Shown: positions 1 to 64,000 of the stretch, in pieces
Layout of the letters: each line of letters begins with the position of its first letter
Numbering within the stretch: position 1 is the first letter of the stretch
NCBI RefSeq assembly: GCF_003663885.1
Contig: NZ_RCCE01000002.1
Location: 186,001 to 250,000, forward strand
DNA: 64,000 nt
Source of the DNA: Litoreibacter meonggei
GTDB lineage: Bacteria > Pseudomonadota > Alphaproteobacteria > Rhodobacterales > Rhodobacteraceae
Direction of reading: 5' to 3'
Translations under genes and position numbers: made by a program
The notes under the pieces: generated by a model
The model's input: the letters and a program-made list of their open reading frames with translations, nothing else
Databases searched by the model: none
Told to the model about the DNA's origin: nothing

Positions 1-390
1 GCCAAAACGGTCGACGATCACCCCCGGCAACCCGTCGGCCTCGGCGTGGATCAGGCGATAGAACGGCGCGTCATACAGATGCTCGCGCAAATCAAGCGCG
101 CGGCGCACGCGGGCCACCAGCCAGTCCTGATCCAGCACGGCTTCGGGGTCGCGGTCCATGACGCGGCAGATGATCTTGGACTCGTTGTTGATGGTGACCA
201 CGGCGATTGGCGCGCGGTCGCTATCCTCCAACACAGCCAGCGATCCCGCCTCAAGGCGGCGGGCGCGGCGGTCGGTGACCAGCTCGTCTGAATAGACCCA
301 AGGGGCGCCGCCACGGATGGTCAGGGCGTTGGCCTTCGGCTTCAGGCGGATGACAGGATAGGGTGAGGCGGAAAAAGGGGAGGATGTCAT
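1..390 (-). CDS. class I SAM-dependent rRNA methyltransferase (RlmI-like), N-terminal part
   Basis: The reading frame begins with ATG at 390 and runs off the left edge, giving the first 130 residues. The start of the protein (PVIRLKPKANALTIRGGAPW, then VYSDEL) matches the PUA-like N-terminus of the RlmI/RlmK family of 23S rRNA cytosine-5 methyltransferases. It ends in a segment reading GLPGVIVDRFG, which in this family sits at the entry to the central domain. The SAM-binding catalytic domain lies outside the window, so the exact target base cannot be argued. An A/G-rich Shine-Dalgarno lies immediately upstream of the ATG and is covered by a perfect inverted repeat (375-401). Confidence 0.8.
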   Translation of the reverse strand, partial: MTSSPFSASPYPVIRLKPKANALTIRGGAPWVYSDELVTDRRARRLEAGSLAVLEDSDRAPIAVVTINNESKIICRVMDRDPEAVLDQDWLVARVRRALDLREHLYDAPFYRLIHAEADGLPGVIVDRFG

Positions 391-401
391 ATCCTCCCCT
401 T
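375..401 (-). promoter_or_regulatory. inverted repeat covering the RBS and start codon of the RlmI-like gene
   Basis: An 11-bp perfect inverted repeat has arms at 375-385 and 391-401 with a 5-nt loop at 386-390. Read on the minus strand, the first arm is the A/G-rich Shine-Dalgarno, the loop contains most of the ATG, and the second arm is made by codons 3-6. If it folds in the mRNA it would hide the ribosome binding site. It could instead reflect a chance match of Ser-Ser-Pro codons to the SD sequence. Confidence 0.45.
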
Positions 402-504
402 AGTCGGTATTTTCGTCAGGCGAAAGCCCGTCTGTGCGTCGCATCTCGCCCAGCGAGCGCTTTGATATCTTGGGATGTGATCACCGACCGGCGTGCCAGA
501 ACGA

Positions 505-544
505 CAAAATCCCGGCCCGCCATAGTCGCGGAACCGGGATTTTG
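505..544 (-). terminator. possible terminator hairpin downstream of the RSP_7527-type gene
   Basis: A perfect 11-bp inverted repeat (CAAAATCCCGG at 505-515 and CCGGGATTTTG at 534-544) encloses an 18-nt loop. Read on the minus strand, the closing arm ends in TTTT, so it could terminate the transcript of the small gene at 588-746. The long loop makes this weaker than a textbook terminator. A second short palindrome, GGCCTT-AAGGCC, lies at 558-573. Confidence 0.4.
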
Positions 545-587
545 ACCAAGCTCTTCCGGCCTTGAGTAAGGCCAAACAGCAGTGGAA

Positions 588-746
588 TTAGGCGGTTTTG
601 GAGCCAGCCAAAGTAGGCGCGGAGAATTTTGCAACGACCCAAGCCCGGGCGGAAGCAATCATTTTGGCAGTATATTCAGCGCGCAGTTTGCGGGCTTCAC
701 GTTCAATGGCTTCAACATCGATGTTTTCAGAGTTTTCGAATTTCAT
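588..746 (-). CDS. RSP_7527-type small protein, function unknown
   Basis: A 52-residue protein starting MKFENSENIDVEAIEREARK. It is hydrophilic and helical in its first half (VEAIEREARKLRAEYTAKMI), with no signal peptide or membrane segment. The IDVEAIERxARxxRAE core matches the short Rhodobacterales proteins named RSP_7527 family; no function is known for them. The ATG at 746 is chosen because AAGGA lies about nine bases upstream. It stands alone, with a hairpin downstream at 505-544. Confidence 0.7.
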   Translation of the reverse strand: MKFENSENIDVEAIEREARKLRAEYTAKMIASARAWVVAKFSAPTLAGSKTA

Positions 747-875
747 TTCAACAGTCCTTCTTGATCCGTTCGTTGGATCATAGATAGGTCAGCCCTGTTG
801 CAGTGACATCCGCCAAAACCCGTATTACCGCCATGCAACAGACGCATAGCTGTTGCGTAAGCCTTTGACCCTACG

Positions 876-1637
876 TCATTCGTCTTGCATGTCGGCTACA
901 GCCGCCCGCGCACCCGCCAGCATCCATGCGTGTTCCGACGCCATCACGAACACGTTGAAGCCATAGCCCTCCCACGCTTTTGCCGTCTGCGCATTCGGCA
1001 CCCAGGTCACATAAGCCACTCCGGCCTTGCGGGCCGCATCGCCCACCCGCGTCATCGCCTCTTTCAGCTCGTCGTTGTCCACGGAGGTCGCGCCATAGGC
1101 CACCGAAAGGTCCGCAGGGCCGATGAACACACCGTCAACGCCCTCAGCGCCCGCGATGCCGGCAATATCCTCGACGCCTTCCGGCTCCTCGATCTGTGCG
1201 ATCACGACAGTCTCTGTGCGCGACTGCTCCAACACCTCCGCCATGGAACGTGTTGCGTAGCCCGCCCAACGGGTCGAGCCCGCGAAACCGCGTCCGCCGC
1301 GCCCGAACCGCGCGGCCTTGGCTATCGCGCGTGCTTTCTCGGCGCTGTCCACATGCGGCACCACGATGCCCACGGCCCCCGCATCCATCACCTTCAGGAT
1401 GTCATCCTCACCACCTGCGGGCACCCGCACCAGTGTCGGAAAATCCAGCGCCCGCGCCACTGCAAGGCAGGCGTCCAGCCGCATCCGGTCAAACGGCGCG
1501 TGTTCGGCATCGAGACAAATGAAGTCGAGACCGGACTTAGCCAGTATCTCCACCATCTCCACCGAAGGCGTCTTGACGAACGTGCCAAGCAGGCGGTCCC
1601 CCGATGCCATCCGCGCTTTGAAATCAGAAAATCCCAT
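876..1637 (-). CDS. HpcH/HpaI family aldolase
   Basis: A 253-residue class II pyruvate aldolase of the HpcH/HpaI (4-hydroxy-2-oxoheptanedioate aldolase) family, which reversibly splits 2-keto-4-hydroxy acids to pyruvate and an aldehyde using a divalent metal. Visible hallmarks are the early GTFVKTPSVEMVEILA segment, DFICLDAEHAPFD, a Gly-rich central region ending in RGFAGSTRW, the metal-region motif AQIEEPEGVE, and GVFIGPADLS near the C-terminus. The ATG at 1637 follows AAGGGGA and is preferred to an in-frame upstream extension. The physiological aldehyde cannot be read from sequence. The gene is divergent from the exonuclease gene starting at 1723. Confidence 0.87.
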   Translation of the reverse strand: MGFSDFKARMASGDRLLGTFVKTPSVEMVEILAKSGLDFICLDAEHAPFDRMRLDACLAVARALDFPTLVRVPAGGEDDILKVMDAGAVGIVVPHVDSAEKARAIAKAARFGRGGRGFAGSTRWAGYATRSMAEVLEQSRTETVVIAQIEEPEGVEDIAGIAGAEGVDGVFIGPADLSVAYGATSVDNDELKEAMTRVGDAARKAGVAYVTWVPNAQTAKAWEGYGFNVFVMASEHAWMLAGARAAVADMQDE

Positions 1638-1722
1638 GACCGTCCCCTTTTGACTATTCACACTATCAATACGCCAAAAACCAGCACTGGCAACCAATCC
1701 TGCCCCTGCTAAGTTGAGCGTC

Positions 1723-2733
1723 ATGGTTTTGCAATTCCAACCCGAAGGCATCTACTGCCCCGCAGGCGATTTCTACATCGACCCGTGGCGTCCGGTCCCC
1801 CGTGCGTTGATCACCCATGGCCATTCCGACCACGCCCGCTGGGGCCATGGCAGCTACCTCGCCACCAAGGCCGCTGCCCCCGTCATGCGTCTTCGCTTGG
1901 GTGACATCTCGCTCGATACCGTCAACTATGGCGAAACACGCCAGATCGGTAAGGCTCGCGTGTCCTTCCACCCCGCAGGCCACGTCCCCGGCTCCGCCCA
2001 GATCCGCGTCGAAGTGGATGGGGAGATCTGGGTCGCCTCCGGCGACTACAAAACCACCGATGACGGCTTCTCCGAGCCGTTCGAGCCGGTTCCCTGTCAC
2101 GCCTTCATAACCGAAAGCACGTTCGGACTGCCGGTGTTCAAATGGGACGCCCAAGACGACGTCATCACCCAGATCAACGCATGGTGGGCAGCAAACAAGG
2201 CGGCGGGGCGGTTCTCCATCCTCGGGGCCTATGCCTTGGGCAAGGCGCAGCGCATCCTAGCCAATGTGGACACCTCCATCGGCCCGACCCTGACCCACGG
2301 CGCGATCGAGAACACCAACGCGGTGCTGCGTGCGCAAGGCTTGTCCCTGCCCGACACAATCCGCGTGACCCCTGACACGGACATAAAGGCCAACGCAGGC
2401 GCATTGGTCCTCGCGACGCCATCGGGCATGAACTCCACATGGGTGCGCCGCTTCGGGCAGGCCTCCACCGCCTTCGCGTCCGGTTGGATGTCGATGCGCG
2501 GCCACCGACGCCGCCGCTCCGCCGACCGCGGTTTCGTGATGAGCGATCACGCCGACTGGGACGGGTTGAACGCCGCAATCAAGGCCACAGGGGCGGAGCG
2601 GGTTTTCGTCACACACGGCTACACGTCCCAGTTCGCCCGTTGGCTGAACGAGCAAGGCTATGACGCGGGCGTCGTGGAAACCGAATACGAAGGCGAAAGC
2701 CTCGACGCGGCGGATGCAGAGGTCGTCGAATGA
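1723..2733 (+). CDS. ligase-associated DNA exonuclease, metallo-beta-lactamase fold
   Basis: A 336-residue metallo-beta-lactamase/beta-CASP-like nuclease. The zinc-binding motif THGHSDHA is at residues 31-38, followed by a second histidine segment (HPAGHVPGSAQI) and the acidic SGDYKTT. This family is repeatedly encoded beside ATP-dependent DNA ligases and Lhr-type helicases and is called ligase-associated DNA exonuclease. Here the ligase is two genes downstream (3611). The ATG at 1723 is used; a TTG nine bases earlier is also in frame. Its stop overlaps the next start by ATGA. No Lhr-type helicase or PdeM-type endonuclease gene is seen in the window. Confidence 0.88.
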   Translation: MVLQFQPEGIYCPAGDFYIDPWRPVPRALITHGHSDHARWGHGSYLATKAAAPVMRLRLGDISLDTVNYGETRQIGKARVSFHPAGHVPGSAQIRVEVDGEIWVASGDYKTTDDGFSEPFEPVPCHAFITESTFGLPVFKWDAQDDVITQINAWWAANKAAGRFSILGAYALGKAQRILANVDTSIGPTLTHGAIENTNAVLRAQGLSLPDTIRVTPDTDIKANAGALVLATPSGMNSTWVRRFGQASTAFASGWMSMRGHRRRRSADRGFVMSDHADWDGLNAAIKATGAERVFVTHGYTSQFARWLNEQGYDAGVVETEYEGESLDAADAEVVE

Positions 2734-3614
2734 CGTCCCGCAGCCAAAAGCTGTTCAACGGCTTCGCCCGCTACATCGAAAAACCGCTGCTTGCCAAGAT
2801 CAAGGACCAGCGCCAGCTGGCCCGCGTGCTGGACGGCCTCGCGGTCGGCGGGATGCGCCCCTTGCGCGGCACCAACAAAGCCTTCCTGCACATGCCGAAC
2901 TTCTGCATCCGCCGGATGATCCCGAACACGGCACAGGGCAATCTGCTGCTCTATTTCCACGGCGGCGGGTTCACAATCGGATCGGCTTATTCCCATCGCT
3001 GGCTGGCCGCCCGCATCGCCGCCGGTATCGGGGCGGAGGCATGGCTGCCCGACTACCGCCTTGCGCCCGCCCATCCCTATCCCGCTGCCCCCGAGGACTG
3101 CATCGCCGCCTACAAACTGGCCCTGACCTGCTTCGAGCCGCAGCGTATCGTGCTCGGCGGCGACAGCGCGGGCGGCACGCTGGTGCTCAACACCGTGACC
3201 CGCATCGCGGCCCTCGGCCTGCCCCAGCCCGCCGCATTGGCGCTGCTGTCGCCGCTGACCGATCTGGCGCATACCAGCCCCAGCCGCATAGAGTTCCGCG
3301 ACACGGATATGCTGCTGCCCCACCAATGGGTTAGGCGCTGCATGCCTGCCTACCTTTCAGACAGCGACCCAAAAGACCCCGACATCTCGCCTGCCTATGC
3401 GGACCTCTCCATGGCCCCGCCCACGGCGCTGCATGTGGCAGAGGGAGAGATGCTTTATGACGACGCGGCCCATCTGGCAAACGCCCTACCTGACGTCGAT
3501 TTCCAGACATGGACAAACGTCCCCCATGTCTGGCAACTCGCCGCCGGATGGACGCCGGAGGCCGACGCATCCGTCCTGCATCTGGTCGAAAAGCTGCGAG
3601 CGCACCTGCCATGA
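2730..3614 (+). CDS. alpha/beta hydrolase, hormone-sensitive lipase type
   Basis: A 294-residue alpha/beta hydrolase of the HSL (family IV esterase) group. The oxyanion-hole motif HGGG is at about 77-80, the nucleophile elbow GGDSAGG has Ser146, and a C-terminal His sits in NVPHVWQ. No signal peptide is seen, so it is probably a cytoplasmic carboxylesterase; the substrate is unknown. ATGA overlaps link it to the exonuclease gene before it and the ligase gene after it, so all three are probably one translationally coupled operon. A hydrolase is not a known part of the ligase repair module, which makes its position notable. Confidence 0.85.
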   Translation: MTSRSQKLFNGFARYIEKPLLAKIKDQRQLARVLDGLAVGGMRPLRGTNKAFLHMPNFCIRRMIPNTAQGNLLLYFHGGGFTIGSAYSHRWLAARIAAGIGAEAWLPDYRLAPAHPYPAAPEDCIAAYKLALTCFEPQRIVLGGDSAGGTLVLNTVTRIAALGLPQPAALALLSPLTDLAHTSPSRIEFRDTDMLLPHQWVRRCMPAYLSDSDPKDPDISPAYADLSMAPPTALHVAEGEMLYDDAAHLANALPDVDFQTWTNVPHVWQLAAGWTPEADASVLHLVEKLRAHLP

Positions 3615-5206
3615 AGCGCTTTGCAGACCTGTTTACCGCACTGGACCAGACCACCAAGACCAACGCCAAGGTGGCCGCCCTCGCCGCCTATTTCCGCGAC
3701 GCCCCTGACAGTGATCGCCTGTGGACCATCGCGCTGTTGTCCGGTCGCCGCCCCAAGCGCGGCGTGACCACGACACTCCTGCGCGAATGGGCCGCGGAGG
3801 TCGCGGACATCCCGTTGTGGCTGTTCGAGGAATGCTACCCAATCGTCGGTGACCTGTCCGAGACCATCGCCCTCGTCCTGCCCCCCGCCACAGGACGCCG
3901 CGACCGCACCCTGACCGATTGGCTGGAAACCGTCCGCGACCTTGGCGTGCTGGACATGGAGGCCAAAAAACAAACTGTGCTGGACGCATGGTCCACCCTG
4001 CCGCCCATCGAGCGTTTCCTGTTCAACAAGCTCATCACCGGTGGCTTGCGCATCGGGGTCAGCCAGAAGCTGATGACCCGCGCGCTGGCACAGGCCACCG
4101 AGATCGAGGAAGCCACGCTCGCCCATCGCCTGATGGGTGACTGGACGCCCGCCACGACCACGTTCCACGACCTGATCGAGGCGCATGATCCCGAGGCCGA
4201 CGCCTCCAAACCCTACCCGTTCTACCTTGCCTACCAGTTAGAGGACCTCGACGCCCTCGGCCCGCCCTCCGACTGGCGGGCGGAACGCAAATGGGACGGC
4301 ATCCGTGGCCAGCTTATCATCCGCCAGCGCCAGCCCTATCTGTGGTCGCGCGGCGAGGAGTTGATCACCGACCGCTTCCCCGAATTTGCCATCGCCCCAG
4401 ACTTCATCCCCGACGGCACCGTCTTTGACGGGGAGCTTCTGGCATGGGATCACGCTACCGACACGCCACAAAACTTCAACGCGCTGCAAAAACGCATCGG
4501 GCGCAAGACCGTGCCGAAAAAGCTGCTGAAAGACGCGCCGGTGATCCTCTACGCCTACGACCTGCTGGAGCAGGACGGCGAGGACCTGCGCACGCACCCG
4601 TTGGACGACCGCCGCGCGCGGCTCACCGCCCTGATCGACACGCTACCATCGGACGCGCCCCTGCGCCTGTCCGCCCAACTGCCGTTCCAGACATGGGACG
4701 ACCTCGCCCAAATCCGCGCCACCTCCCGTGACCATGCCGCAGAAGGCTTGATGCTGAAACGCGGCGACAGCCTCTACCTGTCTGGCCGCAAAAAAGGCGA
4801 CTGGTGGAAATGGAAGGTCGACCCGCTGACCATCGACGCGGTGATGATCTATGCGCAGGCGGGCTCCGGCAGACGCGCGGGCCTCTATACCGACTTCACC
4901 TTCGCGGTGTGGAACGGCAACGAGCTGACCCCGTTCACCAAGGCCTATTCAGGCCTCACCGATGCGGAGTTCCGCAAGATCACCGCATGGGTCAAGAAGA
5001 ACACTCTACAACGTTTCGGCCCCGTGCGTCAGGTCACCCCCGAGCATGTGTTCGAGATCGCCTTCGAGGGCATTCAGGCCTCCCCCCGCCACAAATCCGG
5101 CGTCGCCCTGCGCTTCCCGCGCATGCTGCGCTGGCGGCACGACAAGCCGGTGCAAGAGGCCAACACACTGGACGATCTCAAGGAAATGTTGGACACCTAC
5201 GGCTAA
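3611..5206 (+). CDS. ATP-dependent DNA ligase (LigC-type, damage-response associated)
   Basis: A 531-residue ATP-dependent DNA ligase that seals nicks through a lysyl-AMP intermediate. The adenylation motif AERKWDGIRG places the catalytic Lys at about 227. Further nucleotidyltransferase motifs are FDGELLAWD, LYAYDLLEQDGEDLR, EGLMLKRGDSLY and WWKWKVDPLTIDAV; an OB-fold region follows. The N-terminal ~200 residues form the helical DNA-binding domain. The length and partner exonuclease match the family annotated as cisplatin-damage-response ligase. The chosen ATG overlaps the stop of the hydrolase gene (ATGA), even though the frame stays open upstream. It would act with the exonuclease at 1723 in repair rather than replication. 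Confidence 0.9.
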   Translation: MKRFADLFTALDQTTKTNAKVAALAAYFRDAPDSDRLWTIALLSGRRPKRGVTTTLLREWAAEVADIPLWLFEECYPIVGDLSETIALVLPPATGRRDRTLTDWLETVRDLGVLDMEAKKQTVLDAWSTLPPIERFLFNKLITGGLRIGVSQKLMTRALAQATEIEEATLAHRLMGDWTPATTTFHDLIEAHDPEADASKPYPFYLAYQLEDLDALGPPSDWRAERKWDGIRGQLIIRQRQPYLWSRGEELITDRFPEFAIAPDFIPDGTVFDGELLAWDHATDTPQNFNALQKRIGRKTVPKKLLKDAPVILYAYDLLEQDGEDLRTHPLDDRRARLTALIDTLPSDAPLRLSAQLPFQTWDDLAQIRATSRDHAAEGLMLKRGDSLYLSGRKKGDWWKWKVDPLTIDAVMIYAQAGSGRRAGLYTDFTFAVWNGNELTPFTKAYSGLTDAEFRKITAWVKKNTLQRFGPVRQVTPEHVFEIAFEGIQASPRHKSGVALRFPRMLRWRHDKPVQEANTLDDLKEMLDTYG

Positions 5207-5273
5207 CGACCAAATCCGCCAATCCAACGCCATCGGTTTCATCTTGGCAAAAATATTCCCCCCGGAGGGTCCA

Positions 5274-6149
5274 ATGCTCCCCACCAGCGCCCCGCCCAAC
5301 GCGGCCAACACACCCCGGCAAAAAGCCCCCCAAGGCGCGGTCGACAGCCATATCCACATGCTCGCCGCAGCATCCGAATTCCCCTTATGGGAAAACCGCG
5401 TCGAGAACCCCGCCGAAGGCCTCGACATGGACGGCTTCATCGCGCGCTACCGCGCTCAGATGGACACCCTCGGCATCGCCCGCACGGTGGTCGTCCATTC
5501 CATCCTCTATGGCGGCGACAATGCGGTCACACTGGAGGCCATCCGCCGCCTTGGACCCGACACCACCCGCGGCGTCGCCCTGCTGCCCGACGGCGCACCC
5601 GAGGCCAAACTGGACGCGCTGGCCGCCGCTGGCGTCAAGGCGCTGCGGCTCAACTATATCCATGGCGGCATCCTGACATGGCAGGGCGCAAAGGCACTGG
5701 CACCTGCACTGGCCGCGCGGGACATGCACCTGCAAATCCTCGCCTCCGCCAATCGCCACATCCCGGAGATTGCCGACGACATCCGTCGCTTGCCCTGCCC
5801 CGTGGTGGTCGATCACATGGGCTGGCCAGATCTGGCACGCGGCACGGATGATCCCGGCTTTCAAACCCTGTGTCGGTTGCTGTCGGAGGGCCACGCTTAC
5901 GCCAAGCTCTCCGCGCCCTACCGCGTCTGCGCGCCGCCGTTCACCGAGGCCACCCCCTTCGCCGCAGCCCTTGCGCAGGCCAACCCCGAGCGCTGCCTCT
6001 GGGGCTCCGACTGGCCGTTCATCATGCTGGCGGATGCGGCGATGCCCGATGCCGGCACGCTGCTCGACCGCTTCCACGACGCCGTATCGGGAAACGCGGA
6101 TCGTCAGCGCATCCTCGTGGACAATCCGGTGGCGCTTTACGGCTTCTGA
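5274..6149 (+). CDS. amidohydrolase family protein (TIM-barrel hydrolase, lactonase-like)
   Basis: A 291-residue metal-dependent hydrolase of the amidohydrolase-2 group. The HxH motif appears as VDSHIHML near residue 24, a conserved histidine follows in VVVDHMGWPDL, and the terminal GSDWPF motif carries the usual Asp. This layout is shared by 2-pyrone-4,6-dicarboxylate lactonase (LigI) and related lactonases, but the substrate here is not determinable. The ATG at 5274 follows CGGAGGG. The RBS itself lies inside a CAAAAATA...CGGAGGGTCC element (5248-5272) that resembles one after cobT. Confidence 0.82.
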   Translation: MLPTSAPPNAANTPRQKAPQGAVDSHIHMLAAASEFPLWENRVENPAEGLDMDGFIARYRAQMDTLGIARTVVVHSILYGGDNAVTLEAIRRLGPDTTRGVALLPDGAPEAKLDALAAAGVKALRLNYIHGGILTWQGAKALAPALAARDMHLQILASANRHIPEIADDIRRLPCPVVVDHMGWPDLARGTDDPGFQTLCRLLSEGHAYAKLSAPYRVCAPPFTEATPFAAALAQANPERCLWGSDWPFIMLADAAMPDAGTLLDRFHDAVSGNADRQRILVDNPVALYGF

Positions 6150-6220
6150 CGCGACGTCGGGCTTGCGCAAGACGGGGCTTGGTTCAAACTGACGCGCACG
6201 TCACTTCGAAAGGCCCGCCC

Positions 6221-6514
6221 ATGTCCAGCTTCGACAGCTTCATCGACATCGTAAACACCAAGGCAAAGGGCGCTATCAAAGGCACGGCCAAGTTGGTGGT
6301 GATCGACCACGGCGCGATCATCCTGTCTGAACATGGTGCCGCCGAAAGCGCCACAGAGGCCGAAGCCGACGTCACCCTCAAAGCGACCGAGGCCGTCTTC
6401 CGCGCGATCCTGAGCGGCGATCAGAACCCAATCACTGCTGTCATGAGCGGTAAGCTGAAGGTGGACGGCAACCAGATGCGTGCGCTGAAGGTCAGCGAAA
6501 TCCTGACCTCTTAG
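6221..6514 (+). CDS. SCP2 sterol-binding domain protein
   Basis: A 97-residue single-domain protein of the SCP2 (sterol carrier protein 2) fold, which binds a lipid or acyl ligand in a hydrophobic pocket. Typical features are the central VIDHGAIILSEH strand region, DVTLKATEAVFRAILSGDQNP, and the C-terminal GKLKVDGNQMRALKVSEIL. No signal peptide. It may work with CoA or lipid metabolism; no partner gene is evident. Its TAG stop overlaps the TAA stop of the convergent gene at 6511. Confidence 0.87.
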   Translation: MSSFDSFIDIVNTKAKGAIKGTAKLVVIDHGAIILSEHGAAESATEAEADVTLKATEAVFRAILSGDQNPITAVMSGKLKVDGNQMRALKVSEILTS

Positions 6515-7287
6515 GCCAGTTTCAGAACCTGAGGACGCGCGCCCGCAGCCCATGCGGCTGCGGCATCGCCGAATGCCTTGAACAATACCTGCGACACCTG
6601 ATCCTGCGCCGCGCGGTATTCCGGATGCCATTGCACCGACAGGCTGAACCCCGGTGCGTCCTTGATATAGATCGCTTCCGGCGTACCATCGGGGGCCAAG
6701 CCGTCGATCACCACGCGTTCGCCAGCGGTTTTGATCCCCTGCCCGTGCAGGGTGTTGGTCATAACCTCTTGCGCACCCAGCAATTGGTGAAACGGACCGC
6801 CTTCGGTGAAGGTCACCACGTGGCGCAGCTCGAATTTTTCGTCCAGCGTGCCGTCTGGTGGCATCCGGTGGTTCATCCGCCCCGGCAGATCACGAATTTC
6901 TGGGTAGAGCGTCCCGCCCATGGCGACATTCACTTCCTGAAACCCGCGACAAACGCCGAATATCGGCTGACCTCGCTCAATGCAGGCACGGATCAACGGG
7001 AGGGCGATCCGGTCGCGCGACCGGTCAAATGCCCCATGCGCCTCCGTTTCGGCCTCGCCGTATTCTTCCGGATGTACATTCGGGCGACCGCCCGTGAACA
7101 GGAAGCCGTCGCAGGCCTCCAACAAATCTTGGACATCGGTGAGGGAAGGGCAAGAGGGCACGATCATCGGCAACGCACCAGAGACCTCGGCGATCGCTTG
7201 GCAATTCATGCTACCCGCCGCGTGGGCAGGATATTCGTCATTGATCAAATACGAGTTGCCAATAATGCCAACTACGGGGCGCGCCAT
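6511..7287 (-). CDS. gamma-glutamyl-gamma-aminobutyrate hydrolase family protein (class I glutamine amidotransferase-like, C26)
   Basis: A 258-residue peptidase C26 protein of the PuuD type, which cleaves gamma-glutamyl amides such as gamma-glutamyl-GABA in putrescine breakdown. The nucleophile is Cys113 in IFGVCRGFQEVN and the His/Glu pair is in SVQWHPEYR near residue 224. TGGRPNVHPEEY is the family's substrate-side loop. No other Puu genes are nearby, so the exact gamma-glutamyl substrate is an inference. Its stop overlaps the convergent SCP2 stop in the tetranucleotide TTAG. Confidence 0.87.
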   Translation of the reverse strand: MARPVVGIIGNSYLINDEYPAHAAGSMNCQAIAEVSGALPMIVPSCPSLTDVQDLLEACDGFLFTGGRPNVHPEEYGEAETEAHGAFDRSRDRIALPLIRACIERGQPIFGVCRGFQEVNVAMGGTLYPEIRDLPGRMNHRMPPDGTLDEKFELRHVVTFTEGGPFHQLLGAQEVMTNTLHGQGIKTAGERVVIDGLAPDGTPEAIYIKDAPGFSLSVQWHPEYRAAQDQVSQVLFKAFGDAAAAWAAGARPQVLKLA

Positions 7288-7418
7288 AACTCTTAGTCTC
7301 CGTTAACCCTTCAGCCTACATGTAGCCCAAGTCCAATCGCAGGTATAGACGCGCCCGCGCACAGACCCTCTGCATGCGGGCAAAAGCTCAAGTTTTATGC
7401 GCATTACCTTAGGGCAGC

Positions 7419-7847
7419 TTACCCGTCGCCGACCAATCCGGCAGCCTCGATCCCCGCCAACGCGGCAATCAAATCATTGTCGGAGCTGTCACCCGTGACA
7501 CCGACGGCGCCGATCACGTCACCTTTTTTGTCACGCAACAGCACGCCACCGGGTACCGGTACGACCGCACCTCCGAAAACGCCATTCACTGCGTTCATGA
7601 AATACGCCTGCTGCTCGGCCCGCGCCATCTGCGATGTGCCGGACATGCCCAACATTACTGCGCCGTAAGCCTTACCGCGTGCGATGTCGAAACGTCCCGG
7701 AGACGCGCCGTCTTCACGCTCGAACGCCTGCACATGGCCACCCGCATCCAGCACCACGACCGAAAGCGGCTTTAGCTCCAACTCTTGGCCCCTTGCGATG
7801 GTCTTGCGAACAATCGTGCGGGCCTTGTTCAGTGAAATTCCAGCCAT
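7419..7847 (-). CDS. glcG: GlcG/HbpS family heme-binding-like protein
   Basis: A 142-residue protein of the GlcG/HbpS (DUF336) family. It shows the family core: KPLSVVVLDAGGHVQAFERED, then DIARGKAYGAVM, GGVLLRDKKGDVIGAVGVTG and a closing DNDLIAALAGIEAAGL. GlcG is found in glycolate/glyoxylate (glc) operons but its biochemical job is unsettled; HbpS relatives bind heme. It lies 37 bases downstream of malate synthase G on the same strand, which supports the glc assignment. The RBS AGGCAG is just upstream of the ATG. Confidence 0.86.
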   Translation of the reverse strand: MAGISLNKARTIVRKTIARGQELELKPLSVVVLDAGGHVQAFEREDGASPGRFDIARGKAYGAVMLGMSGTSQMARAEQQAYFMNAVNGVFGGAVVPVPGGVLLRDKKGDVIGAVGVTGDSSDNDLIAALAGIEAAGLVGDG

Positions 7848-7884
7848 GGTTCTGCCTCCTGTTTTGGTGCGTTAAGCGAAAGTC

Positions 7885-10044
7885 TTAAAGGCTGGCCTTC
7901 AACTCCAGTCGGCGGGCATGAAGGACAGGTTCGGTATAGCCCGAAGGCTGAACGCGGCCCTTGAACACAAGATCACAGCACGCTTGAAACGCGATCCCGT
8001 CAAAGCTCGGGGCCATCGGCATGTAGCTCGCATCACCCGCATTCTGTTCGTCCACTACAGCGGCCATTTTCTTCATGGCACCCATAACCGCGTCCTCGGA
8101 CACCACGCCATGATGCAGCCAGTTGGCCAGTGCTTGGCTGGAAATCCGGCAGGTCGCGCGGTCTTCCATCAGGCCCACATCGTTGATATCCGGCACTTTG
8201 GAGCAACCCACGCCCTGATCGATCCAGCGCACCACATAACCAAGGATGCCTTGCGCGTTGTTCTCGACCTCGCGCATGATTTGCGCGTCGTTCCACATCT
8301 GGTAGGTCGCCAGCGGGATGTCGAGGATCGTCTCCACATGCGCGCGCCGCCCACCCGCTTTCAGCTTCTCCTGCACCGCGAACACGTCGACCTTGTGGTA
8401 ATGCAGCGCGTGCAGGGTCGCGGCCGTCGGTGACGGCACCCAAGCGCAGTTGGCACCGGCTTTCGGGTGCTCGATCTTCTGCTCCAGCATCGCGGCCATC
8501 TGGTCGGGGATCGCCCACATGCCCTTGCCGATCTGTGCGCGACCCGACAGGCCACATTCCAGACCGATATCGACATTGCGGTTCTCGTAGCCGCCGATCC
8601 ACGCCTTACGCTTGATGAAGTCCTTGCGCGAGAAGGCACCTGCCACCATCGAGGTGTGGATCTCATCGCCGGTGCGATCAAGGAAGCCGGTGTTGATGAA
8701 CGCCACGCGTGATTTGGCGGCAAAGATGCATTGCTTGAGGTTGACCGACGTGCGGCGCTCCTCATCCATGATGCCTAGTTTCACGGTGTTGGCGGGCAGG
8801 CCCAGAACTTTTTCCACACGGGTGAAAATCTCGTCCGCGAAGGCCACCTCTTCCGGCCCGTGCATTTTCGGCTTCACCACATAGACCGATCCGTTGACGG
8901 AGTTCCGCAGACCTTCGGTCTTTTGCAAATCATGCATGGCGATCAGCGTCGTCACTATCGCGTCCATCAGCCCCTCATAGACCTCGCCGCCATCACGGTC
9001 GAGCACGGCGGGGTTGGTCATCAGGTGACCGACATTGCGCACCAGCATCAAGGCGCGGCCTTTGACGACCACATTGCCACCATCGGGTGCGGTGTAGGTC
9101 ATGTCGTCGCGCAGCTTGCGGGTGATAGTCTTGCCGCCCTTCTCCACGCTTTCAGCCAAGTCGCCCTGCATCAGACCCAGCCAGTTGGAATAGGCTTGCA
9201 CCTTGTCTTCGGCATCGACGCAAGCCACGGAATCTTCGCAATCCATAATGGCCGACATGGCACTTTCAAGCCGCACATCCGCAAGGCCCGCCTGGTCGTG
9301 TTTGCCGATGAAATGCGTGCTGTCGAACACCATCTCCACATGCAACCCATGGTTGCGCAGCAGTATCGCGTCAGGGTTGCCAGCGTCGCCCTTGTAGCCC
9401 ACGAATTTCGACGGGTCCGCCAGCTTTTTGCCGTCGGCCAGCAGCGCACCATCGCGCACTTCGTAGCTTTTCACGTCGGCGTGGCTGGTGCCTTCCAGCG
9501 GGAAAGCCTCGTCCAGAAACACCCGCACGCGCGCCACCACGCGAGAGCCGCGGCCCTTGTCGTATCCACCTTTCGGCGGCAGCGTTCCCATAGCGTCGGT
9601 GCCGTAGAACCCGTCATAAAGACTGCCCCAGCGGGCATTGGCCGCGTTCAGCGCATAACGCGCGTTGGTAATGGGCACCACCAGTTGCGGGCCGGGGACG
9701 GAGGCGATTTCGGGGTCCACATTGGCCGTGTCGATCTGGAAGTCCTCGCCCTCGGGCAGCAGATAGCCGATCTTGGTCAGGAACGCCTTGTAGGCGGCAT
9801 GGTCATGCGGCTTGTCGCGATTCTCGATATGCCACGCGTCGATCTGCGATTGCAGCGACTCGCGCTTTTCCAGCAGCGCCTTGTTCTTCGGCCCCAACTC
9901 ATGCGCAATGTCCGAGAAGCTCTTCCAGAAATCATCCGCCGCGATGCCGGTTCCGGGCAGTGCTTTGGTTTCCACGAAGTCAGCCAGAAGGCTATCCACC
10001 TGCAAACCGTGCTTGTCTGTGCGCGTGACGGAGGTCTTGGTCAT
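7885..10044 (-). CDS. glcB: malate synthase G
   Basis: A 719-residue malate synthase of the long monomeric G isoform (family usual length about 720), condensing glyoxylate with acetyl-CoA to malate and CoA. Recognisable segments are [14 protein letters not shown], the [13 protein letters not shown] region, [16 protein letters not shown] with acidic metal ligands, [20 protein letters not shown] and [18 protein letters not shown]. It acts in the cytoplasm in glyoxylate use. A GAAAGGGA RBS precedes the ATG. It is probably cotranscribed with glcG; no glycolate oxidase genes are in the window. Confidence 0.97.
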
Positions 10045-10152
10045 CTCGGGGTCCCTTTCGATGGGCGGGTGGCGTGTCTGAATACAATCGTATGCTGTCT
10101 AGAAAAAAAGTTTCCGATAGGCAACAAGATTGGGCCGAAACACCTGCCGACC

Positions 10153-10296
10153 TCAGCCCTTGGCGTTGCGGCACCGCTCGGAGCAGTAGCGCACCTCGTC
10201 CCACACCAACGCCCACTTCTTGCGCCACGCGAAGGGTCTGCCGCAGGTGGCGCAGGTCTTCGTTGGTAGGTCTGATTTCTTCCGCATACGAGCCAT
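10153..10296 (-). CDS. DUF2256 zinc-ribbon-like small protein
   Basis: A 47-residue basic protein with two Cys pairs: KTCATCGRPFAWRKKW and VRYCSERCRNAKG. The CxxC...FxWRKKW...YCSxxCR pattern is the DUF2256 signature, predicted to be a small zinc finger. Function unknown. Two in-frame ATGs (10296 and 10287) are possible; the first gives a complete family-length protein. The frame was found by reading the sequence directly. Confidence 0.75.
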   Translation of the reverse strand: MARMRKKSDLPTKTCATCGRPFAWRKKWALVWDEVRYCSERCRNAKG

Positions 10297-10312
10297 ATCC
10301 GGCACCCTGACA

Positions 10313-10345
10313 ACAAAAAACCGGCCTGCCAATGGCAGACCGGCC
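10313..10345 (-). terminator. intrinsic terminator of the small membrane-protein gene
   Basis: Read on the minus strand, a GC-rich hairpin with arms in 10321-10345 (CCGG.CTGCC and GGCAG.CCGG, each with one bulge or mismatch) runs directly into TTTTTTG at 10320-10314. It lies about 26 bases past the stop of the gene at 10372-10575. Confidence 0.7.
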
Positions 10346-10371
10346 CCGAGTTGCGTCGGTAGTCGAGGGGA

Positions 10372-10575
10372 CTAGTCGGTCGCAACCGCGGAAGCGTCTC
10401 CGGTACGGCCGTCAACTTGAACCTCGGCACCCTGCGGCTCGCCGCCTTGGTACACGGTCCAGCCGATCAGCGCCGCAAGCAGCACACCTGCGAGGACAAG
10501 GGCGCCCGCGATGCCGGTCAGCGGCCCCTTGTGCTGGCGCTGCTGCTTTTCCAGATTTGTGTTTGGTGAGGACAT
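10372..10575 (-). CDS. small single-pass membrane protein, function unknown
   Basis: A 67-residue protein with a charged N-terminus (about residues 1-19), one strong transmembrane segment (GIAGALVLAGVLLAALIGWT, about 21-40) and a short acidic C-terminal tail. A very strong RBS (GGAAGGAGAA) sits before the ATG at 10575, which decides the start over an upstream in-frame codon. A terminator follows at 10313-10345. It is monocistronic and divergent from pepN. No function can be assigned. Confidence 0.7.
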   Translation of the reverse strand: MSSPNTNLEKQQRQHKGPLTGIAGALVLAGVLLAALIGWTVYQGGEPQGAEVQVDGRTGDASAVATD

Positions 10576-10691
10576 TGATGTTCTCCTTCCAATATGGCTG
10601 TCGGGCGCGCGCAATCCGGTTGCGTGGCCCGCTTCACAGACCTAACGTGCCAGCGCGACATAAGTTCCCTGATTTGTCGAACGGAGCCCCC

Positions 10692-13244
10692 ATGAAAGAC
10701 GCCAGCCCTGCCACCGCCCCTTTGGAAATCTTCCTCAGCGACTACACCCCGCCCGCCTATCTGGTCGACACGGTCGAGCTGGTGTTCAAGCTGCACCCCA
10801 CCGCCACGCGGGTGCTGTCGAAGATCGCGTTTCGGCCAAATCCCGATGCTGCGGACCGGACGTTCTACCTGCATGGCGAGCAGCTCAAGCTGATCTCCGC
10901 GACCATCGACGGCAAGGACGCGAACGCCAAGGTCACCGATCTGGGCCTCACCGCGCAAGCCCCCGACGCGCCGTTTGTCTTCGAGGCCGAGGTTGAAATC
11001 AGCCCGCAGACCAACACCGCACTGGAAGGTCTCTACATGTCGAATGGCATGTATTGCACCCAATGCGAGGCGGAGGGCTTTCGCAAAATCACCTACTACC
11101 CCGACCGCCCCGACGTAATGGGCGTCTTCACCGTGACCATCGAAGGCGACGAGGCTGTAAAGCTGTCCAACGGCAACGACCTTGGCGGCGGCAAGTGGCA
11201 CGACCCATGGCCCAAACCCGCCTACCTGTTCGCGCTGGTCGCGGGCGATCTTGTCAACCACCCCGACAGCTTCACCACAATGTCCGGCAAACAGGTGGAA
11301 TTGAACATCTGGGTCCGTCCGGGCGACCTGAACAAATGTGCCTTCGGTATGGATGCGTTGAAACGCTCGATGAAATGGGACGAGGAGGTCTATGGCCGCG
11401 AATATGACCTCGATCTGTTCAATATCGTCGCCGTGGATGACTTCAACATGGGCGCGATGGAAAACAAAGGCTTGAACATATTCAACTCTTCCGCCGTTCT
11501 GGCGTCCCCTGAGACCTCCACAGATGCAAATTTCGAACGTATCGAGGCGATCATTGCCCATGAGTATTTCCACAACTGGACCGGCAACCGCATCACCTGC
11601 CGCGACTGGTTCCAGCTGTGCCTGAAGGAGGGCCTAACGGTCTATCGTGACAGCCAGTTCACCGCCGACGAACGCTCCCCCGCCGTCAAGCGGATCGAGG
11701 ACGTCATCGCCCTGCGCGCGCGGCAGTTCCGCGAGGATAACGGGCCTTTGGCGCATCCCGTCAGGCCCGAAAGCTTCGTAGAGATCAACAACTTCTACAC
11801 AGCCACCGTCTACGAAAAGGGCGCCGAGGTGATCGGTATGCTGAAAACCCTGATCGGGGATGACGCTTATTACAAAGGCTGCGACCTGTATTTCACCCGC
11901 CATGACGGGCAGGCTTGTACCATCGAGGACTGGCTGGCCTGTTTCGAGGAGGTCACCGGCCGCGACCTGACCCAGTTCAAGCTGTGGTATTCACAAGCTG
12001 GTACGCCGCGCGTAGCAGTAAAAGAGTCATGGAAAGACGGCACTTACACGCTGACCTTCACGCAGCACACGCCGCCCACACCGGGGCAGGACATCAAAGA
12101 CCCCAAGGTGATCCCCATCGCCGTGGGTTTGCTCAACGAGGCGGGCGAGGAAGTCCAAGCGACCCGCATTTGCGAGGTCACCGACGAGGTCCACGCCTTC
12201 CGCTTCACCGGCCTTGACGCCAAGCCGATCCCGTCGATCAACCGCGGCTTCTCCGCCCCGATCATTCTGGAGCAGGACCAAGACAACACCACCCGCGCTT
12301 TCCTTTTGGCCCATGACACCGACCCGTTCAACAAATGGGAAGCGGGCCGTGCGCTGGCCCGCGACGTGATGATCCGCATGGTCACCGAGGACGCGACGCC
12401 GGACCAAGCCTATCTGGACGCGCTGCTGGCCGTCGCCCGCGACGACACGCTGGACCCCGCGTTCAAGGCTTTGGCGTTCTCCACCCCGTCTGCCGACGAC
12501 ATCGCACAAGCGCTGTTTGACGGCGGCGTGACGCCCGACCCGACGAAAATCTACCACGTCACCCAGACCCTGCGTCAATCCGTGGCCCACGCGATGCAGG
12601 ACACCCTGCCCCGCATCTATGCGGAAATGCAGGTGGACGGCCCGTTCTCGCCCGATGCAGAGGCCGCTGGCAAACGCGCTTGGGGCAATGTCGCGCTGTC
12701 CTTGCTGACCCGTCTGGACGGCGGCGCACAAGCCCGCGCGCAGTTCGAGAGCGCGGATAACATGACCCAGCAACTCTCTGCACTTGGGGCGTTGCTGCGG
12801 GCGGAGGTTGGCGAGGAGGCCAGTCAGGCATTCTATGACCAGTGGAAGGATGACCGGCTGGTGATGGACAAGTGGTTCGCCATGCAGGTCAGCTACGCCA
12901 AGCTGGACGCCGCCCCCGCGACTGCCAAGGCGCTGACCGACCACCCCGATTTCGACATGACCAACCCCAACCGCTTCCGCGCGGTGTTCGGGGCGTTGGC
13001 GGGCAATACGGCTGGGTTCCATTCGCCCGACGGCTCCGGATACGCGCTTCTGGCGGACTGGCTGATCAAGCTCGACGCCAAAAACCCGCAAACTGCCGCC
13101 CGCATGTCCACCGCGTTTGAAACGTGGAAACGCTATGACGCCGACCGCCAAGCAATGATGCGCGAGGCATTGGAACGGATGAAGGCCGCCCCGAACCTCA
13201 GCGGCGATCTGTTGGAAATGGTCACCCGCATCCTCAACGCCTAA
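10692..13244 (+). CDS. pepN: aminopeptidase N
   Basis: An 850-residue M1-family zinc aminopeptidase that removes N-terminal residues from peptides in the cytoplasm. The substrate-recognition motif GAMEN is at 254-258, and the zinc site HEYFH at 290-294 is completed by Glu313 in LKEGLTVYRD. Length and the C-terminal helical domain match the bacterial PepN (E. coli-like) subgroup. The ATG at 10692 gives the family N-terminus (LEIFLSDYTPPAYLVDTVEL); an open frame continues far upstream but is not family sequence. Confidence 0.96.
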   Translation: MKDASPATAPLEIFLSDYTPPAYLVDTVELVFKLHPTATRVLSKIAFRPNPDAADRTFYLHGEQLKLISATIDGKDANAKVTDLGLTAQAPDAPFVFEAEVEISPQTNTALEGLYMSNGMYCTQCEAEGFRKITYYPDRPDVMGVFTVTIEGDEAVKLSNGNDLGGGKWHDPWPKPAYLFALVAGDLVNHPDSFTTMSGKQVELNIWVRPGDLNKCAFGMDALKRSMKWDEEVYGREYDLDLFNIVAVDDFNMGAMENKGLNIFNSSAVLASPETSTDANFERIEAIIAHEYFHNWTGNRITCRDWFQLCLKEGLTVYRDSQFTADERSPAVKRIEDVIALRARQFREDNGPLAHPVRPESFVEINNFYTATVYEKGAEVIGMLKTLIGDDAYYKGCDLYFTRHDGQACTIEDWLACFEEVTGRDLTQFKLWYSQAGTPRVAVKESWKDGTYTLTFTQHTPPTPGQDIKDPKVIPIAVGLLNEAGEEVQATRICEVTDEVHAFRFTGLDAKPIPSINRGFSAPIILEQDQDNTTRAFLLAHDTDPFNKWEAGRALARDVMIRMVTEDATPDQAYLDALLAVARDDTLDPAFKALAFSTPSADDIAQALFDGGVTPDPTKIYHVTQTLRQSVAHAMQDTLPRIYAEMQVDGPFSPDAEAAGKRAWGNVALSLLTRLDGGAQARAQFESADNMTQQLSALGALLRAEVGEEASQAFYDQWKDDRLVMDKWFAMQVSYAKLDAAPATAKALTDHPDFDMTNPNRFRAVFGALAGNTAGFHSPDGSGYALLADWLIKLDAKNPQTAARMSTAFETWKRYDADRQAMMREALERMKAAPNLSGDLLEMVTRILNA

Positions 13245-13306
13245 CAGTCATAGTTCAGCCCAAATCCGCATTATAAATGACGGGCAACAACAGCGAGCAG
13301 ATCTCT

Positions 13307-13834
13307 ATGCCTATACTTATCGCCATCATCGGGGCCTTGGGCGCCGCCGCCTACTGGTACTTCCGCATGCGCGATATTGGCGTGGCGGGACGCGATCTGG
13401 TCAATGTTGCCAATGACGTGCGCCTCGCCGCCCGCCGGTTCGGCTTCTCGCGCCGCTCCAACGTGCATCCTGCGGAAAGCATCGAAGACCCCAAGGTCGC
13501 TATCGGCGGGCTTGCAGTGGCGTTTCTGGAACTGGACGACCTGCCCTCGCAAGAGGCGCGGATCGCGATGACGCGCGAATTGCAGCAAGCGACACGTGTT
13601 GATCTTGAAGATGCAGAAGAACTGGTGATCCTCGGCCGCTGGCTGATGAGCGAATGTGGCGGGCCGGAGCCCGCGGTCAGCCGTCTGTCGCGCAAGCTCT
13701 ACAAGTTGGGCGGGGGCGAGCAGCTTGCCCCGCTGATGCAGGTGCTCAACGCCATCGGCGCTGCTGGCAACGGCGCATTGTCGGATCGGCAACGCGGCGC
13801 GCTGGACGACATCAAATACGCGTTCAAACTCTGA
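13307..13834 (+). CDS. membrane-anchored protein of unknown function
   Basis: A 175-residue protein with an N-terminal hydrophobic segment (about residues 2-18, PILIAIIGALGAAAYWYF) followed by a basic stretch and a soluble, mostly helical domain (AVAFLELDDLPSQEARIAMT region to the C-terminus). The RLAARRFGFSRRSN stretch after the membrane segment would face the cytoplasm. I do not recognise a named domain. ATG 13307 is preferred because it opens directly on the membrane anchor; ATG 13277 is also in frame but adds ten polar residues and has no RBS. Confidence 0.65.
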   Translation: MPILIAIIGALGAAAYWYFRMRDIGVAGRDLVNVANDVRLAARRFGFSRRSNVHPAESIEDPKVAIGGLAVAFLELDDLPSQEARIAMTRELQQATRVDLEDAEELVILGRWLMSECGGPEPAVSRLSRKLYKLGGGEQLAPLMQVLNAIGAAGNGALSDRQRGALDDIKYAFKL

Positions 13835-13957
13835 CGCGAGTGCTGAGTCGTCCCAGCCTACGCCTAACCGTAGGCAACCAAACAAGATTCGGACGCGTGC
13901 ATCCTCTTGCGATCCATGACATGCTGCAACGCAGCAAATCTATGGACGGATAACGGC

Positions 13958-14593
13958 ATGTCAGGCACGGCGATCACAATTGCACAGCAGAAGGGTGGCA
14001 GCGGCAAGACCACGCTGACGGCCAACTTGGCCGTAGCCTTCACCAAGCTCGGCAAGCGGGTGGCGATCATCGACACTGACCCGCAAGGCAGCCTTGGCCG
14101 CTGGTTCATGGCGCGGCGCGAGACGTTGGGGGACGCAGGCATGGAGTTCTCCACCGCCTCTGCGTGGGGGATCGAATACGAGATCGGCAAAATGCTGGAC
14201 GATGTCGACTTCGTGCTGGTCGACACCCCGCCCAAGGCCGATAGCGACCTGCGCCCGGCCCTGCGCAAGGCAGCCCTGACGCTGGTGCCGGTGGCGACCA
14301 GCCATGTGGACCTGTGGGCGACCGAGGGCGTGCTGGATCTGGCACGCCGCGAGAAAACACCCGCGCTGATGGTGCTGAACCGCACACGCGCCGGAACGCG
14401 ACTGGGTCGTGACATTGCCGAAGCCGCCGCCAAGATCGACGCCGGACTGGCCGAGGCAAGCCTCGCCAATCGTGTCGCCTATGCCGAGACGTTCGGGCAA
14501 GGTCTGGCCGTGCAGGATATCGCCACAAAAAGTCCCGCCGCACTGGAAGTCGCCGCCTTGGCCACGGAGGTGCTGGCCTATCTAGACCAATAA
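13958..14593 (+). CDS. orphan ParA-family ATPase
   Basis: A 211-residue deviant-Walker ATPase. KGGSGKTT at residues 12-19 carries the signature ParA/MinD lysine, with switch motifs [11 protein letters not shown] and VDTPPKAD. ParA proteins form ATP-dependent gradients that position chromosomes, plasmids or protein clusters. No parB or parS-like gene is adjacent, and it is not next to oriC genes, so it is an orphan with unknown cargo. ATG 13958 opens the family N-terminus; an upstream ATG (13907) would add 17 unrelated residues. Confidence 0.83.
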
Positions 14594-14691
14594 GCGCAGC
14601 TGCGCAGATTCTTACCGACTTGCGCATCGCGCCATAAATCCGCCAGACTTCGGCTGTTGAACGCCACTCAGGACTAATTCAGGAGACCCTC

Positions 14692-15447
14692 ATGGCCCGC
14701 AAAACCAAAACCGTGCTTATCACCGGCGCAAGCTCTGGCATCGGGGCGGCAACGGCCGTGCTGGCCTCCAAGAGCGGCTATGACGTAGGGATCCACTTCA
14801 ACAACGACATGAAGGGAGCGCAACTGGTCGCACAAATGTGCGAGCAAGAAGGCGCGATTACCCACATGTTTTCCGGTGACGTGGCGAACCCTGAAGATGT
14901 GGAGCGAATCTTTGTGGAGTTCGACGCCGCCTTCCCGCAGATGGACGCACTGGTGAACAATGCCGGCATCGTGGACAAACCTCAGCGTGTCGAAGAAATG
15001 TCATACGAGCGCCTGCGCCGGATGGTTGACGTTAATCTGATCGGCGCGATGCTCGTGGCCCAGCAGGGTGTGCTGCGCATGTCGAAAGCCTTTGGTGGCG
15101 ATGGCGGCGTGATCGTCAATACCGGTTCGGCCGCAGCACGTTTGGGGTCCGCAGGTCAATATGTGGACTATGCGGCAACCAAAGCGGGCATCGACATTTT
15201 TACCAAAGGGTTAAGCGACGAGGTTGCGGCGGACGGCGTGCGCGTTGTCGCGATCCGTCCGGGATTGATCGAGACTGCAATCCACGGCAAAGGCGGCTTG
15301 CCCGACCGCTGCGACGACCTCGCGCACCTTGTCCCGATGAAACGCCCTGGCGAGGCCGAGGAATGTGCCCACGCCATCTTGTACCTGATGGGCGAAGGAG
15401 CGAGCTACATCACCGGCACCAGCTTGGACGTCTCCGGCGGACGGTAA
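14692..15447 (+). CDS. SDR-family oxidoreductase
   Basis: A 251-residue classical short-chain dehydrogenase/reductase. The nucleotide-binding TGASSGIG is at 11-18, NNAG lies in ALVNNAGIV, the catalytic Ser is in the NTGSAAARLG segment and YxxxK appears as YAATK. The HFNNDM segment after beta2 carries no clear NADP-selecting basic residue. The substrate is unknown; it resembles FabG-like/glucose-1-dehydrogenase relatives. The RBS is GGAG before the ATG. It is convergent with the transglycosylase gene. Confidence 0.87.
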   Translation: MARKTKTVLITGASSGIGAATAVLASKSGYDVGIHFNNDMKGAQLVAQMCEQEGAITHMFSGDVANPEDVERIFVEFDAAFPQMDALVNNAGIVDKPQRVEEMSYERLRRMVDVNLIGAMLVAQQGVLRMSKAFGGDGGVIVNTGSAAARLGSAGQYVDYAATKAGIDIFTKGLSDEVAADGVRVVAIRPGLIETAIHGKGGLPDRCDDLAHLVPMKRPGEAEECAHAILYLMGEGASYITGTSLDVSGGR

Positions 15448-15461
15448 ATCTGGATGCGTGC

Positions 15462-16241
15462 CTAGTCAGCTAGAACCACGGGCCGCGCGGCGGGTTTTAC
15501 GTCAATCAATCGCTGCTCCAGTGGGACGCGCAACGCGATCTCGCGCGGGCGCGGAATGGGTTTGGTGTCATTAAGCGGCTTGCAGTAATTCTGCTTGCGC
15601 AACCACGACGCCATCTCATTGCGCTTCGACGCTTTGGTCATCGGGCCCCAATCGGCACCGACGCCCCCAAGCTTGCCATTTGCCTTTCGCGCAACAGCGT
15701 TGTCGCGTTTTACGGTGAAGGCCATGATGCGCACCGCACAGCTGAGATTGGCAGAGCCATTTTTCAACGCCGCCCCAGTGCCAACGCGGCATTTATAGCC
15801 GCGGGCCGTGCCGGGTAGAATTTGCGTCAGCCCGTACCACCGACCGCCGCCGCCGACCGCACGGGGTTTCCACGTGCTTTCATGTTTGGCCAGCGCGCTG
15901 AGGAATCCGTTCCAGAATTCGGCACGTTTCTGCAGGTCGTTGTCCTCATAGCTCGGACACCAATCTGCCATGTCGCGCGGCACCATGGTCAGCAGTGGCA
16001 AGCCGTGGCCTTTCAAGGCCTCCAAGGTCGTGCGCGTCCAAAGACGCCCTTCGGGGCGGAAATCCCAGCGGGCGCGTGGAATGTGATCTTTACGGGGGAT
16101 GGGGCGCACGATATCCGAGGTTGCAACCGTCAAGGCCGCAGGCACGACATTGTCGGCCCCCGAGATCGGGGCACCTTGATCCTGAGCAAATGCGGATCCG
16201 GCCACAATACAAGCGGCGATTATAAGTGCGTGGCAGCGCAT
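15462..16241 (-). CDS. exported lytic transglycosylase, SLT domain
   Basis: A 259-residue exported protein. A signal peptide (residues 1-19, ending AFA) precedes a linker and an SLT-type lysozyme-like domain. The catalytic Glu is at about 121 in AKHESTWKPRA, followed by WYGLTQILPGTARGY, the usual GLxQ segment. Such enzymes cleave the MurNAc-GlcNAc bond of peptidoglycan in the periplasm to give 1,6-anhydro ends. Several cysteines (DWCPSY, YKC, LSC, YCK) could form disulfides. Confidence 0.8.
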   Translation of the reverse strand: MRCHALIIAACIVAGSAFAQDQGAPISGADNVVPAALTVATSDIVRPIPRKDHIPRARWDFRPEGRLWTRTTLEALKGHGLPLLTMVPRDMADWCPSYEDNDLQKRAEFWNGFLSALAKHESTWKPRAVGGGGRWYGLTQILPGTARGYKCRVGTGAALKNGSANLSCAVRIMAFTVKRDNAVARKANGKLGGVGADWGPMTKASKRNEMASWLRKQNYCKPLNDTKPIPRPREIALRVPLEQRLIDVKPAARPVVLAD

Positions 16242-16468
16242 GGCGATTATGACAATCAGAGAAAGCTAACACTGACAAGTTTAAGCGTTTGTTGGCACCC
16301 GATTGTTTCCATTACAGCAACAAATCGCAAAAACTCGCCTGACTGCGCCCCTCTTTCGGCGAAATAACGCTGAACGGGTGCGGCTAACAAAGCGGTCGAG
16401 CAGGGCTTTGTCACCTTGCCGGAGCTTCGGAATTTAACTAGAACGCGGACGACCTAGTGGAGACCCCC

Positions 16469-17983
16469 ATGCTTGATTTGACCTACGAGACCCCGAAGCC
16501 CAAAGTGATTGCCGGTGCCAAGCAAGATTGGGAGCTGGTGATTGGCCTTGAGGTGCACGCGCAGGTATCCTCCAACGCCAAGCTGTTTTCGGGGGCATCG
16601 ACCAAGTTCGGGGCGGAGCCGAACTCCAACGTGGCCTTTGTGGACGCAGGCATGCCCGGCATGTTGCCGGTGATCAACGAAGAATGCATCGCGCAGGCCG
16701 TGCGCACCGGCCTCGGGCTGAAAGCCGAAATTAACCTGTATTCCGCGTTTGACCGGAAAAACTATTTCTACCCCGATCTGCCGCAAGGCTACCAGATTTC
16801 GCAGCTGTATCACCCCATCGTCGGGGTCGGCGAAGTGCTGGTCGAGCTGGGCTCCGGCGTCGCACGCACCGTGCGCATCGAGCGTATCCATCTGGAGCAG
16901 GACGCGGGCAAATCCATCCACGACATGGACCCGACGATGAGTTTTGTCGACCTGAACCGGACCGGCGTTGCGTTGATGGAAATCGTCTCCATGCCCGATA
17001 TCCGTGGGCCGGAAGAGGCCGCCGCTTATGTCTCCAAGCTGCGCCAGATCATGCGCTATCTGGGGACGTGTGACGGCAACATGCAAAACGGCTCCATGCG
17101 CGCCGACGTGAACGTGTCGATCTGCGCGCCGGGTCAGTATGAGAAATACCAAGAGAGCGGCGATTTCTCCCATCTGGGGACGCGGTGCGAGATCAAGAAC
17201 ATGAACTCGTTGCGGTTTATCCAAGCTGCGATTGAGGTCGAGGCCAAGCGCCAGATCGCCATCGTAGAGGGCGGCGGCACTGTGAGCCAAGAGACGCGGC
17301 TTTATGATCCCGACAAGGGCGAGACGCGGTCGATGCGCTCTAAGGAAGAGGCGCATGACTACCGCTATTTCCCCGACCCCGACTTGCTACCGTTGGAGAT
17401 CGAGCAAGCTTGGGTCGATGATCTGGCCGCACATTTGCCGGAACTGCCCGACGAAAAGCGCCTGCGCTTTATGGAGGAGTTCGGCCTGTCGGATTACGAT
17501 TCAGGCGTGCTGACGGCGGATACCGCTGATGCGGCTTACTTTGAGGAAGTGGCCAAAGGCCGCGACGGCAAGATGGCGGCGAACTGGGTGATCAACGAGC
17601 TGTTCGGGCGTCTGAAAAAGGACGACGACAAGGCGATTACTGAGTCCCCCGTTTCACCTGCCCAGCTTGGCGGGATCATCGACCTGATCGCGTCGGATAC
17701 GATCTCCGGCAAGATCGCCAAGGACCTGTTCGAAATCGTCTACACCGAAGGCGGCGACCCCGCCGAGATCGTCGAGGCCCGCGGTATGAAGCAGGTCACG
17801 GACCTTGGCCCGATCGAGGCCGCGCTGGACGAGATCATCGCCGCCAACCCCGCGCAGGTGGAAAAGGCGAAAGAGAACCCCAAACTGGCGGGCTGGTTCG
17901 TGGGTCAGGTGATGAAGGCGACGGGTGGCAAGGCCAACCCGAAAGCGGTGAACGAGCTGGTGGCGAAGAAGCTGGCTGGGTAA
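16469..17983 (+). CDS. gatB: aspartyl/glutamyl-tRNA(Asn/Gln) amidotransferase subunit B
   Basis: A 504-residue GatB, the kinase/amidotransferase subunit that converts Glu-tRNA(Gln) (or Asp-tRNA(Asn)) to the amidated form with GatA and GatC. The family segments [52 protein letters not shown] and [11 protein letters not shown] are all present, as is the C-terminal YqeY-like tail ([20 protein letters not shown]). The GTG at 16457 overlaps the GGAG RBS, so ATG 16469 is the start. gatA and gatC are not in the window. Confidence 0.97.
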
Positions 17984-18082
17984 GACTCATGTGACGAAAA
18001 GGTGGTCATCCGACGAAAATGTCGGGCGATCATTCCGAGGCCGAAGTAGCGCGAAGCACCGCTATCCGCTATGTGTCGATGA

Positions 18083-18523
18083 ATGAAGATTAATATTCAA
18101 TCGAAGCTGCTCCCCACCCTGTTGGCGGGAATTTGTCTTAGCCTCCCGACGCCGCTATATGCTCGGACGGAAATAGACTGCCAATCCTCGCTGTCGGAAC
18201 TGACTTGGGTGCTTAAAAGCGAAGAGCAATACGGCCAACTTCAATCGGAAAAAGCTGGAAAGGCACTGCACGGTGTCCGCTGCTCCGAGTCAGATATCAT
18301 CATTTGGTTCGAGCAGAACTCCTGGACTCTGCGCGAGAAAACTACCGCGAGCGGGCAGTATTTTGGCGCAGCCTCTAGGAGATATAGCGCGGATAGGGGG
18401 CTGATTTTCTGCCGCCCACAACCTTTTTTGCTTAGATGGTCCAAGGGGGGCTGCTCGGCGCAGGCTGCCGTAAACATGTTCGAGGGCCGGATCACCCAGA
18501 TTTTTTCTGGACCAACCAAATAG
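18083..18523 (+). CDS. putative exported protein, function unknown
   Basis: A 146-residue protein with a plausible signal peptide (KLLPTLLAGICLSLPTPLYA, cleavage near residue 28) and a small mature domain with four cysteines (CQSS, VRCSE, IFCRP, GGCSA) that could pair in the periplasm. I do not recognise the family. It is somewhat less GC-rich than its neighbours (34 of 60 G+C at 18301-18360). The RBS is weak, which lowers confidence. Confidence 0.55.
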   Translation: MKINIQSKLLPTLLAGICLSLPTPLYARTEIDCQSSLSELTWVLKSEEQYGQLQSEKAGKALHGVRCSESDIIIWFEQNSWTLREKTTASGQYFGAASRRYSADRGLIFCRPQPFLLRWSKGGCSAQAAVNMFEGRITQIFSGPTK

Positions 18524-18988
18524 ACGGGCACAGTGAACGCCGGCTTCGGCAGCTTTCATACGGCGATTATTATAAACACCCGACACACCTCCACCCACCA
18601 ACGGCTAGGATGCCGTGGCGGGGGAAAGCGTCTCGCATCTTGTTAGCGAAATGGTGGCGCCACCAAAGGCAGACGGCCATGATCCATGCGGTTCCCCGAG
18701 AAGGTTTCCCCTCCAGCGGCCTTTGTTTCGCGAAACGCCAGCAGCCCGAACGGACTGCCGCATGTTTCTGATGTCTTGAGTGCGGAGGGTGTCACGCCGC
18801 CGCGCGGTACCGGTGACAGGGTTTAGCCTCAAGCCGTTAGCAATTTGGAAAGGCAGCGTGCGCCGCCAAAGGAACGTTTCGTTCACACTTGTTTCACTCG
18901 CATTGACGCGCAGGGTCGCGGCACAGTGGTGGTGTAGTTGTTAACGAGTTGCCTAGTTACCTTTGTTTGTTTGCGGAGCGCGCGCCTG
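18524..18988. other. intergenic stretch without a recognised gene
   Basis: About 465 bases lie between the exported protein and the CBU_0592-type gene. Short open frames exist on both strands, including about 90 codons at 18605-18886 on the minus strand, but none has a convincing start, RBS or recognisable protein sequence. No strong terminator or repeat was seen. It may be a decayed gene or hold the promoter of the downstream gene. Confidence 0.4.
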
Positions 18989-19258
18989 ATGGATCAAGCC
19001 ACAGTTTACCAAGTGATCGGCGTGTGCGGGTTTTTGTTTTATATGGCCGGATATGCCGGAGTTCAGCTTGGCTGGCTGGACGGCAATGGCTGTGCTTATT
19101 GTTTAAGCAACACCATCGGGGCGTGTTTGGTCCTTGTGAGTTTATGTCATTCGTTCAACCTTGCCTCGGCCCTGATACAGATCACGTGGATCTTTCTTGG
19201 GGTCTTGGGGCTGTACCGCAGGCGTGTCGCCGTGGCGTCCGCGCACCAGTTAGGCTGA
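18989..19258 (+). CDS. CBU_0592-family small membrane protein
   Basis: An 89-residue protein with about three hydrophobic segments: YQVIGVCGFLFYMAGYAG, AYCLSNTIGACLVLVSL and ASALIQITWIFLGVLGLY. The pattern YQVxGVxGFLxYMxxYA...LDGNGxAY...FNLASALIQ..W is that of the CBU_0592-type membrane protein domain. Function unknown. ATG 18989 follows GGAG; the open frame upstream is not part of the family. Confidence 0.78.
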   Translation: MDQATVYQVIGVCGFLFYMAGYAGVQLGWLDGNGCAYCLSNTIGACLVLVSLCHSFNLASALIQITWIFLGVLGLYRRRVAVASAHQLG

Positions 19259-19333
19259 GCCCACGCCGCTTTTGCTGGACTCAGTTGCGGGGCTTTTGTA
19301 ACAGGAACCCTTCTGCTGAAGGGGATACGTGCG

Positions 19334-19768
19334 ATGCCAACATTTGAATACCAAGTCGTTCCGGCGCCGCGCAAAGGCAAATCCGTGCGCAAAATTCGCG
19401 GCAATGACGCCAAGTTTGCCAATACCATCAGCGTGTTGATGAACGAGATGGCCGCCGAAGGCTGGGAGTACCAGCGCGCCGAGACCCTGCCCTGCGAAGA
19501 GCGTCAGGGCCTGACGGGCAAGACGATCAAATACCATTCCATGCTGGTGTTCCGTCGCGAAATCGCTGCCGAAGTTATGGCGGAGGACGCGCCGGTTGTA
19601 CCCGTAGTGGCCGCACCCGTGGTCGAGCAAAAAATAACCGCCGAGCCTGAACCAGAGAAACGGCCGGAGCCGGTTCTGACCCGCACCGAAGGCCCAGCCT
19701 CCGAAGGGTTCTTGGGGGGCGATAACGTGACCAAGCCGGATGACGGCAAAGAGCTTGCCGCCGAATAA
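19334..19768 (+). CDS. DUF4177-type protein
   Basis: A 144-residue cytoplasmic protein. The N-terminal ~75 residues (MPTFEYQVVPAPRKG, then LMNEMAAEGWEYQRAETLP and a strand ending in LVFRRE) match the small DUF4177 fold. The C-terminal half is low-complexity and rich in Pro, Ala, Val and Glu, likely disordered. Function unknown. AAGGGGA lies about nine bases before the ATG. It is convergent with bolA, separated by 11 bases. Confidence 0.75.
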   Translation: MPTFEYQVVPAPRKGKSVRKIRGNDAKFANTISVLMNEMAAEGWEYQRAETLPCEERQGLTGKTIKYHSMLVFRREIAAEVMAEDAPVVPVVAAPVVEQKITAEPEPEKRPEPVLTRTEGPASEGFLGGDNVTKPDDGKELAAE

Positions 19769-19779
19769 GCGTTGAAGCG

Positions 19780-20037
19780 TCAGTCCGAGATGTCCAAAGC
19801 CAGCGCGTGAATGCGCCCGATCAGATCGGGGCCAATGGCGGCATGCACCGCCCGGTGGCGCTGTATCCGTGACATCTCCGCAAATGCAGGCGCACGAATT
19901 GCTACGTTAAAGTGGCTCTCGCCGCCCTCTTGAAAGCCAGCATGTCCACGGTGACTTTCGCTGTCATCAACCACTTCAAGATGCGTTGGCGCGAACGCTG
20001 TGCGCAGTTTGTCGTCAATCTGTTGTGTTATACCCAT
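19780..20037 (-). CDS. BolA family protein
   Basis: An 85-residue BolA protein. Family features are the N-terminal helix (ITQQIDDKLRTAF), LEVVDDSESHRGHAG, the SHFNVAIRAPAF strand and the C-terminal IHALALDI. BolA proteins bind [2Fe-2S] clusters with monothiol glutaredoxins; the conserved His residues are present. It is divergent from the J-domain gene at 20112, leaving a 74-base shared promoter region. Confidence 0.92.
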   Translation of the reverse strand: MGITQQIDDKLRTAFAPTHLEVVDDSESHRGHAGFQEGGESHFNVAIRAPAFAEMSRIQRHRAVHAAIGPDLIGRIHALALDISD

Positions 20038-20111
20038 ATTTTTTCCAATCTGCCCTTCACCTCGCTGCTCAAAACCCTAAAGTGTGTTCTCCGAGTCTAA
20101 AAGGTTAAGTC

Positions 20112-20750
20112 ATGGCGCGCCCCCCGTTTGATCCATTTGAATTCGACATTTCCGCGAAGACCGATAAAGCGCGTCGCGCCAAGGGGCGGCGAGGTATGTC
20201 CGGTGCCGTGGAGACGTCTCAACGCACCTGCGAAGCACCGGGCTGCGAAGAGCCGGGCAAATACCGCGCCCCGAAATCGCCGGATGTGCTGGATGACTTC
20301 TACTGGTTCTGCCAAGCGCATGTCCGCGAATACAACCTGAAGTGGAATTTCTTCGAGACCCACACGCAAGAAGAGATGGAGCGCCAGATGTCCTCGGACA
20401 AAGTCTGGGAGCGCCCCACAAAGCCGATGAAAAAGGGCGAGGAACAGCGCGCATGGTCCCGCCTTGGTGTGGACGATCCGATGGCCGTTCTGGGTGAGAA
20501 CGCCACCCGAAATCCGGGCCGCAACCCTAACGGTGCTGGGCGCAAACTGCCTGCCAGCGAACGCAAGGCGTTAGAAATTTTGCAAGGCACCGTCCACATG
20601 AGCAAGCAGGACCTGCGTACCAAGTACAAGAGCCTGATCAAAGACCTGCATCCCGACATGAACGGCGGCAACCGCGCCGACGAGGAGCAATTGCAGCAGG
20701 TCGTTTGGGCATGGGATCAGCTTAAGGATAGCCGCAACTTCGCGGGCTGA
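20112..20750 (+). CDS. J-domain (DnaJ-like) protein
   Basis: A 212-residue protein whose C-terminal part (about 151-208) is a J domain with the HPD motif at 180-182 (IKDLHPDMNGG), which stimulates DnaK ATPase. The N-terminal half carries a Cys/His cluster (TCEAPGCEEPGKYRAP, then WFCQAH) that could bind metal, and conserved aromatic residues. It has the reversed order of type III J proteins (J domain last). Located between bolA and cobS. Confidence 0.88.
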   Translation: MARPPFDPFEFDISAKTDKARRAKGRRGMSGAVETSQRTCEAPGCEEPGKYRAPKSPDVLDDFYWFCQAHVREYNLKWNFFETHTQEEMERQMSSDKVWERPTKPMKKGEEQRAWSRLGVDDPMAVLGENATRNPGRNPNGAGRKLPASERKALEILQGTVHMSKQDLRTKYKSLIKDLHPDMNGGNRADEEQLQQVVWAWDQLKDSRNFAG

Positions 20751-20860
20751 CAAAACGCGGCGTCAGGTCGCTTGTGAATTCAGAGCTGGCGCAGGCCTTT
20801 CCCTTGCCCTTCCCCCGAATATGTTGCATCCCGTTGGGGTTATTCTGAGGGAACGAAAAT

Positions 20861-21847
20861 ATGGCTGACGGCAGCATGGATTTGAACACGAAACCGACCG
20901 AGGACATCTCGGTTCGCGAAGTTTTTGGCATCGACAGCGATATGAAGGTCAAAGGCTTTGCCGACCGTACCGACCGCGTGCCAGAGCATGACAGCACCTA
21001 CAAGTTCGACCGCGACACCACCCTCGCGATCCTTGCGGGCTTCACCCATAACCGTCGCGTGATGATCCAGGGCTATCACGGCACGGGCAAATCCACCCAT
21101 ATCGAGCAAGTCGCCTCGCGGCTGAACTGGCCCTGCGTGCGGGTAAACCTCGACAGCCATATCAGCCGGATTGACCTCATCGGCAAGGACGCCATCAAGC
21201 TGAAAGACGGCGTGCAGGTCACCGAATTCCAAGAGGGCATTCTGCCTTGGGCGCTGCGCAACCCGACCGCGATCGTGTTCGACGAATATGACGCGGGCCG
21301 CGCCGACGTGATGTTCGTGATCCAACGCGTGCTGGAAGTCGACGGCAAGCTGACGCTGCTGGACCAGAACAAGGTGATCAACCCGCATCCCTATTTCCGC
21401 CTGTTCGCCACCGCCAACACGGTCGGCTTGGGCGACACGACGGGGCTGTACCACGGCACCCAGCAGATTAACCAAGGCCAGATGGACCGCTGGTCGCTGG
21501 TTTCCACGCTGAACTACCTGTCCCACGATGCGGAGGCCGCGATCGTGCTGGCCAAGAATCCGTTCTACAACACCGAAGAGCGACGTAAGACTGTCGCCCA
21601 AATGGTCACCGTGGCTGATCTGACGCGAACTGCCTTTATGAATGGTGATCTGTCGACATTGATGTCGCCCCGCACCGTGATCGCATGGGCGCAAAACGCG
21701 TTGATATTCAACGATGTCGGCTACGCCTTCCGCCTGAGCTTCCTGAACAAATGCGACGAGCTAGAGCGTGAAACCGTAGCCGAGTTCTACCAGCGTTGTT
21801 TTGACGAGGAACTGCCGGAGAGCGCTGCGAGTGTGAGCCTTGGCTAA
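20861..21847 (+). CDS. cobS: cobaltochelatase subunit CobS
   Basis: A 328-residue AAA+ ATPase. CobS forms a ring with CobT and drives cobalt insertion into hydrogenobyrinic acid a,c-diamide by CobN in aerobic cobalamin synthesis. Walker A is GYHGTGKST at 71-79, Walker B is [12 protein letters not shown], and the sensor region is [15 protein letters not shown]. The start follows GAGGGAACG; ATG 20876 is an alternative five codons in. Its stop overlaps cobT by eight bases. Confidence 0.96.
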
Positions 21848-23717
21848 CAACGACAACCCCGCCGATCCGTTCAAAAAGGCGCTGGCTGAGGCGACGAAGA
21901 CGCTCGCCAATGATCCTGATCTGGGTGTGGCCTTTTCGGTCGACCCTCCGGGGATGACCAACGATCAGGTGCGTCTGCCACAAGTCACACGGCGGATGAC
22001 CAAGGCCGAAGTACTGCTCGCTCGTGGCACGGCTGACGCGTTTGCGTTGCGCCGCCGGTTCCACAGTGACACCACCGCAAACCGCTACCTGCCGCAAGGC
22101 AACATGGCCCGAGAGCTGTATGACGCGATGGAAACCGCACGCTGCGAGGCCATGGGCGCACGCTCAATGCCCGGCACGGCAGGCAATATCGACGCCAAAA
22201 TCGGCGCAGAGGCGGAACGCAAAGGCTACGGCCAAGTCACCGAGGCGGGCCAAGCCCCCCTGTCCGTCGCGGCAGGCTATCTGATCCGCCATCTGGCGAC
22301 AGGCCGCGAGTTGCCGGCCGATGCGTCCAACGTGATGAACCTGTGGAAGGATTTCATCGAAGGGGCTGCGGGTGGCACGCTGGAGAACCTGCAAGACGTG
22401 CTGTCCGATCAGGCCAGTTTTGCAAAATTTGCACGCCAGATTATCGACGATCTAGGCTATGGCGACCAGCTGGGTGACGACCCTGACGACATCAACGAGG
22501 ATCAGGAAGACGAAGCCTCCGAGGACGAGCAGGACCAGGATCAAAGCGACGACGCGAACTCCGACAAGGAGGACAATTCCGAGGATCAGGACGCCTCTGC
22601 CGAGCAGTCGCAGGAGCAGCAGGACGACGCCTCTCAGGCGACGGTGCAGCTTGACGACATGGCCGATGCGGAGATGGGCGACGAGGCGGAATTGCCCGAG
22701 GGCGAGGCCCCGATGGACCCGCCGCCCCCCGCGCCTCATTCCGACGCGGACCCAAACTATGTGGTTTATTCGACTGAACATGACGAGGAAATCCGTGCCG
22801 AAGATCTGGCCGAGCCTGCCGAATTGGAACGCCTGCGCGCCTATCTCGACCAGCAGCTGGAGCCGCTGAAAGGTGCTGTGTCGCGGCTGGCCAACAAACT
22901 GCAACGCCGCTTGCAGGCACAGCAAAGCCGGTCTTGGGAGTTTGATCTCGAAGAGGGCATGTTGGACGCTGGCCGCCTTGCGCGTGTCATCGTCAGCCCG
23001 ACTACGCCGCTTAGCTTCAAGCAGGAAAAGGACATGGAGTTCCGTGACACCTGCGTGACGCTTCTGATCGACAATTCCGGCTCCATGCGCGGCCGCCCGA
23101 TTTCCATCGCGGCGATTTGTGCGGATGTTCTGGCCCGCACGCTAGAGCGCTGTCAGGTCAAAACCGAGATTCTCGGCTTCACCACCCGCGCGTGGAAAGG
23201 TGGCCTCAGCCGCGAAGGCTGGCTGGCCGATGGCCGCGCGCAACAACCGGGCCGCCTGAACGATCTGCGCCACATCATCTACAAATCCGCCGACGCCCCA
23301 TGGCGCCGGTCGCGCGACAATCTGGGCCTGATGATGAAAGAGGGCTTGTTAAAAGAGAACATCGACGGCGAGGCGCTGGAATGGGCCCATAAGCGCATGA
23401 TCGGCCGCCCCGAGGCGCGGAAAATCCTCATGGTGATCTCCGACGGCGCGCCGGTCGACGATTCAACTTTGTCCGTTAACCCCGCGAATTACCTGGAAAA
23501 ACACCTGCGCGACGTGATCGCTATGGTAGAAAAACGCAAAGCGGTGGAACTGATCGCCGTGGGTATCGGCCATGACGTGACCCGCTACTACGAGCGTGCG
23601 GTGACAATTACCGATGTCGAACAACTTGCCGGTGCGATGACCGAACAGCTGGCCGCGCTGTTCGACAGCGACCCGCGCGCCCGCGCCCGCGTTATGGGCA
23701 TCAAGCGCGCCAGCTAA
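21840..23717 (+). CDS. cobT: cobaltochelatase subunit CobT
   Basis: A 625-residue partner of CobS in the cobaltochelatase motor. The N-terminal ~210 residues match CobT; residues about 215-265 are a highly acidic Asp/Glu/Gln/Ser linker; the C-terminal third is a VWA domain with a MIDAS motif DxSxS at 411-415 ([11 protein letters not shown]). The start appears to be TTG at 21840, eight bases inside the end of cobS, giving [15 protein letters not shown], the usual family opening; this coupling fits 1:1 production of the two subunits. No cobN is in the window. Confidence 0.94.
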
Positions 23718-23732
23718 CCCCCATCATTGCTT

Positions 23733-23775
23733 CAAAAATACCTCGGAGGGGTCCGGGGAGGCAGCGCCTCCCCGG
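23733..23775. repeat. intergenic CAAAAATA...GGAGGGGTCC element with perfect hairpin
   Basis: The segment starts with CAAAAATACCTCGGAGGGG and ends in a perfect 10-bp inverted repeat (23753-23762 and 23766-23775, 3-nt loop). A related CAAAAATA...CGGAGGGTCC sequence occurs at 5248-5272, without the hairpin, as the RBS region of the amidohydrolase gene. It could help end the cobST transcript, but there is no T-run, so it is not a standard intrinsic terminator. Confidence 0.5.
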
Positions 23776-23875
23776 CGTCGCGACGCGCCATAAGCGCGGC
23801 GCAAACCCTTGCTTTCCGCTTGCACCATGGCCTAATTCTAAGCACCCTCGCGCCAAACCAAACTGAGGGCCTCCC

Positions 23876-25639
23876 ATGTTTCAAAGCTTCGACGACGCCA
23901 CCTCCCCCGACCAAGGCCCGCCGCGCTTGAAGGCTTTGCAACAACAGCTTGAAAAAGAGGGTTTTCACGGTTTTCTGATCCCTCGCGCAGACGCATATCA
24001 GGGGGAATATGTCGCTCCCTCGGACGATCGTTTGGCATGGCTTACAGGTTTCACCGGCTCGGCCGGATTTTGTGCTGTTTTGCGCGACATAGCAGGTGTT
24101 TTCATCGACGGGCGTTATCGCGTGCAGGTTAAGGCGCAGGTGGATACCGACCACTATACCCCTGTTGCATGGCCCGAAACCAAGCCTGGGCCGTGGTTGA
24201 AACAGCATCTGCCTGAGGCGCATAAAATGGCCTATGATCCGTGGCTGCATACCAAATCCGAGTTGGAAGCCATTGAAAACTCTGGCGTTACGCTTGTGAC
24301 GACATCCAATCTCGTGGATCGCATTTGGACAGACCGCCCCGCACCTCCCATGGGGAAGATTGCCGTTCAACCGCTTGAACTGGCTGGTGAGTCTCATGAC
24401 GACAAACGCGCAAGACTGGCCGCGCAACTGCACGACGCGGGCCATGATGCCGCCGTGCTGACGCTGCCGGACAGCATCGCGTGGCTGCTCAACATCCGCG
24501 GCACGGACATAAAACGCAATCCTGTGCCACATTGCTTTGCTGTGCTGCACGCGGATGCCAGCGTTGATTTGTTTGTGGCCGCAGAAAAACTGTCCGAGAT
24601 TGGAGATCATCTGGGAGGCGAAGTTCGCATCCATTCCCCCGACGCTTTCCTTGGGGAACTCGCGGGCTTGAAGGGCACCATTCGTGTCGATAAATCCTCG
24701 GCCCCTGCCATCGTGTCCCAGACGATTACGGCTGAAGTCGTCTGGGACGAAGACCCCTGCATCCTGCCAAAGGCCCGCAAGAACGCGGTTGAAATCGAAG
24801 GAGCACGGGCCGCACATATCCGCGATGCCCATGCGATGGTGAACTTCCTTGCGTGGCTGGACTCGCAAAAACCGGGTCTGACCGAAATCGACGTGGTCAC
24901 AGCACTAGAAGGCTTCCGCGCCGAGACCAATGCGCTGCGCGACATCAGCTTCGAGACGATTGCCGGGGCCGGACCGAACGGGGCTATCGTGCATTACCGC
25001 TGCACCAAAACCACCAACCGCGCGGTGAAAGACGGCGAATTGCTGCTGGTCGACAGCGGCGGGCAATATGTGGACGGCACCACCGACATTACCCGCACGG
25101 TGGTCATGGGGACGCCCACGCGCGAGCAATGCGAATGCTACACCCTTGTGTTGCAAGGAATGATCGCGCTGTCCATGGCGCGGTTTCCGCGTGGGGTCGC
25201 GGGCCGCGATCTGGACGCGCTGGCCCGCGCACCGTTATGGCGGCATGGGTTGGATTATGACCACGGCACCGGACACGGCGTCGGCTCGTATCTCTGCGTC
25301 CATGAAGGCCCTGCCCGTATCAGCCGCCTCTCCGAGGTGCCGCTCAAACCGGGTATGATCTTGTCGAACGAGCCGGGATATTACCGCGAAGGGGCCTTTG
25401 GTATCCGCATAGAAAACCTGATTGTTGTGCAAGACGCGCCTGCGATGGGCGACAAGCGGGACCAGCTGAGCTTCGAGACGCTGACATGGGTGCCATTTGA
25501 CCGCCGCCTGATCGCGGTTGACATGTTATCACCTTTGGAGCGGCAGTGGATCGACGGCTACCACGCGAAAATTGCTGAAAAATTGAGCGTTCAGGGCGGG
25601 GTGCGCGATTGGTTGGTCGCTGCGACAGCACCGCTGTAA
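23876..25639 (+). CDS. aminopeptidase P family protein (M24 Xaa-Pro aminopeptidase)
   Basis: A 587-residue long-form Xaa-Pro aminopeptidase that removes N-terminal residues ahead of proline. Two creatinase-like N-terminal domains (with GFLIPRADAYQGEYV and WLTGFTGSAG) precede the M24 pita-bread domain. Metal ligands are visible as Asp393 and Asp404 in DSGGQYVDGTTDITRT, His in DHGTGHGVGSYL and Glu in SNEPGYYREGAFGIRIEN. No signal peptide, so it is cytoplasmic. The ATG at 23876 is preceded by GAGGGC. Confidence 0.94.
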   Translation: MFQSFDDATSPDQGPPRLKALQQQLEKEGFHGFLIPRADAYQGEYVAPSDDRLAWLTGFTGSAGFCAVLRDIAGVFIDGRYRVQVKAQVDTDHYTPVAWPETKPGPWLKQHLPEAHKMAYDPWLHTKSELEAIENSGVTLVTTSNLVDRIWTDRPAPPMGKIAVQPLELAGESHDDKRARLAAQLHDAGHDAAVLTLPDSIAWLLNIRGTDIKRNPVPHCFAVLHADASVDLFVAAEKLSEIGDHLGGEVRIHSPDAFLGELAGLKGTIRVDKSSAPAIVSQTITAEVVWDEDPCILPKARKNAVEIEGARAAHIRDAHAMVNFLAWLDSQKPGLTEIDVVTALEGFRAETNALRDISFETIAGAGPNGAIVHYRCTKTTNRAVKDGELLLVDSGGQYVDGTTDITRTVVMGTPTREQCECYTLVLQGMIALSMARFPRGVAGRDLDALARAPLWRHGLDYDHGTGHGVGSYLCVHEGPARISRLSEVPLKPGMILSNEPGYYREGAFGIRIENLIVVQDAPAMGDKRDQLSFETLTWVPFDRRLIAVDMLSPLERQWIDGYHAKIAEKLSVQGGVRDWLVAATAPL

Positions 25640-25720
25640 GGTCACGGCTTCCCAAAGTGTCATGAACATGCAATGTTCCTCGTTCAGCATGAACTGACCG
25701 TATTAAAGGGGCTCGTCACC

Positions 25721-26062
25721 ATGGCCAACAAGATCAAATTGCGCACAGCACCCGGCAAATACTCGATCCGCGCGGCAGGTGCCGTTCTGGGCGAAAGCAG
25801 CAATGTGATCGAGTTGTCCGAGGGCGATATGACGCCGGTTCTCTATGTTCCGCGCACCGATCTGGCCATGGCGTTTTTCGACAAGACCGACACCAGCACC
25901 CATTGCCCGCACAAGGGTGACGCGACCTACTACACGCTGGAAGCCAAGAGTGGACCGATCCCGGATGCCGCGTGGTCCTACGAGACACCGCATAAAGGTT
26001 TGGAAGCCATTGCGGGCCATTTGGCGTTCTACCCAGACAAAGTGACCGTCGAGGAAGTCTGA
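25721..26062 (+). CDS. DUF427 domain protein
   Basis: A 113-residue protein of the DUF427 (beta-tent) family. The family pattern is seen as YVPRTDLAMAFFDKTDTSTHCPHKGDATYYTL and AWSYETPHKGLEAIAGHLAFYPDKV. The HCPxKG segment resembles Rieske-like or nucleotide-binding loops, but family function is not established. The ATG at 25721 follows AAAGGGG; an upstream in-frame ATG (25673) adds 16 non-conserved residues. Its stop is 7 bases from that of the convergent ClC gene. Confidence 0.88.
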   Translation: MANKIKLRTAPGKYSIRAAGAVLGESSNVIELSEGDMTPVLYVPRTDLAMAFFDKTDTSTHCPHKGDATYYTLEAKSGPIPDAAWSYETPHKGLEAIAGHLAFYPDKVTVEEV

Positions 26063-26069
26063 CCCACCG

Positions 26070-27776
26070 TCAGGAATGCTCTTCAGCCGCCGTCGCGGCC
26101 AAGGCGCGGTTATATTGCTTTAACGCATCAACCTGAAACAACGCACCCAGAATGGTGGGCGGCTCACCCTCTTTGCCCATCGTGGCGACGGGGATAAAGA
26201 CGTCATTGTTCAGCTCGAAGATCGGCATTGCCTCCTCCAGCGTGGCGTTCGGGCCAATATAAATCCCCTGCTCGATCATCACCCAGATGTCTTCTTCTTT
26301 CGCCGGATAGGCGTGATTTTCGTCGCGCATGACGTTGCGCACGCGGAACATCGACAGCAGATACGCCTGTGGCCCTGCGGCCAAGTGGACATCGCGGCGT
26401 TCCAACTGTGTCAGGAAGAACGACCGGTCCACCAGACGGCTGGCCAGCGCCGTGGAGAGTGACACGGCGACCATAACGGCAAGCCCGGTTTGCCAGTCCC
26501 CTGTCAATTCAAACACGATGAGCGTTGTCGAAATCGGTGCGCCCAGCACCGCCGCCGCGACCGCCCCCATGCCCGCAAGCGCATATAGCGTTTCGGAGCC
26601 GGAGACGTTCGGGAACACGCTTGTGGCGATGCCACCGAAGGCCAGACCTGTCAGTGCGCCAACCATAAGCGACGGCGAAAACACCCCGCCGCCCATCCGG
26701 CCAGCCATCGTAATCGCCACCGCCGCGACCTTGAGCATGGCGAAGATGATCGCTTCGTAGAGCAGCAATTCACCGGTCAGCGCCGCCGAAGTGGTGCCGT
26801 ACCCCACGCCGATGATATGCGGAAACCAGACGGCCATGAGCCCGAGCAATGCACCCGCACATGCAGGCCGGAGCCAGCGTGGCATGCCAGTGAGCTTTTG
26901 GATGTGGTTGCCCACATCATCAGCCCAGAAAATCGCTCGCATGAGAGCGACGGCGATAAGGCCGCAGACCAAGCCCAGCAATAGGAAGGCTGGCAGCTCT
27001 ACATAGAAATCAAGCGTGGTGTTGGTTGGCAGAATGAACTCGGTCACGTCGCCAAATGCCAGCCGGTTGATCACCGTACCCGCGACCGAGGCAATAACGA
27101 TGGGCGCGAAAGCATGCACGGCGAAGTGGCGCAGAACCACCTCCAGCGCGAAGAGCGCACCCGCGATGGGCGCGTTGAACGAGGCGGAGACGGCGGCGGC
27201 CACAGCACAACCCAGCAAGTCGCGGCCTGTGATGCCGTTGGCCTTGATCAGCCCGCAGACCCAGCTTGAAATGACGGCGGCAACGTGGACGACCGGCCCC
27301 TCCCGACCGGACGAGCCCCCCGTGCTTAGCGTAATGATGGACGCGGCGGCGGAGGCCAGCCCCGCGCGCTTTTCCACCCGCCCGTCATGCAGCGCGGAGC
27401 CCTCGATCACGTCTGCCACGGAGCGCACCCGCCCGTCATCAGTGAACACATGCAATATCCAGCCCGTCAGCAACCCGCCCGCAATGGGGATCAGAACTAT
27501 CCAATACCAGTCCACGTCAGTGACGAATTCCTGCAACGCACGCACGTCCTTGGCGTTGTAAAGCACGCCTTGAATGACCGAGATTCCCCACCGAAACAGC
27601 AGGGCAGCAAGACCAGCAGCAATCCCAACCATCAGCGCAATAAACCAGAATTGCAGTTGGGACGGGCCACGGTGGCGTAGAACATGAAAAGCACGTCGCA
27701 ACTCGTTGACCGCAGTCGTGATTTGGTCGCGGATAAAACCGCGATCCTCGTCATTTTGTGGTGGTTGCTCGGCCAT
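26070..27776 (-). CDS. ClC-family chloride channel/transporter with C-terminal CBS region
   Basis: A 568-residue integral membrane protein of the ClC family. The selectivity motif GSSGREGP is at about 154-161, with the gating Glu at 159; GGGVFSPSLMVGALTG is the second conserved loop. About ten or more hydrophobic helices span residues 42-430. The last ~100 residues (from RNVMRDENHAYPAKEEDI) resemble a CBS pair, which in ClCs senses nucleotides. Whether it is a channel or an H+/Cl- antiporter is not decided here. It lies 66 bases after recN on the same strand. Confidence 0.92.
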   Translation of the reverse strand: MAEQPPQNDEDRGFIRDQITTAVNELRRAFHVLRHRGPSQLQFWFIALMVGIAAGLAALLFRWGISVIQGVLYNAKDVRALQEFVTDVDWYWIVLIPIAGGLLTGWILHVFTDDGRVRSVADVIEGSALHDGRVEKRAGLASAAASIITLSTGGSSGREGPVVHVAAVISSWVCGLIKANGITGRDLLGCAVAAAVSASFNAPIAGALFALEVVLRHFAVHAFAPIVIASVAGTVINRLAFGDVTEFILPTNTTLDFYVELPAFLLLGLVCGLIAVALMRAIFWADDVGNHIQKLTGMPRWLRPACAGALLGLMAVWFPHIIGVGYGTTSAALTGELLLYEAIIFAMLKVAAVAITMAGRMGGGVFSPSLMVGALTGLAFGGIATSVFPNVSGSETLYALAGMGAVAAAVLGAPISTTLIVFELTGDWQTGLAVMVAVSLSTALASRLVDRSFFLTQLERRDVHLAAGPQAYLLSMFRVRNVMRDENHAYPAKEEDIWVMIEQGIYIGPNATLEEAMPIFELNNDVFIPVATMGKEGEPPTILGALFQVDALKQYNRALAATAAEEHS

Positions 27777-27842
27777 ATGTCCCCGACGCCCCGCGCTGCG
27801 TTCATTCCGTCTTAGGACAATGGATGCAGAGGGTCTAGGGCG

Positions 27843-29486
27843 CTAGACCTTCAGCAAGGACCGCGCGGCATCTTTGGCGGCATCGGTCACCGTGTCCCCC
27901 GACACCATGCGGGCGATTTCGTTGATGCGGGCGGCCTCGTCGAGCGGGATGACGGTGGAGAATGTCTGCTCGTCGCGCACCTGTTTTTCGACGCGCCAGT
28001 GATGCCCGCCCAATGCGGCGACTTGCGGTGAGTGGGTGACAACCAGCACTTGCGCGCCGTCGGCCAGCGATTTCAGACGGCGGCCCACGGCGTCGGCGGT
28101 GGCGCCGCCGACCCCTCGGTCAATCTCGTCAAAGATCATGGTGACGCCTTCGGCAGTGCCGGACAGGCAGACCTTGAGGGCCAGCAGGAAGCGCGACAGC
28201 TCGCCACCGGATGCAATTTTGTTAAGCGGGCCGGAGGGTGCGCCGGGGTTAGTGGCGACGGTGAAGGACACATCGTCTTGGCCTTCCGGCCCTGCGGCCT
28301 CGGGGGTGACGTCGGTTTTGAATACCGCGCGCTCCATCTTAAGCGGCGCAAGTTCCGTCCCCATCGCCTTGTCCAGCTTGGCGGCGGCGGATTGGCGGGC
28401 TTTGGTGACTCGGTCGGCTTCTTCCTGATAGGTCGCGGTCGCATCATCAAGCGCTTTGCGCAGGTCGGCCAGTTCCACCTCGCCCCCGTCGAGCGCGGCA
28501 AGTCGAATGCGCAGACCTTCGGCAAACTCTGCCAGATCATCCGCCAAAACGTCATGTTTGCGGGCAAGGCCACGCAGGGCGAAGAGTTGCTCCTCGACCT
28601 CCTCCAACTCCATCGGGTCGAATTGCAAGCGGTCCAGCACAGCTTCGACCACTTGCTGGGCGTCGCTAAGCTCATTGACTGTGCGTTCCAACGCGGACAG
28701 CGCGCCGTCCAATTGCCCTTCCGCCTGATCGGCAACACCGTCGAGCCAGCGGGCGGCGTCGTTGACCAGACCCTCCGCCCCGTTCAGGCCAAGCCCTTGC
28801 AATGCCTTGGCAATATCATCGCGGATACGCTCGCCCGCCTGCATCTGACGGCGCTTCACGTCCAGTTCGGCCTCTTGGCCGGGCTGCGGGTCAATGGCGT
28901 CCAGCTCGGCCACTGCGTGGCGCAGGAATTCTTCCTCGGCGCGGATCTCGTCCAGCGCCTTCTGGGCGCGCTTCAATTCGCGTTTAGCGGCGGTGAGCGC
29001 CTGCCAGCGGGTGCCAAGTTTGGACAGGTCCAGCCCCGCAAAACTGTCGAGCATTTCGCGATGCGCTTTGGGGTTCAGGATGCCGCGGTCGTCGTGCTGG
29101 CCATGCAATTCGACCAGCGTTTCGGATAGACTGCGGAGCAATTCGCCGGAGGTGCGGCGGTCGTTAATGTAGGCCTGCTTGCGCCCGTCAGGGTAGTTGG
29201 TGCGGCGCAGGATCAATTCGCCGTCATGCTCGAACCCCGCGTCTTCCAACACGGCCCAAGCGGCATGGCCCGACGGCAAATCAAACTGCGCAGTCACTTC
29301 GCCCTTCTCGGCCCCTGCCCGCACCAGCTCCGCGCGACCGCGCCAGCCAAGGACGAACCCAAGCGAATCCAATAGGATAGACTTCCCCGCACCGGTCTCT
29401 CCGGTGAGCACGTTGAGACCGGGCTGAAACTCAAGTTCCAACCGGTCAATGATCAACATGTCGCGAATTTCAAGCGTGCGCAGCAT
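27843..29486 (-). CDS. recN: DNA repair protein RecN
   Basis: A 547-residue SMC-like ATPase for double-strand-break repair. The N-terminal P-loop GETGAGKS is at 29-36, the ABC signature region is NKIASGGELSRFLLALKVCL, and the Walker B/D-loop is MIFDEIDRGVGG. The middle ~300 residues are coiled-coil, rich in Glu, Leu, Ala and Arg. It closes the run of same-strand genes from the dcw cluster, 38 bases after bamD. Confidence 0.96.
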   Translation of the reverse strand: MLRTLEIRDMLIIDRLELEFQPGLNVLTGETGAGKSILLDSLGFVLGWRGRAELVRAGAEKGEVTAQFDLPSGHAAWAVLEDAGFEHDGELILRRTNYPDGRKQAYINDRRTSGELLRSLSETLVELHGQHDDRGILNPKAHREMLDSFAGLDLSKLGTRWQALTAAKRELKRAQKALDEIRAEEEFLRHAVAELDAIDPQPGQEAELDVKRRQMQAGERIRDDIAKALQGLGLNGAEGLVNDAARWLDGVADQAEGQLDGALSALERTVNELSDAQQVVEAVLDRLQFDPMELEEVEEQLFALRGLARKHDVLADDLAEFAEGLRIRLAALDGGEVELADLRKALDDATATYQEEADRVTKARQSAAAKLDKAMGTELAPLKMERAVFKTDVTPEAAGPEGQDDVSFTVATNPGAPSGPLNKIASGGELSRFLLALKVCLSGTAEGVTMIFDEIDRGVGGATADAVGRRLKSLADGAQVLVVTHSPQVAALGGHHWRVEKQVRDEQTFSTVIPLDEAARINEIARMVSGDTVTDAAKDAARSLLKV

Positions 29487-29524
29487 CTACACCACCTGTG
29501 GCGCGGGGCTAACCCCGCCGCCCC

Positions 29525-30400
29525 TTACAACCACTTGCCGCGGATTACCTGACGATAGATGTCCTGCAACCAGCCTTTGCCCGCCGCCTCCGGCTCCAGA
29601 CCACGCCCTTGGAGCAGGTTGTAGCTGTCCTGATAGAAGCCCGTGGACTGGAAGTTGTGGCCCAGAATAGCCCCAGCGGTTTGCGCTTCGTCGGTCAGGC
29701 CCAGCGACAGGTAGGATTCCACCAGACGGTGCAACGCTTCTGCGGTGTGGGTCGTTGTCTGAAATTCCTCGACCACCACGCGGAAGCGGTTGATGGCTGC
29801 AGGATAATGGCCGCGCTTGAGGTAATAGCGACCGATTTCCATTTCCTTGGATGCGAGGTGATCAAACGCGAGATCGAACTTCAATACGGAGGATTTGGCG
29901 TATTCGCTATCTGGATAGCGCTCGATCACCGTGCGCAGCGCTTGCAGGGCTTGGAACGTCAAACCTTGGTCGCGGCCCACTTGGTCGATTTGGTCGTAAT
30001 AGCTGATTGCCAGCAAATACTGTGCATAAGGCGCATCTTCATCGGCGGGATAGAAATCAAGGAAGCGTTGCGCGGAGGCACGGGAGTTTTCGTAGTCGCG
30101 GTCCGCGTGGTACGAGAAGGCCTGCATGATTAACGCACGTTTAGCCCATTCGGAATAGGGATACAGACGCTCAACCTCGCCAAACAGGCGGACTGCTTCG
30201 TCGATATCACGACTCTCCAGTTCGAACTCTGCACGCTTGTAGATTTCTTCCGGTCCGAAGGTTTCCAGCGGCGCTTCTGCTTTCGAGCCCCAGAAGTTGG
30301 CCAAGAAACCATCGCCACCGCGATTTCCGCATGCGGACAGGCTTGCAATCAACGCAAGCGCCGTGACTGTTTTTAGGATAGACCTGCTGCGCCCTGTCAT
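29525..30400 (-). CDS. bamD: outer membrane assembly lipoprotein BamD
   Basis: A 291-residue lipoprotein of the beta-barrel assembly machine. A signal peptide ends in a lipobox, ASLSAC, with Cys24 as the lipidated residue. The mature part is TPR-like, with helices such as EIYKRAEFELESRDIDEAVRL and ALIMQAFSYHADRDYENSRA, the BamD/ComL pattern. It works with BamA in the periplasm to insert outer membrane proteins. It sits between lpxC and recN, a common alphaproteobacterial order. Confidence 0.93.
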   Translation of the reverse strand: MTGRSRSILKTVTALALIASLSACGNRGGDGFLANFWGSKAEAPLETFGPEEIYKRAEFELESRDIDEAVRLFGEVERLYPYSEWAKRALIMQAFSYHADRDYENSRASAQRFLDFYPADEDAPYAQYLLAISYYDQIDQVGRDQGLTFQALQALRTVIERYPDSEYAKSSVLKFDLAFDHLASKEMEIGRYYLKRGHYPAAINRFRVVVEEFQTTTHTAEALHRLVESYLSLGLTDEAQTAGAILGHNFQSTGFYQDSYNLLQGRGLEPEAAGKGWLQDIYRQVIRGKWL

Positions 30401-30502
30401 TGACCGCCAACCTCTTTGCTTGACCGTCCCGGTGTCCGGTTCACGGCCTCTTTGGGCTGGTCTAACACATCTCTTTGCAGGGCAAAACGCCTTTATGATG
30501 GT

Positions 30503-31423
30503 TTAGGCAACCAGTGCCAGATCGGCTTTGCGTACGCCAACACCGGGCAGACGCGCTGCTTGCTCTGGCGTGCAAGGCACAAAACGGTAAGACGACGGGT
30601 TGGCAAACAGCTTGCGCAGCAATTTATTGGTCATCGCGTGACCCGCTTTTACGCCCGTGTAGCGACCCAAAATCGGCGCACCAGCCAAGGCCAGATCACC
30701 CAACGCGTCCAGCATTTTATGGCGCACAGCCTCGTCCGAGTGGCGCAGGCCACCGGGGCTGAGAACGTCGTTGCCATCTACGACAACCGCGTTTTCGTAG
30801 GTGCCACCAAGGGCGAGGCCATTGTCATGCATCATGTCGATGTCGGCCTTGCGGCAGAACGTACGGCTGTCGGACAGCTCGCGCACGAATGTTCCGTTGC
30901 GCATATCAAGCGCCATGTGCTGGCGACCGATTGCAGCGTCAGTAAATTCAATGTGGAAGTCGATTTCGAGACCGCCCGCAGGGGTCAACATCGCCATGGC
31001 GCCGTTTTCCTCAACCATAACGGGGGATAGGACTTCGATCGCATAAAGACGCGCCGCTTGCTTGCGCGCGCCGACTTCGACGATGGCCCGAACGAAATCA
31101 GCGGAGCAGCCGTCCATGATTGGAACTTCAGGACCATCCAACTCGATCAATGCGTTGTGGATGCCACAGCCCGCGAGGGCGGCCATGATGTGTTCGACGG
31201 TGGAAACACCGATGCCGGCATCATTGGTCAACTCGCTGCACAGCGGCTTGGCCCCGACAGCGGAGTAGATCGCACGGATCATGTTGTCTGCATCGGTAAC
31301 GTCGGTGCGCTTGAACCAGATGCCAAAGCGCGCGGCAGCAGGATGTACGTCCATATGCACCGGCTTGCCGGAGTGCAGGCCAACGCCTTCAAAGCTGATC
31401 GTCTGTGTCAATGTGGCTTGCAC
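30503..31423 (-). CDS. lpxC: UDP-3-O-acyl-N-acetylglucosamine deacetylase
   Basis: A 306-residue zinc deacetylase catalysing the committed step of lipid A synthesis. Zinc-binding residues are visible in GVSTVEHIMAAL and EAVRHKMLDALGDL; the catalytic region GLHSGKPVHMDVHPA and the GHAMTNKLLRKL end are typical. The start is GTG at 31423. A 247-base gap with a terminator separates it from ftsZ, so lpxC probably has its own promoter within 31424-31620. Confidence 0.96.
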   Translation of the reverse strand: MQATLTQTISFEGVGLHSGKPVHMDVHPAAARFGIWFKRTDVTDADNMIRAIYSAVGAKPLCSELTNDAGIGVSTVEHIMAALAGCGIHNALIELDGPEVPIMDGCSADFVRAIVEVGARKQAARLYAIEVLSPVMVEENGAMAMLTPAGGLEIDFHIEFTDAAIGRQHMALDMRNGTFVRELSDSRTFCRKADIDMMHDNGLALGGTYENAVVVDGNDVLSPGGLRHSDEAVRHKMLDALGDLALAGAPILGRYTGVKAGHAMTNKLLRKLFANPSSYRFVPCTPEQAARLPGVGVRKADLALVA

Positions 31424-31621
31424 GCAAGGCCCCCGATAAAGCCGTCACTTGGCTTCGCTGTCTAAAGTCTACGCCATCGGGGCACTTTGCCCGTCTGGAT
31501 TGACCATAAAATATGGGGTGGGAGCGCGTGTCACAACTCACTCTTTATGACCGTTTGCAACATAACTGTCACATTTCGCCGCAACGCAGCAAGTATGTTG
31601 AAAGCAAAGGATAAAAACGAC

Positions 31622-31646
31622 CAAGGCCGGGCATCGCCCGGCCTTG
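31622..31646 (-). terminator. intrinsic terminator after ftsZ
   Basis: An 11-bp perfect GC-rich inverted repeat (31622-31632 and 31636-31646, 3-nt loop) lies 25 bases past the ftsZ stop. On the minus strand it is followed after a few bases by TTTTTA. It should end the dcw transcript between ftsZ and lpxC. Confidence 0.75.
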
Positions 31647-31670
31647 TGACGTTGCGTTACAACGTTTTTC

Positions 31671-33245
31671 CTAGTTGGCTTGACGGCGCAGGAAGGCCGG
31701 AATCTCGATTTTTTCCTGCTCCGGGTCTGCCTCAGCTTGCTGCGGCTTCGAGGCCGGAGCTTGCGACATTGACGGTTGATGACGCTGCGGCGCGGCGTGG
31801 CTTTCGCCCTCTGCGGCGCCGGTCATCCGGCCGATCAATGAATTGATGCCAAAGCGTGGTCTCTCTGCTTGTGCCTCTTCGGCTTGGGGCTGCTGTTGTT
31901 GTGCAGGTTGCTCGTGGTTCGGGTTGCGACCAACGGCGGCGCGCAGACGCTGCATGGCTTCCGGTGTCGGTGTGCCGGGCTGTTGGCGCGACTGGAACAC
32001 GGGTTGTGCTGGCTCTGCTTCGGCAACCGGCTGGAAAGCTGGCTGTGGTGCAGGCGTATAAACCGGCTGCGGCAAACCATCTTCGGAAACGGCCTCTTCT
32101 TCCTCTTCGGCGATGCCTTCGAACAAGGACGGCTCGGGGGCTGCGGTGGCGGTCTGCTCATATGCAGGCGTTGCGGCACTATGAGTTTCCGGCACCGGCT
32201 GCGGTGCGGGTTCCGCACGCTCAAGCGGCAATGGCTGCGCCAGCGATCGACGCGCAACTGGATGCGCCAGCAACTCTTCGGTTGCCTCAATTCCCGTGGC
32301 AACCACGGAGACGCGCATCTTGCCGTCCATAGTGGTGTCCAGCGTGGAGCCGACGATGATGTTCGCTTCCGGGTCCACTTCTTCACGGATACGGTTTGCG
32401 GCCTCGTCCAGCTCGAACAATGTCAGGTCGTGACCACCAGTGATGTTGATCAGCACGCCTTTGGCACCGCGGAGGGAGATTTCGTCCAGCAGCGGGTTGG
32501 CGATGGCTTTCTCGGCGGCTTGAACGGCGCGATCTTCGCCCTCGGCCTCGCCTGTGCCCATCATGGCTTTGCCCATCTCGTCCATCACGGCGCGAACGTC
32601 GGCGAAGTCGAGGTTTATCAGGCCCGGACGCACCATCAGATCGGTGACGCCTTTGACACCTTGATACAGCACGTCATCGGCCATGGAGAACGCCTCGGTG
32701 AAGGTCGTTTTCTCGTTGGCCAGACGGAACAAGTTCTGGTTGGGAATGATGATCAGCGTGTCGACAACTTTCTGAAGGGCTTCAACGCCTTCTTCAGCTT
32801 GCTTCATGCGCTTGCCGCCCTCGAACTGGAACGGCTTGGTGACGACGCCGACGGTCAGAACGCCAAGCTCGCGGGCTGCTTGTGCGATGATCGGCGCGGC
32901 GCCCGTACCTGTGCCACCGCCCATACCGGCAGTGATGAAGCACATGTGAGCGCCAGCAAGGTGGTCGACGATTTCTTCGATGGTCTCTTCGGCGGCGGCG
33001 GCACCGACCGAGGGGCGCGCACCTGCGCCCAGACCTTCAGTGACTTTCACACCCATCTGGATCTTTGCGGGGGCCTTGCCCTGCTGGAGCGCTTGCGCGT
33101 CGGTGTTGGCGACCACGAATTCGACACCATCAAGCTCTTTCTCGATCATGTTATTCACGGCGTTACCGCCTGCCCCGCCAACACCGAATACGGTGATGCG
33201 TGGTTTGAGATCTGCTTGTTCTGGCATCCGAAGATTAAGTGTCAT
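31671..33245 (-). CDS. ftsZ: cell division protein FtsZ
   Basis: A 524-residue tubulin homologue that forms the Z-ring. The GTP-binding signature GGGTGTG is in [16 protein letters not shown], with the T7 loop [20 protein letters not shown]. After the ~320-residue GTPase core there is a long linker rich in Pro, Gln, Glu and Ala (about residues 335-510), much longer than in E. coli. The conserved C-terminal peptide that docks FtsA ([11 protein letters not shown]) closes the protein. A long upstream gap suggests a separate promoter. Confidence 0.98.
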
Positions 33246-33615
33246 GTGCTGGTCCGCCCGCTTAGAATAAAGGTGTATGTACTTTTCACGAATGAGCCGT
33301 TGCGGCTCTTATGGTTATGCCCCGTTTCGGCAAATCCTATCGACACTCTCACCAGAGGTCACGTGAAAAAGGCAATTTTGCCACAAAATATGGCATTTTT
33401 CGGTCCATTTTCGGCAGCATTTCGCTTAGTTGGCTATATCTCGCGGAAACCGAGACCGCAGACACAAGACAAAGCAAGAACACTCCATGCGCAAGCGATT
33501 TGCATGGAATCAGTCTCGATTTCTGGGGGCCAACTGCTCGGCCTGTCATGCCTCTTGCGGGCAATGATTGAAAACTAGCGCAATGCGCGGGATTTGTCAC
33601 CCCTTGTTGTCAAAC
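33246..33615 (-). promoter_or_regulatory. ftsZ upstream region (370 bases) with small hairpins
   Basis: No gene is seen between the ACT-domain gene and ftsZ. The region is AT-richer than its surroundings and has a perfect GAGCCG-TTG-CGGCTC hairpin at 294-308 (33294-33308), about 50 bases before the ftsZ ATG. A second element near 33370-33400 has GGCAA/TTGCC arms flanked by A- and T-runs. It probably holds one or more ftsZ promoters; no -35/-10 pair was convincing enough to place. Confidence 0.45.
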
Positions 33616-34011
33616 CTAGGCCCGCCCTGCCGCAATATTATGCAACACGTCCATCGCGTCATCGGCTCGGTTCTCGGGCACGAATAAGTGATCGTGATAG
33701 AAACCTGCGACCGGGTTTACGCCCATGTTCTTCGCCGCCAGCGCTGTAGATATGCGCGCCATGAAACCCACGGCCTCCAAAGAGGAGTGAACGTCGAGAG
33801 TGATCATACGGCTTGGAAACTCGTAGGGCAGCCCTAGGGTTTCCGCTTCTTCCCTTAACAAGATCAGGGTTACGCCTTCAGCTTCGCGAAAGACCATGCG
33901 CGGAACTAGCCCATCCGGGACAGCATCGACGGTCGCGAATACGAAGACGCCATCAACGAGCGCTGGCTTGAGTGTTTGGAGAAGTGCGTCGAGGTCAGTT
34001 TCACCTGCCAT
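33616..34011 (-). CDS. ACT-domain protein between ftsA and ftsZ
   Basis: A 131-residue protein. The C-terminal half (RMITLDVHSSLEAVGFMARI, then STALAAKNMGVNPVAGFYHDHLF) has the pattern of an ACT-like ligand-binding domain, and the N-terminal half (VFVFATVDAVPDGLVPRMVF) a second, diverged one. ACT domains usually bind amino acids. Its ATG directly follows the ftsA stop (TAAATG), so translation is coupled. Proteins of this kind occur widely as stand-alone genes; a role in division is not known. Confidence 0.75.
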   Translation of the reverse strand: MAGETDLDALLQTLKPALVDGVFVFATVDAVPDGLVPRMVFREAEGVTLILLREEAETLGLPYEFPSRMITLDVHSSLEAVGFMARISTALAAKNMGVNPVAGFYHDHLFVPENRADDAMDVLHNIAAGRA

Positions 34012-35346
34012 TTACCAGTTGTCCTTGAACCACTTCACCGCGCGTTTGAGAGAGCGTGCGGGGTACCCGTCGACCGGAATGTCGAAATCCCACCACTCGT
34101 CCTGCGGGTGCGCTGCGAAAAGGCACGTGCCGACGGCAGACGCGAAACCCGGACCGGTAACCGATTGCGGCAGGCCCTGCACCCGAAGTGGGCGGCCAAG
34201 GCGGACCTGCTGACCAAGGATGCGCGAGGCCAAACCGTCGAGACCCGGAAGCTGGGACGCGCCGCCGGTCAGCACGATGCGCTGGCTGGGCAGATGCTCG
34301 AACCCAGCGGCGTCGAGACGGACGCGGACCTCTTCGAGGATTTCTTCCATACGTGGACGCATCACCCCGATGACCTCAGCGCGGCTGACCGTGCGGCGGT
34401 CGTGCTCCCAATCGCCAGTATCCGAGCTGAGGTCGATCATATCGCGGTCATCCATGCCCGTGGCCTGCACACCGCCATAGAACGTCTTGATCCGTTCGGC
34501 GGTGGGCATGGGAACCTGCAAGCCTTGGGAGATGTCGGAGGTGACGTGATCACCGCCCATGCGCACGGTGTCCGCATAGATCATGTGTTTCTTGATGAAG
34601 ATCGAAATGCCGGTGGAGCCGCCGCCAAGGTCGATACAGGCCGCGCCAAGCTCTTGCTCGTCCTCGACCAGCGAGGAAATACCCGCCGCATAGGACGACG
34701 ACGCGATACCCGCCAATTCCAGATCGCAGCGCTTTATACAATAGAGCAGGTTTTCGATGGGTGCGCGGTCGACCGACAGCATGTGCATGTCGACGGACAG
34801 CGCGTTCCCCGCCTGCCCGCGCGGATCACCAAGGCCGGAGCGATGGTCGACGGCGAAATTCACCGGCTGCGCGTGGAGGATTTCGCGGTTTTCGCCATAG
34901 TCAGGGATATCGCAGGATGACAGGACGCGGGCCACGCAGTTGTCAGTGACCGCACCGTCATGCAGATCGACACTGCCCGCCAGCCCGTAGGACCGTGGCT
35001 TGGCCCCTGCAAAGCACGCGATCACGTGATCGACCCGAACGCCTGCCATTTTCTGCGCGGCCTGCACGGCGGTGCGAATGGCGCGCTCGGTTTCGTGCAT
35101 GGCGTCGATTTCGCCAAAGCGTACCCCGCGCGACCGAGTGGTCGCCGCCCCGATGACGCGGAACGAGGACTGCCCCGCCATGGAACCAATGCCGTCGCTG
35201 TCACGAAAACTGTCAGGGCCGTCAAAGCGCAGAACCAGACAGGCGATTTTGGAGGAGCCCACATCCAGCACGGCGATCACGCCCCGCTGCATGGCAGCTT
35301 GACGTTTGTTTCTCATGGCGCGTTGAGATTGATACAGATCGGTCAT
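34012..35346 (-). CDS. ftsA: cell division protein FtsA
   Basis: A 444-residue actin-like ATPase that tethers FtsZ to the membrane. Phosphate-binding segments IAVLDVGSSKIACLVLRF and CIDLGGGSTGISIF are present, together with the adenosine motif VLTGGASQLPGL. The C-terminus (SLKRAVKWFKDNW) is the amphipathic membrane-targeting helix. It lies 20 bases after ftsQ, and its stop abuts the ACT gene start. Confidence 0.97.
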   Translation of the reverse strand: MTDLYQSQRAMRNKRQAAMQRGVIAVLDVGSSKIACLVLRFDGPDSFRDSDGIGSMAGQSSFRVIGAATTRSRGVRFGEIDAMHETERAIRTAVQAAQKMAGVRVDHVIACFAGAKPRSYGLAGSVDLHDGAVTDNCVARVLSSCDIPDYGENREILHAQPVNFAVDHRSGLGDPRGQAGNALSVDMHMLSVDRAPIENLLYCIKRCDLELAGIASSSYAAGISSLVEDEQELGAACIDLGGGSTGISIFIKKHMIYADTVRMGGDHVTSDISQGLQVPMPTAERIKTFYGGVQATGMDDRDMIDLSSDTGDWEHDRRTVSRAEVIGVMRPRMEEILEEVRVRLDAAGFEHLPSQRIVLTGGASQLPGLDGLASRILGQQVRLGRPLRVQGLPQSVTGPGFASAVGTCLFAAHPQDEWWDFDIPVDGYPARSLKRAVKWFKDNW

Positions 35347-35366
35347 GGGACGTTTGTCTCTCGTTA

Positions 35367-36254
35367 TCAGTTGTTGTTCACTTTGATGCCCTGCATTTCG
35401 CGCATGGAGGCCAGCGCGTCAGAGGTCATGCGGAGTGTGGGACGGTCAGGGTTACGGATGTCGATATGGGTCACGTCGCGTTTCAGCAGGTCTTGCGCTT
35501 CGTTCAGGGCCAGCACGCGATCTAGCGCGGGCATGGGTTGCTCGGGCGGCAGCATGATGCGTTGCGCACGGTCGAGAACCAAATCCCAACGGCGCTCTGA
35601 AATGCGCACGATGCCGATCACACGGTCGCGGATCGGCGCAGCACGCTCCAGCAATGCCAGCGCTTCGGCGACGGTCGCGTTCGCGCCCTCGCCTGCAATC
35701 AAAGGCAGATCTGGACGCGCGGCGCGGCTTTGCAGCGCAGACACACGGTGACCACCAACATCGAGCAATTCCAACCCGTCGGGGCCGCGCCAGACAACCG
35801 CAGGCACGCGCTCTTCGACGTTAATCTGTAACAGGCCACCAGCCCGTACGCGTATTTCGACGCGCTTCACCGCATCAAGGCTTTCGACCTGTTTGCGCAT
35901 GGCCTCAAGGTCCAGATCAAAGCTGGACAGCGGCAAGTCCACCGGCATCACCTCGCGGATAGCGCTATTGAGACCGGCCGATGCGCCGTCGATCGCCATA
36001 AGCTTGACCATGAATTCAGGACGTTCCTCAACGGAGCGGCGAATTTCGGCGTATTTATCAGCAATCGCCTGCTGGCGATCAGAGTCGGAAAAATAGACCC
36101 CGAGGGAGGCAATGACCAAAAAACTGGGCATTCCAACGCGCACAATCTTGCGAAAGGCGGGGGTCAACCACAGGCGTTCCATCCGGTAGGACCAGCGGCT
36201 TGGCGCGGGATCGCAGTTCGATTGTCTTTTGGAGAACGGGTTCAACGATCGCAC
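35367..36254 (-). CDS. ftsQ: cell division protein FtsQ
   Basis: A bitopic divisome protein of 295 residues when started at GTG 36254. That start is preferred because GGTGGAGGA lies six bases upstream and it gives the family opening [13 protein letters not shown] 36275 (302 residues) is the alternative. A short cytoplasmic tail is followed by a membrane segment near [20 protein letters not shown] and a periplasmic POTRA domain ([20 protein letters not shown]) and beta domain. It overlaps the end of ddl by 13 bases. Confidence 0.92.
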
Positions 36255-37156
36255 GACGCGTCCTCCACCATCCATTTGCACAGCTCGGCCATGGACATTC
36301 CGGTTTTCAGCGCCTGTTCGGGCGTCAGCGACGTTGGCGTCATGCCCGGTTGGGTGTTGGTTTCCAGCAGGATCAGACCGGCGGCCCCTTTGCTTTCGTC
36401 CCAACGGAAATCGGTGCGGCTGACACCGCGACAGCCCAAGACATCATGGGCGCGCAAGGCGTAGTCCATGCAAAGGGCGGTGATCTCTTCAGGGATGTCG
36501 GCAGGGACCACATGGCGCGAGCCGCCTTCGGCGTATTTCGCTTCGTAGTCGTACCAACCGTCGGTCAGGATATCGGTCACAATCAAGGCGCGGTCACCGA
36601 CCACTGAGGTTGTCAGCTCGCGACCGGGTGCGAAAGCCTCGACCATCACGGTGTCGGGCATATCATCGGAGAGTTTCGGCGGGCTGTTGGCCCCTTCTTG
36701 GACCAGATAGACACCAACGGAGGAGCCTTCGTTATAGGGCTTCACCACGTAAGGCGCGGGCAAAACATGGGCGGACATCACGTCGGCCTTGGAGGCCAGT
36801 ACGCTATAGACGACAGGCAAGCCCGCATCGCGGTAAATCTGCTTGGTGCGCTCTTTGTCCATGGCGGTGGCCGAGGCCAGCACGCCGGAATGGGTGTAGG
36901 GAATGCGCATCCATTCGAGCAGGCCCTGCACGCAGCCATCCTCGCCCCAGCGACCGTGGAGCGCGTTGAAGACAACGTCAGGCTGGAGGTCAGACAAGCG
37001 CACAGCCAGATCCGGACCCGCGTCCAGTTCCGTCACTTCATAGCCCGCCTCGCGCAACGCGGTGGCGCAATCGCGCCCAGATGACAGCGAAACCTCCCGC
37101 TCTGCCGAGGGGCCGCCCATCAGTACCACCACTTTGCGAATTGTCCTGCTCGACAT
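36242..37156 (-). CDS. ddl: D-alanine--D-alanine ligase
   Basis: A 304-residue ATP-grasp enzyme joining two D-Ala for the peptidoglycan stem. It shows [19 protein letters not shown] at the N-terminus, the [17 protein letters not shown]-binding segment, the [20 protein letters not shown] hinge and the metal/product region [19 protein letters not shown]. It overlaps ftsQ. Two small hairpins fill the 83-base gap from murB. Confidence 0.97.
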
Positions 37157-37169
37157 ATCCGCCTCAAAT

Positions 37170-37214
37170 GCCCCTTTTTGGGGCTTATTTTGTGTATGGG
37201 GTCTTTGTGACCCC
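37170..37214 (-). promoter_or_regulatory. two tandem hairpins between murB and ddl
   Basis: GCCCC-TTTTT-GGGGC (37170-37184) and GGGGTC-TTTGT-GACCCC (37198-37214) are both perfect on the plus strand. In the minus-strand transcript they follow the murB stop and precede the ddl ATG by about 14 bases. Neither is followed by a T-run, so they may be mRNA stability or processing structures rather than terminators. Confidence 0.4.
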
Positions 37215-37239
37215 TATATTTGGTTAGTGCCTGCTCAGG

Positions 37240-38157
37240 TTAGCGTTTACCTACCCGAAGCACCTCCCATTGTAGCTCTATTCCACTGTGTTTGAGAACC
37301 CTTTTCCGCACCAGCTCGCCCAAATCTTCCAACTCTGCCGCCGTGGCGCCGCCTGTGTTGATCAGGAAGTTGGGATGCTTCTCGCTCATTTGCGCGCCGC
37401 CTAGGGTGTGGCCGCGCAGGCCCGCCTCGTCGATGACCTTCCACGCCTTCAGCTCGTGAGTGTCGTCGTCGCGGCCTGTGGATGAGAAACCGGCGGGGTT
37501 CCGGAAGGTGCTGCCAGCGGTGCGGTCCTTGGTGGGCTGCGTCGCGTCGCGCTTGGCAAGCTGGTCTGTCATGCGTTGGTGCAGCGTTTCGGGGTCGCCT
37601 TTCGGGGCCTCCAGCGTCACCTCGGTGATCACCATGCCGTCGGGCAGATCGGAGGAGCGGTAGGCGAAGTTTAGGTCGTCCGCCGTCAGGGTGACCGTTT
37701 CGCCGCTGCGCGTGATAGCCGTGGCTTCGACGAACACATCGGCGATGTAGGAGCCATAGCAACCCGCGTTCATCCGCACCGCGCCGCCGATGGCACCGGG
37801 GATGGTCCGCAGGAAGGTCAGGTCCAAACCTTGGTCTGCGGCTTTACGCGCCACATGCGCGTCGAGTGCTGCGGGGCCGCAGATCACGCGGGTGCCGTCG
37901 AAGGAGATACCGTTGAAGCCGCGGCCCATGCGGATCACCACAGCGTCGAGGCCACCATCGCGCACGATCAGGTTGGAGCCGACGCCCATGGGGAACACGG
38001 GAATGGCGGGGTCGAGGTCACGCAGGAACGCCGCCAGATCGTCGTGGTCTGCGGGCTGGAACAATGCCTTGGCGGGGCCGCCGACCCGCAGCCATGTGAG
38101 GTCCGCGAGGGGGCGATCCGGCGTCAAGGTGCCGCGAGGGGTTGGGAAAACTGTCAT
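37240..38157 (-). CDS. murB: UDP-N-acetylenolpyruvoylglucosamine reductase
   Basis: A 305-residue FAD enzyme reducing UDP-GlcNAc-enolpyruvate to UDP-MurNAc. Motifs are [15 protein letters not shown], the flavin-binding [37 protein letters not shown] and, near the C-terminus, [20 protein letters not shown]. The ATG at 38157 matches the family N-terminus; the frame is open further upstream but overlaps the leader of the divergent HExxH gene. Confidence 0.96.
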
Positions 38158-38325
38158 GGGAGTGGTGCTAAATGCGAGGGTGGATTTGGGCAAGGAGAAA
38201 GGCACATCTGTTCTCGCCGGCATCAGCCCGCGCGTCGGTTCGTCGACAGAAATTGGCTTGAGCGCGGGTTTCGTGTACTCTTCGAGCATTCTAGAACTGA
38301 TTTTTCATTTAATTTGGAGAAGCCA

Positions 38326-38889
38326 ATGCCTTCTTTCCATTCCAAAGGATACCCTTGGATCAAGTATTTTCTTGAACATCGCCTTCCAGCGATTGCTCGT
38401 ACGAAACCCCGGGTCTTTAAAGCCTTTCAGAAGCATAGCAATCTAACCGAGAAGGATGCCGCAACCGTATTAAAGCCGAGAATGCTGCCGCGCGTTGTCC
38501 TAAGAGATATGCCCGGCAAATACGGAAACACTCCACTGGGCATGGCGCAGATTCAAATCGAAAAGACGTTTGCAAAAGAGCTCGAAGAAGCACTTTCGCA
38601 CACACGTATGCCTAGCGGAGACTACCATGCCCCCACTGACTTGGAGGTGAACGGTCTTTTGCTGCTGGAAGCCACCATTTTGCACGAAATGGTGCACTAC
38701 TTTAGATTGAAAACACTCGAGTCAGCCCGCATCAATGCCACGTCCGGTGCCAAGGGCTACGGGATTGAAGAGCGTCAAGCACGCAGATTTGAAAAGGACG
38801 CCTATGGTTATCTACCAGGGGTTCGAAACACCATGATGTCGCGGCATCTGCCGAAAACGTCAGTCTATATGGGTGAAGAAGAGGTGTAG
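38326..38889 (+). CDS. putative zinc metalloprotease-like protein (HExxH), inserted in dcw cluster
   Basis: A 187-residue protein with no signal peptide. HEMVH at residues 120-124, inside a helix (LLLLEATILHEMVHYF), is the classic zincin zinc site; downstream acidic residues in EERQARRFEKDAYGY (about 148-162) could give the third ligand. I cannot name the family. GGAGAA just before the ATG is a good RBS. It is encoded opposite to the dcw genes, between murB and DUF2484, and 38341-38400 is only 27/60 G+C against a clearly GC-rich background, consistent with later acquisition. Activity is unproven. Confidence 0.7.
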   Translation: MPSFHSKGYPWIKYFLEHRLPAIARTKPRVFKAFQKHSNLTEKDAATVLKPRMLPRVVLRDMPGKYGNTPLGMAQIQIEKTFAKELEEALSHTRMPSGDYHAPTDLEVNGLLLLEATILHEMVHYFRLKTLESARINATSGAKGYGIEERQARRFEKDAYGYLPGVRNTMMSRHLPKTSVYMGEEEV

Positions 38890-38983
38890 TGACCACCAAA
38901 GGGTGGGTACCTTAGCTTTTTCTGAGACCAAAGAGTGTGGGGGGGCCACATCGCCCACTCTGCGGATTGCGATCCAAATTGCC

Positions 38984-39244
38984 CTACTCCGCAGGTTCGC
39001 CCACGGTTTTGCGCTTCATCCAGCGGCCCAGATAGCGGACGGGCCAGCGTAGGACAGAGACGCCTGCGGCGAGACAGATCAGGCCGATCCATGGGCCGTT
39101 CTCGAACGTCACCCACCCCAAGAGCGGCACGCCAATGGCGATCAAGATGTACGCCCTGCGCCAGAGATTGTCGTTCGACGGCAGCATTGCCAGCAAGTTT
39201 GCGGCAATCACCCATACAAATGCTGCGACCAAAGAAAGGCTCAT
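38984..39244 (-). CDS. DUF2484 family membrane protein
   Basis: An 86-residue protein with about three hydrophobic segments (MSLSLVAAFVWVIAANLLAM, AYILIAIGVPLLGWV, WIGLICLAAGVSVL) and a basic C-terminus. It matches the DUF2484 proteins that Rhodobacterales carry between murC and murB. Function unknown. ATG 39244 gives the compact family form. Confidence 0.8.
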   Translation of the reverse strand: MSLSLVAAFVWVIAANLLAMLPSNDNLWRRAYILIAIGVPLLGWVTFENGPWIGLICLAAGVSVLRWPVRYLGRWMKRKTVGEPAE

Positions 39245-39323
39245 ACCAACCCTGCCAAATACCTGGAGAAACACGTCTCGACTCTGCCTAGAGTGGCCCA
39301 AGGAAATGATAGATAAAAGTCAG

Positions 39324-40736
39324 TCATTTCCCACCTTTTGCGGTCAAACGATCAGGAAGGCCATTGGCCCAAGCACTGATCGTCCCCGCTCCCAAAAGCA
39401 CCACCATATCGCCTTCGCGGGCTTGTTCGCGGACGAGGCGCAGCAGGTCGTCTTCATCAATCACAGCGCGGGCGTGGCGGTGGCCGTGGCGCAAAAGACC
39501 TGCGACCAGATCGTCGCGGGAGGCGCCCTCGATAGGCTCCTCGCCCGCGGCGAAGATGTCGGCGATACCCACCACGTCGGCGTCGTTGAAGCAGGAGCAG
39601 AAGTCATCGAACAACGAGTGCAACCGCGAGTAGCGGTGCGGCTGGTGGATGGCGATGACGCGGCCCTCGGTGGCTTGCCGCGCGGCTTTGAGGACGGCGG
39701 CGATTTCGACGGGGTGGTGGCCGTAATCGTCGATGATGGTGACGCCACCCACCTCGCCCACCTTGGTGAAGCGGCGGTTGACGCCGCCGAAATTGGCGAG
39801 GGCGGTTTTGATTTCGTCAGCCTTCATGCCCAAGTGGCGGGCGACGGCCACGGCAGAAAGCGCATTGGAGACGTTGTGGTCACCAGGCATGGGCAAACTA
39901 CAGCCTTCGATCACGATACCGTCGTTTTGCAACGCAATGTCGAAATGGGCGACGCCTGCTTTGTAAGTCAGGTTGACCGCGCGGACGTCGGCCTGTGCGT
40001 TGAAGCCGAAAGTGACGACACGGCGGTCGGTGATCTTGCCGACCAGCGTTTGCACCTCGGGGTGGTCGGTGCAGCACACGGCGAGGCCGTAGAACGGGAT
40101 GTTGGAGACGAAATCGAGGAAGCCCTGACGGAGCGTGTCGAAGTCGCCCCAATGCTCCATATGTTCGGGATCGATATTGGTGACGATGCCGATGGTGGCG
40201 GGGAGGCGGTTGAAGGTGCCGTCGGACTCGTCGGCCTCGACCACCATCCACTCGCCCTGCCCCACGCGGGCGTTAGAGCCATAGGCGTGGATGATGCCGC
40301 CGTTGATCACCGTCGGGTCGATGCCGCCCGCGTCCAGCAGGGCCGCGACCATGGTGGTCGTGGTGGTCTTGCCGTGGGTGCCTGCGACGGCGATGTTCGA
40401 TTTCAGGCGCATCAGTTCGGCCAGCATCTCGGCGCGGCGGACGACGGGCAGGCCTTGCAGGCGGGCCTCGTCGAGCTCGGCATTGCCGGGTTTGATGGCG
40501 GAGGAGATGACGACGACGTCGGCGTTCTCCAAGTTTTCGGCGCGTTGGCCCTCGAAGATCACAGCCCCCAGCTTCGCCAACCGGTCGGTGATTTTGGAGG
40601 TCTTGGCGTCGGAGCCTTGGACGGTATAGCCAAGGTTCAACAGCACCTCGGCGATGCCGGACATGCCGATGCCGCCGATGCCCACGAAGTGGATGGCGCC
40701 AAGTTCTAACGGGAGTTTTGTTGCTGCTGCGTTCAT
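39324..40736 (-). CDS. murC: UDP-N-acetylmuramate--L-alanine ligase
   Basis: A 470-residue Mur ligase adding L-Ala to UDP-MurNAc. It shows [17 protein letters not shown] at the N-terminus, the ATP-binding [30 protein letters not shown] and the C-terminal [23 protein letters not shown]. The ATG overlaps the murG stop (ATGA). Confidence 0.98.
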
Positions 40737-41830
40737 GGGCTCTTCTTTGCGAGAGATTCTACGATGTCTACCAGCCGTTTCGTAGCGTCAGGGCGCGAAA
40801 CAGACAAGGCGGCAAGGACCATTTGCAGCGCGCCGTCGGGATTGCCGAGAATAGTTTCGACGTTTGCGGCCAATGTATCTGTGGTGAGCTGGCTTTCGGG
40901 GATCATAATCGCCGCACCTGCGTTTACCAACCCGCGCGCATTCGCAGTTTGATGATCGGCGGTTGCTGCGGCGAAGGGGATCAGGATGGACGGGCGGCCG
41001 ATGACGGAAATGTCGGCAACCGAGGACGCGCCCGCACGGGAGATGACCAGCTGCGCCTCGGCGAAGCGGGCGGGGACGTCTTGGAAAAACGGCTGCACGT
41101 CAGCGTCGATACCGGCTTCGGCGTAGGTCTGCTGGGCGGTCACGGCGTCTTCATCTCGGGCTTGGTGGGCCACACGCAAGTTGGCCCTTAAACCCTCGGG
41201 CAAGGCGGCAATGGCGGTTGGGACGACCTTGGACAGGATACGCGCGCCTTGGGAACCGCCGATGACGACGACGCTCATTGGATAGTCACCGGGCGAAATA
41301 TAGGGGGCCTCGGCGCGGTCCAGAACGGCTCCGCGCACAGGGTTTCCGGTGAAGATACCCTCGACGCCTTCGGGCAATTCGGTTGGCCACGTGCCGCAGG
41401 CCACCGTATCAACGCGTTTGGCAAAGACTTGATTGACGCGGCCAAGCACGCCGTTTTGCTCATGGATCGCGCGCGGCAACCGCATGAGGTAGGCCGCCGA
41501 GATTGCCGGGAAGCTGGGATAGCCGCCAAAGCCGACGACCACCGTGGGCCGGTCGCGGCGGAACCCCATCATAGCGGAGAGAACACCAGCGGCCAGCTTG
41601 AACGGGGCGGTGAGTTTTCCGGCGATGCCCCCACGCGCGAAGGTGGCCGATTTGACCTGCTCGATTTGGACAGAGTGGGGAAAGCCGCCCGTGTAGCGCG
41701 CGCCGCGTGCATCGGTGGACAGCTTCACGCGCCAGCCTTTTGCCAGCATCGCCTCGGCCAAGGCCTGAGCCGGGAACATATGCCCGCCCGTGCCGCCCGC
41801 AGCGATGACCAGAAGTGGCGCGTCAGACAT
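40733..41830 (-). CDS. murG: undecaprenyl-PP-MurNAc-pentapeptide GlcNAc transferase
   Basis: A 365-residue GT28 glycosyltransferase that makes lipid II from lipid I at the inner membrane face. The N-terminal [43 protein letters not shown] and the UDP-binding [20 protein letters not shown] are present. It overlaps ftsW by one base (TAATG) and murC by four. Confidence 0.97.
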
Positions 41831-42999
41831 TACTGCCCCCTGCGGCGCAGAAGGATGTCGCGCATTTCATCTTGCGGGCGCTGGCGCGTGAAGGCCAGAA
41901 GCATGCCAAGAGCGATGCCCCCTGCGATCAGCGACGAGCCGCCGTTGGAAACAAATGGCAGCGTCATGCCCTTGGCGGGCAGCAGACGCACGGCGACGCC
42001 CATGTTGATCACCGCCTGCATGGCGAACATGGCGACGAGGCCGGTGCCTGCGAGGCGGATAAACGGATCACGTTCCTTCATCAGGCGGTGCAGGCAGCGC
42101 ACCGAGAAGATCGCATACAGCGCAATGATCGCCAGCACCATGACGAGGCCGTATTCCTCGGCGGCGACGGCGATGATGAAGTCGGTATGCGCATCCGGCA
42201 AGGACCATTTCACCGACCCCTCGCCCACACCCACACCGAAAAAACCGCCTTCACGGATGGCGTTGGTGGCGTAGCCCAGCTGGGTGGTCGGATCGACCTC
42301 GGCACTCAGGAAACCATCAATGCGGCGGGCGAAGTGTTCGGACAGCGAATAGGCGGTGACACCTGCGAAGGAGACCGCCCCCGCCATACCGATCAGCAGG
42401 ATCATCGGCGCACCGGCCACGAAGTAGACAACGCCCCAGCCGAACAGCACCAAGCAGGCTTGGCCAAAATCGGGCTGCATCGCGAGAAAGCCCACGACGA
42501 TCAGCGTCAGGATCAGCGAATAGAGCTTGCCGGGGGGGCCGTTGATTTCCTGACTGCCGGCGATTAGCCACGCGGAGGTGACGATGAATACTGGCTTGAG
42601 GAATTCCGACGGCTGGAACGAACCAAAGCCCAGCGAATACCAGCGCGTGGCACCCTTGCCGAAATCAGTACCGAATACCGGCAACAGCATCAGCGCGACC
42701 AGCGTGACCATGAAGAACAGCGTGGCGAGGCGGCGGACCATATGGGTCGACATCATCGACACCGCGATCATCACGCACATGGCCACGCAGCCGAAGAAGG
42801 CTTGACGGGTCACATAGTGGAACGGGTCGAGCCCGTTCTTTTCGGCCAAAGGCGGCGACGCCGCGAGGCCCAACAAAAGTCCGATGCCAAACAGCGCAAA
42901 AACGCAGGTCATCGACCAACGATCCAAAGTCCGCCACCATTTGGGTAAAATTGGCTCGCCCGGATGTACCAGAGCGGTGCCATACACCATCTCAGTCAT
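41830..42999 (-). CDS. ftsW: SEDS-family peptidoglycan glycosyltransferase FtsW
   Basis: A 389-residue polytopic membrane protein (about ten hydrophobic segments), the septal glycan polymerase acting with FtsI. SEDS features include [39 protein letters not shown], and in the C-terminal third [21 protein letters not shown] and [18 protein letters not shown]. It is the first minus-strand gene after the two plus-strand genes at 43132-44206, so it may rely on a local promoter. Confidence 0.97.
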
Positions 43000-43131
43000 G
43001 AGAATTACCGCCTTAACTGCCTCGATCGCCCGATTGTTCGGGTCTATGCGCAGACTCTAACGGGAAATTGCCGTGCAATCCAGCCTCTAGTTGGTGCTAT
43101 GATCGGCATAAATCGGCTTGGAGGCTGCGAG

Positions 43132-43725
43132 ATGAGCGAAGATGTGACGGTGAGATGCCAATGCGGTGGGTTTCAGGCGCGGCTGCGCGGGGCGGATGCG
43201 ACGAATGGCAACCACGGGTTGTGCTATTGCACCGACTGTCAGGCCTTCGCACGCCACCTTGGGCAGTTTGGCGTGGCGACGGATGCCAAGGGCGGGACGG
43301 AGATTTACCAAACCCAGCCTGCGCGGGTGGAGATCTTGGCGGGCAAGGATCAGTTGGCGCTGCTGCAACTGAAGGAAAAGGGCCTGTATCGCTGGTACGC
43401 CAAATGCTGCAACACGCCGATTTGCAACATGGTGGGAAACCCGAAGATCAGCTTTGCGGGGTTTCTGGTTGCCAATATCGCCGAGCCGGAGGGTCTTGGC
43501 CCGATCCGGTTCCGCTACAAATCGGAGCAGGCGTTGGAGCCTGTGTCGGAGCCGTCCGGCAGCATGATCGGCTTCATCGCCCGCACCGTCCGCGCGATCG
43601 CGGCGGAGCGGATTTCAGGGCGCTGGAAGAAAACACCGTTCTTTGGCGAGGACGGTCAGGCGATTGTGAAGCCGTATGTGCTGAGTGAGGCGGAGCGGGA
43701 GAAGGCTTATGATGGGGTGAGATAG
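43132..43725 (+). CDS. DUF6151-type GFA-like zinc protein
   Basis: A 197-residue cytoplasmic protein. Cys residues are grouped as RCQCG, LCYCTDC and KCCNTPICN, the layout of GFA/CENP-V-like zinc-binding proteins of the DUF6151 group. The CYCxDCQAFARHL stretch is diagnostic. Function unknown. The RBS GGAGG precedes ATG 43132. It is encoded on the strand opposite to murD and ftsW, splitting the dcw cluster. Confidence 0.8.
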   Translation: MSEDVTVRCQCGGFQARLRGADATNGNHGLCYCTDCQAFARHLGQFGVATDAKGGTEIYQTQPARVEILAGKDQLALLQLKEKGLYRWYAKCCNTPICNMVGNPKISFAGFLVANIAEPEGLGPIRFRYKSEQALEPVSEPSGSMIGFIARTVRAIAAERISGRWKKTPFFGEDGQAIVKPYVLSEAEREKAYDGVR

Positions 43726-43891
43726 CCACATAAATAGCCTTCAAGCCTGCACAAAATAACATGCTAAGCTATTCAAAACCTTACCCGCGTGCGGGTTTTG
43801 TCAAATCAGATAGGGCCACACGCCGAGTTTCCACATTTTGAGAATAACTCGAGCTGTGCTACGACTTTTCTAGCATTTAGGGGAAATTACG

Positions 43892-44206
43892 ATGAAAAGT
43901 CAGTTTAAAACGTGCCTTGTTGGAATCGTGCTTCTGGTTGTGAGTGCATGCGCTGAACCGGGAATTCCGACACTTGTGAAAGCCAGCACCAAACCATTGC
44001 CGGATGGAAAGATTACGATCGAGGGTGCCGACTACCGCCTTAAGCGCGCGATTGCCTTGAATGGATACAAAAAGGGAGAAGAAGTCTGGGCCATCGTCGT
44101 GACCGGCGAGACCTATTCCTGCACCACGGCCACTCAAGCAGGTTGCGAATTTACGTTGGAGAGAGCCAAGAAGAAGCAACGCGCTGAACGCGACATGGGG
44201 TATTGA
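43892..44206 (+). CDS. putative lipoprotein, function unknown
   Basis: A 104-residue protein with a short signal (KTCLVGIVLLVVSAC) and a lipobox VVSAC placing Cys20 as the lipidated residue. The ~85-residue mature part has a strand-rich pattern (KITIEGADYRLKRAI, VWAIVVTGETYSC) and a Lys/Arg-rich tail. I do not recognise it. AGGGGAAA is a good RBS. It stands with DUF6151 as the second plus-strand gene inside the dcw run; 43921-43980 is 31/60 G+C. Confidence 0.65.
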   Translation: MKSQFKTCLVGIVLLVVSACAEPGIPTLVKASTKPLPDGKITIEGADYRLKRAIALNGYKKGEEVWAIVVTGETYSCTTATQAGCEFTLERAKKKQRAERDMGY

Positions 44207-44301
44207 CGCATGACAAAAGTCAGCATGTTTTTGCGCTAATTCTGTAAGGCTAAGTCCGGCTTAGAACTTGGGGATCAAATCGGGAGTCGAGCGCTAAACA
44301 C

Positions 44302-45705
44302 TCAACTTTGGCTCAAAACCTCAACCTGCGCGATGAAATCCTCGCCGCGTTTTTCGAAGCTGTCGTATTGGTCAAAACTGGCGGCGGCGGGGGCCAGCAG
44401 GACGGTGTCGCCTTTGACCGCATCGGCGGCGGCGCGGGCGACGGCGGTGGCCATGTCGGTGCAGACCTCGTGGGGCAGATCGCCCAGTTGCATGGCGAAA
44501 CTCGCGGCCTCGCGACCGATCACATAGGCTTTGGTGACGCCGCCCAAGTGGGGCAGCAAGCCGCCCAAGCCGCCCTCTTTCTCCAGCCCGCCACATATCC
44601 AGCGGATGTTGGTGAACGCCTGCAACGCCTTGGCGGCGCTGTCGACATTGGTGGCCTTGCTGTCATTGACGAATTTCACCCCGTCCTTCTCGCCCACCAG
44701 TTGCGAGCGGTGCGGCAGGCCGCCGAAGCTGTGGAAGGCGGCCTCAATAACGCGAGGGGCAAGCCCGACCGTGCGGCAGGCGGCGTAGGCGGCGCAGGCG
44801 TTTTGGTGGTTGTGGGCGCCGGGCAAGCCGGGGACCGCGCGCAGGTCGATGGAGGCCATCTGCTTGCCCTTGCGCCATTCTGCGAGGAAGCCCTTCTTGG
44901 CGAAGACGTTCCAGCCGTCACCCGCCAGCTTGCGCCCGCTGGAGACGCGGATCACGCGGTCGTCGGTGGCACCTCCGGCCATCTGGTTGGCGAGGTATTG
45001 CCCCTCGTCCTCGTCCACGCCGATGATGCAGCGGTCGGGGCCGCCTTCGGAAAACAGGCGGCGTTTGGCGGCGAAATAGCCGCCCATGCCGTGGTGGCGG
45101 TCCAGATGATCGGGGCTGAGGTTGGTGAACACCGCGACGTCCGGCGTCAGGGATCGCGCAAGGTCGGTCTGGTAGCTGGAGAGTTCCAGCACCACGACTT
45201 CGCCGTCGATGGCGGGGTCCATGTCCAGCACTCCGCGCCCGATATTGCCCGCAAGTTGGGTGGGGCGTTGAGCGTGCTCAAGGATGTGGTGGATCAGGGC
45301 GGAGGTGGTGGATTTGCCGTTGGAGCCGGTGACGGCGACGATCTTCGGGATCCGCTCGAAATTATCCCACTCGGAGGTGGCGAAGGAGCGGAAGAATAGC
45401 GAGATGTCGTTGTCCACCGGCACGCCCGCGTCCCATGCGGCGCGCACGACTTTGTTGGGTTCGGGGTAAAGATGCGGGATGCCAGGAGAGACGATGAGCG
45501 TGGCCACGCCGTCAAACGCGCCTTGCTTGGAGAGGTCGCGGATGGTGAAGCCTTCCGCCGTCGCCGCGTCGCGGGCCTTCTCGTTATCGTCCCACGCGGC
45601 CACCTCTGCCCCGCCCTCGCGCAGGGCGCGTGCGGCGGACAGACCGGAGCGGCCAAGTCCCAGAACGGCGACGGTCGTGCCGGAGTATCCTTGAACGGGG
45701 ATCAT
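44302..45705 (-). CDS. murD: UDP-N-acetylmuramoylalanine--D-glutamate ligase
   Basis: A 467-residue Mur ligase adding D-Glu. Features are [15 protein letters not shown], the P-loop [34 protein letters not shown] and the C-terminal [16 protein letters not shown]. Its ATG overlaps the stop of the tautomerase gene by four bases (ATGA). Confidence 0.97.
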
Positions 45706-46037
45706 GCGGTAGCCCCTTGTAGGTTGTCGGTGTGATAATACGGGCCGTTAAAGGCCAGCTCCAGCGAGAAGGCGCAAGGCTGGTCAACGATGGCTTTCAG
45801 CCCTGCCGACAAATCCCCCAAAAGCGCGGTCATGAAATCCGCGTTGCGATGCGCCTTTGGCAGCATCGTGATGTTGACGATCACATGGGTGTGGTGGAAG
45901 TCGCTGATCTGGAAGGCGCGGGATTTGACCGCCCCTGCCCCGCTGTCATGGTTGGCAATCGTGGCCTCGATCAGGCCCATCATCGCCTGCGTATCAAGTG
46001 TCATGTCGGCGGAGTATTTGATCTCGGCATGGGGCAT
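45702..46037 (-). CDS. 5-carboxymethyl-2-hydroxymuconate isomerase-like (tautomerase superfamily)
   Basis: A 111-residue tautomerase-fold protein. Pro2 becomes the N-terminal catalytic base after Met removal ([12 protein letters not shown]), and the body ([22 protein letters not shown], then the [15 protein letters not shown] end) matches HpaF/CHMI proteins. That enzyme isomerises CHM in homoprotocatechuate breakdown, but no other hpa gene is nearby. It lies 4 bases after the SDR gene and overlaps the murD start, so it is tightly embedded in the dcw operon. Its role there is unknown. Confidence 0.82.
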
Positions 46038-46041
46038 CGGG

Positions 46042-46698
46042 CTACCAGTCTATCTGTTGGCGGTCGCGGAAGAAGCCGCCTGTGGGGCCGGTGTCCGGTA
46101 AGGTGGCGAGCCAGATTGCGGTCTCTGCCCCCTCCTCCGGAGAGCGGGTCGCGCTGGCGCCGCCCATGCGGGTTTTCACCCAGCCGGGGCACATGGCGTT
46201 GACTTTAATGGTCGCGGGCAGGTCTTGTGCCGCGCGCAGCGTCAGGGCGTTGAGACCCGCCTTGGCGACAGCATAGGCCCCGCCACCGCCGAGCCCTTCG
46301 GCGAAACTGCCCCAGCCTGACGAGACGTTGACGATGCGCCCGTAGCCGCGAAGTTTCATGCCCGGCAGCGCGGTGCGGATCAGCTCGTAGGGGGCTTGCA
46401 GCATCACTTGCATGCTCCGCTCGAAATTGGTGCCATCATCGAACAACGGTACATCTTCGAGGATGCCCGCGTTGTTCACCAGCACGTCGACATGGCTGAC
46501 CCATGGCCGCGCCTCGTTAATAGATGTCGGATCGGCGACGTCCAGGCGCTTGAACTCGACCCCCAGTTCCGCTGCTGCGGCTTGGCCGTGATCCGGATCG
46601 CGGGCGCCGATGATGACGCGCAGCCCCGCATCGCGCAGACCAGCGGCAATCGCCTTGCCGATGCCGCGGTTTCCGCCAGTGACGAGCGCGCGCTTCAC
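46042..46698 (-). CDS. SDR-family oxidoreductase embedded between mraY and murD
   Basis: A 218-residue classical short-chain dehydrogenase. [13 protein letters not shown] is the cofactor loop, NNAG is in [11 protein letters not shown], Ser is in [13 protein letters not shown] and YAVAK is the YxxxK. ARDPD after beta2 suggests NADP. The GTG start at 46698 overlaps the mraY stop (GTGA), so translation is coupled. [12 protein letters not shown] at the end is typical of carbonyl-reductase-like SDRs. Substrate unknown. Confidence 0.87.
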
Positions 46699-47780
46699 CG
46701 GACTTTCAGGGTCGCGAGGCCGATCATCGCGAGGATCAGCGAGATGATCCAGAAGCGGATGACGATCTGCGGCTCGGCCCAGCCCTTCTTCTCGAAGTGG
46801 TGGTGGATCGGCGCCATCAGGAAGACCCGCTTGCCGGTTTTCTTGAAGTAGAGAACCTGAATGATAACCGAAAGGGTTTCGACCACGAAGAGGCCGCCGA
46901 CGATGCCCATGACCAGCTCGTGCTTGGTCAGAACGGCGATGGTTCCAAGCGCGCCGCCCAAAGCGAGCGAGCCTGTGTCGCCCATGAACACAGCTGCGGG
47001 AGGCGCGTTGTACCAAAGAAAGCCGAGACCACCGCCGATGAGGCCCGCCATGAAGATCAGCAACTCGCCCGTTCCGGGGACATAGTGCAGGCCCAGATAT
47101 TCGGTGAAGTCGACGCGGCCCACGGCATAGGCGATCACACCCAAAGTTGCGGCGGCGATCATCACCGGCATAATGGCGAGCCCGTCGAGGCCGTCGGTCA
47201 GGTTGACGGAATTGGCCGCCCCCACGATCACGAACATCGCGAAGGGGATGAACATGAAGCCTAGATTGACCAGCGTGTCCTTAAAGACAGGCAGCGCCAG
47301 TTGGTTAACCAGTGCGTCAGGATGCATGATCGTCGCGAAATAGCCCGCGATGCCTGCAATGATGAAGCCGATAATCAGGCGAATGCGGGCGGACAGCCCT
47401 GCATGGGAATTGGAGGTAACCTTGGCGTAGTCATCGACAAAACCGATTGCGCCGAAGCCGACAGTCACCGCGAGCACGATCCACACGAAGCCGTTGTCGA
47501 GCCGCGCCCAGAGCAGCGTCGAGAAGATCAACGCGCCGAGGATCAGCACCCCGCCCATGGTGGGGGTGCCTTGCTTGGTCAGAATGTGGCTTTCGGGGCC
47601 ATCATCGCGGATCGGCTGGCCGTTGCGCTGCTTGCGTTTGAGCAGATTGATCAGGGGACGGCCAAACAGGAAGCCGAAAATCAGCGCTGTGAAGAACGCC
47701 CCGCCCGCACGAAAAGTGATGTAGCGAAATAGGTTAAAGAAATCGCCGCCATCTGAAAATGCGGTGAGCCAATACAACAT
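46695..47780 (-). CDS. mraY: phospho-N-acetylmuramoyl-pentapeptide-transferase
   Basis: A 361-residue polytopic membrane enzyme (about ten segments) that transfers phospho-MurNAc-pentapeptide to undecaprenyl phosphate to make lipid I. The catalytic aspartates are in [10 protein letters not shown] and [11 protein letters not shown]; the conserved [11 protein letters not shown] is near the C-terminus. [14 protein letters not shown] is the usual first motif. It lies 15 bases after murF. Confidence 0.98.
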
Positions 47781-47795
47781 GTAGCGGTGTCCCTC

Positions 47796-49202
47796 TTAGT
47801 TACCTGCTACGGATTGGCCCAAATTTGTGATGGCGTCAACGATCAGTGCCATTTTCATCGACAATGACCCCTTCGCCATGACCACATCGCCTGCTTTCAC
47901 CAAGGCCAGCGGGCTGTCGGCCAGCTCGGCGCTGGTGGCGGCCCACAGACCCTGCTTCGAGGTCGGTAGCGCCTCGTAGAGGTGCTTCATCAGCGGGCCG
48001 ATGCAATGAACCTGCTGGATTTCGGCCATAGCCGGGTGAGAAGCAAAGCCTGCGTGAAGCGCAGTCTCGGTCGGGCCGAGCTCTTTCATGTCGCCCAGAA
48101 TGGCAACGCGACGTCCGGCTGGTGCGGGCGGCATAGCGGCGGCCAGCACGTCGAGCGCGGCCCCGACGGAGGCAGGGTTTGCGTTATAGGCGTCATCGAA
48201 CAGGTCAATCCCCTGCTCGGGCATTTGCGCATCCAGATGGATGAAGCGGCGCTGACCGCGACCGGAGGGCGGTGCCCAATCCCCAAGGGCCACCGCCGCA
48301 CGGCCCAAATCCGCGCCCGCAGCGGAAGCCGCCGCAAGACAGGCCAGCCCGTTCATCGCAAAATGCCGACCGGGAGCGCCAAGCTTGAACACCAATGCCT
48401 CGCCGTTATGGCTGGCGCGGCACACGGTGGAGGCATCGCCAGAGGTCGCCTCTAGAAGATGCCAGTCGGCGCTGTCGGTTTCGCCGAAGGTTTGGCGATT
48501 GGAGGGCGCAAGCGAGAGGAGCAGGCCGCTTGTGGGCAGGTCCGCGTTGATGATGGCGGTGCCGCCGTCTTCCAAGCCGTCGAAGATCGCGGCCTTCTCG
48601 CGGGCGATGTCTTCGACTGAGGCGAAGGCTTCAAGATGCGCGGGGGCGACGATGGTGATCACCGCCACATGCGGGCGGGCCATTTTGGCGAGCGGTGCGA
48701 TTTCGCCCGCGTGGTTCATGCCGATTTCGATCACCGCGAAGTCGGTATCTTTCGGCATCCGCGCCAAGGTCAGCGGCACGCCCCAGTGGTTGTTGTAGCT
48801 TTTCTCGGCGGCGTGGATTTTGCCCTGCCCCGTTAACGCGGTGCGCAGCATTTCCTTGGTGGAGGTCTTGCCGACGGAGCCGGTGACGCCGATGACGCGG
48901 GCGGAGGTTCGCGCGCGGGCGGCGCGGCCAAGGGCTTCGAGACCCGTTAAGACATCGTCAACGACGAGCAGCGGCGCGTCCGCTGCCACGCCTTCAGGGA
49001 TGCGGGAGACCAGCGCGCAGGCGGCCCCGCCCGCCAACGCCTGCGCCACGAAGTCATGCCCGTCGCGCACGTCTTTCAGGGCCACGAACATGTCACCGGC
49101 TTGCAGCGTGCGCGTGTCGATGGAGACACCGGTGGCTTCCCAACAGGTGGCGGATGTGCCGCCTGTTGCCGCGACGGCTTCGTCTGACGTCCAGAGTGTC
49201 AT
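47796..49202 (-). CDS. murF: UDP-MurNAc-tripeptide--D-alanyl-D-alanine ligase
   Basis: A 468-residue Mur ligase adding the D-Ala-D-Ala made by Ddl. It shows SIDTRTLQAGDMFVALKD, the ATP-binding GVTGSVGKTSTKEML, NNHWGVPLTLARMPKDTDF and VIEIGMNHAGEI, and DAYNANPASVGAALDVL. ATGA overlap with murE. Confidence 0.97.
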   Translation of the reverse strand: MTLWTSDEAVAATGGTSATCWEATGVSIDTRTLQAGDMFVALKDVRDGHDFVAQALAGGAACALVSRIPEGVAADAPLLVVDDVLTGLEALGRAARARTSARVIGVTGSVGKTSTKEMLRTALTGQGKIHAAEKSYNNHWGVPLTLARMPKDTDFAVIEIGMNHAGEIAPLAKMARPHVAVITIVAPAHLEAFASVEDIAREKAAIFDGLEDGGTAIINADLPTSGLLLSLAPSNRQTFGETDSADWHLLEATSGDASTVCRASHNGEALVFKLGAPGRHFAMNGLACLAAASAAGADLGRAAVALGDWAPPSGRGQRRFIHLDAQMPEQGIDLFDDAYNANPASVGAALDVLAAAMPPAPAGRRVAILGDMKELGPTETALHAGFASHPAMAEIQQVHCIGPLMKHLYEALPTSKQGLWAATSAELADSPLALVKAGDVVMAKGSLSMKMALIVDAITNLGQSVAGN

Positions 49203-50680
49203 AGCTGCCCCTCCAACGCGGCAACGGCCACGCTTGCTTGTTCCACATCGTCAAATGGCAGCACGTCGTCGCCCACCGTTTGGCCCGTCTCGTGGCCTTT
49301 GCCGGCGATGAGCAGCGTGTCGCCGGGCCCGAGCGCGTCGACGCCGCGCAGGATCGCCTCGGCGCGGTCGCCCACTTCGGTGGCACTTGGGACGGCGCCC
49401 ATGATGGCCGCGCGGATCGAGGCCGGATCTTCGGTGCGCGGGTTATCGTCGGTGACGAACACCACATCCGCGTTGTCGCGAGCGGCGGCCCCCATCAGCG
49501 GGCGCTTGCCTGTGTCGCGGTCACCGCCTGCGCCGAAGACCACCACCAAACGGCCCATGACATGCGGGCGCATCGCCTTGAGCGCGGTCGCAAGCGCGTC
49601 GGGTGTGTGGGCGTAATCGACGAAAACTGCGGCCCCGTTGGCGCGGGTCGCGGCCTTTTGCATACGGCCCCGCACGGTTGTTAGCATCGGCAGGGTTTGG
49701 AACACCTCGGCGGGTTTCGCCCCTGCCCCGATCGCCAAGCCAGCGGCGACCGTGACGTTGGAGGCTTGGAAGCCCCCGATCAGATCGAGGCGGGCTTGAT
49801 GGACCTCGCCACCGAAGGAGAAGCGCAGGTCCTGACCGGTTGCATCGAAGCGTTGGCCAAGCAGTTGCAGATCGCAATTGTCGGACGCACCGACCCGCAA
49901 CAAACGGTGGCCGCGTTCGTTTGCGATGGCGGCCATTTCCGCGCCTTTGGGATCGTCCATATTGATCACCGCCACGCCGTCCTGCGCCAGAACGCGGCGG
50001 AACAGGCCCGCTTTGGCGTTGAAATAGTCCTGAAAGGTGGCGTGGTAGTCGAGGTGATCTTGGGTGAAATTCGTAAACGCGGCGGCCACCAGATGCACAC
50101 CGTCAAGGCGGCGCTGCTCCAGCCCGTGTGAAGATGCTTCCATCGCGGCGTGGGTGACGCCTTGGCCCGCCATTTCCGACAGCAGTTTGTGCAGTGTGAT
50201 CGGTTCCGGCGTGGTGTGGGTCATGGGTGCTGTGAACACGCCTTCGACGCCTGCGGTGCCGAAATTGACCGCCTCCAGCCCCAGTTCCAGCCAGATTTGG
50301 CGGGTGAAACTGGCGACGGAGGTTTTTCCATTGGTGCCGGTCACGGCGACCATGGTGCCGGGTTGCGCGCCGAACCAAAGTGCTGCGGCATAGGCGAGCG
50401 CTTGGCGGGGGTCTTCTGTGACGATGAGGGCGGCGTTCGAGGCGGCGATCTCGTCCTCGGCGATCGAAGCGCCTTCGGGATCGGTCAGAATCGCGGCGGC
50501 GTCCATGCGCAAGGCGTATTGGATGAATTCCGCGCCGTGCATGTTGGAGCCGGGCAACGCCGCGAACAAATGGCCCGGCTTGACCAGACGACTGTCCACC
50601 GACAGGCCCGTCACCTCGACCTCGGCCCCACCTTGGGCTGTGAGCCCTAATTCATTCAGGCTTGCGCGTGTACGTGCCAT
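49199..50680 (-). CDS. murE: UDP-MurNAc-tripeptide synthetase, meso-DAP adding
   Basis: A 493-residue Mur ligase for the third stem residue. The P-loop is AVTGTNGKTSVASF. The substrate-selecting motif DNPR is present (VTDDNPRTEDPASI), which in this family indicates meso-diaminopimelate rather than L-Lys. It is in an ATGA overlap with murF and 38 bases after ftsI. Confidence 0.97.
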   Translation of the reverse strand: MARTRASLNELGLTAQGGAEVEVTGLSVDSRLVKPGHLFAALPGSNMHGAEFIQYALRMDAAAILTDPEGASIAEDEIAASNAALIVTEDPRQALAYAAALWFGAQPGTMVAVTGTNGKTSVASFTRQIWLELGLEAVNFGTAGVEGVFTAPMTHTTPEPITLHKLLSEMAGQGVTHAAMEASSHGLEQRRLDGVHLVAAAFTNFTQDHLDYHATFQDYFNAKAGLFRRVLAQDGVAVINMDDPKGAEMAAIANERGHRLLRVGASDNCDLQLLGQRFDATGQDLRFSFGGEVHQARLDLIGGFQASNVTVAAGLAIGAGAKPAEVFQTLPMLTTVRGRMQKAATRANGAAVFVDYAHTPDALATALKAMRPHVMGRLVVVFGAGGDRDTGKRPLMGAAARDNADVVFVTDDNPRTEDPASIRAAIMGAVPSATEVGDRAEAILRGVDALGPGDTLLIAGKGHETGQTVGDDVLPFDDVEQASVAVAALEGQL

Positions 50681-50718
50681 TCTGCCCCCCGGGTTGTCGT
50701 CCCAGTATGGCCTTCGGG

Positions 50719-52503
50719 CTACTCGGACGCCGTGTTTACGACTTTGCTCAATTCACCGCGATCAAGCTCTGGCCGCAAGCCCAAAAGGGGTGCGGTACGC
50801 CGGATCATTTCAGCGGCGACTGGAACAGCGGTCCAACCCGCCGTGCGACGCGGCTTTTTGCCGGAGTTTTCAGAGGGCTCATCAAGGGTGACGATCAGCA
50901 CATATTTCGGGTCGCTCATCGGGAAAGCGGAGGCGAATGTCGCGATGACCTTGTCCTTGTAATAGCCGCCTTTTGGCTTGGGCTTGTCCGCAGTGCCGGT
51001 TTTGCCGCCGACCTCATAGCCCGGAACGCGCGCAAACGAGGCGGTGCCGCGCTTCACGACTTCGCGCAGCATGGTGCGGGCTTGGGCCGAAGTGCGTTCG
51101 GAGATCACGCGCGGGCCTTTTTCGACAGTCTGCTGCTTGAGGAGCGTTGGCTTCACCAAGGTGCCACCGTTGACCATGGTCGAATATGCAGCGGCCAGAT
51201 GCAGTGGGCTCGCAGCCATGCCGTGCCCGTAAGACACTGTCATCGTGTGAATATCTGCCCATTTCTTGGGCAGGAGGGGCTTCGCACCATTTGCCTCGAC
51301 CAGTTCCACAGGAGTGGAGTCAAAGAAGCCCAGCGATTTCAGGAACTCTTTCTGACGCTTCGCACCAATGTCGAGGGCCATGCGTGCGGTGCCGATATTC
51401 GAGGACTTCACGATGATATCGGTGACGCTGAGTTGCGGGCCATAATTATGGAAGTCGCGGATGCGGAAGCGGCCCTTTTGCATCGGACCTTTGGTGTTGA
51501 TCATGGTGTTCGGGTTCACCAAGCCTATATCCAGCGCCTGCGCTGCGGCGAAAATTTTGAAGGTGGAGCCAAGCTCATACACACCTTGCACCGCGCGATT
51601 GAACAGCGGGCTGTCGGACGGATCGCCCTTGATCAGGCCATTGGGGCGGGTGTTGGGGTCGAAGTCCGGCAGGGAAATCATCGAAATGACCTCGCCCGTG
51701 TGGACGTCCATCAGGATGCTTGTGGCGCCTTTGGCGTTCATCAACTTCATGCCGCCTTCCAGCACCTGACGCGACGCGGCCTGAATGGTCATGTCGAGCG
51801 ACAGCCGCAGAGGCGCGCCATCCATGGCAGGGTCGCGCAGATAATTGTCGAACGCCTTTTCCACACCAGCGGTGCCGATAACTTCGGCGGAATGGACACC
51901 CTCTCGCCCGAAACTTGCACCTCCCAGCACGTGTGCTGCGAGTTTGCCGTTGGGATAGAGACGCATCTCGCGCGGGCCAAACAACAAGCCGGGGTCGCCG
52001 ATATCGTGTACGGCCTGCATCTGTTCCGGGCTGAGTTTCTTCTTGATCCACAGGAACTTGCGGCTGCCGCTGAAATCCTTGTTCAACCGCTCCAAATTCA
52101 AATCGGGGAAAATCGCGACCAGCTCTTTGGCGGCGCGTTCCGGCTCGATCATCAGATGCGGCTGCGCGTAGAGCGAATTGGTGATCAGGTTGGTCGCCAG
52201 AACGCGGCCATTTCTGTCCACGATATCAGAGCGTTGCGCGACGATGTTCGCGCCCGAAGTTGAGGCGCGTGGCTCCGCCGCCTCAGTCGAGGCCAGCACC
52301 GTCATCCGAGCGCCAATCATCAAAAAGGCGAGGACGAAAAAGACGCCAGTGAACAGCAAACGGCTTTCGGCGCGCTGGCGCATCTTGTCGCGCATTTCCT
52401 CGTGCCGCAGGCGAATGTTCTCACGCTCGATGCGGTCGGGGTTTTCGCCCTTCTGTCTTGCTTGCAGAATTCGCGCCAAAGGGCGCAGCGGGGTGCGGAT
52501 CAT
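50719..52503 (-). CDS. ftsI: septal peptidoglycan transpeptidase FtsI (PBP3)
   Basis: A 594-residue class B penicillin-binding protein. A cytoplasmic basic tail is followed by one membrane segment (about 49-71), a pedestal domain, and a transpeptidase domain with the SxxK motif at Ser313-Lys316 (LGSTFK), SSN at 367-369 and KTG at 501-503. It crosslinks septal peptidoglycan with FtsW. It overlaps ftsL by ATGA. Confidence 0.97.
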   Translation of the reverse strand: MIRTPLRPLARILQARQKGENPDRIERENIRLRHEEMRDKMRQRAESRLLFTGVFFVLAFLMIGARMTVLASTEAAEPRASTSGANIVAQRSDIVDRNGRVLATNLITNSLYAQPHLMIEPERAAKELVAIFPDLNLERLNKDFSGSRKFLWIKKKLSPEQMQAVHDIGDPGLLFGPREMRLYPNGKLAAHVLGGASFGREGVHSAEVIGTAGVEKAFDNYLRDPAMDGAPLRLSLDMTIQAASRQVLEGGMKLMNAKGATSILMDVHTGEVISMISLPDFDPNTRPNGLIKGDPSDSPLFNRAVQGVYELGSTFKIFAAAQALDIGLVNPNTMINTKGPMQKGRFRIRDFHNYGPQLSVTDIIVKSSNIGTARMALDIGAKRQKEFLKSLGFFDSTPVELVEANGAKPLLPKKWADIHTMTVSYGHGMAASPLHLAAAYSTMVNGGTLVKPTLLKQQTVEKGPRVISERTSAQARTMLREVVKRGTASFARVPGYEVGGKTGTADKPKPKGGYYKDKVIATFASAFPMSDPKYVLIVTLDEPSENSGKKPRRTAGWTAVPVAAEMIRRTAPLLGLRPELDRGELSKVVNTASE

Positions 52504-52874
52504 GGGTATTGTTCTCCGTCCTCGGCAAGATAGTTGCCGCGCACATCGACGGCGCCGTTGATCTCGTTGATGTCCAATTCCACCTCGGGTGCGGGGAAAG
52601 TGACTTGCGCCACATCGCCGAACTGGTCGGGGGTGATTGGTAGAAGTTCCAGGTCAGGGAAGTTCAGGTCTGCCAGATCGCGCAGGCGTTCGGGGCGGTT
52701 CAGGTAGGCCCATTCGGCGGCCAGCACCGAGAGCGTTTCGCGCGAGGAGCCGATTTCGCGTTGCAGGCCGGAAGCCGTTCGCAGCGCGTCCTGCGTTTCG
52801 TAGTTTTCGTAATAGGCCCAATAGCCAAGGCCCATGACCGCGAGGGCCGATACGGTGTAAAAAAGTCCACGCAT
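52500..52874 (-). CDS. ftsL: cell division protein FtsL-like
   Basis: A 124-residue bitopic protein between rsmH and ftsI, the standard place of ftsL. An N-terminal membrane segment (FYTVSALAVMGLGYWAYYEN) precedes a helical heptad-rich stretch (TASGLQREIGSSRETLSVLA) and a polar C-terminus. FtsL forms a complex with FtsB and FtsQ. Sequence conservation is low, so position carries much of the call. It overlaps both neighbours. Confidence 0.87.
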   Translation of the reverse strand: MRGLFYTVSALAVMGLGYWAYYENYETQDALRTASGLQREIGSSRETLSVLAAEWAYLNRPERLRDLADLNFPDLELLPITPDQFGDVAQVTFPAPEVELDINEINGAVDVRGNYLAEDGEQYP

Positions 52875-53863
52875 TACAATAGCTCCTGTCCTGTCAGTTT
52901 GGGCAGGCCCAGACCCGCCCTCCCCTTATTTGCTGCGGGGGCGTCGGTGCGCCGCCCTACTCTTAGTTTGGCCGAGCGCGAGCGCGGGTTGCGCGCCAGC
53001 TCGTCCTTGTCCGCAGTCACCGCTTTGCGGGTGATCAACTCGAATGTCGGAGCGTCAAATTGCTGCTCTGGCGCGTAACGCGAGCCGCCACTGGTTTTGC
53101 CAGCGCGGGCTTGGAGGTATTTTTTGACGATGCGGTCTTCGAGCGAATGGAAGGTCACCACTGCCAACTCTCCGCCGGGTTTCAAGGCACGCTCAGCGGC
53201 TTCCAAGCCGCTGATAAGTTGACCGAATTCATCGTTCACCGCGATGCGCAGCGCTTGGAAGCTACGGGTCGCGGGGTGGCTTTTGCTTGGGTTGCCTTTG
53301 GGCAAGACGCCCTCAATCACCTCCACCAGTTTGGCTGTTGTGGTGATCGGGCGGGCAGCGATGATCGCCTTGGCGATGCGGCGCGACGCGCGTTCTTCGC
53401 CGTATTGGAACAGGATGTCGGCTAGCAGCGCTTCGGAGCCTTCGTTGACCAGATCGGCGGCGCTGAGGCCGTCTTGGCCCATGCGCATGTCCAGCGGCCC
53501 GTCGCGCAGGAAAGAGAAGCCGCGTTCCGCCTGATCGAGCTGCATGGAGGAGACGCCAAGGTCCAGCACCACGCCATCGACCAACTCGCCTGCGAGGGTG
53601 TCGAGTTCGGAGAAGGTGCCGCGCTTGAGGATGAGGTCGGGGTAGTTGCCAGCCCAGTCGGCGGCCATCTCGAAGACCAAAGGATCGCGGTCGATGGCGA
53701 TAACCTTCACGCCCTTGTCGAGGAATGCTTTCGTGTAGCCGCCCGCGCCAAAGGTGCCGTCGACCCACACGCCTTGTAGCGTCACATTATCAAGGATTGC
53801 GTCGATGAGGACCGGCAGGTGCGGCGCATCAGGGTTGGTCTCACGCGGCACTTTTGCAGACAT
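52874..53863 (-). CDS. rsmH: 16S rRNA (cytosine(1402)-N4)-methyltransferase
   Basis: A 329-residue SAM-dependent methyltransferase that modifies C1402 in the ribosomal P site. Family motifs are [13 protein letters not shown], the SAM-binding [44 protein letters not shown] and [19 protein letters not shown]. It starts four bases after mraZ and overlaps ftsL by one base. Confidence 0.97.
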
Positions 53864-53867
53864 GGGC

Positions 53868-54380
53868 CTACTCCGCTGTGGATGGCTCTGGAGCCATCTC
53901 CAACAATTCTAGAGGGTCAAAGTCGTCGCCCTGCTCGTCGAGCCAGTCTTCGATGTCGGAGTTACGCGCCTCAAACGCGTCAGGTGCCCAGATCTGGAAT
54001 GTATCGCCCATCGCGACGAACTTCGCTTCGCCCTTAAGGCCGATTTTCTCACGCAGCTTCGCGGGCAACACAAGGCGGCCTGTGTCGTCGGTTTGCGTAG
54101 GCAGGGATTGAGCGTTGAACAGATGCTCCAGCGCGCGACGGGGCTTGGAGCCACGTGGCAGGCGAGCGATCTTCTCGTCGACTTCTTTGATGGCCTCTTG
54201 CGTGTAGGCCTCAAGATAATTTTGGGATTTGCCACCATATACGATGACGACGTTGGGGCTTAGACCTTCGGTCCAGTCGGGGTCGGAGGCTTCCAGAACA
54301 CGGCGAAACAGGGCCGGGATAGACACCCTGCCCTTGCTGTCCACCTTGTGGACGCCTTCACCTCTGAACCGTTGTGCCAC
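53868..54380 (-). CDS. mraZ: transcriptional regulator MraZ
   Basis: A 170-residue AbrB-fold DNA-binding protein with two repeats. [14 protein letters not shown] and [17 protein letters not shown] carry the DxxxR core of each half. MraZ forms rings and in E. coli represses its own dcw operon at TGGGN direct repeats. The GTG at 54380 gives MAQRFRGE, the usual family start; a GTG four codons upstream (54392) is also in frame. It heads the dcw cluster. Candidate operators lie at 54637-54681 and 54795-54859. Confidence 0.93.
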
Positions 54381-54424
54381 TGTCCGCGCCACCCTTTCTC
54401 AAACTCGGACCCTTAAACGGAAAA

Positions 54425-54460
54425 CGGCAAGTTGATCTGCTGCCACTGATCAACCTGCCG
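54425..54460 (-). promoter_or_regulatory. inverted repeat in the mraZ leader
   Basis: Arms CGGCA-A-GTTGATC (54425-54437) and GATCAAC-C-TGCCG (54448-54460) pair over 12 positions with one mismatch and a 10-base loop. It lies 45-80 bases before the chosen mraZ start, inside the likely mRNA leader. It could be an RNA hairpin or a dimeric protein site; there is no T-run, so it is not a standard terminator. Confidence 0.45.
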
Positions 54461-54636
54461 CCCTCGTTCCCGTCTAGGGAGATGTTTGACCCGCGCCACC
54501 TGGGGGGATGTCTGCTCGCGCAGGGTCAAACGTAGTTAGATAAAGTCGGTGCCTGTATGAAACCTTATGGTCGCCTTGGGGTTCTTAGTTGCCCCTTGTT
54601 TTTAGTTGCCGTCTTTACCGTGAGAACTTTGTGCCA

Positions 54637-54681
54637 TGGGACCATATGGTAATCAATGGGTTTTTACGGGAACAAATGGGA
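54637..54681 (+). promoter_or_regulatory. candidate MraZ operator: five TGGGN-like boxes at exact 10-bp period
   Basis: Plus-strand pentamers are TGGGA (54637), TGGTA (54647), TGGGT (54657), CGGGA (54667) and TGGGA (54677). Three fit TGGGN exactly and two differ at one position, all in the same helical phase with 5-base spacers, as reported for E. coli MraZ sites. They lie about 250-300 bases upstream of mraZ, oriented opposite to it. A possible minus-strand -10 (TAAAAT, 54730-54725) lies just upstream of them. Confidence 0.6.
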
Positions 54682-54794
54682 TTGTGGCTTTACGCAACCC
54701 ACACAATCAGTAGATTTTCTCAAAATTTTAGCCTCACTGGTGAGTGGGTCGATCAAAACCACTAGATGTAGTGCTCAAATTTTTGGAAACTTTT

Positions 54795-54859
54795 TCCCAC
54801 AATTTCCCATGAATTCGCGATTTTTAGGCAGATTCCCACACGCATCCCATGAAATCCCA
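54795..54859 (-). promoter_or_regulatory. candidate second MraZ operator: five TGGGA boxes
   Basis: On the minus strand TGGGA occurs exactly five times; on the plus strand TCCCA begins at 54795, 54805, 54834, 54845 and 54855. Spacing is 10, 29, 11 and 10 bases. They face the proximal cluster at 54637-54681 with a possible promoter between. One box overlaps a GATTC (GANTC) methylation-type site at 54831-54835. Confidence 0.6.
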
Positions 54860-54903
54860 TCCGAATCATCGTCTTTTGAGCCGATTTTGATTCGCAAAGC
54901 AAG

Positions 54904-54912
54904 TTATCCACA
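54904..54912 (+). promoter_or_regulatory. DnaA-box-like 9-mer TTATCCACA
   Basis: The exact DnaA consensus TTATCCACA occurs once, in the mraZ upstream region, beside three GANTC sites (54831, 54863, 54889). A single box is not an origin; it could bind DnaA as a transcription factor, or be chance. Confidence 0.4.
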
Positions 54913-54919
54913 GGCGATA

Positions 54920-54954
54920 CGCGAAAACCCGCGCGATATTGCCATCGCGCGGGT
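54920..54954 (-). terminator. intrinsic terminator of the glyoxalase-related gene
   Basis: An 11-bp perfect inverted repeat (54927-54937 and 54944-54954, 6-nt loop) lies 25 bases after the stop at 54979. On the minus strand it runs into TTTTCGC. It would insulate the mraZ promoter region from upstream transcription. Confidence 0.75.
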
Positions 54955-54978
54955 CTGTGGGGCTTCAAAGCGGGCTGC

Positions 54979-55419
54979 TTAGGTCTTCAGCACCAGATGC
55001 GGCACGCCATCGGACCGTTTGCCGGTGCTTACTCCGTGAGGGTCGACCGTCGCGTTGATCCGTTGCCGGAACGACGAGAAGCTGTCGAACGTCACCACAT
55101 CTACCGCCTCGTCCAGATGCAGGGTCATGCGGTAGCGCCCGCCCGTCACGGCAGACAGCGACAGGATGCGCCCCGAACAGGGTTGGTCCAGGTAACGCCC
55201 GCGCACGAAGTCGCCCACAGCCCAAGGCGGGCGGTGGTTGGAGAGCGCGGAGGCACGGGCTTGGAGGGTGTTCCAGTCGCGCAATCCCATTTGCTGGGCC
55301 AAAAGCTCCAACGACTGGGAGTGAGAAACTGGGGTATTTAGAACAGCCATCTGCGTTCGTAAGCGCTTGGCTTGGGCCTTTAGGTCTTCGACCGAGGGCA
55401 ATGGGTCAGGAGTGGTCAT
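54979..55419 (-). CDS. glyoxalase-related protein domain protein
   Basis: A 146-residue protein. The N-terminal segment (SVEDLKAQAKRLRTQMAVLN, then PVSHSQSLELLAQQMGLRDW and NTLQARA) is the helical domain named glyoxalase-related (as in the ~60-residue PF20066 type). The C-terminal part is a small beta domain (WAVGDFVRGRYLDQPCSGRI). No glyoxalase active-site residues are evident. Function unknown. It is followed by a terminator. Confidence 0.72.
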   Translation of the reverse strand: MTTPDPLPSVEDLKAQAKRLRTQMAVLNTPVSHSQSLELLAQQMGLRDWNTLQARASALSNHRPPWAVGDFVRGRYLDQPCSGRILSLSAVTGGRYRMTLHLDEAVDVVTFDSFSSFRQRINATVDPHGVSTGKRSDGVPHLVLKT

Positions 55420-55597
55420 ATAATCACCTTATACAAGATGACGCGGTTTCGGTTTGATGGAGCCCGCATTGCCATCACCCTGCGCGTCAATTGCAGATGT
55501 GATCTTGGTCGGTACAGGATTTCACCAAAGGCCAAGCCTTGCGGGCGGCGGGCATCCTGCTGCCCTGCCGCCTCCTACACCGCCCTGCCGGCTTAGG

Positions 55598-56656
55598 TCA
55601 AGCCATGCCGCCTTTAACCAACCCCTCGGCCAGCTTGGCGTAGGCTTGCGCGACGGGACCGTCACCTGCTGCGATGGGTGTGCCGCTGTCGCCGGACAGG
55701 CGCACATCTATATCAAGGGGGATTTCACCAAGGAACGGCAGGCCCATCTTCTCGGCCTCTGATTTCACACCGCCATGACCGAAAATATGCGCCTCGGTCC
55801 CGCAGGTGGGACATATATACATAGACATGTTTTCCACGAGGCCCAGCACAGGGGTCTTGAGCGTGTTGAACATATCAATCGCCTTCTTCGCATCGAGCAG
55901 CGCCACGTCCTGCGGGGTGGAGACCACGATAGCGCCGGTAAGTTCCGACTTGGTGCAGAGCGTCAGTTGCACGTCGCCGGTGCCGGGTGGCAGGTCGACG
56001 ATGAGCACGTCCAGCTCGCCCCACTCCACTTGGCCAAGCATCTGCTGCAACGCGCCCATCAACATGGGGCCGCGCCAGACGATGGCCTTGTCGGGGTCCA
56101 TCATCAAACCGATGGACATCATGGTGACCCCGTGCGCCTTCAGCGGGATGATTGTTTTGCCGTCGGGGGAAGCAGGGCGTTTGCTGACCCCCATCATGCG
56201 TGGCTGGGAGGGGCCGTATATATCGGCATCCAGCAGGCCCACTTTGCGGCCCTGTTTGGCCAGCGCCACGGCAAGGTTTGACGACAGGGTGGATTTGCCC
56301 ACGCCGCCCTTGCCCGATGCAATCGCCAATATGCGCGCCACGCCCTTAGGTTTGGTCGGGCCGGCTTGGGGTTCGGGGTGTTTGCCGACTTTCAGCGAGG
56401 GTGGCTTTTTGTCAGAATGGGCCGTCAGCAACACGGACGCGTTTTTGACGCCGTCCATACGCTCTACGATCTGCTGGGCGGCGGCCCGCAAGGGTTCCAA
56501 GTGTTTGGCCACCTCTGGGGCGGCTTCGATCACGAAGCGCACGGTACCGTTGTCGACTGCCAAGGCACGGATCATGTCTTTGGCGACGACGTCTTCGCCA
56601 TCCGGAAGTTTCAACACACGGAGGGCGTCAAGGATCGAGTCGCGGGTCAAGGTCAT
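55598..56656 (-). CDS. Mrp/NBP35-type Fe-S cluster carrier ATPase
   Basis: A 352-residue P-loop ATPase (ApbC/Mrp) that holds and transfers [4Fe-4S] clusters. An N-terminal DUF59-like domain (about 1-75) precedes the deviant Walker A SGKGGVGKST at about 114-123; DADIYGPSQPRMMG, VDLPPGTGDVQLTL and the cluster-binding CPTC motif in MSMYICPTCGTEAHIFG follow. Cytoplasmic. Confidence 0.95.
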   Translation of the reverse strand: MTLTRDSILDALRVLKLPDGEDVVAKDMIRALAVDNGTVRFVIEAAPEVAKHLEPLRAAAQQIVERMDGVKNASVLLTAHSDKKPPSLKVGKHPEPQAGPTKPKGVARILAIASGKGGVGKSTLSSNLAVALAKQGRKVGLLDADIYGPSQPRMMGVSKRPASPDGKTIIPLKAHGVTMMSIGLMMDPDKAIVWRGPMLMGALQQMLGQVEWGELDVLIVDLPPGTGDVQLTLCTKSELTGAIVVSTPQDVALLDAKKAIDMFNTLKTPVLGLVENMSMYICPTCGTEAHIFGHGGVKSEAEKMGLPFLGEIPLDIDVRLSGDSGTPIAAGDGPVAQAYAKLAEGLVKGGMA

Positions 56657-56900
56657 AGGGCATCCTGTCTTCGGTCAGATTTCGTCTGTGCTTAAGTGAG
56701 CGTCCGCGCCGCCAAGGGCAACCCCGCAAGCTAACTCGCCGCAATCGTTTTCGATCTGCACACTCTCTGAGCAATTCACCAACTCTGGTGGTGGCGCAAA
56801 TTTCGCATCACGAAAATGTCATAATTTGACTGACGTAAGGTAACAAAAACAAAGTGTTAAGCCATGCATTTGCTGCATAGCAGCATTGTAAATCTATCTA

Positions 56901-56928
56901 TTGTTGCGGCGCAGCATTTCCCTAAATT
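56901..56928 (+). promoter_or_regulatory. candidate promoter of the DUF1127-sRNA transcript
   Basis: TTGTTG (56901-56906) and TAAATT (56923-56928) are separated by 16 bases and would start RNA near 56935, about 60 bases before the DUF1127 ATG. In R. sphaeroides the homologous locus is driven by RpoH-type sigma factors; this sequence could be read as such or as a weak housekeeping promoter. The wider 56657-56993 region contains no gene. Confidence 0.35.
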
Positions 56929-56993
56929 GAAGGCAACAGAGACAAGGGCGTCAGATCGCTGACAGAGAAGCCCTAGACTGAAAGGTAAATGAA

Positions 56994-57206
56994 ATGGCTT
57001 ACACAACGAGCATCCGCACCGCACCGACCCTGATTGAGCGTCTGGTTGCATTCAAGAACGACTTGGCTGAGCGCCACGCGAAAAACCGCTTGTACCGCGA
57101 AACCTTGGACGAGCTGCAAGCCTTGTCCAGCCGTGAACTGGCTGACCTGGGCATGAGCCGCGCCAACTTGAAGTCGATCGCACATGAGGCGGCATACGGA
57201 AAATAA
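56994..57206 (+). CDS. ccaF1: small DUF1127 protein, CcaF1-like
   Basis: A 70-residue basic protein. The C-terminal part (YRETLDELQALSSRELADLG, then MSRANLKSIAHEAAYGK) is the DUF1127 motif. In R. sphaeroides the homologue CcaF1 (RSP_6037) is an RNA-binding protein that assists maturation of the CcsR sRNAs encoded directly downstream. Here too CCTCCTCCC hairpins follow at 57216-57414, which supports the assignment. GAAAGG precedes the ATG. The symbol rests on synteny, not on a search. Confidence 0.85.
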   Translation: MAYTTSIRTAPTLIERLVAFKNDLAERHAKNRLYRETLDELQALSSRELADLGMSRANLKSIAHEAAYGK

Positions 57207-57215
57207 GTTTGCGTT

Positions 57216-57414
57216 CCCGGCTTTCCTCCTCCCTTAGGCCGGGTTCGCTTTAGTGGCGGCACCTTCCTCCTCCCTTAGGTGCCGCTACTAACCAGATCGG
57301 AGCAACTTCACCTCCTCCCGAGGTTGCCCGAAATACGGCGATGATCTTCCTCCTCCCTGATCGGAGCCGCACATAAGAACGGTGATGCACCTCCTCCCGC
57401 ATCACCGTTTTTTT
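57216..57414 (+). ncRNA. CcsR/cuckoo-type sRNA array: five hairpins with CCTCCTCCC loops
   Basis: Five stems each display CCTCCTCCC in the loop, at 57225, 57266, 57311, 57349 and 57390 (spacing 41, 45, 38, 41). Stems are CCCGGC/GCCGGG (57216-57243), a 14-bp stem with one G-U (57251-57290), GCAACTTC/GAGGTTGC with one U-G (57302-57327), GATC within CGGC/GCCG (57336-57369) and an 11-bp stem (57378-57409). The loop is complementary to Shine-Dalgarno sequence. In R. sphaeroides, CcsR1-4 have this motif, follow a DUF1127 gene and are processed from its transcript under stress. The five loops probably give two or three mature RNAs. Confidence 0.85.
57378..57414 (+). terminator. intrinsic terminator formed by the fifth CCTCCTCCC hairpin
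   Basis: Arms 57378-57388 and 57399-57409 pair perfectly over 11 bp around a 10-base loop containing CCTCCTCCC; seven T residues follow at 57408-57414. The last sRNA hairpin thus doubles as the transcript end. Confidence 0.85.
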
Positions 57415-57435
57415 GTGTCTACATGTCAGGTAAAA

Positions 57436-57888
57436 TTAGGCTCGGTCGTCCTTGGGAGACCCCATCACGACGTATGAGGTAATTGCATGCACCGCCTCTA
57501 GAGCGCCCAATATATCTGTGTGGAAAATTTTATACGCAGCGAGGTCGGCGCATTCGACACGCAGAAGATATTCAATTGTTCCCGTGATGTTGTGACACTC
57601 CCGCACCTCGGGACTGCGCGAAATCGACCGTTCGAACGCTTCCTGCGATGCCTTTGAGTGATCCGACAGCCCGACCCCCACATAGGCCACGAAGCCCGCA
57701 CCGAGCTGCGTGCGATCCAGAACCGCCCGATAGCCTTTGATCACTCCGCGTCGCTCTAGATCTTGAACGCGGCGCAGGCAGGCCGACGGTGACAACCCCG
57801 CCCGTTCCGCCAATTCAAGATTGCTGATCCGACCGTCGCGGCTCAGCTCTTGCAATATTTTGTCACTGATGGCGTCCAAGGTGATCAT
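57436..57888 (-). CDS. Lrp/AsnC family transcriptional regulator
   Basis: A 150-residue feast/famine regulator. An N-terminal winged HTH (ITLDAISDKILQELSRDGRI, then SNLELAERAGLSPSACLRRV) is joined to a RAM effector domain (FVAYVGVGLSDHSKASQEAF, then VRECHNITGTIEYLLRVECA). ATG 57888 is used; a TTG three codons earlier is also in frame. It is divergent from lysE by 73 bases and likely controls it in response to an amino acid, an inference from context. Confidence 0.92.
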   Translation of the reverse strand: MITLDAISDKILQELSRDGRISNLELAERAGLSPSACLRRVQDLERRGVIKGYRAVLDRTQLGAGFVAYVGVGLSDHSKASQEAFERSISRSPEVRECHNITGTIEYLLRVECADLAAYKIFHTDILGALEAVHAITSYVVMGSPKDDRA

Positions 57889-57929
57889 AAGTTGCAAAAC
57901 TAGATGAAACGCGCCGCATTACGCAACTT
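57889..57929. promoter_or_regulatory. inverted repeat AAGTTGC/GCAACTT in the Lrp-LysE intergenic region
   Basis: AAGTTGC (57889-57895) and GCAACTT (57923-57929) form a perfect 7-bp inverted repeat about 34 bases apart, centre to centre. Its place between divergent regulator and exporter fits a dimeric Lrp-type operator. Confidence 0.45.
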
Positions 57930-57961
57930 CAAATCACAGCTTAGCGCATAATCTGGGTGGC

Positions 57962-58555
57962 ATGACTTATGACATACTCAGCGCCCTGATCCTCTTCGCC
58001 TTTGTCTCCTCCATCACGCCGGGACCAAACAACCTGATGCTGATGGCCTCGGGCGCGAATTTCGGCTTTCGCCGAAGCATCCCGCATATGTTGGGGATAT
58101 CTATCGGATTCATCCTCATGGTGTTTCTGGTCGGCGTTGGGCTGGTGCAGGTGTTTGATTCATATCCGATGAGTCATCTGATCCTGAAAGTGGCCTCTGC
58201 TGCCTATATGTCCTGGCTTGCGTGGAAGATCGCCAATGCCGCGCCGCCGAAAAAGGGGGAGGTTGGCGGAACTCCGATGACGTTTTTCCAAGCTGCTGCA
58301 TTTCAATGGGTGAACCCCAAAGCATGGGCCATGGCGCTGACGGCCATCACTCTCTACGCGCCAGACCGTTCAATATACGCGGTCGCACTTGTGGCACTCA
58401 TCTTCGGCGCGGTGAACGGTCCGTCAGTTTCTACGTGGACTATTATGGGGCAACAGATGCGACGTCTCTTGACCAACCCCGCTCGTCTACGCATGTTCAA
58501 CATCGCAATGGCGGGTTTGCTCGTTGCGTCGCTTTACCCGCTTTTGGCGGACTAA
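57962..58555 (+). CDS. LysE family amino-acid exporter
   Basis: A 197-residue membrane protein with about six hydrophobic segments. The family motif SSITPGPNNLMLMASGANFGF is near the N-terminus, and FQWVNPKAWAMAL is the typical mid-protein signature. LysE/RhtB proteins export amino acids such as lysine, homoserine or threonine. It is divergent from an Lrp-type gene and 15 bases before a 2OG-dependent oxygenase, suggesting a small amino-acid handling unit. Confidence 0.9.
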   Translation: MTYDILSALILFAFVSSITPGPNNLMLMASGANFGFRRSIPHMLGISIGFILMVFLVGVGLVQVFDSYPMSHLILKVASAAYMSWLAWKIANAAPPKKGEVGGTPMTFFQAAAFQWVNPKAWAMALTAITLYAPDRSIYAVALVALIFGAVNGPSVSTWTIMGQQMRRLLTNPARLRMFNIAMAGLLVASLYPLLAD

Positions 58556-58570
58556 ATTTAGGGGCCGAGG

Positions 58571-59359
58571 ATGCACACCTATCTTGATCTAGACAAGTTT
58601 CCCTTGGATCGCCCCGATGACCCCGCCTACGCGGACCTTGTTGCGCGCTGCAAATCTGAAATATCGAAGGGCGGAATGTTCAATTTAGACGCGTTCTTGC
58701 GTCCTGAATACGCGCTGGCAGAAGCGAAGACCCATACGCCAAAGATGGACACTGAGAGTTTCAATCACAAGCGCGCACATAACGTGTACTTCACGAAATC
58801 CGTTCCGGGTCTTTCTGACGACCACCCAGCCTTGAAACTGTTCGAGACGTCGAACAATACGCTCTGCAACGATCAGCTTTCGGGATCTGTGGTTGAAAAA
58901 ATCTATACATGGGCACCACTCCGGCGTTTTCTGGCGGAGGTGATGAACAAACCAGCCCTGTATCCGATGGACGACCCTTTGGCCGCGTTCAATGTGATGC
59001 GTTATGAGGAGGGTCAGGCGCTGAACTGGCACTTCGACCGATCCGAATTTACCGTCACATTGCTGCTACAAGCCCCCAAGGAAGGCGGCCTGTTCGAGTA
59101 CCGCACAGATCTGCGCACCATGGATGATCCGAATTATGACGGCGTGGCGCAGCTTCTGGCTGGAAAAGACCCGCAAATGCAGCAGATGAATGTCGTGCCC
59201 GGAACGCTCAACGTGTTTCGTGGCGTGAACACCCCCCACCGCGTGACGCCCGTGAAGGGCGATCGCGCCCGCATGATTGCGGTACTGACATATTATGAAA
59301 CGCCCGGTGCGCGCTTTACGGAAACAGAGCAGCTTGGGTTTTACGGCCGGACCGCTTGA
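58571..59359 (+). CDS. 2-oxoglutarate/Fe(II)-dependent oxygenase
   Basis: A 262-residue double-stranded beta-helix oxygenase. Iron ligands are H154-x-D156 (NWHFDRSEF) and H223 (TPHRVTP); R234 in ARMIAVLTYY is a likely 2-oxoglutarate anchor. The Asp is retained, so it is a hydroxylase type, not a halogenase with Gly in that place. Its place next to a LysE exporter and Lrp regulator makes an amino-acid substrate possible, but this is inference. Confidence 0.85.
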   Translation: MHTYLDLDKFPLDRPDDPAYADLVARCKSEISKGGMFNLDAFLRPEYALAEAKTHTPKMDTESFNHKRAHNVYFTKSVPGLSDDHPALKLFETSNNTLCNDQLSGSVVEKIYTWAPLRRFLAEVMNKPALYPMDDPLAAFNVMRYEEGQALNWHFDRSEFTVTLLLQAPKEGGLFEYRTDLRTMDDPNYDGVAQLLAGKDPQMQQMNVVPGTLNVFRGVNTPHRVTPVKGDRARMIAVLTYYETPGARFTETEQLGFYGRTA

Positions 59360-59365
59360 GGTGTT

Positions 59366-61753
59366 CTAGAACGGAACATCCCCTGCACTATCAGCTGACA
59401 CGAGGAACTTGCCGACCACTTTCTTGTCGCCCGCCTTGTCGAAGGACACGTCCAGCTTGTCGCCTTCTACGGCCATGATCTCGCCATAGCCGAACTTCTG
59501 ATGGAACACCCGCTCGCCCACGGTGAAGGACGACACGGCTTGCGCGTCTATCACCATGTTTTTGCTTTCGCGAGGCTGTGACATGCCGCGACTAGCCTGC
59601 CGCTCTTGCAAGCGTCGCCAGCCGGGGGAGTTGTAGACATTGGCCTTGGCCGCCGCCTCGTGCAGATCACTGCCACCAAGCGCGTCCATCATATCGCCAA
59701 CAGTGCTTGCCTGATGGCCATAAAGTCCAGGTGGCGTCAAAATCTCGACATGGCGTTCGGGCAGCTCATCGACGAAGCGGGACGGCAAAGCACTTTGCCA
59801 TTGGCCGTAAACGCGGCGGTTGCCTGCGAAGGAAATCGTGCACAACTCCTCGGCGCGGGTGATGCCGACATAAGCAAGGCGACGTTCCTCCTCCAAGCCC
59901 TTGAGGCCGGATTCGTCCATGGAGCGTTGTGACGGGAACAGCCCGTCTTCCCAACCCGGCAGGAACACGGCAGGAAATTCCAAGCCTTTGGCCGCATGCA
60001 GGGTCATGATCGAGACCTTTTCGGTCGCGTCTTCGCTGTCATTGTCCATGACCAGCGCGATGTGTTCCAAGAAGCCTTGCAGGTTCTCGAACTGCTCCAG
60101 CGCCTTGACCAGTTCCTTGAGGTTGTCGAGGCGACCGGGGGCTTCGGGGGTTTTGTCGTTTTGCCACATCTCGGTGTAGCCGGATTCCTCCAGCGCCATT
60201 TCGGCGATCTCGATATGGGACATGTCCCCGATACGCGCGGCTGCGCCCCAACGGTCCAGCCCGTCGACCAGCTTGGCCAGTTCCACCGCGCCTTTGCCGC
60301 CGAGGCCTTTGGCCTCCAACAGCAGACGTGCGCCGTCGAGCAAGGACACACCATTGCTGCGCGCCATGACTTGGATTTTCTGCACGGCTTTGTCGCCAAG
60401 TCCGCGTTTGGGGGTGTTCACAATCCGCTCGAACGCGAGGTCGTCGGCGGGGCTGGTGATCAGACGGAAATAGGCCATGGCATCGCGGATTTCCAAACGC
60501 TCGTAGAAGCGTGGTCCACCGATGACGCGGTACGGCACGCCGATGGTCAGAAACCGGTCCTCGAAGCTGCGCATCTGGTGAGAGGCGCGCACGAGGATGG
60601 CCATTTGGTTAAGACCGATGGGCTTCATCCCGCGGGTGCCGCTTTGCATGGCCTCGATCTCGTCGCCGATCCAGCGGGCCTCTTCCTCGCCGTCCCAATG
60701 GCCGATCAGACGGACCTTTTCGCCGCCTTTGGCTTCGGTAAATAGCGTCTTACCCAAACGGCCTTTGTTGCCGGCGATGATACCGGAGGCCGCCCCCAGA
60801 ATATGCTCCGTCGAGCGGTAGTTTTGTTCGAGTTTGACAATTTTCGCGCCCTCGAAGTCCTTCTCGAAGCGTAAAATGTTGCCCACCTCGGCCCCACGCC
60901 AGCCGTAAATCGACTGGTCGTCGTCGCCCACACAGCAGATATTCTTGTGCGAAGCGGCCAGCAAGCGCAGCCACATGTATTGGGCGACATTGGTATCCTG
61001 ATACTCGTCCACCAGAATGTAGCGGAACCAGCGTTGGTATTGATCAAGCACATCAGGGTGCTTTTGGAAGATCGTCACCATGTGCAACAACAAGTCGCCG
61101 AAATCGCAGGCGTTCAGGGTGCGCAGACGCTCCTGATACTGAGCATAGATCTTGCCACCCAGATTGTTGTAGGCCCCTGCCTCCGATGCGGGCAAAGCAT
61201 CCGGTGTCCACGCGCGGTTTTTCCAGCTGTCGATCAGCCCTGCCAGCATCCGTGCGGGCCAGCGTTTGTCATCGACACCCTCGGCCACGATCAACTGCTT
61301 GAGCAATCTGATTTGGTCGTCGGTATCGAGGATGGTGAAGTTCGACTTCAATCCAACCAGTTCGGCATGCCGGCGCAGTTGCTTCACGCAGATCGAGTGG
61401 AAGGTGCCAAGCCATGGCACGCCCTCCACCGCCTCGCCCAGTAATGCGCCAACGCGGTTCTTCATCTCCCGCGCGGCTTTGTTGGTGAAGGTCACCGCCA
61501 GCACTTCGTTGGGCCGCGCACGGCCTGTTGTCAGCAGATGAGCAATGCGCGCGGTCAGGGCCTTGGTTTTGCCCGTGCCAGCACCCGCGAGCATCAGGAC
61601 GGGGCCGTCCAGCGTCTCGACCGCTTCGCGTTGCGCGGGGTTCAACCCATCCAGATACGGAGCCGCGCGCGCGCCCATCGCAGCCCCCATGGCGCGTTGG
61701 GACAGGGGCAAGCTGGCGGCCTCGAAGGCATCTTCGTCGTTAAAACTGCTCAT
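59366..61753 (-). CDS. uvrD: UvrD/PcrA-type DNA helicase
   Basis: A 795-residue superfamily 1A 3'-5' helicase for nucleotide excision and mismatch repair. Walker A AGAGTGKT is at about 56-63; further motifs are VTFTNKAAREMK, FTILDTDDQIRLLKQL, VDEYQDTN (Walker B), GDDDQSIYGWRGA (motif III), NYRSTEHIL and VSIMTLHAAKGLEFPAVFLPGW. The C-terminal FTVGERVFHQKFGYGEIMAV domain is the RNA-polymerase-binding Tudor-like tail. ATG 61753 is the start. Confidence 0.96.
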   Translation of the reverse strand: MSSFNDEDAFEAASLPLSQRAMGAAMGARAAPYLDGLNPAQREAVETLDGPVLMLAGAGTGKTKALTARIAHLLTTGRARPNEVLAVTFTNKAAREMKNRVGALLGEAVEGVPWLGTFHSICVKQLRRHAELVGLKSNFTILDTDDQIRLLKQLIVAEGVDDKRWPARMLAGLIDSWKNRAWTPDALPASEAGAYNNLGGKIYAQYQERLRTLNACDFGDLLLHMVTIFQKHPDVLDQYQRWFRYILVDEYQDTNVAQYMWLRLLAASHKNICCVGDDDQSIYGWRGAEVGNILRFEKDFEGAKIVKLEQNYRSTEHILGAASGIIAGNKGRLGKTLFTEAKGGEKVRLIGHWDGEEEARWIGDEIEAMQSGTRGMKPIGLNQMAILVRASHQMRSFEDRFLTIGVPYRVIGGPRFYERLEIRDAMAYFRLITSPADDLAFERIVNTPKRGLGDKAVQKIQVMARSNGVSLLDGARLLLEAKGLGGKGAVELAKLVDGLDRWGAAARIGDMSHIEIAEMALEESGYTEMWQNDKTPEAPGRLDNLKELVKALEQFENLQGFLEHIALVMDNDSEDATEKVSIMTLHAAKGLEFPAVFLPGWEDGLFPSQRSMDESGLKGLEEERRLAYVGITRAEELCTISFAGNRRVYGQWQSALPSRFVDELPERHVEILTPPGLYGHQASTVGDMMDALGGSDLHEAAAKANVYNSPGWRRLQERQASRGMSQPRESKNMVIDAQAVSSFTVGERVFHQKFGYGEIMAVEGDKLDVSFDKAGDKKVVGKFLVSADSAGDVPF

Positions 61754-61838
61754 GGCGCGCAAGATAGCGCGAACCTATCTGTAGGGAAAGAGGTGTTCTT
61801 ATTTCGTTCTGCGTTTTGTTGATTGCCCTCAGGACGGC

Positions 61839-62375
61839 CTACGCCGCTTCGGGCTTAAAATCCAGCGACGCCCCGTTAATGCAGTGTAGCATGGCGCCGT
61901 CGATGATGAGCAAATGCCCCAGATGGCTGCCACAGCGACGGCAATGTACTTCGGTGAACGCCGCATCCTCGGCCATCGCCCCGTATTCGGGCACTGGTCC
62001 ATCAATGGCGGTAAGCACTGAATCCGATTGCGCGTGCTCGAAGAATACCCAGCCCTTGTCTAAAACCACCTTGAAGCTTGCGTCATAGTTGTGCAGATCG
62101 CAGCCTTTGCAATGATATGTGCCAACGCGGGTTTCTTCCCAAAGCGGGCTGGATTTGCGCGCTTCGGTGAAGCCTTCGCGCATGATGGCGTAGCTCTGCT
62201 CCCCCAGCTGGGTATACCATTCGTCGATGGTGCGTACGACTTCGTACTGGAAATCCGACGCGCTACCAGCTGCGACGCTGGCCGATGCGGGTGAGCTTAC
62301 TACGGTGAGTGCCGCGGCACCGGTACTGGCGAAAAATCCGCGGCGAGTGAGGTCATGGGCTGCGTTTTGTGTCAT
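61839..62375 (-). CDS. msrB: exported peptide-methionine (R)-S-oxide reductase
   Basis: A 178-residue MsrB that reduces methionine-R-sulfoxide. A twin-arginine signal (LTRRGFFASTGAAALTVV, RR at 11-12) precedes the mature protein. Zinc cysteines are at 89, 92, 145 and 148 (CKGCD and CRRCG), and the catalytic Cys is 165 in LHCINGASLDF. The Tat signal places the enzyme in the periplasm, where it would need a membrane electron source. No partner gene is visible. Confidence 0.92.
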   Translation of the reverse strand: MTQNAAHDLTRRGFFASTGAAALTVVSSPASASVAAGSASDFQYEVVRTIDEWYTQLGEQSYAIMREGFTEARKSSPLWEETRVGTYHCKGCDLHNYDASFKVVLDKGWVFFEHAQSDSVLTAIDGPVPEYGAMAEDAAFTEVHCRRCGSHLGHLLIIDGAMLHCINGASLDFKPEAA

Positions 62376-62490
62376 GGGAAAGCCTTTCGGGTTTATCAGC
62401 GGTACACGCGCCTTTTGGTGGTCGATGTCGAAAAAACGGGCGAGCCACGTTTCCACGGCCCGCCCGGAAAGCTCATCGCGTGATGCGGGT

Positions 62491-62808
62491 TTAGTTTCCG
62501 GCGGACGATTCAATTTCGGCGGACATTTCTGCCGCACTGTTGCTGTCGCCGAACAGCTGGATGTTCTTCAGAATCCGTTGGCGAGAAACAGTGTCGGAGT
62601 CGAAGAATGTCTGGCGTTCAGCAGCGCTCATATTGCCAAGAGCCAAACGCACACGGGCGGCTGTCGTGTCACCCATGGAGGTTTCGCGGACGATGGTTTC
62701 GGCAGCTGAGGCGTTGCTCATTGCGAACAGTTCTGCGGCCGAGGTATCGGCAAAGGACGGGGCTGCAAAGGCCAGTGTCGCGGCGGCGGTTGTGAGAAAG
62801 AGTTTCAT
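62491..62808 (-). CDS. exported small protein, function unknown
   Basis: A 105-residue protein with a signal peptide (MKLFLTTAAATLAFAAPSFA, cleavage after residue 20). The mature ~85 residues are acidic and rich in Ala and Ser (SAAELFAMSNASAAETIVRE) with no cysteines. GGAGATAA precedes ATG 62808. It is 115 bases upstream of msrB on the same strand. I do not recognise the family. Confidence 0.72.
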   Translation of the reverse strand: MKLFLTTAAATLAFAAPSFADTSAAELFAMSNASAAETIVRETSMGDTTAARVRLALGNMSAAERQTFFDSDTVSRQRILKNIQLFGDSNSAAEMSAEIESSAGN

Positions 62809-62989
62809 GATCGTTATCTCCGAATTATGCAGGGTTTGGCCCAGACCCGGTCTGGACATCTGCGGAGCCTCAGGTAATCGTCATTTCAGTCCGCTAGAGC
62901 TCCACCCTTCAAATCCTAAGCACACGGGGCTGGCGCGATAGTGCCGTCCGTCCGGCTTTACTTGCAGATCGTCCAAAGCGACGCGCATC

Positions 62990-63080
62990 GTCGCGCAAAT
63001 GTGTAAGGCTTGACGCCAACGTGTTTAGGGGGCGCTTTTCCGTCGCGCCAACGTGTTGCAGGTCGCACCGACGTGTATAG
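62990..63080. promoter_or_regulatory. four direct repeats (GTCGCxCCAACGTGT-like) before the AraC gene
   Basis: Four imperfect copies end in GTGT at 63001, 63021, 63053 and 63073 (spacing 20, 32, 20). The consensus is about GTCGCGCCAACGTGT, with the best copy at 63042-63056. Two pairs at 20-bp spacing match the direct half-site geometry of AraC-type regulators. They lie 30-120 bases before the AraC start in a 303-base stretch with no gene. Either strand may carry the promoter. Confidence 0.55.
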
Positions 63081-63111
63081 CGCGTGATCAACTTCTTCGA
63101 GATCAAGGAGT

Positions 63112-63990
63112 ATGAGCCATGAAGTCCCAGAACTCCTTGACCTGATGCGTGTTCGCAGCACCGCCTGCATTGGCGAACACCTCACCTATCCATGGAGCGT
63201 CCGTATGGACGAAGACACCGGCACGGCGTGCTTTTTGCTGGTCTTGGAGGGGCGGAGCTGGCTCAACGTTGAGGGCGTGACGAAGGACATTCAGCTCTTT
63301 GAGGGGGACATTGTGTTACTCCCACACGGGAAGGCTCATACCCATTCCGACAAGCCGGAACACGGTTTCAATGACGAGGGTTTGCCGCATAGGGATGCGC
63401 ATATACTCAGCGGTCATTTCCAGTTTTCCGACACGACGCCCCATGCGATCATCTCGCGCCTTCCGGACATTCTGGTCGAACGCAGCAGCGACCGTCACCG
63501 TGCACACAAGCTCGATCTGTTGGTGCAACTCATCAACGTGGAACTCGGCAAGCACTCAAACCCGCTGCCAAGCGCTCTGAACCATCTGACGGAGGTTTTG
63601 TGCCTTCACGCCATGCAAAACTGGATGCAGCAGACCATAACCCATGACGAGGCATTGCAGGCTTTGGCCAGCCCACGCATTAAAGAGGTCATTGACTGCA
63701 TCCATTCCGAACCGGCGGCGGCTTGGTCGGTCGAGAGCCTTGCGAAGGTCTACGGGCAGTCACGCACCGCCTTCGCGGCGCATTTCAAGTTCGCGACGGG
63801 ACATTCGCCGATCAACTACGTCCGGCAATGCCGGATCAGGCAGGCCTGCAAGATGCTGGAAGACACGTTCTTGTCAGTGGGCGAGGTTGCGTATAATTCC
63901 GGCTATGCCGACGCCAATGCGTTTAACCGCGCGTTCCGGCGCGAGGTTGGCGCCTCGCCCGGTGCTTACCGTCGGATGCCACGCGCATAG
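63112..63990 (+). CDS. AraC family transcriptional regulator with N-terminal cupin
   Basis: A 292-residue regulator. The N-terminal ~170 residues are a cupin-type sensing domain (FLLVLEGRSWLNVEGV, then LFEGDIVLLPHGKAHTHSD). The C-terminal AraC double HTH spans about 187-289 (AWSVESLAKVYGQSRTAFAAHF, then VGEVAYNSGYADANAFNRAF). AAGGAG lies four bases before the ATG. Its ligand is unknown. Four direct repeats upstream suggest autoregulation. Confidence 0.92.
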   Translation: MSHEVPELLDLMRVRSTACIGEHLTYPWSVRMDEDTGTACFLLVLEGRSWLNVEGVTKDIQLFEGDIVLLPHGKAHTHSDKPEHGFNDEGLPHRDAHILSGHFQFSDTTPHAIISRLPDILVERSSDRHRAHKLDLLVQLINVELGKHSNPLPSALNHLTEVLCLHAMQNWMQQTITHDEALQALASPRIKEVIDCIHSEPAAAWSVESLAKVYGQSRTAFAAHFKFATGHSPINYVRQCRIRQACKMLEDTFLSVGEVAYNSGYADANAFNRAFRREVGASPGAYRRMPRA

Positions 63991-64000
63991 CTATCGTTGC

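Follow-up and report, generated by a model that had tools for sequence, protein, structure and literature searches.

A DUF1127 gene and an array of five anti-Shine-Dalgarno hairpins in Litoreibacter meonggei, with a conserved promoter element resembling LsrB/VtlR sites

A 64,000-nucleotide stretch of the Litoreibacter meonggei genome (contig NZ_RCCE01000002.1, positions 186,001 to 250,000; here called the window) carries a short DUF1127 gene followed by five tandem hairpins, each with the same nonamer in its loop. The locus is of the ccaF1-CcsR type already published and is known in kind. Two features go beyond the initial annotation of this DNA and are the parts worth following: the spread of array length in the Rhodobacteraceae, and a conserved promoter element, absent from that annotation, that resembles the sites of the LysR-type regulators LsrB and VtlR.

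The DUF1127 open reading frame matches PF06568 with an E value of 7.2e-9 (Table 1). Its product is 93% identical to a protein of L. ascidiaceicola, five Litoreibacter loci head the list of matches, and a sequence search at E values up to 1 returned no solved structure for the protein. An Mrp/ApbC-type ATPase gene lies upstream on the opposite strand; downstream are an Lrp/AsnC regulator gene, also on the opposite strand, and a LysE-type gene. The first motif follows the DUF1127 stop codon by 18 nt. An exact scan found five copies of CCTCCTCCC, all on the forward strand and spaced 41, 45, 38, and 41 nt apart, and no exact copy elsewhere in the 64 kb on either strand; 100 shuffles of the window held a mean of 0.58 copies and at most 3. 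Positions 57207-57414 fold into five hairpins with one motif per loop (-95.2 kcal/mol, z -9.8), and none of 200 shuffles folded equally well. Together, the motif and fold shuffles rule out a chance origin of the array. Scan and fold agree with the initial annotation, which had described five stems with an identical loop 9-mer at intervals of 38 to 45 bases. Its reading of the last hairpin as an intrinsic terminator holds in part: the stem (57375-57412) runs into seven T residues and looks like a terminator, but the full motif is lost from this hairpin in two of six aligned Litoreibacter loci. Likewise, the terminator is a member of the array in the window, as had been pointed out, but this design is not fixed and had been outlined earlier for R. 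sphaeroides, in the portion of that literature available. Genome-wide there are 14 exact copies of CCTCCTCCC, 5 of them in the array. Three of the other nine sites were folded as candidates for further arrays, and this reading of the lone sites was rejected. At one of them (L008, around position 1500; C3:167023 of the genome), a lone CCTCCTCCC sits in a strong hairpin followed by TTTTT, away from any array.

Table 1. Features of the DUF1127-hairpin locus (positions in the window)
Feature	Position	Strand	Basis
Conserved 25-nt promoter element	56864..56888	+	Alignment, motif counts
Putative -35, TTGTTGC, 37 nt past element start	56901..56907	+	Alignment, spacing (function putative)
Putative RpoH-like -10, CCTAAATT	56921..56928	+	Alignment, spacing
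DUF1127 small protein gene, CcaF1-like, 70 aa	56994..57206	+	ORF, Pfam
Hairpin 1, CCTCCTCCC in loop at 57225-57233	57211..57248	+	Motif scan, fold
Hairpin 2, CCTCCTCCC in loop at 57266-57274	57250..57291	+	Motif scan, fold
Hairpin 3, CCTCCTCCC in loop at 57311-57319	57297..57331	+	Motif scan, fold
Hairpin 4, CCTCCTCCC in loop at 57349-57357	57336..57369	+	Motif scan, fold
Hairpin 5, CCTCCTCCC in loop at 57390-57398; T run 57408-57414; probable intrinsic terminator	57375..57414	+	Motif scan, fold
Rfam RF02344 (ar14) match, hairpins 3-5	57292..57414	+	78.1 bits, cutoff 58.8

A covariance-model search, which had been proposed as a check, placed hairpins 3 to 5 above the cutoff of the Rfam ar14 model, and the first hairpins (57205-57335) gave a further match of 57.5 bits, under the cutoff of 58.8. 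The criterion for ar14 is CCUCCUCCC in every unpaired loop with stems that differ, and both are found in the window array. Homology to the R. sphaeroides ccaF1-CcsR locus, also proposed earlier, is supported by the upstream DUF1127 gene, the loop motif, the stems, the ar14 match, and the printed description. In the available text of that description, ccaF1 and CcsR1 to CcsR4 are cotranscribed from an RpoHI/RpoHII promoter, and the transcript, which has a Rho-independent terminator at its 3' end, is cut by RNase E with the aid of CcaF1, an RNA-binding protein (PMC10253847). The window locus shares with this CIN1-type system the short DUF1127 gene, the tandem hairpins, the same loop, and the 3' terminator, and its promoter may likewise be of the RpoH type; it differs in having five hairpins against the four CcsR RNAs of R. 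sphaeroides (PMC10253847), and its expression and processing are predicted. The accessible parts of the literature searched do not mention a LysR-type element for the R. sphaeroides locus. With NfeR1, the ar14 RNA of S. meliloti, the window array shares a covariance-model match above cutoff, identical CCUCCUCCC loops, unrelated stems, and an LsrB-type box upstream. NfeR1, as far as its description is available, consists of three hairpins transcribed from an RpoD promoter of its own, without a DUF1127 gene in the same transcript; the window array is preceded by a gene and by a putative RpoH-like promoter.

Such arrays are widespread in the family. At E values up to 0.001, ar14 was found in 161 of 198 family genomes (above the cutoff in 25), and the 14 control genomes gave no match. 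A pair of motifs spaced as in an array was seen in 143 of the 198 and in 15 of 289 genomes of the class, 4 of these 15 belonging to the window's own family. For comparison we used 105 loci, mostly the best ar14 or pattern matches in the 198 genomes, a choice that may favor long, typical arrays. A further 37 loci were found via DUF1127, and the link to DUF1127 was therefore judged on the set of 105 only.

The arrays share a promoter element. Alignment of six upstream regions revealed conserved blocks, one of them holding TGCA-N6-GCAT (56865-56878 in the window), which is the form of the LsrB site given before NfeR1 in the available text of PMC10746234. This box occurs in 106 of 123 upstream regions, compared with 0.95 in shuffles and 0 in reversed sequence, and ATGC-N7-GCAT, the commonest inverted four-letter dyad, occurs in 105 of the 123. 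Alignment on the box brings out a conserved block of 25 nt, and within the window's copy positions 56874-56888 match the VtlR motif CAATGCAGCCATGCA (as quoted in the accessible part of PMC12595884), read as its reverse complement, in all but 2 of 15 letters. Of 142 loci, 104 carry the VtlR 15-mer with up to two mismatches, which none of 1420 shuffles does, and nine deviate from it at five letters. The 25-nt element was defined on the very loci where it was then counted, unlike the VtlR 15-mer and TGCA-N6-GCAT, which are taken from print. It scores at least 14 of 18 letters before 138 of 142 arrays, and shuffled regions reach 13 at most. The loci below 14 are G092, G097, L065, and L076. In 119 of the 123 regions, the distance between the element and a TTG, the putative -35, is exactly 37 or 38 nt. 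Only 80 of these 119 also have a -10-like match of the CCTATnTT type, nearly all 13 to 14 nt further on, and these matches resemble the RpoH1 consensus of S. meliloti, CTTGAA-N16-CCTATAT, in the portion of PMC8844928 available. In the window, the TTG and CCTAAATT stand at RpoH-like spacing, from which transcription would be predicted to start near 56935.

Of 197 family genomes, 102 carry the exact 25-nt pattern, in most cases a single time, and 95 lack it; the reversed pattern had no match in any listed genome. Thirty exact sites were fetched. At 26 of them, the 1.5 kb downstream hold at least two motifs; the remaining four comprise two sites with one motif, one close to the end of a contig, and one behind the LsrB-like regulator gene described below. 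The short LysR box was dropped as a genome-wide regulon finder because it is too common, with 183 sites in the window's genome versus 78 for the reversed pattern. The element goes with array and gene when the two separate. A second DUF1127 gene of the window's genome has the box about 125 nt upstream. Two other DUF1127 matches in that genome (L230, C2:317939, and L232, C1:900008; one under the Pfam cutoff) lack the element; they adjoin a divergent LysR-type gene. No comparable element was found at four Hyphomicrobiales DUF1127 loci: three had none, and the fourth had a partial match about 500 nt upstream.

To identify a candidate regulator, we worked through Hyphomicrobiales relatives, since the trxB neighborhood of the window's own genome yielded none. 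The trxB-linked LysR protein of the Hyphomicrobiales has one clear counterpart there (C1:197600-198502, 42% identical), with an E value of 2e-78 compared with 3e-34 for the next of 35 matches to the LsrB-like query. In the back-search, the best matches of this protein were trxB neighbors in two Hyphomicrobiales genomes, making it a reciprocal best hit. The regulator is present at 74 to 93% in six of six array-bearing Rhodobacteraceae, and 191 of 197 family genomes encode it at E values up to 1e-70; its N-terminal DNA-binding part is highly conserved. Its nearest solved structure, at 254 bits with the next at 116, is 9HH1, deposited as LsrB of Agrobacterium (PMC11975290). Unlike vtlR/lsrB, the gene does not lie beside trxB in the window's genome, so we call it LsrB-like only. 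It is followed by an element variant, a SorX-type sRNA gene (Rfam RF02784, 49.2 bits, cutoff 46.6), and then purL (L247:3101-4170; C1:197600-198669 of the genome). This arrangement resembles that of Agrobacterium, in which, in the available text, the vtlR gene adjoins those of the abcR sRNAs and its product activates abcR1 as well as the gene of a small protein (PMC7486931). In Brucella, VtlR is described in the accessible portion of PMC12595884 as controlling DUF1127 genes and AbcR2. As far as these sources go, the likeness to the VtlR/LsrB regulon of the Rhizobiales thus extends to the type of regulator, the box, and the targets, namely, DUF1127 genes and sRNAs with anti-Shine-Dalgarno loops; the differences are the Rhodobacteraceae host, a promoter that is also RpoH-like, and the location of the regulator gene away from trxB. 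One recent paper terms LsrB unique to the Rhizobiales, and in the literature searched, which covers the key papers in part, we found no statement of LysR control of such arrays in the Rhodobacteraceae.

We infer from these matches that the LsrB-like protein binds the promoter element. The pairing is a prediction from sequence, and the genome encodes many LysR proteins (the 35 matches above), two of them beside other DUF1127 genes, so that the element could instead serve another LysR-type protein or another regulator, its likeness to the LsrB/VtlR box being convergent. We regard this alternative as unlikely, although it is the most serious of those considered here: the element fits two separately published motifs, the leading LysR match outscores the one after it by a wide margin, and the exact element recurs 16 to 63 nt behind the LsrB-like regulator's own gene in 5 of 197 genomes (G036, G060, G061, G087, and G142).

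Turning from the promoter to the hairpins themselves, we found that the stems are conserved as pairs. In the six aligned Litoreibacter loci, a standard pair is kept in 97.3% of pair cells compared with 28 to 47% with slid partners, the structure having been taken from the window, which favors it. The initial annotation had held that stems lacking compensatory changes in relatives would refute its reading; one pair with both sides altered was found in each of the five array hairpins. One covariation measure, further pair types, was not above shuffles (12 versus a mean of 13.1), and the other four were. Across 142 genomes, 924 of 936 exact motifs sit in predicted hairpins. Pairing of an arm with its own partner averages 8.9 nt; shuffling the arms lowers this to 3.7 and exchanging them between hairpins of one array to 4.2, with hairpins of one array not being mutually independent. 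Hairpins are gained and lost within Litoreibacter: two of its loci have one extra hairpin and a degenerate first loop.

The cuckoo RNA family of Reinkensmeier and Giegerich (2015) is said to consist of adjacent hairpins with a constant loop and variable stems, and the window array is alike in all three respects. Hairpin number sets it apart. Printed ranges, in the sections available, are two to four hairpins for the cuckoo family (PMC4504443), three or four for the Rhizobiales models, and two for an early R. sphaeroides transcript (PMC3927594). The five hairpins of the window exceed the cuckoo range, and we therefore file the locus under ar14 and the CIN1 locus type. In the loci from 105 family genomes (window included), exact motifs per array range from 2 to 26 with a median of 7, and 75 of the 105 have more than four; the fetched locus is secondary in some genomes (e.g., G092, G097, and G112), so copy numbers are lower bounds. 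The earlier remark that copy number differs from that in R. sphaeroides was right yet understated. We found no description of arrays longer than the printed ranges in the literature searched, with its partial coverage of the key papers. The longest array (L143:2382-3544 of G165, minus strand) is built of near-identical three-hairpin blocks, which suggests recent tandem duplication.

A range of this kind resembles a dosage device, and the identical loops might act mainly as a protein or ribosome sponge: much as CsrB titrates CsrA, they would bind and titrate one partner, whether the DUF1127 protein, Hfq, or ribosomes, in place of silencing individual mRNAs. The DUF1127 protein would come from the same transcript, and CcaF1 binds RNA, which would suit such a role. 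Still, a sponge leaves unexplained the two-copy arrays of 16 of the 105 genomes, some of which are secondary loci. In S. meliloti, moreover, mutation has shown that NfeR1 silences ntrB by base pairing of its CCUCCUCCC loops with the ribosome-binding site of that mRNA, the three seeds being redundant (PMC10746234, in the portion available), and flhR mRNA is a target of CcsR in R. sphaeroides (PMC8307010). We consider the sponge improbable and favor silencing of mRNAs by the loops.

A DUF1127 gene lies within 700 nt upstream of the array in 96 of 105 family loci. In seven Sulfitobacter and Roseobacter loci (L051, L052, L054, L059, L060, L077, and L078), the order is reversed, with a two-hairpin array and its T run preceding the DUF1127 gene, and separate promoter elements stand before the array and before the gene. 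That the array is mostly a 3' untranslated region stabilizing and terminating the DUF1127 mRNA, with the loop kept for a processing enzyme and no regulation in trans, is very improbable: the gap of 17 to 38 nt between gene and array in most loci and the TTTT within 36 nt past the last exact motif in 76 of 105 genomes would suit it, but 16 of 142 arrays have no DUF1127 gene within 700 nt upstream, and the element lies within 700 nt before 14 of these 16, which suggests transcripts of their own.

The model that we favor, and hold to be probable as a whole, is one of trans-acting hairpins under dual control. A stress-induced transcript would start near the predicted site, code for the CcaF1-like DUF1127 protein, and present in its 3' untranslated region five hairpins, each showing the same anti-Shine-Dalgarno loop. 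As in R. sphaeroides, RNase E, aided by the DUF1127 protein, would cut this transcript into small RNAs, and each loop, by analogy with NfeR1 and CcsR, may pair with purine-rich ribosome-binding sites of target mRNAs and block their translation. The stems would merely display the loop; needing only to pair, they could diverge freely while the loop stays, and the number of units would shift through duplication and loss. The promoter would join two inputs, the RpoH-type -35 and -10 and, upstream, the LsrB/VtlR-like LysR site. The layout of the locus, its fold, the covariation, the conservation of array and promoter element across the family, and the presence of the regulator gene are findings of this analysis. 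RpoH control, cotranscription, RNase E processing, RNA binding by CcaF1, and silencing by the loops come from print on relatives and would have to carry over to this organism. Counting against the model are the location of the regulator gene away from trxB, the commonness of the short box, the genomes that lack the exact pattern, the Hyphomicrobiales DUF1127 loci with no comparable element, the -35 regions that lack a -10-like match, and the paper that terms LsrB unique to the Rhizobiales; in addition, DUF1127 proteins may, according to print, act on proteins rather than RNA.

We give an even chance to the broader reading that an LsrB/VtlR-like regulator and RpoH drive the array across the Rhodobacteraceae, that the circuit of regulator, DUF1127 protein, and sRNA is an older, alphaproteobacterial one, and that the array is an evolvable dosage dial whose anti-Shine-Dalgarno loops are tuned in number by tandem duplication. 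If control by both inputs holds across the Rhodobacteraceae, then the Rhizobiales circuit would be that older one. Work on R. sphaeroides CcsR RNAs names RpoH as the input, and work on the Rhizobiales names LsrB/VtlR; an element that fits the site of a regulator hitherto investigated in pathogenic relatives and in those associated with plants, standing before nearly all arrays in a family in which nearly all genomes encode the regulator, would, if this reading is true, unite both fields. The arrays of 2 to 26 loops, in turn, offer a natural series on the effect of repeat number in a multisite small RNA.
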